Virus record (IMG/VR): IMGVR_UViG_3300020430_000055
Coordinates: 1-33,698 of that record
DNA from: a virus
DNA: 33,698 bases
Direction: 5' to 3' (one strand)
This document shows, one piece after another, positions 1-33,698 of this stretch. Made by a program: the position numbers and the translations under genes. Within the stretch, counting starts at the first letter, position 1. Every line of letters begins with the position of its first letter. The notes below the pieces were generated by a model. It did not search any database, was not told the origin of the DNA, and worked only from the letters and a program-made list of their open reading frames with translations.

Positions 1-191
1 TCGCAAAATCTAGGCGAATAGAATTCAAATAAACCAAAATACTTATCTTCAAGAAGATTGTATCGTCTATTTAATTTTTTTAAAGAGCCTTCAGTATTAT
101 CGCCACTATATTTAGCACGATAATATCTATCAAGTATCGCCCACAGTTTTGTTGAGCCGCACCTTCCTGTGTGAAGTATTATTTGTTTCAT
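1..191 (-). CDS. Sulfotransferase-like protein, N-terminal fragment (cut by window edge)
   Basis: An open frame reads from ATG at 191 leftwards off the window, giving 63 residues with no stop. It begins MKQIILHTGRCGSTKLW. A short beta strand followed by GRCGST resembles the 5'-phosphosulfate-binding loop at the N-terminus of sulfotransferase-family proteins, and the protein at 31832-32620 has the same RCGS signature in the same place. Such enzymes transfer sulfate from PAPS to a hydroxyl or amine, but neither the catalytic nor the 3'-phosphate-binding part is in view, so the substrate is unknown. The start is supported because the loop belongs at the very N-terminus. It implies a 62-base out-of-frame overlap with the upstream gene, and no clear ribosome binding site is seen. 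Confidence 0.6.
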   Translation of the reverse strand, partial: MKQIILHTGRCGSTKLWAILDRYYRAKYSGDNTEGSLKKLNRRYNLLEDKYFGLFEFYSPRFC

Positions 192-675
192 AATCTAATG
201 TTAATATAATTTCTTTTAAATGTCTTGCAACTTTTCGCCATCTTGCAATATTTTTTAGATAATGCATATTCTTAGATTTAAGTTGAGCATTTTCATCTTT
301 TAATATTTCAATTTCTCTTGCCTGATCCTCAGACAATAATTTATATTTTAGTCTTTCAGGTATCCAATACCAGTACCATTCTTCATCTTTATAATTAACT
401 TGATCTCTAAGTTCCTCAACCATTCTTTCAAGTTCTTTTATATATCCTTTATCGTCTGTTATCTTTACAGCACTCTCATTATATTTCCAAGGACTTCTAA
501 AAAATTCACATTGAGTTGGGTCTTGATCTTTTAATTTTTTTACTACCTCTTTACAATAAGTTTTTGATTGTTTAGGTTCGCTTCGCCAGTGTGTTTCTTT
601 AACAAACAAATCACTATGACCAGGACCTGATACATTACTTCTTATAAGTTTCTTTATTCTTTCATCTTCGTTCAT
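130..675 (-). CDS. Hypothetical protein with coiled-coil centre
   Basis: This 181-residue protein is not recognised. It is highly charged and mostly helical in appearance. The region around residues 78-95 (IKELERMVEELRDQV) and the region around 118-135 (AREIEILKDENAQLKSK) have heptad-like spacing typical of coiled coils, separated by an aromatic stretch (EEWYWYWIPERLKYKLL). No signal peptide or membrane segment is visible. The start overlaps the end of the desaturase gene by 14 bases, so the two are probably translated together in the late minus-strand block. Its last 20 or so residues are encoded by the same DNA as the N-terminus of the sulfotransferase-like gene, in another frame. Confidence 0.7.
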   Translation of the reverse strand: MNEDERIKKLIRSNVSGPGHSDLFVKETHWRSEPKQSKTYCKEVVKKLKDQDPTQCEFFRSPWKYNESAVKITDDKGYIKELERMVEELRDQVNYKDEEWYWYWIPERLKYKLLSEDQAREIEILKDENAQLKSKNMHYLKNIARWRKVARHLKEIILTLDYETNNTSHRKVRLNKTVGDT

Positions 676-1447
676 TCTTTTTTACCATCTCTATAAACCA
701 GATAAAAGGACTACCATCTTTATAGTCTCTCATATTCTCGTGGTGTTTATTATGAAAACCCTCGCCGCCTGATATTAATGACCACCATACACCTTCAGGG
801 TTACCCCAAGCGTGAAGTTGATTTACCATCGCTACAAATATATTAGTCAAAGCACAACCTAATACAAAGTAAACAAAAAATTCAAAACTAATTAACGCAA
901 GTAAACTGTAAAAACCTACAACTACAAAAGCAAAATACTTTTCCATAAACTTATGATATGGGTCTTTGAAATGACCTTTAAGTCTTAACATATCTCTCAT
1001 TGATACAGGAAATTTATTCCAGAAGATAGGAAATGCAGAACCTATCAGACCTATACTCATAGGATTATGTGGGTCTTGGTCTGTATCTACAAACTTATGA
1101 TGATACATATGAGCAAAAGACCAACGAATAGAAGTTGTAAACATTACCATACTTGCAATAAACAAGGCAGGTTTTTGTAGCCATGAATATGTTTGAAATT
1201 GTTTGTGTACAAAACCTCTATGCAAAAATATACCAATCGCAAATCCCATGACAAGTGAGACTGAGATAGAAGTAAATGGTGCTAAGATATAATTAACAGG
1301 ATAAAATAATAAAAAACATATCGCAAGTGTATAAATTGTAAGTTGAAAAACTGTAGACTCCCACGCTTCTCGGCCTGCTAATTTAACATTATTCAGACCT
1401 CTCTTAGTCAGTAGTGGCTTTTTTAACAGATTTAAATTCATAGACAT
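662..1447 (-). CDS. Membrane fatty-acid desaturase (delta-9 / acyl-CoA desaturase type)
   Basis: Integral membrane di-iron desaturase, expected to introduce a double bond into a fatty acyl chain. All histidine boxes of the family are present in the 261 residues: HRGFVH at 76-81, HMYHH at 113-117 followed by the characteristic DTDQDPHNP (His127), NQLHAWG (His212), and GEGFHNKHH ending in HNKHH at 232-236. Hydrophobic segments lie at about 33-75, 94-108, 172-200 and 200-210, matching the usual arrangement of paired helices with cytoplasmic His boxes. The length is short for the family (about 300 or more), mainly through short termini. It lies in the late block just after adhesin genes, overlapping both neighbours. 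Acyl-CoA versus acyl-lipid substrate and the position of the double bond cannot be read from the sequence. The intact motifs suggest an active auxiliary metabolic enzyme acting on host membrane lipids. Confidence 0.93.
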   Translation of the reverse strand: MSMNLNLLKKPLLTKRGLNNVKLAGREAWESTVFQLTIYTLAICFLLFYPVNYILAPFTSISVSLVMGFAIGIFLHRGFVHKQFQTYSWLQKPALFIASMVMFTTSIRWSFAHMYHHKFVDTDQDPHNPMSIGLIGSAFPIFWNKFPVSMRDMLRLKGHFKDPYHKFMEKYFAFVVVGFYSLLALISFEFFVYFVLGCALTNIFVAMVNQLHAWGNPEGVWWSLISGGEGFHNKHHENMRDYKDGSPFIWFIEMVKKNERR

Positions 1448-2192
1448 TCATTATTTCATCACCAACTTGTGATATCGTGTATTCTTTATTTTTTTGTAAT
1501 AAAAGACAAGACTCTTTTTTAAAGTTTCTTTGTTTTAATCCTTCACTTACATTTATTGTACCTGAGGTAACAAAGAGAAAATGTTGTATAGCATTATCAT
1601 CCTTAACTATTTTAACAGAACGATCTACCAAATTAGTATAATGATTTATAATTCTAGGATACCAGGATTGTGCTGAGTAAGTAATATCGTGAATAATTCC
1701 TAGAAAGAAATAAAATCCACCATTAAAGTTTGCGTCTTTTTGTGTATATTGTGATTCACCTGGAAAATATATTTCTTCACCATCATAAGTAATATTGTCT
1801 AAAAGTGTGCCTTGATTTGTCTTTTGTATTTCACTTCCATACTTAATAACAAAATTATTCTTTTCATTTAAAGTTTGATAAGAACCAGGCCTTAGATCAA
1901 TAGTTTCTCCATTGTTCAATGTCCAACTAATACCATTATTCCATATAACTTGTACAGATAGATTAGTTCTACAATATTCAGGTACGGCACTATTATTGAA
2001 TATAGGCCCCTCACCTTCAGCAATCGTATTATAATATATGTTAGGTAAACATCTGATAACAATATTCTTTTGTACTAATCTAGTACCAGTTGTTCTAACA
2101 TTACCACCAGTCGCCTTTTCTATTGTTGTTTCTAGTAAAGGTTCATTGATTGTAGATTCTTGGTTTACATCTAATTTTTTATATAAAGGCAT
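1404..2192 (-). CDS. Hypothetical protein, beta-rich, cupin-like C-terminus
   Basis: This 262-residue protein is not recognised. I place the start at ATG 2192 (MPLYKKLDV), because GGAAG lies 8 bases upstream. An in-frame TTG at 2213 would add seven residues. The protein is rich in predicted strands. Its last 60 or so residues (HFLFVTSGTINV ... CLLLQKNKEYTI ... NVYEF) read like half of a small beta-barrel of cupin type and resemble the C-terminus of the neighbour at 2179-2511. The gene overlaps that neighbour by 14 bases and the desaturase by 44. Its position after the adhesins suggests a late accessory protein, perhaps linked to fibres, but this is inference only. Confidence 0.65.
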   Translation of the reverse strand: MPLYKKLDVNQESTINEPLLETTIEKATGGNVRTTGTRLVQKNIVIRCLPNIYYNTIAEGEGPIFNNSAVPEYCRTNLSVQVIWNNGISWTLNNGETIDLRPGSYQTLNEKNNFVIKYGSEIQKTNQGTLLDNITYDGEEIYFPGESQYTQKDANFNGGFYFFLGIIHDITYSAQSWYPRIINHYTNLVDRSVKIVKDDNAIQHFLFVTSGTINVSEGLKQRNFKKESCLLLQKNKEYTISQVGDEIMNVYEFKSVKKATTD

Positions 2193-2511
2193 GGACTTTA
2201 CTTCCGCTTTCAAAATACATATTTTTAATTACATAATCTTTACCTAATTGTGTACAGATTAAAATATCAGAATCATTTAAAGACAATACATCATTAATAG
2301 TTACCTGGCCATACTCACAAAACAATACAGTAAACTTATCATCTGAATTAGTATGAGTATCTTGAATATTTATATCGTCAAAATTCCAAGTTTTTGTGTG
2401 TTTTAACGACCTACCTTTTTCTTTATATTGTACTCTTTTAGTAAGTTCCTCTTCAAAGTATCTCAATTTCGCTTCAGGTTGATCTGGATGAAATTGTGGA
2501 TCTAGTTTCAT
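2179..2511 (-). CDS. Hypothetical small protein, beta-rich C-terminus
   Basis: A 110-residue unrecognised protein, starting at ATG 2511, which overlaps the previous stop as ATGA (translational coupling). The N-terminal half is charged (PQFHPDQPEAKLRYFEEELTKR). The C-terminal half (FTVLFCEYGQVTIND, then DILICTQLGKDYVIKN, then GSKVHAF) looks like a short series of beta strands. That C-terminal half can be aligned by eye with the end of the next protein (1404-2192), so the two may share a domain. No catalytic motif is visible. It is part of the late block between the glycine-rich adhesin and the desaturase. Confidence 0.65.
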   Translation of the reverse strand: MKLDPQFHPDQPEAKLRYFEEELTKRVQYKEKGRSLKHTKTWNFDDINIQDTHTNSDDKFTVLFCEYGQVTINDVLSLNDSDILICTQLGKDYVIKNMYFESGSKVHAFI

Positions 2512-2747
2512 AATTCAAAGACACCTTCATCCTTAAAATCATCATCTGTTTGCTCAGCAAACATTTTTTTAATAGTATCATTATTTCTAACTAACCATTT
2601 ATCAATATCATCATAGTTTAAACTACCACTAGTTCTACCACTCGTAAATGTTTCGCCCATTCTTGAATAACAAGTATGTGTGCCATCTGTATATTCTATT
2701 AGAGTTCCATTTTCGTTAGACTCTTTTACTTTCCAAGTTATAGTCAT
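2508..2747 (-). CDS. Small hypothetical protein following the glycine-rich adhesin
   Basis: A 79-residue protein of unknown function. The first half is probably beta-stranded (TITWKVKESN, GTLIEYTDGTHTCYSR) and the last 30 residues are acidic and helical (DDIDKWLV, MFAEQTDDDF). The start codon overlaps the stop of the adhesin gene as TAATG, implying coupled translation. The other probable adhesin (4098-5789) is also followed by a coupled small protein, so a dedicated chaperone or fibre-tip partner is a reasonable guess. No sequence motif proves it. Confidence 0.65.
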   Translation of the reverse strand: MTITWKVKESNENGTLIEYTDGTHTCYSRMGETFTSGRTSGSLNYDDIDKWLVRNNDTIKKMFAEQTDDDFKDEGVFEL

Positions 2748-3841
2748 TATGAGAAGTTCCCGTTTGTTGATCCTGATGTTGAAGCAATACCATGTACTGT
2801 TTGATTATATGTATTATAACCAAACATTGAATTACCAGCAGATCCTCCACTAGAGGCATCTCCGTTTGCTGATACTGCTCTACTACTTATACTAACACCA
2901 TTTTGATTTATTGTTGGAAATGATACAGTACCACTTGTTGCACTTCTACCTGATCCTGCATTACCATTAGAACCACCACTTGCACCTGGTGTATTACTAA
3001 AGTTTCCTTGATTTGATACCATTCTTACAATTCTACCATTAAAAAAAGAACCGTTAGCTGAACATTGTGTTCCTGTTGTAGTTACATTCACATTACCATT
3101 TGCAAAGTTAGTTGTATGACCTCCGCCACCAGCACTACCTCCACCACCATCACTTATGTTACCTGGTTGAGCGCCAGCACCACCGCCGCCGCCGCCTGAG
3201 CCTATTGTAAATGCAGTAGATCCATTAGTGTTTGTTGTAATACCTTTAAATGTTGTTGATGTGCAAGTTGTACCGTTATTAATTGCACCTGTTATATTTG
3301 AACCGTAGGCAGAACCTCCGCCTCCGCCACCTGAACCACCATATACATTTGAGTTGTTATCTATAAAGGCAGGTGATTGTACTAAAAATGCTGTACCACC
3401 TCCGCCACCATTACCTGCAGATCCTGTAGGTGCAGCATTACTATTAGCGCTGTGTGAAACAGGTTGACCATTACCACCATTACCACTTCGACCATATACG
3501 CCGTGATTAATGATTATAGAAGTTGCACCTGTTCTACCAGAAGGTAAAAATAAAGCCGCAGTACCTGTTGTATTTGAAAAACAATCAGCATTTGTAGTAA
3601 ATAACAGATTAGTAGCATTAGGATAACCAGATGATATATTGTGTCTATCTCCACCACCACTTATTTTTGCAGTATTTCTTAATTCACTCAAAGCAATCGC
3701 ACCACTTGCTGGCACACTTGCCAGAGGATTCCCTAATGCAGGTCCACCGCTATAGTAATTATTGAGAGAGTTGTTGGCCTGCGGTTGACCGAACTCTGTT
3801 CTTATATCTTCAAAACTAATTGCGCCTGTTGGTGTTGTCAT
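2747..3841 (-). CDS. Glycine-rich tail-fibre adhesin, gp38-like (putative)
   Basis: 364 residues. The N-terminus (GAISFEDIRTEFG, residues 6-18) matches the N-terminus of the neighbouring fibre protein at 4098-5789 and is probably a docking motif; a weaker second copy (GAIALSELR) lies at 48-56. From about residue 107 the chain has a strand ending in INHGVYGRSGNGGNG, followed by blocks of five or six glycines near 145-149, 171-176, 216-221 and 233-241, separated by variable Ser/Thr/Asn-rich stretches. This alternation of glycine blocks and variable loops is the hallmark of T-even gp38 adhesins, whose glycine strands pack as polyglycine-II helices and present receptor-binding loops. Role as the distal receptor-binding protein is inferred. 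No clear Shine-Dalgarno sequence precedes the ATG; a late promoter element sits 5 bases upstream. Confidence 0.75.
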   Translation of the reverse strand: MTTPTGAISFEDIRTEFGQPQANNSLNNYYSGGPALGNPLASVPASGAIALSELRNTAKISGGGDRHNISSGYPNATNLLFTTNADCFSNTTGTAALFLPSGRTGATSIIINHGVYGRSGNGGNGQPVSHSANSNAAPTGSAGNGGGGGTAFLVQSPAFIDNNSNVYGGSGGGGGGSAYGSNITGAINNGTTCTSTTFKGITTNTNGSTAFTIGSGGGGGGAGAQPGNISDGGGGSAGGGGHTTNFANGNVNVTTTGTQCSANGSFFNGRIVRMVSNQGNFSNTPGASGGSNGNAGSGRSATSGTVSFPTINQNGVSISSRAVSANGDASSGGSAGNSMFGYNTYNQTVHGIASTSGSTNGNFS

Positions 3842-3846
3842 AATAT

Positions 3847-3854
3847 TATTTATA
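3847..3854 (-). promoter_or_regulatory. T4-type late promoter element before the glycine-rich adhesin
   Basis: Exact TATAAATA on the minus strand, overlapping the stop codon of the gene at 3850-4098 and ending 5 bases before the ATG at 3841 (TATAAATAATATTATG). With the usual start point of T4 late transcription, the mRNA would begin at or next to the A of the ATG. Confidence 0.5.
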
Positions 3855-4098
3855 ACTGGTCTTTCATAGCCTTTTCATAAGGAATCATATTAGCCATAGC
3901 CTTTTCTTGAAGTTCTTTCATTTCTCTTTCAAACCTCTCATTTGAAGGACCTTGATTAATAAATTCTTCTGGATCACCTGCCGTGCCATTAGTATGATCT
4001 CTAAATGCAATAGTGTGACCAGTGCCATCTTCTTTTAAATAATGTTTTACAAATGTTTTTCCATTAGATTGGGATATTACTTTTCCTTTATGTTTCAT
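3850..4098 (-). CDS. Small hypothetical protein between two adhesin genes
   Basis: 82 residues, function unknown. The N-terminal half is probably beta (GKVISQSNGKTFVKHYL) and the C-terminal 35 residues are helical and charged (ERFEREMKELQEKAMANM). The start overlaps the stop of the upstream fibre gene as TAATG. It occupies the same position relative to its adhesin as the gene at 2508-2747 does to the glycine-rich adhesin. A fibre-specific chaperone or tip cofactor is possible but unproven. Confidence 0.65.
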   Translation of the reverse strand: MKHKGKVISQSNGKTFVKHYLKEDGTGHTIAFRDHTNGTAGDPEEFINQGPSNERFEREMKELQEKAMANMIPYEKAMKDQL

Positions 4099-5789
4099 TA
4101 TGAACCGTCTCCTCCATAATACTCACTCATTAACATATTCTGTCTTCCACACTCAACACCAAAATTACCTGTGGCCTCAGCTGTTGAGGCATTACTACTA
4201 GGAAATTTTGTGATCGTAGGAGCAAAATTAGTAGAGGCATTATTTCCAGTATCATTGTTAGTTGTTCCTCTTGGTGCAGAGTAATACACATTAGTACTAG
4301 GGTTCCAATTAGTATAAGTTAAAGTATTAAAATAGTACCCTCCTTGATTCAAATTATGAGTAAGTCTTAAAGTTCCTGTAGTAGGTTCTGAAGCCCGTAC
4401 TTGAAAATAACCAGAATAGAGACCTCTACCATTACCAACATTACTTGAACCGGTATCTCTATAATCTGAACCACCGTTGCCAAATCCATCATCATCATTA
4501 ATCATTGTACTTATCTCTGATATTAAATTTGCTCTATTAATACCCGCAGAATGATAGTTATAAAAAGTGTAGGACCAAGCAAGAGAACCTGCCGCAGTAT
4601 ATAGTTGTGCTACAATCTTTGAGTACATATTAGCCCCATATCTTTGAGTCTGACCATTTGTACCCTCATTTGCACTATTTGAAAACTTATAAGAACCACC
4701 ACTATTCCCAAAACCATATATCCATGGTAGATTTTTTGTAGTATCAGCAGACCTAGTGCCATACAAAAATATTGTGCTGCCACTATTATTTGTAAGTGTA
4801 CATATTAAAGTTGAACCAGAACTACTCCAAGAAGCACTAAGACTTGTACTCATTGATCCTGTTGCTGATGTTGGTGCTGCTGGTAAATTAGACGCAAAAA
4901 AGGATGCCAGACCTGATCCAGAATTGGTTACTCCTGATGTATTTATCGAACCTGAACTCCAAAGAGCATAACCACTTGTACCGAAGGCGGATGGTGAATG
5001 TGCTAAATTTGTATCTATTGTATGTGTTTGTCCATACATATATATTAATAACTGATTACCACCACCAGGAAATATACCATCACCTGAAGCTTCAAAATCT
5101 CCTCTAAGTTGTATTGAGTCTCCATTACGAAGAACACCAGGCATAGAACCTGTATTAATTGCGTTAATAGCAAATAAAGTTCCACCACCAATTAAAGCAG
5201 TTTCACTACCTCCAGCCAGAGATGATGGAAAAGCAAGATCGCCGTAAGAACATTTTTGGGTTACATTTCTATTTGATGTGGGGGCTACTTGAAAAGCAAA
5301 ATAATTTGAAGTGCTATCTGAACCACTTACAGTTTGTGCCTGATTGGTTGAAAGATATAAATAATTTGCTGACTCTGAACCACTATTACCTATTGCTGTA
5401 CCTAGAGTATTAATTTCTATTTGAGTGTAACCATAAAAATAACCTCCACCAGTATTATATACGGCTCCATTATTTTGAACACCAGATGAAGCCAAACTAG
5501 AACCATCAGTTGTTATTGATGTGGTAACATTAACAGGTACGGTAACACTATTATCTAACCATAAAATAACTCTTGTTGTGGCAGATAATGCAGCGATAGT
5601 TAATGGAGTAATCGAAGGTTTTGAACCATTAATAGTAAAACTATATCCATCCCAACCTATCAGAAATCTAATGGTATCACCAGTTTGTTGTTTAGCAGCA
5701 TAATTACCTAAAGCAATATCAGTAGCACCACCACCGTATTCATTTTTTAGATCAGTAAATGAGATAGCACCTGAAGTTTGTAATGTCAT
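4098..5789 (-). CDS. Tail-fibre / receptor-binding protein (putative)
   Basis: 563 residues, rich in Ser, Thr, Gly and Asn with almost no charge clusters, typical of a fibre tip made of beta structure. The N-terminus has SGAISFTDLKNEYGG (6-20), the motif shared with the adhesin at 2747-3841. The remainder has no repeat recognisable as a standard fibre module and no catalytic motif; aromatic Tyr/Trp/Phe residues are frequent (GGYFYGYTQIEI, WSYTFYNYHSAG), as in carbohydrate-binding surfaces. It follows the S74 fibre gene with a TAATG overlap and precedes a small coupled protein. Binding of host surface glycan is inferred from position and composition only. Confidence 0.65.
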   Translation of the reverse strand: MTLQTSGAISFTDLKNEYGGGATDIALGNYAAKQQTGDTIRFLIGWDGYSFTINGSKPSITPLTIAALSATTRVILWLDNSVTVPVNVTTSITTDGSSLASSGVQNNGAVYNTGGGYFYGYTQIEINTLGTAIGNSGSESANYLYLSTNQAQTVSGSDSTSNYFAFQVAPTSNRNVTQKCSYGDLAFPSSLAGGSETALIGGGTLFAINAINTGSMPGVLRNGDSIQLRGDFEASGDGIFPGGGNQLLIYMYGQTHTIDTNLAHSPSAFGTSGYALWSSGSINTSGVTNSGSGLASFFASNLPAAPTSATGSMSTSLSASWSSSGSTLICTLTNNSGSTIFLYGTRSADTTKNLPWIYGFGNSGGSYKFSNSANEGTNGQTQRYGANMYSKIVAQLYTAAGSLAWSYTFYNYHSAGINRANLISEISTMINDDDGFGNGGSDYRDTGSSNVGNGRGLYSGYFQVRASEPTTGTLRLTHNLNQGGYYFNTLTYTNWNPSTNVYYSAPRGTTNNDTGNNASTNFAPTITKFPSSNASTAEATGNFGVECGRQNMLMSEYYGGDGS

Positions 5790-7633
5790 TATTTTTCATC
5801 CACTTTTTTAGATAATTCTTTAATTGCTTGAATTACTAACCCCATAAGTTTTTCATATTTGACACCCTTAAAACCGTCTGCTCTTTCAGCAACAATTTCA
5901 GGTAAAACTTTTTCAACATCCTGAGCAATTATTCCTGTATCGTGTTTTCTAACAAAATATCCATCTTCACCACCACGAGAATTAATATACTCGTCTGTCC
6001 AGTCAAATTTAACACCTTGTAAAGAATTAATTTTATCTAAAGCATTATCTATTGTTGTAATATTTTCTTTTAATGCAACATCTGAAGAATAGTAGGCAGT
6101 GATCTCATTAGTTGCTCTTATCTCACCAGTGGTTCCTGAAGCAGTAGTACCAACACCAAGTGAAGTTAGTTGAGAAGAACCTGTGATTGTTGCACCATCA
6201 CCCTCAATAGCACCACTTGCGTCAACTTTACCAGATACATCAATACCATCTGAAGCTGTATTTAATTTAGCAGTATTATCGTGATATAAAGTGACCGCAC
6301 CATCTGGTGTAAAAGCTGCCATTGTTTCAGTACCACCATCATTTTGTATGTTTACTGTGCTGCCTCTTAAATCTAGACTACCAGAACCAGCATCTCTAAT
6401 GACACTAACATTAGCAGTGCCATCATGGAATATTAGTAAATCTTGAGAATCACCTACTCTAATTTGAGCATCATCTGCTAAGTCTAATTGACCAACAGTT
6501 AAGGGTGCAGCTGCGATTGTTAAATCTCCAGTACCATCTGCAGCCGCAGTTGTAGTACCAAATATAAATCCATCAGCACTTTCATCCCAAGCCATAATCG
6601 CATTATTACCAGTTGAACCTCTTTCAATAATAATACCACAGTCATTCGCATTTGAACTCGCACCACTATTTAACTCAAGTAAATTATCGGTAACAGTAGT
6701 ATTTGTAGTATTGACTGTTGTAGTTGTTCCGTTTACTGTTAAGTTTCCTGCAATCGTTAAATTTGCACTACCAGTTAAACCAACATCACCACTAAAGTTT
6801 GCAGCTGCAGCGGCAACTGTTCCTGTAAATGTAGGTGAAGCGAGAGGTGCTTTTGCGTCTAATTGTGTTTGAATAGCAGAGGTAACACCATTCACATATC
6901 CTAATTCTGTTTCAGTTGTTGCAGATACAGCAATTTTTTGTGAACTGTTAGATATAACTGCTCTACTTGCAGTCAAAGATTCTGTATCAATAGTTGTTGC
7001 AGAACCTGTAATAGTTGCCTGTTTACCATCTAATTGTGTTTGAATAGCAGAGGTAACACCATCAACATATCCTAATTCTGTAGCAGTTAGTGTGCCAGGA
7101 ATACCATCTAATACATTTAATTCAGCAGTTGAAACTGAAGCACCATCTAGTATTTCTAATTCTGCTTCTGTTATCACAGCATTGCCAATTGTAAAACCAG
7201 CTGAGGTTACTGTTCCTGTTGTAGTGAATCCTGAAGAATTGAAAAAACCAATATCTGATCCACCTACTTTAATATCTATTTTATCATCTGTATCTGCTGT
7301 AAGACTTGTATCGGCATCTAAATCTAAAATGAACTCTTGGCCATTTGCGTCAATTACACTAGAAGCAACTTGAAGTTGCTTACCTAAGAATAATATATGA
7401 TGCGACTGACTTGATGAAGGTGCAACAGCAAATGTTATTTGAGTACCTGTACCATTTAATGAATAAGCAGTACCTGGTGTTAATACAACACCATTTGATA
7501 TAACTAAAATATGTGCGACATCACCAACAGCAAAATCTAAGGTAAATGTAGTTGTACTATTGTCACCTGTTATGGTTTGTCTTTCTAAATCACCGAATGT
7601 CGGTTCTCTTCCTATATATGTGTCTAATCCCAT
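5789..7633 (-). CDS. Tail fibre protein with C-terminal S74 intramolecular chaperone domain
   Basis: 614 residues when started at ATG 7633 (MGLDTYIGREPTFGD), which overlaps the upstream stop as TAATG and follows AAAGGA at a good distance; a longer frame upstream lies inside the previous gene and is rejected. Order of parts: N-terminal attachment region (1-90), LDG/LGYV repeats with two GVTSAIQTQLD copies (about 170-260), a module GNLTVNGTTTTVN shared with the next fibre gene (about 290-380), IFHDGTANVSVIRDAGSGS repeat, and a C-terminal peptidase S74 domain (about 517-614) beginning SDVALKENI. Ser517 and Lys522 are in place for the Ser-Lys autocleavage typical of the family, which trims the chaperone after trimeric folding. 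The closing helix is LMGLVIQAIKELSKKV. It should form a trimeric side-fibre segment. Confidence 0.88.
   Translation of the reverse strand: MGLDTYIGREPTFGDLERQTITGDNSTTTFTLDFAVGDVAHILVISNGVVLTPGTAYSLNGTGTQITFAVAPSSSQSHHILFLGKQLQVASSVIDANGQEFILDLDADTSLTADTDDKIDIKVGGSDIGFFNSSGFTTTGTVTSAGFTIGNAVITEAELEILDGASVSTAELNVLDGIPGTLTATELGYVDGVTSAIQTQLDGKQATITGSATTIDTESLTASRAVISNSSQKIAVSATTETELGYVNGVTSAIQTQLDAKAPLASPTFTGTVAAAAANFSGDVGLTGSANLTIAGNLTVNGTTTTVNTTNTTVTDNLLELNSGASSNANDCGIIIERGSTGNNAIMAWDESADGFIFGTTTAAADGTGDLTIAAAPLTVGQLDLADDAQIRVGDSQDLLIFHDGTANVSVIRDAGSGSLDLRGSTVNIQNDGGTETMAAFTPDGAVTLYHDNTAKLNTASDGIDVSGKVDASGAIEGDGATITGSSQLTSLGVGTTASGTTGEIRATNEITAYYSSDVALKENITTIDNALDKINSLQGVKFDWTDEYINSRGGEDGYFVRKHDTGIIAQDVEKVLPEIVAERADGFKGVKYEKLMGLVIQAIKELSKKVDEK
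6515..6770 (-). repeat. Fibre module shared with 8690-8945 (diverged copy)
   Basis: Encodes NLTVNGTTTTVN through DNLLELNSGASSNAND, GIIIERGSTGNNAI and WDESADGF in the S74 fibre. The same module occurs at about 8690-8945. The proteins are nearly the same while many third codon positions differ, so the copies are old or came from different relatives. Boundaries are approximate. Confidence 0.8.
6858..6910 (-). repeat. 53-bp internal fibre repeat, copy 1
   Basis: This stretch matches 7029-7081 at 51 of 53 positions by eye, including 34 identical bases in a row. Both encode LGYV-N/D-GVTSAIQTQLD in the S74 fibre gene. Confidence 0.85.
7029..7081 (-). repeat. 53-bp internal fibre repeat, copy 2
   Basis: Second copy of the repeat at 6858-6910, 171 bases away in the same gene and the same reading frame. 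It is a candidate site for repeat-number change by recombination within the fibre. Confidence 0.85.
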
Positions 7634-9948
7634 TATGATATCCTTTGAAATAATCCTGCTAATGATAAATGATAACTTATACCACTTCCACCTGATGTAG
7701 TTCCACCTTGATATGATGCCTGAGCAACACAGCGCCAAGTTCCTGTTTCAGTTGCTCTTGTCTTACCAGTTGGATCAGAAGATGCTCTAAACCCTCTCAT
7801 TAAGCCCATTTGAGTTATAGTACCACCAGAACCCGGTACATTCACTTGTAGTGTTTCTGGAACTCCTAAATACATATTATTTACATCATATGTGCCAGGT
7901 GTTATCTCATCCCCAACACTAATAGTTTGTGATGCCGCAGCACCACCAGAGTTTTTATAGTATATAGCAAATTCTTTTAATGCGCCTACAGCAGTAGCAC
8001 TAGTTGGTCCGAGAGGTAAATTTGTTAAATTAGCACCACTAATTGCAGGTAGTGTGCCTGTTAAATTACCAGCAGGTAAACTTGTTAAACTTGCACCAGA
8101 ACCACTAAATGTTGTAGCAGTTGCAGTTCCTGTTATAGATACTCCACTTGCGGAGGTAGAAACTTTGACTGAGTTATTGTGCAATAAATCTACCGCACCC
8201 CCATTTGTGCAACGAATATAGTCAGCGGTACCACCACTATTTGCTACTCTTACATCAGTACCTTCAAGTCTTAAATTTCCTGTTCCAGCATCTTTTATAT
8301 ACGAGTCACTTCCATCGTGATAGATTTCTAAATCTTGAGAATCACCAAGTCTAATTTTTTCATTATCACCCACATCAAGACCATCACTAGTTAAGACACC
8401 AGTAATTGTAGCCCCAGCAGAAGTAGTTTCAAACTTTTTAGTTCCATCGTGATTTAATTCAACAGAACCATCACCAGTGAATTTAGCCCCAACTGTAGCA
8501 TCTGTATTTTGTATTTCTACAATAGATGCTTTTAATTTTAAATCACCTGTTCCTGTATCTTCGACATAAGAATGACTACCATCATGGTAAATTTCTAGAT
8601 CATTACTTGCACCTAGTTTAATTTTTTGATTATCACCCATATCTAACTCAGTAGCAGATAGGGTAGAAGCAGCAAAAGGTGCAGCTGTAATTGATAAATT
8701 ACCTGTATCTGAAGCTGTAGCAGTTGTAGTACCTACTATGAAACCGTCAGCACTTTCATCCCAAACAAATATTGCATTGTTACCTGTTGAACCTCTTTCG
8801 ATTATTATACCAGAATCATTTGCGTTTGATGTTGCACCTGAGTTTAATTCTAATAAATTGTCATCTAGAGTTGTGTTTGTTGAATTTACTGTGGTTGTTG
8901 TACCATTAACAGTTAAGTTACCTGCGATTGTTATATCGTTAGGTAAACCAATAGTAATTGTTCCTGAACTTTCAGCAACATCTACCTCATTTGCAGTACC
9001 CGAAAATGTTGCAGTACCACCTAAAGCGATTGCAGTAGAATTAGAACCATCTGAAACAGTAATTGAAGAATTACTTAATTTTGCATTACCGATACTACCT
9101 GCAAGTTTTGTAGCAGCGATTGATCCTGCTAACATTGTATTTGAAACTGAACCTGTGTCTCCAGTACCTACAAGAGTTCCTGTTGCAACTGGTAAGGTTA
9201 ATACTGCTGAACTACCTGCCGAATGTGGTTGTGCCTGTAAAGTTTGTGCGTGTGCGTTATTTACTTCGCAATAAAATTTAACTTTTGAAACAGCGCCTGT
9301 GGCCGATCTCATATCAATATTACCATCTGTAATAGTAATACCTCCCGTTGATCCATTACCATCTACAATAACTTTACCAGTACCATTTGGTAATAAATTA
9401 ATATCGCCGTTAGAAACAGAAACTATATCATTACCGTTTACATCTAAGTCACCACCAAGTTGAGGTGATGAATCTCCTACTATGTCTGTAGCAGTAAGAG
9501 AAACTAAAGATGAGGCTAATACCTTTTTTAAATTACCACCATCTGAAACATCTGATATTAAAAGACTATCACCAGCAGCAGCGGTTACATTACCAAATCC
9601 TGTAATAGCAGTTGATTCTAGTTGACCATTACCTACTGAATTATCATCAGGTGTAAATCTTCCTGTTTCTCTATCTCTGTGAATAGCAAATATATTATTT
9701 GAACCAGCTGCAGGCGCAGAGGTAAAAGTTATTCTTCTAGGGTTGCCTGAACCATCATTACCTATTGTGAAATCAACACCAGGTTCTTGTATAGTTGTAC
9801 CAACAAAAAGCAGTAAACTGTTTTGACCTGCAGGTGTTATATCTCTAGATAGATCAAATGTAGTCGTAGATCCATCACCGCTGAAATCATCTTTTACAGC
9901 CAATGGTGCATAACTTCTAACCGGTTCTGGTCCTATAAAATTACCCAT
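7633..9948 (-). CDS. Long tail fibre protein with repeated modules
   Basis: 771 residues; start MGNFIGPEPVRSY at 9948. The N-terminal 100 residues (DDFSGDGSTTTFDLS, ITFTSAPAAGSNNIFAIHR) resemble the attachment domain of marine phage fibres, and the following S74 fibre begins in a similar way. Then come SPQLGGDLDVNGNDI with NLLPNGTGKVIVDG (about 160-190), the NLTVNGTTTTVN to WDESADGF module (about 340-420), two copies of a DNxKIxLGxSxDLEIYHDGS repeat (about 445-480 and 520-560), and a C-terminal beta domain ending GISYHLSLAGLFQRIS. There is no S74 domain at the end. The next gene starts on its stop codon. It is likely a trimeric beta-structured fibre segment working with the S74 fibre. Confidence 0.85.
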   Translation of the reverse strand: MGNFIGPEPVRSYAPLAVKDDFSGDGSTTTFDLSRDITPAGQNSLLLFVGTTIQEPGVDFTIGNDGSGNPRRITFTSAPAAGSNNIFAIHRDRETGRFTPDDNSVGNGQLESTAITGFGNVTAAAGDSLLISDVSDGGNLKKVLASSLVSLTATDIVGDSSPQLGGDLDVNGNDIVSVSNGDINLLPNGTGKVIVDGNGSTGGITITDGNIDMRSATGAVSKVKFYCEVNNAHAQTLQAQPHSAGSSAVLTLPVATGTLVGTGDTGSVSNTMLAGSIAATKLAGSIGNAKLSNSSITVSDGSNSTAIALGGTATFSGTANEVDVAESSGTITIGLPNDITIAGNLTVNGTTTTVNSTNTTLDDNLLELNSGATSNANDSGIIIERGSTGNNAIFVWDESADGFIVGTTTATASDTGNLSITAAPFAASTLSATELDMGDNQKIKLGASNDLEIYHDGSHSYVEDTGTGDLKLKASIVEIQNTDATVGAKFTGDGSVELNHDGTKKFETTSAGATITGVLTSDGLDVGDNEKIRLGDSQDLEIYHDGSDSYIKDAGTGNLRLEGTDVRVANSGGTADYIRCTNGGAVDLLHNNSVKVSTSASGVSITGTATATTFSGSGASLTSLPAGNLTGTLPAISGANLTNLPLGPTSATAVGALKEFAIYYKNSGGAAASQTISVGDEITPGTYDVNNMYLGVPETLQVNVPGSGGTITQMGLMRGFRASSDPTGKTRATETGTWRCVAQASYQGGTTSGGSGISYHLSLAGLFQRIS
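8690..8945 (-). repeat. Fibre module shared with 6515-6770 (diverged copy)
   Basis: Second copy of the NLTVNGTTTTVN to WDESADGF module, here in the longer fibre gene. See the entry at 6515-6770; boundaries approximate. Confidence 0.8.
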
Positions 9949-9961
9949 TTTTTACCCTTTA

Positions 9962-10300
9962 TTAAGAATTAACATCTTCAAGTATTGAAAGTATTGCGTC
10001 AACTGAACTTGCCGCATTACAAGATACTTTTACAACATCGGTTGCTTCAGCCACTATCTTTTGTCCTGATATAACTTTTAAAGTTGAACCAGCAGGAATA
10101 GGTACATTTTTAATTATATTAATATCTGTACTTCCTCCGTGAGATAGTATAACTCCACATTGTACTGACGCATTAGTTTTATTACACAAATCCAACTCAA
10201 TCAAAATCGAAGTTTTGCCTGAGGGTACTGTGTATAAAGTTGTCGGTGACGCTGTAACCCCTATACTTGATTGTACTGCCTTTTTAAAATCGTTTGCCAT
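9962..10300 (-). CDS. Small virion protein, beta-sandwich type (putative)
   Basis: 112 residues beginning MANDFKKAVQSSIG. Strand-like segments alternate regularly (TLYTVPSGKTSILIELDLCN, VQCGVILSHGG, NIIKNVPIPAGSTLKVISG, DVVKVSCNAASSVDAILSIL). The pattern 'TVPSGKTSIL ... PIPAGSTL' is common in small structural proteins encoded beside phage fibres, which form single beta-sandwich domains. No catalytic residues are apparent. It lies between two fibre genes with short spacers of 13 and 21 bases, and AGGA precedes the start. A fibre collar or head/tail decoration role is guessed from position. Confidence 0.7.
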   Translation of the reverse strand: MANDFKKAVQSSIGVTASPTTLYTVPSGKTSILIELDLCNKTNASVQCGVILSHGGSTDINIIKNVPIPAGSTLKVISGQKIVAEATDVVKVSCNAASSVDAILSILEDVNS

Positions 10301-10321
10301 TTTGTTTTCCTATTATATTTA

Positions 10322-11032
10322 TTATCCTAATGCTACTGCCATAGCAATAGAAAATCCTTTTGTCGAAATCGTTGAAGTAGCAAGACCAGCATCGGTAGTT
10401 GCTGTGGTTACTACTGTACCTGTTTCATTAGGTATAGTTACCGTTGCATCCGCAGTAGGATTTGCTGCCACTACAGTAGTTTCGTGAGCATCAACTCCTG
10501 TTCCTTCAAAAACAATCCCATTACTTAAAAATAAGTTTTGCCATGATTTAGTATCAATACCTAGACTAAAACTATCATGTGCATTAGGCACAATATTAGA
10601 ATTAACATCAGCATTGAATGTAATATTATCAGTATCGGCATCCCCCATTGTGATATTACCAGTTGCACTAATATTACCTGTAACGGCCATACCAGTTGAG
10701 GTTACTGATACAATTCCTGTACCACCAACACTCACATCTACTTGATCTGCACCACCAAAAAATATACCTGTATTAGTATCACCCGTATTTGTGATAGATG
10801 GTGCACCAGCAGTTCCGTCTGCAAAACTCGCCACACCAGTGAATGTAGGACTAGCTGCAGTTGCACTACCAGAGTTTAGTGCTACTACGGCCTCTACTAT
10901 ATCAGTAGCAGAAGCAATTTGTCCTGAAGCACCTGTTACACTTGCAATATCACCTACATCTACAGCGAGTTCATTAAACTCAACTCTAAACTCCTCTAGA
11001 GTATTGGATGTGGTTACATTTCTATCTGCCAT
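10322..11032 (-). CDS. Tail fibre protein, short
   Basis: 236 residues. The N-terminal 60 residues (NTLEEFRVEFNELAVDVGDIASV) form a helical, probably trimerising segment. It is followed by typical fibre modules: SPTFTGVASFADG, SITNTGDTNTGIFFGGADQVDV, GNISATGNITMG, and SFSLGIDTKSWQNLFLSNGIVFEG. The C-terminus is short and apolar (GFSIAMAVALG). The start overlaps the end of the upstream coiled-coil gene by 11 bases. It lacks a receptor-binding tip or S74 domain, so it is probably a proximal fibre or connector piece. Confidence 0.8.
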   Translation of the reverse strand: MADRNVTTSNTLEEFRVEFNELAVDVGDIASVTGASGQIASATDIVEAVVALNSGSATAASPTFTGVASFADGTAGAPSITNTGDTNTGIFFGGADQVDVSVGGTGIVSVTSTGMAVTGNISATGNITMGDADTDNITFNADVNSNIVPNAHDSFSLGIDTKSWQNLFLSNGIVFEGTGVDAHETTVVAANPTADATVTIPNETGTVVTTATTDAGLATSTISTKGFSIAMAVALG

Positions 11033-11252
11033 TTGTATCTACCATCTTTGTTAATAAATTTTTTATTTCTTTAAAATCTTCTCTTAATTCATTTACTTCT
11101 CTAACTAGTCCTCTAACTGTTTCTTTTTCTGCTCTTCTTGTAACTACCTTTTTCATATAACTTTCATACGAGGACTTATCAGTATTAATTATAGCATTGT
11201 TGTTTTTATCTCTTACTAAATTTTCATGTCCTTCTACTTTTAATTTACTCAT
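11022..11252 (-). CDS. Small coiled-coil protein after the DUF4815 protein
   Basis: 76 residues. A short N-terminal part (KVEGHENLVRDKNNNAIIN) is followed by a helix of about 45 residues with heptad spacing (ETVRGLVREVNELREDFKEI). Proteins with this 'NLVRD...AI-N-D' opening and a C-terminal coiled coil occur in the structural clusters of T4-like marine phages as far as I recall, without assigned function. The start sits on the stop of the giant upstream gene as TAATG, so it is translationally coupled to it. It might act as an assembly partner or small virion component. Confidence 0.75.
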   Translation of the reverse strand: MSKLKVEGHENLVRDKNNNAIINTDKSSYESYMKKVVTRRAEKETVRGLVREVNELREDFKEIKNLLTKMVDTNGR

Positions 11253-14200
11253 TAGACAGCCAATGCAATACCTCTTAAATCTTTTAGTCTAGGTGGATAA
11301 ACACTATTAGTTCCTTTTAGAACTGCCTTGAGTTGGAATGAAGTAAATCCTTCTAACCCATCCACACTATATTTGTATTCACTAAAGGTTTCATAATCTT
11401 CAGCAGGTGGTACTACACTATCAGAAGCGCCTGTTGAATTAAATGGTCTAAAATCAATATCTTCTATTCTTCTAGTTTCAGAACCACCAGATACTCTATA
11501 ATATAATTCTACTGAAGAAGATGATCTAATATTAGCACTAATTCTAATATCTAATGCAGTAGACTCATTATCTAATTCTATAGGCCTTGTTATATAAGCA
11601 GAACTTGAACTACCACCCACACTCTTAGTTTCAGCAACAAACTCTGGGTGGTTACCTGATGTTGGACTATCTAATCTATTTTGAGTACAGAAAATACTCT
11701 TTCTTGCCAAGTCAATTACAGGTGATACATTATCTACAGCAGATGATATTTCATATGTATTAAATAAAGATTTACTACCTGACATCTCATTTGTTTGGTT
11801 AATATCTGAGGCAACCATCTGAGGTGTGGTAAATAAAATATTTTGAAATAAATCAACTTGTTCTTTTGCTGTTGCCGCAAGTAGTGAGAATTCTGTTTGC
11901 GAACCATTTACAGATTTAGCACTAGTTGTTCTTAAAAATACATTTGTGGTACAATTAGGTAATGTCATGGTCTGAACATTCAACATAGCCTGATCTACAA
12001 TCATATTTTGTGTAGCAACTATATTAGAACCGCCGCCAGTTGATGTTGCATTTGCATTAGTTGATACTGTAATATCATACGAGTCCATAGTAATATTAGA
12101 AATACTTGTATGTGTAGTATTAATTTCACTTGCAGGAATATTATTTGTTGCAGTTGCACCTGATATGGTTACATTATTACTTGTTCCGTGCATACCATGG
12201 TTTGGTTGTCTAACTCTGATAACAGCAGAACCACTAGTTGTTTGTAAAGCATTTGTTTCTAATGATCTAGTAGGAACAGAGTCATTTACAAGAGTAACAT
12301 TACCAGTTTTAGTTACATCAAATAATGCTCTATTTAATTGAAACTTTAAGTCTTTAGTTTGATCTTCAGACCAAGTAGAGCCATTCTGAGATTTAAATAA
12401 AATACCCATTGATGGCTGTTTTGATACTAGTCTATTAGAGTCTATTGTTTTTTGACCTGTCTCACCAACATAAACATTGTAGTTTGTACTATTAGCAAGC
12501 AATACAATAGCAAACTCATCTGTATCAGGTAAATATATAGGTGCATCAAAAGTAAATCTTGTTGCAGTAGAACCATCGGTTGAAGTATTTACTGATCCTG
12601 GATTTAAAGTTTTTGTTGCCAAAGGAACAATTTGATTAGTAGGATAACCATTACTCATTGTTCTTAATTGTAAAGTTACAGGAACTCCACTATCTTTAGT
12701 TCTAAAATAAACATCTACTGAAGTTATAAAAGCACCACCCTCTGTTGGTATATTGAATGATTGTGCGAGAGGATCGAACCAGTTAAAGTTAAACCCAGCT
12801 GGAAAAAGAAAATCAAATCTTATAGGAAACTGAAGAACAGGTGCTGGTGGTAATTGTGTGCCAGCAACACTTTCTCTAGCAGTTTGACTTCTAGTTATCT
12901 CTTGAGTACCTGTTAATGTAGTTCTTCTAAATTCTATTTCTCTAGTTGAGTGAACAGTTGCTTGTCTAGTTTCTAATCTACCCTCAGCAGTGTATCTTGC
13001 TTCTGCTGATGTATTTACATCATTTTCTATTTGTGAATTAGTGCTACTATCAGTTAGTCTGAATATTCTAGTTCCTGTTCTCCATCTTGGATTTGAATCA
13101 TTTGTTGAATCAGGTATAGCAAATGTTCCTGATACAGCACCATTAGCATTTGTAATTAAAGAACCGCCAAGTGAACCTCCATCAGGAGTTACATATGCAG
13201 TAACAGCCACATTATCAAAGAACGGATAAACTCTAGTACTAGGTTTTAATCCTGTTGCAGTAAATGTAATTGTTCTACTTCTAATAAATGGAATAAATGC
13301 AAGGTTAACTAATCTATCGCCTCTAGCTCTTTGTACAATTCGAGGAACAATATCAGTTCTTACACCAGTTCTTCTTTGCCTAACTCTTGTATCTCGTCTT
13401 ATAATATCTACTCTATCTCTTTGTCTTGTTGCAGCTTCTGAACCAACTACAGTTGATGTTGTTGCACCAGTCCAGAAATCTTCCCATTCATTCCATACTG
13501 TACCTGTTGTAAACGAACCATCTCTATTTGTTGTTCTACCAGCAACAAATGTATCAAAAGCGCCTTCAGTTACAACTTGTAAATCAGGTTGCCTTCTTAC
13601 TTCTCTCCACTCATCACTTGGTGGATCTAAAGCAATTTGCCCTGACCAAATAACTACATCAAATGGATTAATATTTTCAACACCTGTAGCAAATGGTTGA
13701 GATATTACACTTGTCTCTGTAAATGGTAAAGTAAGGAAATCGCCATTCTTTTTATAATGTTGATTTGTTCTAAATGTATCTGTTAAATCAGTAGCAGAGG
13801 TACTACCAGTGTCAGTTGACTCTACTAAGGTTACAGCATCGGTAAAGTGAGGACTTCTTGCCTCACCTCTTGCCATATCCATTGCAATATTATATCCTGA
13901 ATTATTTACATCACCTATATTATGACCAGTAAAATTATCTACAATAAATCCATTTTTAAATCTATCAAAACCATCTGCATCTTGTATTTGTAAATTTTCT
14001 GCAGCTGCTTCTAATAATGATAATTGAGTATAGTATTCAACATTCTGTATTCTTCTTTCTAGTCTACCAATGTCCCTCATAGTATATCTTCTATTATCTT
14101 GAGGAATTATTTGTACATCTTCAGGATTAAAAGTATATGGTGCGATACCTAGTGTGAATATATGCATGGCATCTTCTAAATCTTCAGGTGCCACAGGATT

Positions 14201-17200
14201 TAAAGCAGCCGCACCTTTCTTGACAACAAATTCACCTGTCTTACTTAAAAATAATTTATCTATTCTAGGTAGATAATATTCTAAATCTGTAAATATTAAA
14301 CTATTAAATTTAGGTGTATCTGTAGTTGAAGCACCTGTACCATCAAATTCTCTATCAGGACCACCAGATTCAATAGTTGAGGCATCATCTACTCTAGGTC
14401 TAAAGTCTAAACAATCTCTTAACTGGAATTCTTCTCCAGTAGTATCTGAAGTATATTCTGGAATAGTTTCATATTGATCAGTAGGATAACTATCAACATC
14501 AAAATAATCACCAGCACCATGAGAATAAAAAGCAAATGTTACTAATAGTCTACCAGTAACAGCGATTGAATTAACTTTTTTAACTAGTCTACCTACATCA
14601 TAGAAGTTATCTCTTTGTCCGGTATCTAATGTAAATCTATCGGTAACATCTGTATCACCAGTTGTTGCATTTGTACTAAAATCTGCTGCCATATGAACAC
14701 TAGTTAATTCATAGACATCAGCTTTACCTAAATTTATAGTGTCTGCCTGAGCTTCTGCTTGAGTTGAAATCTGTACAGTTTGTCCTGTATTTTTAGTTTT
14801 TGATTTAGAACCTGCAGTTGTTCTTGTTATAGTTGCAACAATTTTAACTTTATGACCATTGTAACCAGAACCTTGATTGATAGTTAAAGATTGTGTTCCA
14901 GTACCTGATATTGTAGGTGTAATTACATCTCCTACAGCACCTGAACCACCAGAACCTGTTGACATAATAGTCATAATATAATCTGTATTACTATTCGCAA
15001 GGAAAGTTTCACCAGAGGCCGCATTTAAAGTCGCACCACCTGTTGATGATAGTGTTTCTACAAAGGTTCTTCTAACTGTAAATGAGGTATCTGTAACATT
15101 ACTATTATTAGTTGTTTTTAGAGTTTTGACAGGAGTGTAGGGTAATTTAAATATTGCACTATTAAGGTTTGCCTCTTGTCTTTTTGCTCTTTTTCTATTT
15201 GCAACTGTTTTAGTTGCAACACCCGAACCGCCAACAGCAGTCGTTATTTCTAACTTAGTATTACTTTCAATACTTTCTACAATTTTTGTTGTAGTTGAAC
15301 CAGCGTCATCTATAAATTCTATTGTATCACCAATAACTAATTCAGTAGTAAAACTTGTACCAAAACCAGATACAGCAGTACCACTATTTGCGACTGATAT
15401 GCTACCAGTTAAAGTTGTAACTTCACCATAAGTTGAATCAATCGTAGTATCAGCAGTGAAATCAATATCGGTAACATCACTAAACAGTTGTCTAGTTTCA
15501 AAGAATTTTCTTATGTTAATACCTTTTCTACCAAAAGCACTAAATTGAATTCTTGCAGTAAATCCTGAAGTTGCACCAGTTATTACCTCATTCTCTGAAA
15601 ACTCTCCTTGAGTATTAGATAAAACTACTACATCGTGCTTTACAGTTGCACCTGAACCAGAATATGTTTGTGAAGAACCTACAGCGGTAGGTGTACCGCC
15701 TGAACTTGCATCTGAAAATACCTCAAAAGTTGTAGCAGTAGGATTTTTAACTGTAAAGTTGCCGTTAATATCAGTCATACCAGAAACACCTGCAATCGTA
15801 ACCACTTGACCTTCTTTGAAGTTATGGCCGCCTGAGCAAGTAACCACAACAGGAGTAGCAGTTGAAGCACCAGTTATAGTTGCACTATTTTCACTTGATA
15901 TACTTTCTACAACACCAGAAGCACCAGTAGTACCACCGGTTACAAATTCACCAGTTGTAAATCCAGAAGCATTACTAATTGTGCCATCTACTTCAATATG
16001 TGTAAACATTTCTATATCAAATAAAAATGCCTTATGTACTGAACTAGTAGGATATATACCCGCACTTGCAGTACCTTCTACATTTTCGATGCCTCTACAT
16101 TTAGCACGACCGATTTCTTTTATATCAGCATTTGTATTTGCAATCGAAGTTCCTCTAGAACTTGTTGCTGTATCGAATAGTTTTATATTTGCATAAGGTT
16201 TAATATCACCTGCACCTGAACCATTACCTTTTCCTAAATCAGGAATATTAAACATATTTGTTACATGAACAAAATTGCCTAGAGTGAATTGAGTAACATT
16301 AGCATTTACATCTTTAAACTCTCTTGCTTTCTCAACATCAACAATATTCTGACTTGTTTTTTCTATCTCGTAACCTTTAACATATGCTTTACCAGGTGTT
16401 AGAAGAGCAGCTAATTTAGTTGTTGAGGCTGTACCGCCTTGATTAGTAGTACCGCCATCTGAATAAATACCTCTATTATTGCCAGATAAAACACTTTCTC
16501 TTATATCTAAATCGAAATCTCTAATTGTATAATCACCAGACTCATCAAAGGTTCTTCTTGCAAGTGTATCAGATAAAATATTATAATCAGTTTGATCTTT
16601 TTGAAAAATAGTTACGCCATTTATTACTCTTGTCAACTCTATGAAATTTATATCATCAGTTGCATCTATTGCTTTCTTTGCTAATGTTAATTCAAATTTT
16701 AATCTATGAGCACCGGGTGCATTTTCATTTGAAGAACCAGCCGCATTATCATTTAGACTAGCGTTTTCAGTAGGTGTATCAATTTTTTCCTCTATAGTAA
16801 GACCAACTCTATAAGTAGCATTAAAATCATATTTTTCTAATATTAATGATTGCTCACTTGTTTGTACAAAAAATCCTCTAACAAAAAATATACCTTGAGA
16901 TATATTAGCAATAACACCTTGGTGAAAAGTATTGACAACAGCAGAAACACTCGTACTAACACCACTTATATCTACTGTGCCTGATATGGTTTCACTACCT
17001 GTAAATGTAGTAGAAGTATTATTAGAACCACTATTTTGATATTCAACAAAAAGAGTATTAGGATCAGTACCATCAGCTGCTGAAGTTTCTAATACTTTCG
17101 CAACAACACCCGAGGTACCACCAGTTAGTGTCGCACCTTTAAGGTCTGATAGTGTACTAGTTCCTGTGAATGAAGTGAGTTTTATAGAATCTCTAACAGT

Positions 17201-17410
17201 TGTTTTAACGCCACCAGGTACAACAATATCACCTTCTTTAAATATATTATTACCAAACCTCTCTACTTGATTTTGTAAAATAGTTTGTGCTTGAGTAAGC
17301 TCTCTTGCTTGTATAGAGAAGGATGGTCTAAATAATACTCGATGGTAATTATTACTGTCAGCAAAATCATCATAATAAGGGCTGACATTAAAATCCGTTA
17401 TAGTTGCCAT
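11252..17410 (-). CDS. Giant baseplate/tail structural protein, DUF4815 type
   Basis: 2052 residues, the largest gene here. The N-terminus (PYYDDFADSNNYHRVLFRP, then QARELTQAQTILQNQVERFG) is the signature of the DUF4815 family of large structural proteins in T4-like marine phages. Further recognisable parts are several GExITGxTSGAxAxV beta repeats (early part, and about residues 490-640), a HNFKEGQVVTIAGVSG domain near 520-560 like FCCH-type beta modules, a region near 1390 (GLKPSTRVYPFFDN, WRTGTRIFRLTD) common in this family, and from about 1545 (WFDPLAQSF) a jelly-roll-like domain (DEFAIVLLANSTNYNVYVG). It follows gp8, where T4 has gp9/gp10, so a baseplate-periphery or fibre-attachment role is likely. 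No enzyme motif was seen. Confidence 0.85.
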   Translation of the reverse strand: MATITDFNVSPYYDDFADSNNYHRVLFRPSFSIQARELTQAQTILQNQVERFGNNIFKEGDIVVPGGVKTTVRDSIKLTSFTGTSTLSDLKGATLTGGTSGVVAKVLETSAADGTDPNTLFVEYQNSGSNNTSTTFTGSETISGTVDISGVSTSVSAVVNTFHQGVIANISQGIFFVRGFFVQTSEQSLILEKYDFNATYRVGLTIEEKIDTPTENASLNDNAAGSSNENAPGAHRLKFELTLAKKAIDATDDINFIELTRVINGVTIFQKDQTDYNILSDTLARRTFDESGDYTIRDFDLDIRESVLSGNNRGIYSDGGTTNQGGTASTTKLAALLTPGKAYVKGYEIEKTSQNIVDVEKAREFKDVNANVTQFTLGNFVHVTNMFNIPDLGKGNGSGAGDIKPYANIKLFDTATSSRGTSIANTNADIKEIGRAKCRGIENVEGTASAGIYPTSSVHKAFLFDIEMFTHIEVDGTISNASGFTTGEFVTGGTTGASGVVESISSENSATITGASTATPVVVTCSGGHNFKEGQVVTIAGVSGMTDINGNFTVKNPTATTFEVFSDASSGGTPTAVGSSQTYSGSGATVKHDVVVLSNTQGEFSENEVITGATSGFTARIQFSAFGRKGINIRKFFETRQLFSDVTDIDFTADTTIDSTYGEVTTLTGSISVANSGTAVSGFGTSFTTELVIGDTIEFIDDAGSTTTKIVESIESNTKLEITTAVGGSGVATKTVANRKRAKRQEANLNSAIFKLPYTPVKTLKTTNNSNVTDTSFTVRRTFVETLSSTGGATLNAASGETFLANSNTDYIMTIMSTGSGGSGAVGDVITPTISGTGTQSLTINQGSGYNGHKVKIVATITRTTAGSKSKTKNTGQTVQISTQAEAQADTINLGKADVYELTSVHMAADFSTNATTGDTDVTDRFTLDTGQRDNFYDVGRLVKKVNSIAVTGRLLVTFAFYSHGAGDYFDVDSYPTDQYETIPEYTSDTTGEEFQLRDCLDFRPRVDDASTIESGGPDREFDGTGASTTDTPKFNSLIFTDLEYYLPRIDKLFLSKTGEFVVKKGAAALNPVAPEDLEDAMHIFTLGIAPYTFNPEDVQIIPQDNRRYTMRDIGRLERRIQNVEYYTQLSLLEAAAENLQIQDADGFDRFKNGFIVDNFTGHNIGDVNNSGYNIAMDMARGEARSPHFTDAVTLVESTDTGSTSATDLTDTFRTNQHYKKNGDFLTLPFTETSVISQPFATGVENINPFDVVIWSGQIALDPPSDEWREVRRQPDLQVVTEGAFDTFVAGRTTNRDGSFTTGTVWNEWEDFWTGATTSTVVGSEAATRQRDRVDIIRRDTRVRQRRTGVRTDIVPRIVQRARGDRLVNLAFIPFIRSRTITFTATGLKPSTRVYPFFDNVAVTAYVTPDGGSLGGSLITNANGAVSGTFAIPDSTNDSNPRWRTGTRIFRLTDSSTNSQIENDVNTSAEARYTAEGRLETRQATVHSTREIEFRRTTLTGTQEITRSQTARESVAGTQLPPAPVLQFPIRFDFLFPAGFNFNWFDPLAQSFNIPTEGGAFITSVDVYFRTKDSGVPVTLQLRTMSNGYPTNQIVPLATKTLNPGSVNTSTDGSTATRFTFDAPIYLPDTDEFAIVLLANSTNYNVYVGETGQKTIDSNRLVSKQPSMGILFKSQNGSTWSEDQTKDLKFQLNRALFDVTKTGNVTLVNDSVPTRSLETNALQTTSGSAVIRVRQPNHGMHGTSNNVTISGATATNNIPASEINTTHTSISNITMDSYDITVSTNANATSTGGGSNIVATQNMIVDQAMLNVQTMTLPNCTTNVFLRTTSAKSVNGSQTEFSLLAATAKEQVDLFQNILFTTPQMVASDINQTNEMSGSKSLFNTYEISSAVDNVSPVIDLARKSIFCTQNRLDSPTSGNHPEFVAETKSVGGSSSSAYITRPIELDNESTALDIRISANIRSSSSVELYYRVSGGSETRRIEDIDFRPFNSTGASDSVVPPAEDYETFSEYKYSVDGLEGFTSFQLKAVLKGTNSVYPPRLKDLRGIALAV

Positions 17411-17420
17411 TATATTTCCC

Positions 17421-18881
17421 TTAGAATTCTATAATTAATTTAATATTTTCCGTTTGATCCGAAGCCCTTGCAATTGGTGCTCTATTTTCTAGATAGATAA
17501 TATCACCTGAGTCAGGTTCTATTTCTGGATTTGAATAACCAGATGTAAACACGACAGCATTTACAGTTGAAGAACTAGCGATAGGTGTTGCAGTTGCACT
17601 TGAGGTCGCACCCGTTACTACATTTGTTCCACTAAATGCTGTTCTATTACCATTAGTATCAGCACCGCAATCTGGGAATCTAGTTTGTATGTAATATAAA
17701 ATTCTATTTGTTGAATCCCAACTAACTACTTTACCTACAGCACCAGTTGTTGCCTGTGTTATTTTTTCATCAACAACAAAAGTTCCTGGTGTTGGAGATG
17801 AATTCATTAGTATTGCATTAACACCTCTAAGTGTTGTAGCACTTGCGACAGTAGTTGTACCAAAATTTGTTGGGTCTCTTACTACACCAATTTGTCTGAA
17901 GTCATTTGCTGCCAAGATATCTGAAGTACCCTCAGCACCAGAGAGATCAATATTCATCATAACAAAGAATCCACCTAACTCTTTAATAGCGTCTTTGCCG
18001 TGACCACCTTTAGGTGGAATAATAACATTTAAATTAGCGCCAGAACCACCACCAGCAGCATTTGTAGCAGCAATAATATCTGCACTACGAATATATGCGT
18101 ATGTGTAACCAGTACCTGCAGTTGTTACCGTTGCAGCTGAAACAGCACCACCTGTTATTGTTACTGAAGCAACACCACCAGAACCATCACCACGAATAGG
18201 TATATTTGTAATAGTTGTTCCTGAACTTAATGTATAACCAGAACCACCAGCAACCACTAAAATCGTATCTAAAGCACCATCAACAGCAGCTGCAGATACA
18301 GTTGAATCAGTTGAAACAGGAATAAAATCAGTGGTTGTAAAATTAGTTGCCTCAGATGTTGTTAGTGAATACATAAATTTCCATCTATATCCATCAGCAG
18401 TAGAAAATATAGCTGTTGAAGTAGCAGTTGGTTCTACTGTTGAAGCAGTAGCGCCATCATTTTCAATAACTTTGTAAACATTATTGGCAGAGTTGATTAC
18501 ATAAAAGTTTGAATCGAATATATTTGTTGCACCACTTGCCGCAGCATTTGAAGAACTTATATTATGTTCATACATATCATAAGTTGTACCACTTACCCAT
18601 GTTCTTCTTTGAATTACATTAGTTATATCTGAAGTTGTTATTTTCTTAGCACCTAGTAATTCATCATAAGAGTAATATTCAGTTGAAATATCATCATTTG
18701 GTGTTGGTGGAGTAGTGTCAGTTCCTTCATTTATTGAATTTCCTTGTACATCCACATCAGTTGACCACGATTGTGGTCTACCTATAAACAAATAGTACGC
18801 AGTTGGAGACGCTTCTGAGAACGACTCAACGAACTGTTCCGCATTATTTATTCTAAATTTATTTGTAATAATTGCTGCCAT
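17421..18881 (-). CDS. gp8: Baseplate wedge protein gp8
   Basis: 486 residues. Both ends match T4 gp8: the N-terminus (IITNKFRINNAEQFVESF, FIGRPQSWS, then VIQRRTWVSGTTYD) lines up with T4 gp8's SKFR, FGRSEPWSS and VIPRRDWGDTRYPD, and the C-terminus (IYLENRAPIARASDQTENI) with its MIYMENRPPIIMAMDQTEEI. T4 gp8 has 334 residues. The extra 150 or so are mainly a central insertion of glycine-rich beta repeats (VVAGGSGYTLSSG, TTAGTGYTYAYI) and a DEKITQATTGAVGKV element near the end. gp8 forms a dimer in each baseplate wedge with gp7, gp10 and gp6. It is expressed from one or two late promoters in the gap upstream, with AGGA before the ATG. Confidence 0.9.
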   Translation of the reverse strand: MAAIITNKFRINNAEQFVESFSEASPTAYYLFIGRPQSWSTDVDVQGNSINEGTDTTPPTPNDDISTEYYSYDELLGAKKITTSDITNVIQRRTWVSGTTYDMYEHNISSSNAAASGATNIFDSNFYVINSANNVYKVIENDGATASTVEPTATSTAIFSTADGYRWKFMYSLTTSEATNFTTTDFIPVSTDSTVSAAAVDGALDTILVVAGGSGYTLSSGTTITNIPIRGDGSGGVASVTITGGAVSAATVTTAGTGYTYAYIRSADIIAATNAAGGGSGANLNVIIPPKGGHGKDAIKELGGFFVMMNIDLSGAEGTSDILAANDFRQIGVVRDPTNFGTTTVASATTLRGVNAILMNSSPTPGTFVVDEKITQATTGAVGKVVSWDSTNRILYYIQTRFPDCGADTNGNRTAFSGTNVVTGATSSATATPIASSSTVNAVVFTSGYSNPEIEPDSGDIIYLENRAPIARASDQTENIKLIIEF

Positions 18882-18899
18882 TGTTTTATTCCTATAAAC

Positions 18900-18907
18900 T
18901 ATTTATA
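18900..18907 (-). promoter_or_regulatory. T4-type late promoter element before gp8 (proximal)
   Basis: Exact TATAAATA on the minus strand, 18 bases before the gp8 ATG. The same 18-base spacing is seen at 21679-21686. The predicted leader of about 13 bases contains AGGA. Confidence 0.65.
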
Positions 18908-18946
18908 ACGATTTTTTCAATCTGTTATACATTAATCCTTTCTAGT

Positions 18947-18954
18947 TATTTATA
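18947..18954 (-). promoter_or_regulatory. T4-type late promoter element before gp8 (distal)
   Basis: A second exact TATAAATA on the minus strand, just after the subtilase stop, 47 bases from the proximal one in the same 81-base gap. It may be a tandem late promoter or a chance match in AT-rich DNA; the duplication in one of the few real gaps of the block favours function. Confidence 0.5.
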
Positions 18955-18962
18955 TACATTTT

Positions 18963-20501
18963 TTAAGTAGTTATTGTCAATACATTCGCACCCGTATAAG
19001 GATTGAACAAAAATCTCTTAGGTGTAGATCCTGGGTTTAAATTTCTCCAGTTTGCAAAGTTGCCATCCGCAGGATCATAGATTTTATCAGTTGTGCATAA
19101 ACTATGAACTAAAGTTTTTAATTCTGCAGGTGTTAGTTGCGGGTTTACAGATAGTAATAAACATAAAACACCTGCAACTTGAGGGCCTGCCATACTAGTA
19201 CCTGATATATTAACTTGTTTATAACTAGAATTAGCATAATAGTTTTGACCACTTTTATCATTTGTTGTACTACAAGCACTCATAACATAAGTACCTGGGG
19301 CATAAATATCTACCGCAGGTCCGTGAACTGAATCTACACTTTTTTGATCTTGAGTTGAACTATAAGCAGTACTATCAATATTTCCAACATTAAAAGCATT
19401 TACTGAATATGGAGATGAGCCTCTATTATAATATCCTGTACCAGCAGTTATTGTATAAGTGTTATTATAATCTGAACCTGTTGTTAAATCGTGAGTATAA
19501 TAACTATTACCAGCAGAATGACAAATATGTATACCTGCATCTATCATTTCATCTAAATCAGCATCAACTGAAGCAACTCGTAAAGGTGTTTTATATGGTG
19601 CTGAACCTGGAAATGCCTGAAACTTAAATGTTCTTAATTCAGCCAGTGTATCTATATCAGTTCCTGATTTAGCAGTACCTTGATAATTTAACGCTGAAGG
19701 TAAATCATTATGAGTTGTATTATATCCCCAAGACATATTTACGACTGTTGGTCTTCCTGCATTTGCACCTGACTTAGCATTATGCCAACCTTTTATACAA
19801 TCAAAAGCATCAGCAATAGCAATACCTGTACCACTATCTCCTGTTCCTTCTAAACCTGAAAGTTTTTGTGCATATATCTTTGCCCCTTGAGCGTGACCAA
19901 AAGTTTTACCAACAGCGATACCAGCACAATGAGTGCCGTGACCATCATAGTCTCTATCGTGATTTGCATTTTGAGTTCCTGAAACGCCTGAAGCAGTATA
20001 CCAGTCCACAGTTGACCATCTATTAGAACCACTTGAGTCTTGAAACTCAGGATGATCTGTTTGAATACCACTATCTTGAACTATGAAATCTACACCAGTG
20101 CCATCTGCTGTAAAATTATAATTATCACTTGTTGTTGTTCCTGTGCCGTAATTATTTGTCTCATTTTGACACCTTATTAATCCCCAATTTTGAAATGTGC
20201 CTGTGCTACTAGTTGTTTTATTATATGTACCTGATCTTGTAGCATCATGGCCTATCACAGCGTTAGGAATTTTATCTGGTGGGACTTCGACATCTTCTAC
20301 TCTAGGATCATTTTTAAGATCCTGTGCTTCAGATTCTTCTAAACCATAGTGTGTGTTTCTAATTGATTTAGGTCTTGCATTTGCGACATCTACTGTACGA
20401 TTAGGAATTTTACCTGTGCCAGAACTGGCAGTCATCTCTGAATTAAACTGATCAGCGTCAACCCCTTTTTTGAGGGTGACTATATACTCTTTCTCCGCCA
20501 T
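18963..20501 (-). CDS. Subtilisin-like serine protease (S8 family)
   Basis: 512 residues with a complete subtilase active site: Asp143 (VQDSGIQTDHPEF), His188 (DGHGTHCAGIAVG), oxyanion Asn332 (CHSAGNS) and Ser436 (GTSMAGPQVAGV). Residues 5-75 (EYIVTLKKGVDADQF ... DLKNDPRVEDVEV) resemble an inhibitor I9 propeptide, which folds the protease and is then cleaved off. No signal peptide or membrane segment precedes it, so it should act in the phage-producing cell or as a virion part. The tail after the catalytic domain (about 475-512) is short. It lies in the baseplate cluster between a fibre gene (10-base gap) and gp8. Possible roles are maturation of fibre/baseplate proteins or digestion of host surface protein during entry. 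Catalysis is secure, substrate unknown. Confidence 0.93.
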   Translation of the reverse strand: MAEKEYIVTLKKGVDADQFNSEMTASSGTGKIPNRTVDVANARPKSIRNTHYGLEESEAQDLKNDPRVEDVEVPPDKIPNAVIGHDATRSGTYNKTTSSTGTFQNWGLIRCQNETNNYGTGTTTSDNYNFTADGTGVDFIVQDSGIQTDHPEFQDSSGSNRWSTVDWYTASGVSGTQNANHDRDYDGHGTHCAGIAVGKTFGHAQGAKIYAQKLSGLEGTGDSGTGIAIADAFDCIKGWHNAKSGANAGRPTVVNMSWGYNTTHNDLPSALNYQGTAKSGTDIDTLAELRTFKFQAFPGSAPYKTPLRVASVDADLDEMIDAGIHICHSAGNSYYTHDLTTGSDYNNTYTITAGTGYYNRGSSPYSVNAFNVGNIDSTAYSSTQDQKSVDSVHGPAVDIYAPGTYVMSACSTTNDKSGQNYYANSSYKQVNISGTSMAGPQVAGVLCLLLSVNPQLTPAELKTLVHSLCTTDKIYDPADGNFANWRNLNPGSTPKRFLFNPYTGANVLTITT

Positions 20502-20511
20502 AAATTGCCTA

Positions 20512-21660
20512 TTAAATTAAGTTTGCCCAGCCGCCGTTCTCGTAACCTTGAAACTTGTTATCAGTTGAATTGTAAATAATCATACCATTTGCAGCCGTTA
20601 GAGCATTTCTTTGAGTAGTGGTCATACTACCTAATAGTAATTCATTAGCACCACTAATTTTAACATTACCGGTTACATCTAATGTACTCGCAGGGTTATT
20701 CATACCAATACCTACTTTATCATTACCAGCATCAACAAATATCATATTTGCATTACCATCGGATTCTACTCTAAAGTCAGCATTATTAGAACCATCATTA
20801 ACAACAATCGTACCGCCTGTATTAGCATTAAGTGCCAATGTTGTTGCAGCTGTAAAGGTAACATTACCACTACCTGACATTGTTAATGAATCAATAGTTA
20901 AGTCTGATGAGAATGATAGATTACCAGAACCATCAGTTTGTAAAAGTTTATTAGCGACTGGTGCAGTTTGTGGGAATGTAAGTGTATATGACTGACCTGC
21001 ACTATGAGGTGGTGACGCAAGTTTAATACCGTGAGAGTTTTGAGAACAGTTTAATTGTACTGTACCATCTGCTGAAGAGCCATCACCTTTTACCTCAACA
21101 ACACCTGTACCATTAGGATTTAATTTTATATTTCCATTAGAAGTGGAGGTAGTAATTTCATTAGCTTGAACATCTAAATTACCTCCAAGTTGGGGTGAAG
21201 CGTCAGCAACAATATCTGTTAAGGCACTTGCCCAAGAAGCTGCATCTGAACCATTAGTCTGTAAAAAGTATCCGTTTGTTCCCCCACTAGTTGGCCAATC
21301 TACACCATCAAGTATAATTTTACCTGATCCGTTAGGAGTAATAGGAATATTACCATTACTTGCAGATATAATACCATTACTATTTACATCTAAATCTCCT
21401 CCGAGTTGAGGTGAAGTATCACTAACAATATCTGAAAGACCACCAGATTGAGTCGCAGGTTCAAATCTTGCATTTGAAGAACTATAAACTAGTGCCTGTC
21501 CATTAGATGCACCTGAAACTGTAATTGATAAAGCACTTCCTGTTCCTATAGCAGAATATATTTCATCAAAGTTATCATTAACTAAATCACCACCAGCACG
21601 AAGTGTGGTACCTGTGCCATCATTTGCGCTTGATCCTAAATTAATTGATTGTTTTGCCAT
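20512..21660 (-). CDS. Tail fibre / virion structural protein
   Basis: 382 residues. The N-terminus (MAKQSINLGSSANDGTGTTLRAGGDLVNDNFDEIYSAIG) is a common opening of marine phage fibres. Two copies of a module reading SPQLGGDLDVN with NGNIPITPNGSGKIILDG follow at about 85-115 and 155-190; the same module appears in the fibre at 7633-9948. The C-terminus has VGIGMNNPASTLDVTGNV and a collar-like end (TTTQRNALTAANGMIIYNST, then YENGGWANLI) typical of tail-fibre tips. No S74 domain is present. It is set apart from other fibre genes, being inside the baseplate cluster beside the protease, and has its own late promoter element with GAGAG before the ATG. Confidence 0.82.
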   Translation of the reverse strand: MAKQSINLGSSANDGTGTTLRAGGDLVNDNFDEIYSAIGTGSALSITVSGASNGQALVYSSSNARFEPATQSGGLSDIVSDTSPQLGGDLDVNSNGIISASNGNIPITPNGSGKIILDGVDWPTSGGTNGYFLQTNGSDAASWASALTDIVADASPQLGGNLDVQANEITTSTSNGNIKLNPNGTGVVEVKGDGSSADGTVQLNCSQNSHGIKLASPPHSAGQSYTLTFPQTAPVANKLLQTDGSGNLSFSSDLTIDSLTMSGSGNVTFTAATTLALNANTGGTIVVNDGSNNADFRVESDGNANMIFVDAGNDKVGIGMNNPASTLDVTGNVKISGANELLLGSMTTTQRNALTAANGMIIYNSTDNKFQGYENGGWANLI

Positions 21661-21678
21661 TTTTCTCTCTCTTTTTAC

Positions 21679-21686
21679 TATTTATA
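21679..21686 (-). promoter_or_regulatory. T4-type late promoter element before the 20512-21660 fibre gene
   Basis: Exact TATAAATA on the minus strand in the 33-base gap upstream, 18 bases before the ATG. The leader carries AGAGAGAG as ribosome binding site. It would also serve the subtilase gene immediately downstream. Confidence 0.65.
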
Positions 21687-21693
21687 ATTGTTT

Positions 21694-24354
21694 TTATGCC
21701 TTATCAAAAGTTATTGTGGTATCATCAAAAGAAGTGGTAGTCGTATCAAATCCTAGACCAGTAGGTGCAACATAGGCAGGTATTGCAATATTCCACTTAG
21801 TAAAAGGACTAGTATCTTTTGTTGCATCTGTAATACTCGCATTTGTTACCTTTTCAAATACATTTTGTAATTCTGCTATCGTTAATGCACGATTATTTAC
21901 TGTAGTTGCAGTTCCTATCTGAGAAACAGGAACACCTGATTGTGTAAATGCTAAACTTGACTCAGGCAAGTTCCCTGATTTTTGATTATAAATTCCGCCA
22001 AATACACTAGTGGCATTAAAAAATGCAGTTTTAGCTTTAGGACCTGCATATGCAAATCCTATCGTTTGTTCTGTGCCGCCGACATTGAAATCTAAATCTG
22101 CGCCATCTCCTACAACTTTAACTGTTATTCTCTGTTTTAATGTGATATCTCTTGTTGTTGAAGCCAATGCTGTGTCTATATCGGCTGCTTCTACATCACT
22201 TTCAGGATTACTTCTTAATGTTGTGCCGTCTGTTTCTGTTCCTAGTCTACGACCAAATACAGTAGAGAATAATTGTTCTAGAGTAAAGAACAATGGAGAT
22301 TGTGAAAGACCAGATATTACGCCCTCAACAGGAACTGATATTTGACCACTTACTCTATTTTGTATTCTAACCTCACCACTAACAGCAAATCCTGATGGGT
22401 GTATTGCCTTCTTGATATAATCTCTCCAGTTTGCGATTGTTTCGCCAACCTTAATAACATAAGAATAATCTTGATAATAAAAACTGTCTTGTATTCTTTT
22501 TGCTTTTTCAGAACTAAACCCGTTTTGACTAATAAACTTTCCTGATGTTTCAACAACTGTGCCGGTTGTTGCAGTTAAAGTTGCTGGATCTATCTTTTTA
22601 ACAACACCAGTTGTGCCGCTTGAATATGTAATTGTTTCGCCAACAACAGGAGTTCCTGATGTTGCAGTAAAAGAAACTATACTATTTGAAAATCCTGTAA
22701 CTGTTCCTTCAGCACTTGATGTACCACCTGTAAAAGTTTCACCAACGGTAACATTTCCTGATAAGGCACTATTTACCATATTAATAGGCACTTTTATTGT
22801 AGGTGTACCTGTGTAGTTTACGCCTGGATCTATTAATCGTGTTTCAATAATTCTTCCTATTTCATCGCCGTATGCAATTACTGAAGCACCTGAACCACCA
22901 CTACTTGTTACCGTGCCTGTTGGCGGTTTACTATATCCTGTTCCTGTTCTAACAATTCTTATATCTGTAATATCTTTTGTTGCACTTGTACCTGCCTCTT
23001 GTACAATTTTATTACCGGCATAGTGATCTAGAAATTGTGTATTATCTTCTAAAACAATATGATCATCGGTAGCCATACTATATGCTGAGACACTACCTGT
23101 CTCAGGTGCAAACCCACCATTTACTACTGATACTACAGCCTCAGGTGTATTGCCTCCAGAATTTGTTGTACTAAAACTAACTGAGTCACCTACAGCATAA
23201 CCTGTACCGCCCGCTGAAATAATTATATCTGTTAATGGGCCTGTTCCTACTGCCTCAACACGGGCAGCTGCATCTGTTCCACCGCCGCCTGATATAGTTA
23301 TTGTATCATTTACATTATATAAAGATCCATCATTTGTTATAGTAAATCCACCTATGATTGTTTTAATAACGCCTTTTGCAGTTAGAGTGGAATCTGTGCT
23401 ATCAATACCTATGATATTTTCATTATTTACAAAAGTACCATCTATCGAATTTTTATCTAACTCTAATTCAAATACATCTGTTCCTGATAAAATAAATTTA
23501 GTAACATCTATACATCTTGCTGATGCTGTAGAACTTGAGGTTGTCATTGTGATTGTTTGACCTTTTAAATTAAGTAATGACCCTGCTGTTTGTGTTACTC
23601 TTAAAATTGTTCTAGTTTGCCAATCACCATTTGAAGGTTTTAATAAATCTCTATTAGGATAATAAACATCTGCCTCCTCATTTAGTAGTAATCTAAAAAA
23701 CAATTCATTTGCTTTTTTAGTTCCTTTCGCCTTATATAAGTCTTTTATATTTTTTACTGTTTTTCTCTTATCTGTTAAATCAGCTAAATTATCAGTAATA
23801 CCTGACATAAAAGATTTTCTCATTTCACCTAAAAAGTCAGAAATGGTTTTATCAGCGTCTGTATAGTTTAATAGTTGTTGAATATTTTGTATAGGATTTG
23901 CTCTATATTTACCTACTGTTGCTGTTGCACCTGAGGCACTGCCTGTAATTGTTTCACCAGTTTTAAATCTAGATTGTGCAGATATGAATAATTTTTTATT
24001 TGATATGTTTGTACTTAGTATAGTTGCTTGAGCACCAGTAGTAGAACCTGTAACTGTTTCGCCATTTCTAAATGCTGATAAAAAACTATTTTCTTCTAGT
24101 ATGATTGTATCGCCAACCTCATCTGTGGCATCTTCATAAACTAATTTTTGTATTGAAGCAACATTATCAGACTCTAATAATATTTCATCTTGCTCAGAAA
24201 TATCTGTAAGTTGAAGTTCAGCTGCTTCTAAAAATACAAAATATGTTTCAAGAAAATCTGTAAATCCTGAATGATCTGATTTTACAAAATCAGGTGCCTG
24301 TTGGCCTACTAAGGACGATACTTTTTCTTTTAGTGTAAAATAACTCTCAGACAT
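21694..24354 (-). CDS. Baseplate wedge protein in gp7 position
   Basis: 886 residues. The N-terminal part (1-60, FTLKEKVSSLVGQQAPDFVKSDHSG with FTDFLETYFVFLE) and a helical block at about 170-230 (KTISDFLGEMRKSFM, KTVKNIKDLYKAKGTKKANE) are of a type found in large baseplate proteins of T4-like marine phages. Between and after them are short beta repeats of form GETITGSASGATATV (about 96-150 and 530-590) and GxGY glycine repeats (SAGGTGYAVGDSVSF, IVRTGTGYSKPP). It lies between gp6 and gp8, exactly where T4 encodes gp7, the wedge protein that binds gp8 and gp10. The assignment rests on gene order and size; direct sequence similarity to T4 gp7 was not evident to me. The C-terminus repeats FDTTTTSFDDTTITF. 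Confidence 0.7.
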   Translation of the reverse strand: MSESYFTLKEKVSSLVGQQAPDFVKSDHSGFTDFLETYFVFLEAAELQLTDISEQDEILLESDNVASIQKLVYEDATDEVGDTIILEENSFLSAFRNGETVTGSTTGAQATILSTNISNKKLFISAQSRFKTGETITGSASGATATVGKYRANPIQNIQQLLNYTDADKTISDFLGEMRKSFMSGITDNLADLTDKRKTVKNIKDLYKAKGTKKANELFFRLLLNEEADVYYPNRDLLKPSNGDWQTRTILRVTQTAGSLLNLKGQTITMTTSSSTASARCIDVTKFILSGTDVFELELDKNSIDGTFVNNENIIGIDSTDSTLTAKGVIKTIIGGFTITNDGSLYNVNDTITISGGGGTDAAARVEAVGTGPLTDIIISAGGTGYAVGDSVSFSTTNSGGNTPEAVVSVVNGGFAPETGSVSAYSMATDDHIVLEDNTQFLDHYAGNKIVQEAGTSATKDITDIRIVRTGTGYSKPPTGTVTSSGGSGASVIAYGDEIGRIIETRLIDPGVNYTGTPTIKVPINMVNSALSGNVTVGETFTGGTSSAEGTVTGFSNSIVSFTATSGTPVVGETITYSSGTTGVVKKIDPATLTATTGTVVETSGKFISQNGFSSEKAKRIQDSFYYQDYSYVIKVGETIANWRDYIKKAIHPSGFAVSGEVRIQNRVSGQISVPVEGVISGLSQSPLFFTLEQLFSTVFGRRLGTETDGTTLRSNPESDVEAADIDTALASTTRDITLKQRITVKVVGDGADLDFNVGGTEQTIGFAYAGPKAKTAFFNATSVFGGIYNQKSGNLPESSLAFTQSGVPVSQIGTATTVNNRALTIAELQNVFEKVTNASITDATKDTSPFTKWNIAIPAYVAPTGLGFDTTTTSFDDTTITFDKA

Positions 24355-24366
24355 TTAACATCCATA

Positions 24367-26283
24367 TTAGTATGTACCACTAGTACCACCAGTGGAAGTT
24401 GAATAACTAGTTGAAGTTGAATATCCTACACCAGAAGAAGTTGATCCGCTCTCTATTGTATCAACTGTACCTTGTATTGTTGAGTTTGCTGTATCAATAT
24501 TTAAAACTTGACCTCTTACAGGTGCAACATCATTTGATCTTGGTATTACTGTAACTCTAATTTGAGTCGAAACAGCACCGTCTACATCTGAGACAGCAGT
24601 TATTCTTGCTGATGATATTACTATTTCGCCTGTATCATAATTTACTGTGCCAAAGTTATTATCATCATAAACTATTTGTCCGCCATCTAAGTGATATAAT
24701 CTAATATTACCAGCACCATCATCATTAAAAAAGTATTCAACTGTATTATCATTGTTTAATTTAAATCCTGTTGTTGAAACAACGCCACCCATAGCAGAGT
24801 TATGGCCACTATGTGGATTGTAAATAGCATTATTAAATAATATTGTATATTTTTGATTTGCAGTAGAAGAAACAAGTGGTGTAAATTTTTGATAAATTTT
24901 AACAGTTGTTATATTACTAACTATTGCAGGATCTGTATTGTCTATTAATCCGCCTATTACACTATGTCTAAACACTCCAACAAAATTATTTAAAGAATCA
25001 GTTGAATAGTTTGATAGTGTTGTATTAACTTCACTTGCTAAAGTTGTGGCGTCTTTAGTTGTTAAATTACTATTAAATTTAAAATTAACACCTAAAACAA
25101 TAAATGTAGTTTCAGGATCTACTAAAGTTGGTCTAACTGAAGCAACAGCATATTGACCTAATTGTGTTTCAATATCTGTTTTATCTACTGAAGTTAAATT
25201 AGAACCATCTGCTAATTTAACTGATATGAAAACTTTACCATATTGAGGTGTTGAGTTATCTTCACCACCCCATACTTGAATAGCATTTGCCGCAGGATAT
25301 ATTTGTTTTACTAATGTTTTATAATCTGCAGCTGTTACTGCCCTATCTTGAGCACCATATTGTAAAGGTGCATTTAATTTTACAGAAGCAATACTTTCTG
25401 CCTCTGAACCGCCAGTAGATTTACTATTAACTGTAATTGATTGAGCAGAAAATCCTGCGATAGTGCCTGATAGTGAAAAACTATTTGCACCATTTGAAGC
25501 TGTTTTATTGGTTACTATGTAAGTTAATTTAACTATATTACCATCTTGTATTTTTTTACCTACAGCACCATCACCAAAAAATACTTCAAATTTTCCATCT
25601 TCAACTTCTTGGGTAAAATAAACTCTACCATCTGGTGCTACGCCTGTTAGTGATGAAACTTTTGAATATGTAAAAGTCCTTGTATCTGAGGATGAGTTTT
25701 GTACTTCAACTTTTAGTGTAGTCATATCAGCATTAGAATTGGGTACTATAAATCTTTGATCTTCGTTGCTACTATCTGCCGTGTATTGAAAAGTTACTCT
25801 AGTGCCTTCAAATATTTTGCAGTTTGAAAATGTGTAGACACCATCCTGTGGTGTTATTGTTTTATCAGAATTTGTAACATAAGTGTATTGTGTGTCGCCA
25901 ACAGTTGTTGTGAATTTTGTTCCTGCAGGCATTGTAACCGAAGCACCTGATGCATTTGCTAAAACTATTGTAATATCAGCTGAAGGTGCAATCGCTGAAG
26001 CAGGAGTATATCCTAACATTTTAGACAAAGATACTACACTTGATCTTAAAGCTGCACTATCAAGGAACATTTCATTTGCTAACATATTAGCATTAAATCC
26101 TAAATAGTGTGTATTGTATGCTAGTAGATCAAGAAGAACTGACATGCCAGAACCTTCAAAATCAAAATCAGCAAACTCTGCTTGATTTCTTAAAAAGTTT
26201 TTAAGATTAGTTTTGATTTGGTCAAAGTCTAACTCTGTGACCTGTAATTTTTTTGTTTCGTTAGCACTAGTTGTTGTAGCCAT
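24367..26283 (-). CDS. gp6: Baseplate wedge protein gp6 (baseplate J-like)
   Basis: 638 residues against 660 in T4 gp6. The N-terminal region (LDFDQIKTNLKNFLRNQ, GSGMSVLLDLLAYNTHYLGF, ANEMFLDSAALRSSVVSL, LGYTPASA) is the conserved core of gp6/baseplate J proteins. The middle has VYFTQEVEDGKFEVFFGDGAVGK and the family's AVTAADYKTLVKQIYPAA. Then comes the GKVFISVKL and ETQLGQYAVASVRP domain. The last 25 residues are low-complexity Ser/Thr/Gly. gp6 forms the dimer ring that ties the six wedges round the hub and triggers sheath contraction. The gene starts 1 base after the gp25-fusion stop and lies directly before the gp7-position gene, as in T4. Confidence 0.93.
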   Translation of the reverse strand: MATTTSANETKKLQVTELDFDQIKTNLKNFLRNQAEFADFDFEGSGMSVLLDLLAYNTHYLGFNANMLANEMFLDSAALRSSVVSLSKMLGYTPASAIAPSADITIVLANASGASVTMPAGTKFTTTVGDTQYTYVTNSDKTITPQDGVYTFSNCKIFEGTRVTFQYTADSSNEDQRFIVPNSNADMTTLKVEVQNSSSDTRTFTYSKVSSLTGVAPDGRVYFTQEVEDGKFEVFFGDGAVGKKIQDGNIVKLTYIVTNKTASNGANSFSLSGTIAGFSAQSITVNSKSTGGSEAESIASVKLNAPLQYGAQDRAVTAADYKTLVKQIYPAANAIQVWGGEDNSTPQYGKVFISVKLADGSNLTSVDKTDIETQLGQYAVASVRPTLVDPETTFIVLGVNFKFNSNLTTKDATTLASEVNTTLSNYSTDSLNNFVGVFRHSVIGGLIDNTDPAIVSNITTVKIYQKFTPLVSSTANQKYTILFNNAIYNPHSGHNSAMGGVVSTTGFKLNNDNTVEYFFNDDGAGNIRLYHLDGGQIVYDDNNFGTVNYDTGEIVISSARITAVSDVDGAVSTQIRVTVIPRSNDVAPVRGQVLNIDTANSTIQGTVDTIESGSTSSGVGYSTSTSYSTSTGGTSGTY

Positions 26284-26284
26284 A

Positions 26285-27481
26285 TTATCTTAGTCTCTCT
26301 AAAAATGTTTCAACCGTAACCGGTTCAGGATGATTAACAACATAAAATTCAATCCAGACTCTATATCTATTTTGATCTGGATTAGAATTAACATTTACTC
26401 TCACCAACCTTACTCTTGGTTCGTGATTTATTAAAACTTCTTCAATCTTCTTAGCCAAAAAGACTTCAGTAAGTGGTGTCATAGGTTCAAATAAAATATC
26501 TCTTACATTTGATCCTATTTCTGGGTGAAAAGGTTTCTCATAATGATTTAAGTTAATGAGATTTCTTACACTTCTTTTTACAGCATTTACACCTTCAAGT
26601 TTTACAATATCTTTTGTTGTAGGGTGTCTCGTAAAATTTAAATTCAAATCTTTCCATACTTTAGTATTTCTCTTAGTCCCCGTAGAGCTGGTATAATTAT
26701 ATGCCATACTTCTATTTATATTGGCAACTACGGACATTTTTAATATTCTATCATAGTATCCTGCATAATTGTGAAGTCTAATAGTGAATGTGAAAGTTGT
26801 ATCAGTCGTAACCGTGGGTGCAGTTCCTTCAATTCTATTATTAACTAGACTTAATCCATCAGGCAAACTACCTGATACTAATTCAGTATAGATATATCTA
26901 AATGCCTGACCACCTGCAGCCTTAAATTGTGAGACATAAGTAGGACTATCATCAATTAATATTTTGCCTGATCCCCCAAAAGTGCCCTTGTTAAAATTTT
27001 GAGCAAAGTTAATACTACCTGTGGGTGCAAATGATGATAAGTTAGAACTAACCCAAGATGTTTTTTCACTATTACCAGTCGACCCTGCTTCAGTTGTTAA
27101 TATAGAGTAACTACCGTGTATTGACTTTACTAAATCTAATACGCCTTTACCACTATCTAAAAATACCTGAGGTAGCACAGATAAACCTGCAAAGAACCCA
27201 GGTGTATTATTTGATATTTGTTGTGTAATAGAGGTCGTAGTAGTATCAGCATCTAAAAGATTATCAACACCATATAACTGAGCAAGTTTAATATTAAAAC
27301 CTGCAAGTGTATTATCCATATCAACAAAGATAGTGCTAGATCCTGTTCTATGAGTATTTAAAAATAACTCTAAATCATTAGTTGAATTTTCTGTTTTAAT
27401 AGGTAAATCTAGATTTATTGTTTGACCACTTTTGATATTTACAAAGTTATCATTATCCTGTACTGTCCAATCATTAGCCAT
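26285..27481 (-). CDS. gp25: Baseplate wedge gp25 fused to HAD 5'-nucleotidase and Ig-like domains
   Basis: 398 residues with three domains. (1) Residues about 49-196 read as a HAD-superfamily 5'(3')-nucleotidase: motif I FVDMDNTLAGF (Asp54, Asp56, Thr58), cap loop TPGFFAGLSVLP, motif II SILTTE (Thr129/130), motif III Lys140 in SEKTSWV, motif IV KILIDDSP (Asp177, Asp178) and AAGGQAFRY. (2) About 197-255 is a putative Ig (He_PIG) domain with SGSLPDGLSL and RIEGTAP. (3) About 275-398 is gp25: LINLNHYEKPFHPEIGSNV, ILFEPMTPLTE, LINHEPRVRLVRVNV match T4 gp25 (132 residues), including the EPR core shared with contractile-system lysozyme-like wedge proteins. gp25 links wedges to the tube base. Whether the nucleotidase domain is active in the virion is unknown, but all four motifs are intact. 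The reading frame is continuous. Confidence 0.9.
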   Translation of the reverse strand: MANDWTVQDNDNFVNIKSGQTINLDLPIKTENSTNDLELFLNTHRTGSSTIFVDMDNTLAGFNIKLAQLYGVDNLLDADTTTTSITQQISNNTPGFFAGLSVLPQVFLDSGKGVLDLVKSIHGSYSILTTEAGSTGNSEKTSWVSSNLSSFAPTGSINFAQNFNKGTFGGSGKILIDDSPTYVSQFKAAGGQAFRYIYTELVSGSLPDGLSLVNNRIEGTAPTVTTDTTFTFTIRLHNYAGYYDRILKMSVVANINRSMAYNYTSSTGTKRNTKVWKDLNLNFTRHPTTKDIVKLEGVNAVKRSVRNLINLNHYEKPFHPEIGSNVRDILFEPMTPLTEVFLAKKIEEVLINHEPRVRLVRVNVNSNPDQNRYRVWIEFYVVNHPEPVTVETFLERLR

Positions 27482-27483
27482 TT

Positions 27484-27774
27484 TTAACCTCCTGCAAATA
27501 CATTAGAGGAACCTGCAGCCACAGAGGTGCAACCTGATATGCCATCACCTACTCTACCACAACCTAGATTATTTACTTTCACCGTAGATGAACCTGAAGC
27601 AATAGGTGCTGAGTGTGAAGGACATGGAGTCCCAGGTAATAGGTGTGATGTATTATTATCACTTTGCCTAGATACAGCAATCCCATTACAGAATACATTT
27701 GGTGAACCCTGAGCTCTAGTCATACCAGAGCAGTGTGCAACATCAGCGTCTCCTATTCTTGTTACTGCCGGCAT
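27484..27774 (-). CDS. gp5.4: PAAR-repeat central spike tip protein (gp5.4-like)
   Basis: 96 residues, almost the consensus PAAR protein: PAVTRIGDADVAHCSG at the start, GSPNVFCNGIAVSRQ, then PCPSHSAPIASGSSTVKVN and GCGRVGDGISGCTSVAAGSS. The metal ligands of the family are present (His14, His44, Cys51, His54), so it should fold as a zinc-stabilised cone capping the gp5 spike and pierce the outer membrane first. T4 gp5.4 has about the same length and also lies next to gp6. It has no C-terminal effector extension. The start overlaps the preceding stop as TAATG and the gp25 fusion starts 2 bases after its stop. Confidence 0.96.
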   Translation of the reverse strand: MPAVTRIGDADVAHCSGMTRAQGSPNVFCNGIAVSRQSDNNTSHLLPGTPCPSHSAPIASGSSTVKVNNLGCGRVGDGISGCTSVAAGSSNVFAGG

Positions 27775-27971
27775 TATTTTTTCTCCCGTTTCATTAATCG
27801 CTTTAACTTATCATCAAAAGTTGCAATTAGTTCGTGTTCTTCTTCACTATGAGGAGGTTCTGGGTATTCAGGTTTAAAGACTATCACATTATCAAAAAAA
27901 TCAGGAATATCATTATAATCAGAAAACTCTAATAAATCTGTACCTATCTTTACGATAAATTGACCTTTCAC
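27774..27971 (-). CDS. Small hypothetical protein before PAAR
   Basis: 65 residues starting with GTG at 27971, overlapping the previous stop as GTGA, and ending on the PAAR start as TAATG. The first 30 residues look beta-stranded (GQFIVKIGTDLLEF), the middle is acidic and proline-rich (EYPEPPHSEEEHEL), and the end is a basic helix (DDKLKRLMKREKK). Not recognised. Tight coupling on both sides to spike and baseplate genes suggests a late assembly or virion role. Confidence 0.7.
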   Translation of the reverse strand: MKGQFIVKIGTDLLEFSDYNDIPDFFDNVIVFKPEYPEPPHSEEEHELIATFDDKLKRLMKREKK

Positions 27972-28114
27972 CTACCTTGGCCTCTATATGCCTTGTATGA
28001 TCTTCTTTTTGACTTATTCATTGTACTCGTAATAGGTTTTCTACCTTGAGAAGTGCCTTTTATTGTTGGAGTATGTCCTGAATTAACGCCAAAGTGTTTC
28101 GATACTTTTGCCAT
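27968..28114 (-). CDS. Small basic hypothetical protein
   Basis: 48 residues from ATG 28114 (MAKVSKHFGVNSGHT), ending with a Lys/Arg/Tyr-rich stretch (MNKSKRRSYKAYRGQGR). The net charge is strongly positive and no hydrophobic segment is present. The stop overlaps the GTG start of the next gene, and the start follows the upstream stop by 2 bases, so it sits in an unbroken chain of small late genes. It is too short for confident family assignment; nucleic-acid or phosphate binding is possible from composition only. Confidence 0.6.
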   Translation of the reverse strand: MAKVSKHFGVNSGHTPTIKGTSQGRKPITSTMNKSKRRSYKAYRGQGR

Positions 28115-28116
28115 AA

Positions 28117-28224
28117 TTACTTTTTCTTTTTCTTAGTTGTTTTTTTCTTCTTTTTAGGTGCTTTTTCTGATTTTGGCCAGAAAACTTCTAATCCATCTCT
28201 AAAAAATTTTAAAACTTCATTCAT
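28117..28224 (-). CDS. Tiny lysine-tailed protein
   Basis: 35 residues from ATG 28224. The first 20 (MNEVLKFFRDGLEVFWPKSE) form a possible amphipathic helix, and the last 15 (KAPKKKKKTTKKKKK) contain 11 lysines. The ribosome binding site AAGGAG, 6 bases before the ATG, is among the strongest in the window and argues that this is a real gene in spite of its size. It overlaps nothing, with 2-base gaps on both sides. A poly-lysine tail suits binding to DNA or to an acidic partner during assembly. Confidence 0.6.
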   Translation of the reverse strand: MNEVLKFFRDGLEVFWPKSEKAPKKKKKTTKKKKK

Positions 28225-28226
28225 TT

Positions 28227-28397
28227 TTATCTCCTTGTGCCGAAGGTTGTACCTTCTATTGTTACTTTTACGGATCTTCTAATCAAAATACTAGGATTTA
28301 CAATATCCACGATATATTCGTGTCTATCCAACACTAAATTCCATACAAAATTGTGTGATTCGTACAATTTCACACCATCATAACAAGGATCCGTCAT
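28227..28397 (-). CDS. Small hypothetical protein, first gene of the late block
   Basis: 56 residues from ATG 28397 (MTDPCYDGVKLYESHNFVW). The remainder reads as beta strands (HEYIVDIVNPSILIRRSVKVTIEGTTFG). Not recognised. It is the first minus-strand gene after the divergent control region. No Shine-Dalgarno sequence precedes it; instead a TATAAATA element ends 6 bases before the ATG, which predicts a nearly leaderless mRNA. The AAGGAG of the next gene lies inside its last codons. Confidence 0.6.
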   Translation of the reverse strand: MTDPCYDGVKLYESHNFVWNLVLDRHEYIVDIVNPSILIRRSVKVTIEGTTFGTRR

Positions 28398-28403
28398 ATC
28401 CAC

Positions 28404-28411
28404 TATTTATA
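28404..28411 (-). promoter_or_regulatory. T4-type late promoter element at the head of the baseplate block
   Basis: Exact TATAAATA on the minus strand in the divergent gap, 6 bases before the first ATG (TATAAATAGTGGATATG). It is well placed to drive the spike, gp25, gp6 and gp7-position genes as one late transcript. Confidence 0.7.
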
Positions 28412-28464
28412 AGACCTGCCAAGATGTATTTTTTTCGCATTTTTCCGTCATTTTCTTGATTTTT

Positions 28465-28484
28465 CGCAGTTTTCTGCGTTTTTT
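28465..28484 (+). terminator. Possible small rho-independent terminator
   Basis: CGCAG-TTTT-CTGCG forms a 5-bp stem with a 4-base loop, followed by six T's on the plus strand. No plus-strand gene precedes it, so it would stop antisense transcription out of the late block; it could also just be part of the TTTTCGC repeat pattern. Confidence 0.35.
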
Positions 28485-28547
28485 CTAAGTTATTGATTTT
28501 AAACGAAAGAAAATAGCGTTTCCCTCAAAAAATATGCCATTTTTCGC

Positions 28548-28576
28548 TTGTTTTCGCAGTTTCCCTAGTGTATAAT
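28548..28576 (+). promoter_or_regulatory. Sigma70-like promoter for the plus-strand operon
   Basis: TTGTTT at 28548-28553 and a perfect TATAAT at 28571-28576 are separated by 17 bases. The first gene starts 32 bases downstream with AAAAGGA before its ATG. No TATAAATA precedes any plus-strand gene here, which suits early or middle expression by host polymerase. Confidence 0.6.
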
Positions 28577-28608
28577 TATCGTATATTAACTAAACAAAAG
28601 GACTAAAA

Positions 28609-28791
28609 ATGAATAATTTTGAATATAAAACAAAATATCAAGTTTTCAGAGAATTCAAAGAGTGTAAAGATATCTTTGCTAAACTAGATTATGCTAAACA
28701 ATTAAAAAAAGATCAATATGACTATTATTATGATATTGACCTAGACGGCGTAATCAGAAAATTACAAAATTTAATCGTAATCAATCATTAA
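28609..28791 (+). CDS. Small hypothetical protein, first gene of the plus-strand operon
   Basis: 60 residues, charged and aromatic (YKTKYQVFREFKECKDIF, QYDYYYDIDLDGVIRKL), probably all helical. AAAAGGACTAAAA before the ATG is a fair ribosome binding site. There is no membrane segment or known motif. It lies 32 bases after the TATAAT and 13 bases before the next gene. Small early proteins of phages often bind and redirect host proteins, but no specific target is indicated. Confidence 0.65.
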   Translation: MNNFEYKTKYQVFREFKECKDIFAKLDYAKQLKKDQYDYYYDIDLDGVIRKLQNLIVINH

Positions 28792-28804
28792 GGAGGACAA
28801 TATA

Positions 28805-29044
28805 ATGAAAAATTTTGATGTAAATAACGATATTCAGTCAACAATGACTGAGTTAAAAAATCTAAAGGCAGAATATAATGCTGTTCTTGCTGGCGCTTAC
28901 ATGGGTGATGAAAACCTAATCGGCGATAAAATAGAAAGAGTTGCTAATTCGATTAATCTAACAATCGAAGATGTTATGGATATGGATTTCGATAATGAAC
29001 AAAGTATCTATTCTGAATTTGCAACTGAAGGGCTGTTATCATAA
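28805..29044 (+). CDS. Small acidic hypothetical protein
   Basis: 79 residues preceded by AAGGAGG, one of the best Shine-Dalgarno sequences in the window, 8 bases before the ATG, so high translation is expected. Predicted helices at about 7-32 (DIQSTMTELKNLKAEYNAVL) and 35-60 (NLIGDKIERVANSINLTIED) are followed by an acidic tail (MDMDFDNEQSIYSEF). Overall charge is strongly negative, as in several phage inhibitors that mimic DNA, though it is too short to argue this strongly. The stop overlaps the next start as TAATG. Confidence 0.7.
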   Translation: MKNFDVNNDIQSTMTELKNLKAEYNAVLAGAYMGDENLIGDKIERVANSINLTIEDVMDMDFDNEQSIYSEFATEGLLS

Positions 29045-29190
29045 TGGATGTTATTGCAATTACACTTTATCTTTTTGTAATTTTTATGTGCATTTATTCA
29101 TTATACATTTTAGGTAAAATGAAATACCATGTTGATAAAATTTCAATAGAATTAAATAGAATGTCAGAAAGTATAAAAAAATGGAAATAG
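29044..29190 (+). CDS. Tiny single-span membrane protein
   Basis: 48 residues. Residues 3-23 (VIAITLYLFVIFMCIYSLYI) form one clear transmembrane helix, followed by a basic amphipathic tail (KMKYHVDKISIELNRMSESIKKW). The start sits on the preceding stop as TAATG, which supports real translation through coupling. No known motif. It is similar in build to small inner-membrane phage proteins with holin, antiholin or exclusion roles, but no specific function can be assigned. Confidence 0.55.
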   Translation: MDVIAITLYLFVIFMCIYSLYILGKMKYHVDKISIELNRMSESIKKWK

Positions 29191-29237
29191 TTTTACTTAC
29201 CTTACCGGTAGTGCTTGTTTATATTATACTGAGCTAA
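29181..29237 (+). CDS. Possible 18-residue hydrophobic leader peptide
   Basis: An 18-residue frame (MEIVLLTLPVVLVYIILS) begins in the last codons of the previous gene and ends on the ATG of the next as TAATG. It may be a coupling peptide that carries ribosomes to the next gene, or chance. Confidence 0.3.
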   Translation: MEIVLLTLPVVLVYIILS

Positions 29238-29413
29238 TGATCAAAGGTTGTGTAGGATTTTGCCATATACATGGTAGACTATTTGGCGAAATGTTACTGG
29301 TAAGAGGTAAAAGAGTCATACACATACCTTTATTTTATCCGTTATATATATTAATGCGAAATATCTATTCTAGCAAAATGGGTAAATTTTTATATAAAAT
29401 AAGTGAGTATTAA
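29237..29413 (+). CDS. Small basic hypothetical protein
   Basis: 58 residues (MIKGCVGFCHIHGRLF ...), with a weakly hydrophobic centre (VIHIPLFYPLYILM) and a basic C-terminus (SSKMGKFLYKISEY). Cys5, Cys9, His10 and His12 at the N-terminus form a compact CxxxCHxH cluster that could bind metal. It is joined to the preceding frame by TAATG and to the oxygenase gene by a 2-base gap. Not recognised; evidence for translation is the continuous coupling of the operon. Confidence 0.45.
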   Translation: MIKGCVGFCHIHGRLFGEMLLVRGKRVIHIPLFYPLYILMRNIYSSKMGKFLYKISEY

Positions 29414-29415
29414 TT

Positions 29416-30072
29416 ATGTTAAGAAATATATGCTGGGTATTCTCAGGCGAACACGGCCTCTCAAAAGAGCGCTGTGATTTTTTGGTTAGGCGAGGTCTTG
29501 AAGCACAGGAACAAATTGCAACCCACCAAAACGAAAATCAAACATATTCAAGTGATGATAAAGTTAGAGCAAGTCGTATATCTTGGTTACACGGTGAGGA
29601 TATCTATGAATGTGTAAGGCCATTTGTTAATAAAGCAAATGAAGAAGCGGGTTGGCGCTTTGATGTAAGACAAATAGAGAATATACAATTTACAAAATAT
29701 GGTCTAAATCAACATTACGATTGGCATATAGATGGCGACTCTGATCATTTTGCCAGTAAAGTTTTAACACCTAATAAAAAAGAATATGCTATTAATGAAA
29801 CACCTGATCATTCTATGGTTGGCATGTGCAGAAAAATAAGTGTATCTATACAACTATCAAATAGTGAAGATTATGAAGGTGGCAATATGTACTTTACAGA
29901 CTTACCTAAACATAGTCAAACAAGCGAATTACAAACATGGACAAATGAGAGATTTAGAGAACGAGGTGCAGTATTAGTTTTTCCATCTTTCATTAGACAC
30001 AAAGTAGAACCCGTTACAAAAGGCACACGATTGAGTGCTGTTGCCTGGTTTAACGGCCCACCATTCAGATAA
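29416..30072 (+). CDS. 2OG-Fe(II) dioxygenase (prolyl-4-hydroxylase / PiuC-like)
   Basis: 218 residues forming a complete 2-oxoglutarate and iron dependent oxygenase. The facial triad is HxD at His104-Asp106 (QHYDWHIDGD) and His195 (FIRHKVEPV). Arg205 (GTRLSAVAWF) is placed to bind the 2OG carboxylate. Other family marks are FTKYGLNQHYDWH, SVSIQLSNSEDYEGG and GAVLVFPSF. Such enzymes couple oxidation of 2-oxoglutarate to hydroxylation of protein, lipid or nucleic-acid substrates. T4-like marine phages often encode one or more; the substrates are mostly unknown. It has no signal peptide, so it is cytoplasmic. It is followed after 1 base by a second oxygenase of another subfamily. Confidence 0.92.
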   Translation: MLRNICWVFSGEHGLSKERCDFLVRRGLEAQEQIATHQNENQTYSSDDKVRASRISWLHGEDIYECVRPFVNKANEEAGWRFDVRQIENIQFTKYGLNQHYDWHIDGDSDHFASKVLTPNKKEYAINETPDHSMVGMCRKISVSIQLSNSEDYEGGNMYFTDLPKHSQTSELQTWTNERFRERGAVLVFPSFIRHKVEPVTKGTRLSAVAWFNGPPFR

Positions 30073-30073
30073 G

Positions 30074-30781
30074 ATGTATTTAGAATACAAAAAAGAAATT
30101 ATACCTAAAGCATTAATTCTAGAAACCATGATTCCTGAGGATATGGTTATTAGATTAAATGAATTATTAGATAAAGTTTCTGAAGATAAAAAATATAAGT
30201 TTGAACATAATGCAGCCCCAACACTTGCAGGTGTTATTAAAAAAGGATTTCAAGTTTATCTAGATCAAAAAGAATCCATCATACAAGAATATACAAACTT
30301 AACACACGAATTATCAAAAAAGTATATTCAAGAGTTTTCTATTATATCACAAAATAATTATTCTAACAAAATGATAAAGACTGAGGATATATGGTCAGTT
30401 CATCAATATGAAGGTGACTATAATCCTATTCATTCTCATAATGTGCCAGGTAGCGTACCTGGATTTGCTACCGTATTATGGACAAAAGTGCCTGAACAAT
30501 TAGAAGCAATTAGTCCAGATAAAAAATTATACGAGACAAAAGGATTGATAAGAGATTTTGGTTTAAATGGCATTACGGATGGTCACTTATGTTTTATGAC
30601 TGATCCGACAACATCAATAGACGAGATAGAAAGATTTAAATTTTCAGGAACAAGTTTAGTGCAACCAGTAGTAGGAAAGTTAGTGTTGTTTCCACTACAT
30701 ATAAATCACTTAGTTTACCCATTTGAAGGTAAAGGTGAGAGGCGATCAATCGCTAGTAATATATCTTGTACTAATGTCTAA
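30074..30781 (+). CDS. Second 2OG-Fe(II) oxygenase (phage-type, HxH variant)
   Basis: 235 residues from ATG 30074, one base after the previous stop; a frame starting upstream at 30035 overlaps the first oxygenase and is rejected. The C-terminal half has the marks of the putative 2OG-Fe(II) oxygenase family frequent in marine phages (like PF13759): NPIHSHNVPGS with His120 and His122, then GKLVLFPLHINHLVYPF with His212, and ERRSIASNI supplying the 2OG-binding Arg. The metal motif thus reads HxH...H instead of HxD...H, as is usual in that family. The N-terminal 100 residues are helical and charged. The gene ends 8 bases into the next one. It is likely to hydroxylate a different substrate from its neighbour, or the same one in sequence. 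Confidence 0.82.
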   Translation: MYLEYKKEIIPKALILETMIPEDMVIRLNELLDKVSEDKKYKFEHNAAPTLAGVIKKGFQVYLDQKESIIQEYTNLTHELSKKYIQEFSIISQNNYSNKMIKTEDIWSVHQYEGDYNPIHSHNVPGSVPGFATVLWTKVPEQLEAISPDKKLYETKGLIRDFGLNGITDGHLCFMTDPTTSIDEIERFKFSGTSLVQPVVGKLVLFPLHINHLVYPFEGKGERRSIASNISCTNV

Positions 30782-31184
30782 GAAAATATTCCCAGCAATA
30801 TCTGATAAAATAATGTTTACGGGTCCTAAAAACCCTAAGGACTTATTACCTAAATGTGTAGTACCATACAATAAAGATTTTAATATAAAGGCATATGGGT
30901 TTAGTTCTGAAGGCTATCTTATGCCTTGTTGTTGGACTATTGAAGAAGAAAATAATGATTTTGCAGAATTAAAAAAAGAAAAACTGAATATAAAAAATGT
31001 TGAAAAAATAGAAGATATTACAAATTCAGACGAGTGGAAAAACTTTGCAAATATATTAATTAATAAACCTCAACAGGCACCTAATCTGTGCTGGTTTTTC
31101 TGTGGCAAAAAAGAAAAACAAAACGAACAGTCTGTGCTATATGATACTGAGGGTAATACAAAGATACAAGGACCAAAGGCTTAG
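30774..31184 (+). CDS. Cysteine-rich protein resembling an isolated SPASM-type domain
   Basis: 136 residues from ATG 30774, overlapping the preceding gene by 8 bases; the longer frame from 30723 lies inside that gene. The cysteines are Cys28 (LPKCVVPYNKDFNI), Cys52-Cys53 (GYLMPCCWT) and Cys106/Cys110 (NLCWFFCGKK). A lone Cys, then 'YGFSSEGYLMPCC', then a late Cys pair is the pattern of the C-terminal SPASM or twitch domains that bind auxiliary Fe-S clusters in radical-SAM peptide-modifying enzymes. The CxxxCxxC radical-SAM motif itself is absent, so it cannot be such an enzyme alone. It could be a substrate-binding or electron-transfer partner, or a zinc protein. It is the last gene of the operon. 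Confidence 0.55.
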   Translation: MSKKIFPAISDKIMFTGPKNPKDLLPKCVVPYNKDFNIKAYGFSSEGYLMPCCWTIEEENNDFAELKKEKLNIKNVEKIEDITNSDEWKNFANILINKPQQAPNLCWFFCGKKEKQNEQSVLYDTEGNTKIQGPKA

Positions 31185-31230
31185 CCCTATTCTGAGGGAA
31201 CGACACCCATATATATAAGATTAATGATCC

Positions 31231-31845
31231 CTACTTCCCGTTATAATAATCAAACCAGCGTCTTACTATCTTAGGTACTATCCACTTTCTAGGATACCAA
31301 ACTTTAACACCATCTAATTGTTGCTGTCTAGTGCAACCTTTCTTTGCCCAATACTTATAACTTGGCATAATGGTACCATCTGGTAACATAAACTCAAAAC
31401 TTCTCTGTCTAGACTTCTTATCCAAATAAGAGAAACCTTTAAACATAATAGATACCGCTTTGTCTTTGTATAATTCTATCTTATGAAAGTCATCTAATTT
31501 AGTATCACTACTAAACGACCCAGGCCGCCTGTTTTTGATAGTCTTTTCGCCTGTGTGTCTATTGACTATGATTTCTTTATAACCGCCGTAAACGATAAAT
31601 GTGTGCATCCTCCATGGGTGATTATGGAAATCGGTATAGTCATTATACATTATGTTTATTACCAAATGATTTAGAATTGGTATCCAACCAAATGGGAATA
31701 TTCTGAGTATGTAGAAAAATTTGCCATTACTACCTTCGACTGCTGGCATGGCATTAACTTCGTGAATGAATAACCAGTTCTTACAAAATCGTAAAAACCA
31801 GCCATCATTTTTTTCTTGTTCTTTTATTAAATCAATGTAATTCAT
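31231..31845 (-). CDS. Cupin-like protein
   Basis: 204 residues from ATG 31845; an in-frame GTG at 31854 would add three. The central region (DFHNHPWRMHTFIVYGGYKE, then RRPGSFSSDTKLDDFHKIEL) has the HxH ... His spacing of a metal-binding cupin barrel: His-Asn-His-Pro-Trp in the first motif and DFHKIEL as the second. The C-terminus (KKGCTRQQQLDGVKVWYPRKW) is basic. Small cupins like this are common next to sugar-modifying genes in marine phages and may act as epimerases, dioxygenases or binding proteins; nothing fixes which. It overlaps the upstream sulfotransferase-like gene by 14 bases and ends 46 bases from the converging plus-strand operon. Confidence 0.65.
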   Translation of the reverse strand: MNYIDLIKEQEKNDGWFLRFCKNWLFIHEVNAMPAVEGSNGKFFYILRIFPFGWIPILNHLVINIMYNDYTDFHNHPWRMHTFIVYGGYKEIIVNRHTGEKTIKNRRPGSFSSDTKLDDFHKIELYKDKAVSIMFKGFSYLDKKSRQRSFEFMLPDGTIMPSYKYWAKKGCTRQQQLDGVKVWYPRKWIVPKIVRRWFDYYNGK

Positions 31846-32620
31846 AATTTTCACTATAACCAGTTCTTCTGATTACCTCATCCTTTTCTTCTCTAGTATA
31901 TTTATTAAGTTTAAAAGTAAACTGTCCTTCATATTGTTTTAATGGTATACCACACAATTCTTTCATATTAAATAAATCCTCATATGCCACAGTATGATCA
32001 AACTTATGTTCTCTATAACACTTCAACATAATCTCCATATGTAGTTTATGATAGTTAATATAGTAATCATCATATTTAAGATTTGGTCTTTTATATTGCA
32101 TAAACTGGCTACTCGCATTACCAATACCTGTTTGATGATACGCTAAGAAAGATAAAAAATGTTCTACAAAGTTTTTTCTATATAAAAATATTGTAGTTAG
32201 TGGTGCCCATTTTTCTAATAATTCTTTATAATTAAATCCTACACCGTAACCGTGTTGATCATCTTCATATAAATCCCAGCAGGTAAATTTAGCAACAAAA
32301 GGGCCGTTATCTACACAATGTTTTATTTGATCTTCTCTAGATAATGACCTTATCTCTCTATCTAAATTATGAAGTTTTGATAAATTTTCTCTATACTCTT
32401 TTGATGATTCTTTTATAACTTTATAAAATTGATCACCCATGTATTGTAAACCTTTTTTATTTTGCATACCCATAAGGTCTTTTTGCATACCTTCTTCCAT
32501 AACACCAGGTGCAATCTTACATAACTTTTCACCTACATTATATAAATTATAGTGTGTTTCTAGAACATGGTTTAACCAACTTGAGCCACACCTAACAGGA
32601 CATACAATCAAATAGTTCAT
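31832..32620 (-). CDS. Sulfotransferase-family protein
   Basis: 262 residues from ATG 32620, which overlaps the preceding stop as ATGA; an in-frame ATG at 32629 is an alternative. The N-terminal NYLIVCPVRCGSSWLNHVLE matches the 5'-phosphosulfate-binding loop of PAPS-dependent sulfotransferases. The later TTIFLYRKNFVEHFLSFLAY resembles the 3'-phosphate-binding segment with its Arg and Ser, and HTVAYEDLFN is the usual following strand. It should transfer sulfate to a sugar, lipid or small molecule in the cytoplasm. The catalytic base is not obvious by eye. The partial gene at the left edge has a similar start (GRCGST). Its neighbours, a carbamoyltransferase and a cupin, suggest modification of a glycan or small polar compound. 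Confidence 0.78.
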   Translation of the reverse strand: MNYLIVCPVRCGSSWLNHVLETHYNLYNVGEKLCKIAPGVMEEGMQKDLMGMQNKKGLQYMGDQFYKVIKESSKEYRENLSKLHNLDREIRSLSREDQIKHCVDNGPFVAKFTCWDLYEDDQHGYGVGFNYKELLEKWAPLTTIFLYRKNFVEHFLSFLAYHQTGIGNASSQFMQYKRPNLKYDDYYINYHKLHMEIMLKCYREHKFDHTVAYEDLFNMKELCGIPLKQYEGQFTFKLNKYTREEKDEVIRRTGYSENYELH

Positions 32621-33698
32621 CTTGTCCATGTTTTACTACCTACAACCATTTTATTGATACCTTCTGCTTCTTGAAATAGTTTTATTGCTTGTTCTCTAGT
32701 GCCACATATTGCTTCACCTTGTAAGTTTGCTGAAGTATTGAGTAATACAGGTATGCCTGTTAGTTTTTCAAACTCATCTAGTAATTCATAATATACAGGA
32801 TTCATTTCTGGTGTTACCGTATTATGTCTGCAAGTACCGTCTCTATGTGTCACCGCAGGTATACCTGAATACTTAACTTGACTATTGTACATCATAAAAG
32901 GACTATCAGTCATTTCAAAAAATCTATGTGCTTGATCTTGTTTCACACTAGCACCAAAAGGCCTCCAAGGTTCTCGTCTCTTAACTGCATTTATCTTTTG
33001 TTTACCATTTTTGATTGTTGGGTCCATAAGTATAGAACGATTACCTAACGCTCTAGGTCCTACCTCACCATGACCATTATACCATAGAACAACTTTACCG
33101 TTTGCAAGATCCTCAGCAGTTCTTTTAATAGTTTGGCTATCAGCAGTACCCCAAGATGGTTCATCACTTTGACAAAAAGGAAAGTTATCAAACTTAACTT
33201 CAAAATCATATTTCTTACCTAGATATGCTAAAGCACCTATTGATAAGCCTTCATCGCCACAATGAGGTGGTATCTTAATATCAAAACCCTCTTGTTTTAA
33301 TCTTTGATTAATTACTACATTTAAAGCAACACCGCCTGTATAACCTATCGGTTTACTTTTATCAAAGTTATCTTCAAATAACTTTATCATATAATTAACA
33401 AGTGTATTATGTGCTGATGCTACAAAATCTAACCAGTCTTTATTTTGAAATACTGCTTCACCCTCAAAAATAGATAATGGATAATTTAATAAATCAATGC
33501 CAAATAATTTACTATATTTTTCTATAACTCTACCATATGATTGTAGACCCATAATCTTACCAGGTAAATCTAGAGAGTCATTAACTTCACAGCCTGTTGA
33601 TAATCCCATTTTTAGTCCTATGGGTATCATGTAACTACCAATAGGCCAACCATCTTTACCTATATTAAATATCTTATCATTAATTAATGCATACCTAC
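32617..33698 (-). CDS. NodU/TobZ-type carbamoyltransferase, C-terminal part (cut by window edge)
   Basis: The frame runs to the right edge without a start, so the 5' end lies outside; at least 359 residues are visible of the 500-600 usual in the family. An internal ATG at 33630 is unlikely to be the true start because the upstream codons (INDKIFNIGKDGWPIG) read as family sequence. Present are the end of the TsaD/Kae1-like ATPase fold (YTGGVALNVVIN, CGDEGLSIGALAYLG) and the complete C-terminal carbamoyltransferase domain (NGHGEVGPRALGNRSIL, REPWRPFGASV, HRDGTCRHNTV, GIPVLLNTSANLQGE). Such enzymes make carbamoyl-adenylate from carbamoyl phosphate and ATP and move the carbamoyl group to a sugar hydroxyl. 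The metal-binding His residues of the N-terminal domain are outside the window. It is coupled by ATGA to the sulfotransferase-like gene. Confidence 0.9.
   Translation of the reverse strand, partial: RYALINDKIFNIGKDGWPIGSYMIPIGLKMGLSTGCEVNDSLDLPGKIMGLQSYGRVIEKYSKLFGIDLLNYPLSIFEGEAVFQNKDWLDFVASAHNTLVNYMIKLFEDNFDKSKPIGYTGGVALNVVINQRLKQEGFDIKIPPHCGDEGLSIGALAYLGKKYDFEVKFDNFPFCQSDEPSWGTADSQTIKRTAEDLANGKVVLWYNGHGEVGPRALGNRSILMDPTIKNGKQKINAVKRREPWRPFGASVKQDQAHRFFEMTDSPFMMYNSQVKYSGIPAVTHRDGTCRHNTVTPEMNPVYYELLDEFEKLTGIPVLLNTSANLQGEAICGTREQAIKLFQEAEGINKMVVGSKTWTR

Follow-up and report, generated by a model that had tools for sequence, protein, structure and literature searches.

gp25 is a small, essential and conserved part of contractile injection machines that starts sheath assembly, and Ig-like domains are common in virion proteins. 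The known gp25 proteins are short, being 131–136 aa in the T4 and KP1 structures, and an N-terminal enzyme domain is found in none of those examined. The gp25 proteins of HTVC008M, Melnitz, S-CAM7 and P-RSM6 likewise comprise 134–147 aa with no such domain, and a search for N-terminal extensions in the longer matches, P-RSM6 and S-CAM7, revealed none. In a gp25-like chain of a solved PVC baseplate (9qgl_9A), the gp25-like part occupies residues 124–201 of 239, and an N-terminal extension of gp25 is thus conceivable. Six copies of gp25 are present per T4 tail (PMC3004832), and gp25 homologues lie atop the core bundle of the wedge, next to the first ring of the sheath (PMC10457771; PMC8894135). 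As for expression, the consensus of T4 late promoters is TATAAATA, which has also been given for cyanophages in the form NATAAATA (PMC2984593); the first T of the box lies at position −13 in T4 (PMC2988020).

The stretch of DNA analyzed here (hereafter, the window) comprises the 33,698 bases of an IMG/VR viral record. It comes from a T4-like phage; in a search of a phage-genome collection, the cultured phages closest to it by gp25 infect Pelagibacter and Methylophilales. As shown in Table 1, the ORF at 26285–27481 is a clean fusion, in which an Ig-like He_PIG domain with an inserted NT5C-type HAD domain is followed by a complete gp25, the Ig-like domain and gp25 being joined by an NINRS linker. 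The initial annotation had described a HAD domain at residues 49–196 ahead of a C-terminal gp25 domain. Both domains were indeed present, the former corresponding exactly to window positions 27337–26894 on the minus strand, and what had been overlooked was the He_PIG domain around the HAD domain together with the apparent internal promoter and start of gp25.

Table 1. Features of the fused gp25 locus (window coordinates)
Feature	Position	Strand	Remarks
Fusion ORF, long form, He_PIG(HAD insert)-gp25	26285..27481	−	398 aa; start ATG 27481
AGGAGG Shine-Dalgarno-like site for the long form	27488..27493	−	6 nt before long-form ATG; overlaps end of PAAR gene
He_PIG Ig-like domain, first part	27338..27451	−	Residues ~11–48; strands 11–17 and 21–25
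HAD 5'(3')-nucleotidase-type domain	26894..27337	−	Residues 49–196; D54, D56, T129, K140, K165, D177, D178 kept
He_PIG Ig-like domain, second part	26723..26893	−	Residues 197–253
TATAAATA, putative T4-type late promoter of gp25 inside the fusion ORF	26713..26720	−	Codes for part of N-I-N; internal ATG follows after 5 nt
Nested complete gp25 frame, proposed short form	26285..26707	−	140 aa; original ATG = M259
760-bp cassette that sister contig L011 lacks in its entirety	26725..27484	−	Alignment ends at 27485, resumes at 26724
PAAR-motif protein (phrog_281), directly upstream	27484..27774	−	Stop codon 2 nt before fusion start
gp6-type baseplate wedge protein (phrog_219), directly downstream	24367..26283	−	Canonical gp25-gp6 order
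TATAAATA putative late promoter ahead of a run of short genes	28404..28411	−	6 nt before ATG 28397, first of the run to PAAR and the fusion
TATAAATA putative late promoters	3847–3854, 18900–18907, 21679–21686, 26713–26720, 28404–28411	−	Classes at 5–6 or 18–19 nt
Wild-type sequence with the late promoter box, TATAAATAGAAGTATG			

The identity of the C-terminal domain, as initially annotated, was corroborated by a Pfam profile search, in which residues 259–398 matched PF04965 with 45.4 bits (cut-off 27.2), and by a PDB search, in which they matched the T4 gp25 structure 5iv5 (E 1.4e-13). The position of the gene was also that of gp25, with PAAR on one side and gp6 on the other in a T4-like baseplate cluster. 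This part was poorly modeled in the full-length AlphaFold prediction (pLDDT mostly 26–71), for which the alignment was thin. No second gp25 gene was found in the window; all of the contigs bearing the fusion are fragments, and a second copy may possibly lie elsewhere in those genomes. Among the other genes of the region, one of the subtilase family (18963–20501, minus strand; Peptidase_S8, 104.6 bits) has the gp8 wedge gene on one side and the gp10-like one on the other, and the baseplate cluster may thus also encode a protease. Two 2OG-Fe(II) oxygenase genes, a sulfotransferase-like protein (a resemblance seen by eye, with no family match) and a Nol-like carbamoyltransferase flank the cluster (29416–30781, plus strand; 31832–33630, minus strand), and a 2052-aa protein (11252–17410, minus strand) matched DUF4815 and, just above the cut-off, E1_FCCH.

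The HAD domain matched phrog_2643, annotated as 5'-3' deoxyribonucleotidase, with an E value of 1.2e-10. A profile built from 32 phage relatives, 23 of them only 22–31% identical to the window, matched PDB structures of 5'(3')-deoxyribonucleotidases (4mum best, E 1.5e-14; also 3bwv, 1mh9 and others); a profile of eight sequences was too shallow to give any HAD match in the PDB. The single domain sequence from the window scored 16.3 bits against Pfam NT5C, under the cut-off of 24.8, and 29 of the 32 aligned members matched NT5C at E<=0.1 (best 1.8e-13). The HAD domain of the window is thus clear by profile and fold methods only, and the profile check on this domain proposed in the initial annotation succeeded with phrog_2643 and the 32-sequence profile and fell short with the single sequence. 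The accompanying structural check gave a HAD fold: the domain alone was modeled by AlphaFold with a mean pLDDT of 91.8 (90–97 within the full-length model), and human mitochondrial 5'(3')-deoxyribonucleotidase (mdN, 4l6a) was the second PDB fold match of this model (E 1.9e-4), phage nucleotidases being included among the viral ones. The domain model was used for these comparisons instead of the whole protein, which returned a mixture of gp25 and HAD matches. A chance match to HAD was ruled out by phrog_2643, the 32-relative alignment, the PDB profile search and the domain model.

All four HAD motifs could be assigned in the window, namely D54/D56 (DxD), T129, K165 (with K140 as a further lysine) and D177/D178. 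Fifteen columns were invariant in the 32-relative alignment, including D54, D56, K140, K165, D177 and D178. Furthermore, the motif-I aspartates, the motif-II threonine, the two lysines and the motif-IV aspartates were invariant in the fused copies that cover them and matched the remote relatives. The earlier description of four intact motifs was correct as to the retained catalytic residues, with a revision in motif III, which had been assigned to the lysine of SEKTSWV (K140). Although K140 is invariant too, K165 (in NKG, 12 residues before the DD pair) aligns with the DK ahead of LIDDRP in human mdN; on this alignment and that of the stand-alone enzymes, it replaced K140 as the best candidate for the motif-III lysine. 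Motif I reads DMDNT..AGF in the fusion and DMDGV..ADF in the stand-alone enzymes, and because of these different surroundings the substrate may differ from theirs. Outside the fusion, the HAD relatives found were stand-alone or differently fused phage nucleotidases with 25–34% identity, and the patterns used to search GTDB species genomes detected none. In four other loci (L107:3773-5401, L108:2-1387, L109:3764-4996 and L132:1457-4483), an NT5C-type HAD is fused to unrelated long flanks in proteins of 411–1009 aa in total, which suggests that this domain has often been moved around.

In the Pfam search, no He_PIG match was obtained with the uninterrupted full-length protein. When the HAD insert was left out, the rejoined flanks matched He_PIG (PF05345) with 34.5 bits (cut-off 24) over positions 12–86 of the 96-position profile, the second half alone giving 30.6 bits. 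The Ig strands (residues 11–25 and 198–252) were mostly modeled with pLDDT 76–92 in the full-length AlphaFold prediction, and together these observations indicated that the HAD domain interrupts an Ig-like domain. A search for separate sources of the Ig half of the module found it in fused genes only.

The fused gene, whole or partial, was found in 17 other contigs (L002–L010, L012, L085–L087, L092–L094 and L102) originating from many metagenomes, which rules out an assembly error or chimera and bears out the suggestion in the initial annotation that the same fusion be sought in other marine T4-like genomes. One of them, L002, is nearly the same as the window (99.8% identity at the DNA level), and the identity of the fused proteins falls to ~73% at the amino acid level. 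Median pairwise dN/dS values of 0.18 (HAD domain) and 0.16 (gp25) pointed to purifying selection on the HAD domain like that on gp25 and agreed with the initial proposal that the intact catalytic residues reflect selection.

Plain gp25 follows a PAAR-type gene in three close relatives (L011, L013 and L014). L011 is 92% identical to the window over the tblastn match and 95% over gp25, and the flanks of the block that it lacks are 80–90% identical in the two contigs. As this block spans from the PAAR stop codon to the predicted late promoter of gp25, the He_PIG-HAD module is, to judge from these alignments, an optional cassette of ~760 bp at one site. Fused and unfused genes were interleaved in a gp25 tree with about four state changes (bootstrap range 3–5), whose support was low, and the number of cassette gains and losses is hence unsure. 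Separately, a different PAAR-type gene lies upstream of gp25 in L014 (L014:1081-1341), so that recombination seems to occur at the PAAR-gp25 junction.

The late promoter motif TATAAATA precedes the gp25 ATG in every locus fetched with enough upstream sequence, and the spacing is 5 nt in the fused clade and in its unfused sisters alike. In the fused genes the motif is read in frame as (N/S)-I-N-(R/S), and M259, encoded by the internal gp25 ATG, is invariant in all fused proteins. Across 16 clade loci, 33 of 36 non-redundant sites stood before an ORF ATG, 28 at 5–6 nt and five at 18–19 nt, and half of the former (14 of 28) preceded genes other than gp25; for four control 8-mers, a spacing of 3–8 nt to an ATG was never seen in the same loci. 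The number of motifs in the window (8, versus 7.0 expected) was not above chance, and only their placement before start codons was. In addition, codons 254–257 showed no synonymous change in ten copies and were tied for the best of 200 four-codon windows, a modest signal given that three of the 200 windows tie and that the sequences are related. The sequence of the box and its spacing to the start codon fit a T4-type late promoter, for which the consensus would lie one helical turn ahead of a transcription start. Considering that the first T of the box lies at −13, +1 would, at the 5-nt spacing, coincide with the first base of the ATG, that is, with the start of a leaderless mRNA, from which we infer leaderless translation of the short gp25. 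Leaderless late mRNAs may, on the same grounds of spacing, be common in phages of the fused-gp25 clade. In the gp10-like gene, the spacing is 18–19 nt in some relatives and 5–6 nt in others.

Since an apparent late promoter and the ATG of gp25 are retained in every fused ORF, the gene probably yields both a long, enzyme-bearing protein and a short, ordinary gp25. We put at somewhat better than even the chance that it is such a two-product baseplate gene, in which an optional He_PIG-HAD cassette lies in frame before gp25 and both proteins are made. The long form would be translated from the PAAR operon mRNA via the AGGAGG site; an operon origin is probable because this site lies 6 bases before the ATG and the start follows PAAR by 2 nt, and the promoter ahead of the short-gene run is the likely source of this mRNA. 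The template for the short form of 140 aa would be a leaderless late mRNA whose 5' end lies at, or adjacent to, ATG 26707. By this scheme, the short gp25 would fill most of the six wedge positions and perform the normal initiation of the sheath, and the long gp25 would fill some, the proportion being a guess.

Alternatively, the long protein alone might be made, placing He_PIG-HAD at all six gp25 positions of each baseplate and leaving the internal TATAAATA as an inactive relic. The ORF is continuous with a strong Shine-Dalgarno site, a relic could persist in so young a clade as the fused one, and the long N-terminal extension of chain 9qgl_9A suggests that extensions are tolerable. However, neither the promoter 8-mer nor the ATG varies among the fused lineages, in contrast to neighboring positions, which have diverged, and the 5-nt spacing is the same as that of the motif before other genes of the clade, so that we regard a single product as unlikely. 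With the apparent promoter and the start of plain gp25 retained, the initial view that each virion would carry several copies of the enzyme is weakened, as the long form may constitute just part of the gp25 pool.

With regard to the place of action, a role at the host surface, as initially suggested, is possible but not favored, because gp25 homologues sit at the sheath junction and face the sheath, away from the host side (PMC10457771; PMC8894135). If both products are assembled, the long gp25 would instead place a metal-dependent phosphatase at the sheath-side rim of the baseplate, with the Ig-like domain as its holder, and the likeliest predicted activity would be the hydrolysis of nucleoside monophosphates or similar phosphomonoesters. 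The HAD domain might rather act late in the infected cell in dNMP or nucleotide recycling, with gp25 conferring late expression or stability and its presence in the virion being incidental, as the classification of the stand-alone phage relatives as auxiliary metabolic 5'-3' deoxyribonucleotidases (phrog_2643) could imply. We consider this quite improbable, given that a stand-alone gene would suffice and impose no burden on an essential assembly protein, and that the module stays in the same frame as a structural domain and a virion-type Ig-like domain. A catalytically idle HAD fold serving the baseplate for binding or as a spacer, to which the motif-I surroundings (DMDNT, AGF) unlike those of the stand-alone enzymes and the frequent repurposing of folds in virion proteins might be taken to point, is highly improbable in view of the low dN/dS and of catalytic D, T, K and DD residues that are invariant in the fused copies covering them and match the remote relatives.

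Taken together, the two-product reading leads to a tentative picture, to which we would give a little less than an even chance, in which some marine T4-like phages build mosaic baseplates: ordinary gp25 would be supplied by an internal leaderless late mRNA, a longer gp25 from the same frame would position an active nucleotidase, borne by an Ig-like arm, where sheath and baseplate meet, and the cassette would be gained and lost among close relatives. The conserved natural fusion of gp25 to an intact enzyme domain indicates that cargo can be attached at the gp25 position and suggests that contractile tails have a natural anchor point there. Retention of an apparent promoter inside the ORF would be a simple way for an essential structural gene to take up a bulky domain and keep its normal product. 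If both forms are made, virus particles could bear the enzyme optionally. Were the long form present in virions, ocean phages would have a particle-borne phosphatase where nucleotides and phosphate are scarce.

In a collection of 50,697 phage genome records, no isolated phage covered 80% of the fusion protein, in line with the initial statement that no wedge-nucleotidase fusion was known, and the HAD domain had no close match; a gp25-nucleotidase fusion was likewise not found in the open-licence papers searched. The parts are each known, and it is their combination, the nesting and the retained promoter that seem to be new. Residues 259–398 of the fusion correspond to a full T4-type gp25 (PF04965) in the canonical PAAR-gp25-gp6 order. 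The HAD domain shares its fold and all four motifs with NT5C-type 5'(3')-deoxyribonucleotidases (mdN 4l6a/4mum; phrog_2643) and, unlike them, sits inside an Ig-like domain joined to a structural protein. The rejoined He_PIG halves resemble the He_PIG/Ig-like domains of phage virions (PF05345) above the Pfam cut-off and differ from them in being interrupted by a whole enzyme domain. In having an enzyme domain within a protein of the baseplate, the fusion recalls the tail lysozyme gp5, the one enzyme known in the T4 particle as of 2010 (PMC3004832); gp5 is a hub protein that degrades the cell wall, whereas the fusion combines a wedge/sheath-initiator protein with a phosphatase-type domain. The proposed expression resembles that of VirF, for which a single ORF gives two proteins because a promoter within it, placed at the second start codon, produces a leaderless mRNA for the shorter one (PMC5101355); VirF is a bacterial regulator gene for which this was shown experimentally, whereas the fused gp25 is a phage structural gene for which a comparable arrangement, driven by a T4-type late promoter, is predicted from sequence.

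Follow-up and report, generated by a model that had tools for sequence, protein, structure and literature searches.

SPASM and twitch domains are C-terminal extensions of radical-SAM enzymes that carry auxiliary clusters, which serve either as acceptors of the electron from the substrate radical or as binding sites for the substrate; in the enzymes described in the available portions of two accounts, the chain that forms the core also houses the auxiliary cluster, in its C-terminal extension (PMC9012708, PMC10470005). BtrN, MoaA, SuiB, and anSME are single-chain enzymes that combine a CxxxCxxC core with an auxiliary C...G-x4-C...CxxxC arrangement. The phage proteins considered here have a similar core and a similar auxiliary arrangement, but the auxiliary domain is encoded by a separate gene, a 136-aa ORF in the phage fragment under study. 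Radical-SAM cassettes as such are already known from these phages. The available text of one report gives 12 radical-SAM genes in a single T4-like genome (PMC5332604), and that of another describes the host recognition cluster of pelagimyophages as a variable island in which SAR11 myophages differ by their radical-SAM cassettes (PMC7029224). The word 'spasm' is absent from the main text of the latter report, in which separate SPASM genes are not mentioned. No description of a SPASM gene separate from its core was found in the parts of the literature searched, which lay mostly outside subscription journals.

Three adjoining genes in a marine phage fragment

The DNA analyzed here (the window, 33,698 nucleotides) is a fragment of a T4-like marine phage, as read by eye from its baseplate and tail genes; its gp6 is 53% identical to gp6 of another contig. 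The reading frames of interest are as follows.

29237-29413, plus strand: 58-aa ORF, ending 2 bases before oxyA
29416-30072, plus strand: oxyA, 218 aa, stop codon 30070-30072, predicted 2OG-Fe(II) oxygenase (PF13640 / PHROG 61, PKHD-like)
30074-30781, plus strand: oxyB, 235 aa, ATG start, predicted 2OG-Fe(II) oxygenase-like protein (PF13759 / PHROG 81)
30774-31184, plus strand: cys, 136 aa, ATG start, predicted standalone SPASM/twitch-type auxiliary-cluster protein

ORF calling shows that oxyA, oxyB, and cys are all intact, with a 1-base gap between the first two and an 8-base overlap between the last two. ORF callers that accept GTG and TTG give longer starts at 30035 and 30723, which are less likely. 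The same trio is carried by L001, a contig that is 99.87% identical to the window over 10,923 bases, and the arrangement is therefore not an assembly artifact. A sequence-only reading of this DNA had described the trio as tightly packed, two of its members as 2OG oxygenases of different families, and the third as an auxiliary Fe-S protein with a SPASM-like pattern but no radical-SAM core, and this description has been borne out as far as sequence comparison can tell.

In the Pfam searches, oxyA scores 46.2 bits against PF13640 and oxyB 38.1 bits against PF13759, with a cut-off of 27 in both cases, and their matches to PHROG 61 and PHROG 81 have E values of 3.3e-30 and 5.4e-19, respectively. 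Residues H104, D106, H195, and R205 of oxyA, which provide the HxD...H...R pattern, and residues H120, H122, H212, R223, and R224 of oxyB are each invariant in 10 of 10 aligned homologues and appear to be of the iron-ligand type. On these scores and residues, each protein is a predicted 2OG-Fe(II) oxygenase. Both are ordinary members of the families that contain the PKHD-type hydroxylase 3dkq and the phage 2OG oxygenases of PHROG 61 and 81; an adjacent pair of the two was seen only in the clade of the window.

The match of cys to the Pfam SPASM domain (PF13186) falls below the curated threshold (19.9 bits against a cut-off of 21.5, E 9e-4) and, taken alone, suggests rather than establishes the assignment. 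A profile built from cys and its first relatives retrieved 145 relatives in viral contigs, of which 80 were kept; nearly all are standalone ORFs of 94-133 aa. With these relatives the predicted SPASM assignment becomes firm, because 28 of 32 family members reach E<=0.1 against Pfam SPASM (best 1.9e-5) and because all 32 share residues C28, C52, C53, C106, C110, G47, and P51. Across 36 representatives, five cysteines and one glycine, proline, tryptophan, and phenylalanine each are invariant. The window protein matches the family model at E 2.4e-49, with its own sequence in the seed of that model, and shows 27-41% identity by BLASTP to the 35 other representatives; it is thus a predicted homologue of the SPASM partners discussed below. 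SPASM domains with two auxiliary clusters have a seven-cysteine motif, and cysteines sufficient for two clusters were not found in the cys family, in which only five are invariant. A twitch domain holds one auxiliary cluster with three or four cysteine ligands, three in MoaA and four in BtrN, according to the available part of PMC9012708, and the five cysteines found in 36 of 36 representatives could accommodate such a cluster.

A direct search with the window protein gave no close relatives among named phages or solved structures and no PHROG match, a search of phages with the relative from L066 gave no close relative, and the family profile retrieved only amylases from the PDB (E 0.15 or worse). 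In a genome collection, one relative was found, which belongs to a core/SPASM pair; its contig, binned as Flavobacteriales, is possibly itself phage.

Pairing of the SPASM genes with short radical-SAM cores

The genes adjoining the cys homologues were compared in 88 standalone members, which remained from 104 ORFs after 8 longer than 200 aa and 8 in duplicate loci had been dropped. A short radical-SAM core lies on the same strand at -97 to 433 bases, mostly overlapping, from 84 of the 88. For two of the remaining four (L012 and L015), the contig runs on for just 31 bases past the gene, and their near-identical relatives do have the core; the only real exceptions are the window and L001. Counted by cluster, the gene is paired in 41 of 42 at 95% identity, 11 of 12 at 70%, and 7 of 8 at 50%. 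The SPASM gene precedes the core in 32 of the 42 clusters at 95% and follows it in 9, with one unpaired, and because both orders occur, the partnership has outlived rearrangement. In the reverse direction, a SPASM-like ORF adjoins the core in 79 of 80 core loci, which are those kept of at least 583 confirmed relatives and lie on contigs partly shared with the cys-side set; in one locus of this count (L270), the ORF caller called no core.

The same association is seen in 45 hand-chosen records, in which each of the 35 strong cores has a SPASM match no more than 65 bases away and each of the 38 SPASM matches has a core no more than 400 bases away. Eleven weaker core matches, mostly lacking a SPASM neighbor, probably belong to other radical-SAM families. 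Among the 27 of these records chosen regardless of pairing, 2 have both core and SPASM gene and 25 have neither. As a control, a core was found in 0 of 106 marine phage loci taken from the oxygenase searches (899 kb). In phages with core-SPASM pairs, it is common to find two or three cores. In 26 pairs other than that of the window, the distances among cores and among SPASM partners are correlated (rho 0.74).

The split core is about 195-272 aa long and carries the CxxxCxxC motif, and its partner has a conserved C...G-x4-CC...CxxxC pattern. A C-terminal CxxC or CxxxC motif was found in 0 of 81 cores shorter than 300 aa, which have no auxiliary-cluster domain of their own. Against PF04055, 17 of 18 aligned cores reach E<=0.1, and a PF04055 match is present in 46 of 49 cys-bearing loci that were hand-picked from 76 new ones to avoid near-duplicates, with L089 added to the run; the three misses (L020, L056, and L075) have a core by a dedicated model. 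Both the split core (E 3.4e-16) and a single-chain relative (E 6.8e-18) match phrog_21308, a 735-position profile annotated as a radical SAM domain-containing protein, whereas the SPASM protein of the window lies outside any PHROG.

The single-chain relative (L036:10740-11813, 357 aa) carries both parts of the pair: residues 23-222 align with a split core (34%, E 2e-34) and residues 268-343 with the window cys (38%, E 4e-14). Its model (pTM 0.77) resembles SuiB (Z 17.9, 267 residues, 4.5 A), SkfB (Z 16.5), MoaA (16.5), and anSME (15.9), with Z in the range 15.5-17.9 and alignments that span nearly the whole length and run into the C-terminal domain. The fusion is informative in that known enzymes have the same order of parts and the same fold. 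In L055, L058, and L059, the SPASM domain is fused behind another operon ORF, and fusion therefore also follows from neighborhood. The model of the window protein alone (pLDDT 69.9) gave no significant Foldseek match, and in VIA-align the only rows with Z>=2 are those of the twitch enzyme BtrN (Z 2.8 and 2.5), which are too weak to stand alone.

A named phage that has the pair is Pelagibacter phage Mosig EXVC030M, in which Mosig_00084 (core) and Mosig_00085 (SPASM-like) overlap by 8 bases and cluster with nitroreductase, aminotransferase, and carbamoyltransferase genes. The annotation of the former reads 'putative molybdenum cofactor biosynthesis enzyme', that of the latter 'hypothetical protein'. 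The two genes are adjacent, unlike the separated halves in the phage of the window.

A core without a neighboring partner, some 38 kb away from cys

The genes of the split pair adjoin each other elsewhere, whereas no core adjoins cys in the window phage. Pfam identified no radical-SAM domain in the 33.7-kb window, and no core is present in either the window or L001. The sequence-only reading had proposed a search for radical-SAM genes elsewhere in the genome, and one was found on an overlapping contig. A search with exact 31- and 32-base patterns, the 31-base one aimed at contigs that overlap the left end of the window, yielded contigs L360 and L362, the former of which (9,358 bases, from the same sample as L001) extends the phage upstream.

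Window 1-688: overlap with L360, 99.56% identity
L360 635-1288 (about -8035 to -7382 in window coordinates), minus strand: radical-SAM core, 217 aa, E 7.5e-78

The core lies at the far end of L360. No SPASM gene was found beside this core or anywhere on L360; of the two genes that flank it, one is separated from it by 14 bases and the other overlaps it by 29. In L073 and L074, homologues of both neighbors are found together immediately ahead of the core-SPASM pair. The combined sequence of L360, the window, L001, and L362 amounts to about 61.5 kb and contains a single core and a single SPASM gene, at a distance of about 38 kb from each other; the L360 part comes from a separate contig, and a further core or SPASM gene may lie beyond this sequence. 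On this partial genome, the L360 core is probably the partner of cys. We favor, as the somewhat more probable account, that cys is the auxiliary-cluster half of a split radical-SAM enzyme whose halves are separated in this phage and that the two 2OG genes are mere neighbors.

In the trees, the L360 core falls within a 12-row clade (98/97), and the window cys groups with nine of the same phages (90/88) on a long branch (2.36); an alternative placement of cys has an AU p of 0.062. When the similarity ranks of the two window rows are compared, agreement is poor, with a rho of 0.36 (p 0.07) from the trees and 0.10 (p 0.61) from local scores. The tree placement is thus no more than suggestive, and the two proteins likely belong to the same subfamily. 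Each has also changed at a position that is otherwise fixed: in cys, D56, an aspartate that all 55 distinct paired homologues have, is replaced by Ile, and in the L360 core, M146, a methionine that 53 of 53 have, is replaced by Ala. Nearly invariant positions are altered as well (L50 in cys, 54/55; F79 in the L360 core, 52/53). From the D56I and M146A changes, one or both halves could be drifting; the two changes are not read as co-evolution.

The lost aspartate and the long branch, along with the lack of a core in the window and L001, would also fit a cys that is an orphan without a working partner, arrived as a cassette with one half of the enzyme and now decaying or selected for some other reason. 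We regard this as rather unlikely, given that the reading frame is intact, that every invariant position other than the aspartate is kept, the five cysteines included, and that an unpaired core is present in the same phage. Somewhat less plausible is that the split pair is real but cys is served by another core, not yet sequenced, a reading that draws on the extent of genome seen (about 61.5 kb) and on the two or three cores that such phages often hold. The L360 core is itself unpaired, unlike the strong cores of the 45 records, and lies in the subfamily where the best tree also places cys, both of which argue against this reading.

The cys cassette and its setting

The sequence-only reading had further proposed that the trio forms a joint modification pathway and that the small proteins encoded upstream could be its substrates. 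Both proposals can be examined in contigs L089, L090, and L091, which carry oxyA (95-96% identical to the window) and oxyB (87-92%) in the same neighborhood and lack cys; L090 ends within the gene that follows oxyA-oxyB. These contigs come from a search in which 80 of 142 relatives were kept. Junction alignment shows that their flanks are contiguous where the window has the cys gene of ~411 bases, and BLASTN aligns the flanks of L089 and L091 at 83-91% identity (29237/29409-30769/30770 and 31182-32239/32302). Because the flanks are contiguous in oxyA-oxyB contigs without cys, the gene is a one-gene cassette, and its limits and the border of the surrounding cargo hotspot can be given.

30771-31181 (approximate limits), plus strand: single-gene cassette, absent from L089, L090, and L091
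27484-27774, minus strand: PAAR-like gene that borders the cargo hotspot on the left

The two oxygenase genes are themselves seldom together. Genes of the oxyA family were found in 337 phage records, and an oxyB-type gene is held by 11 of 85 loci with an oxyA-type gene. Ten of these 11 are contigs of the L089-L091 clade (some fetched twice) or the window, and the remaining one, L101, has a weak match that lies further off; among the loci compared, oxyB stands directly beside oxyA only in the window's clade. In 22 records with gp6 relatives (21 others and L001), cys is present in one (L001), and oxyA gives a strong match in four and a weak one in a fifth. The closest contigs found through gp6 are short.

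A single pathway of oxyA, oxyB, and cys, with the Fe-S protein serving the hydroxylases by supplying electrons or binding substrate, possibly on a small protein, is very unlikely. The three genes do share a strand, are separated by a 1-base gap and an 8-base overlap, and are kept together in the window and L001, but these two contigs are one phage, so the trio has been seen only once, and the genes otherwise occur independently, a finding that the sequence-only reading had itself named as grounds for refutation: oxyA-oxyB without cys at the same place in L089-L091, and cys homologues beside radical-SAM cores rather than 2OG enzymes. To our knowledge, 2OG enzymes in general need no Fe-S partner. 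The trio as a functional unit was accordingly rejected as the main reading; oxyA and oxyB appear to be chance neighbors of cys that share its transcript and are not its reaction partners, and the trio itself is ordinary phage cargo. The upstream proteins fare no better as substrates. Homologues of the 79-aa and 58-aa ORFs before oxyA are retained in L089-L091, where cys is absent, and no precursor-peptide feature was seen in either.

The place occupied by the cassette is one in which relatives keep split core/SPASM pairs. Of 78 cys-bearing loci, the window and L001 among them, 26 have the gene behind gp6, gp25-like, and PAAR-like baseplate genes of the opposite strand, and 27 have it ahead of gp5 or an Fe-S carrier gene; many of the 78 loci are too short to show either side. 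Because the window cassette shares this PAAR-gp5 position, it has moved to a site that holds complete pairs in relatives. The islands of relatives also contain the Fe-S carrier gene (PF01521), PP-loop genes (54 of 78 loci), and nitroreductases (41 of 78), and some pairs have a DegT aminotransferase gene after them (PF01041, 4.5e-84 in L066). BtrN oxidizes an aminocyclitol. These neighbors, together with the activity of BtrN, favor a small molecule or surface sugar as the more likely substrate, and the peptide target that the sequence-only reading had entertained is not supported.

Least probable of all is that the cys family consists of small zinc-binding proteins and not Fe-S subunits: its members are short and contain cysteines, the SPASM score is weak, and the protein alone gives no confident fold match, but the same domain forms the C-terminal domain of a radical-SAM protein in single-chain fusions, its neighborhood with cores is near-obligatory, and the Fe-S carrier gene lies in the same islands of relatives.

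We propose that marine T4-like phages encode a radical-SAM enzyme as two polypeptides, a short core and a partner of 94-133 aa. The SPASM partner would dock on the open side of the partial barrel of the core and supply a [4Fe-4S] cluster that takes the electron of the substrate radical or, alternatively, binds the substrate, a role equivalent to that of the fused C-terminal domain in BtrN, MoaA, and SuiB. In the phage of the window, the two halves would have parted, with cys residing as a cassette behind oxyB in the PAAR-gp5 hotspot and the partnerless core ~38 kb away. Whether the auxiliary [4Fe-4S] domain is an interchangeable, separate subunit in these phages, such that halves ~38 kb apart still act in trans, is in our judgment evenly balanced.

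The role of an auxiliary cluster is hard to establish because removal of the domain breaks the chain. If the proposal is correct, a separate auxiliary subunit could be omitted, restored, swapped between phages, or mutated with the core left untouched. It would also mean that annotators miss half of such enzymes, as in Mosig, where the core bears the name of a molybdenum cofactor enzyme and its partner is listed as hypothetical, and it would provide a role for many 'hypothetical proteins' of marine phages.

Fused and tandem forms of the SPASM-like gene

In three viral contigs (L055, L058 and L059), the SPASM-like domain is fused behind the ORF that precedes it in the operon, with the core, a short radical-SAM protein, still encoded separately:

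L055 7161-8381, fusion of preceding ORF and SPASM-like domain
L058 6555-7775, fusion of preceding ORF and SPASM-like domain
L059 645-1865, fusion of preceding ORF and SPASM-like domain

The ORF fused ahead of the domain spans about 285 aa and appears glycosyltransferase-like by eye; it has no Pfam match. Five other contigs (L002, L003, L004, L019 and L034) carry two tandem SPASM-like genes preceding a single core, an arrangement that possibly represents a three-protein form or one core with two exchangeable partners. The island that holds the SPASM-like genes in L003 also includes the following gene, a homologue of which is present in 26 of the 78 surveyed loci bearing the cysteine protein:

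L003 11358-11666, minus strand, iron-sulfur carrier (PF01521, E 4.8e-11)

Other genes of the phage

Two further window genes were recognized by eye:

18963-20501, minus strand, subtilisin-like serine protease, among tail genes
662-1447, minus strand, protein resembling fatty-acid desaturase

Contigs extending the phage at either end add two more:

L360 (upstream) 3687-4523, minus strand, collagen-like GPTGPT repeat protein, chaperone-like at its C-terminus, both by eye
L001 (near-identical twin) 12597-13415, minus strand, immediately past the window's right end, third PF13759-type 2OG protein (E 3.9e-4, below cut-off)

Cargo adjoining the trio

Three genes lie beside the two oxygenase genes and the cysteine-protein gene:

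31231-31854, minus strand, PHROG 4786 match (annotated cysteine dioxygenase), adjoining the trio
31832-32629, minus strand, sulfotransferase-like by eye, near the trio
32617-33696, minus strand, NodU/TobZ-type carbamoyltransferase (PF16861, E 1.2e-51), near the trio

Together, these constitute cargo of the surface-modification type.
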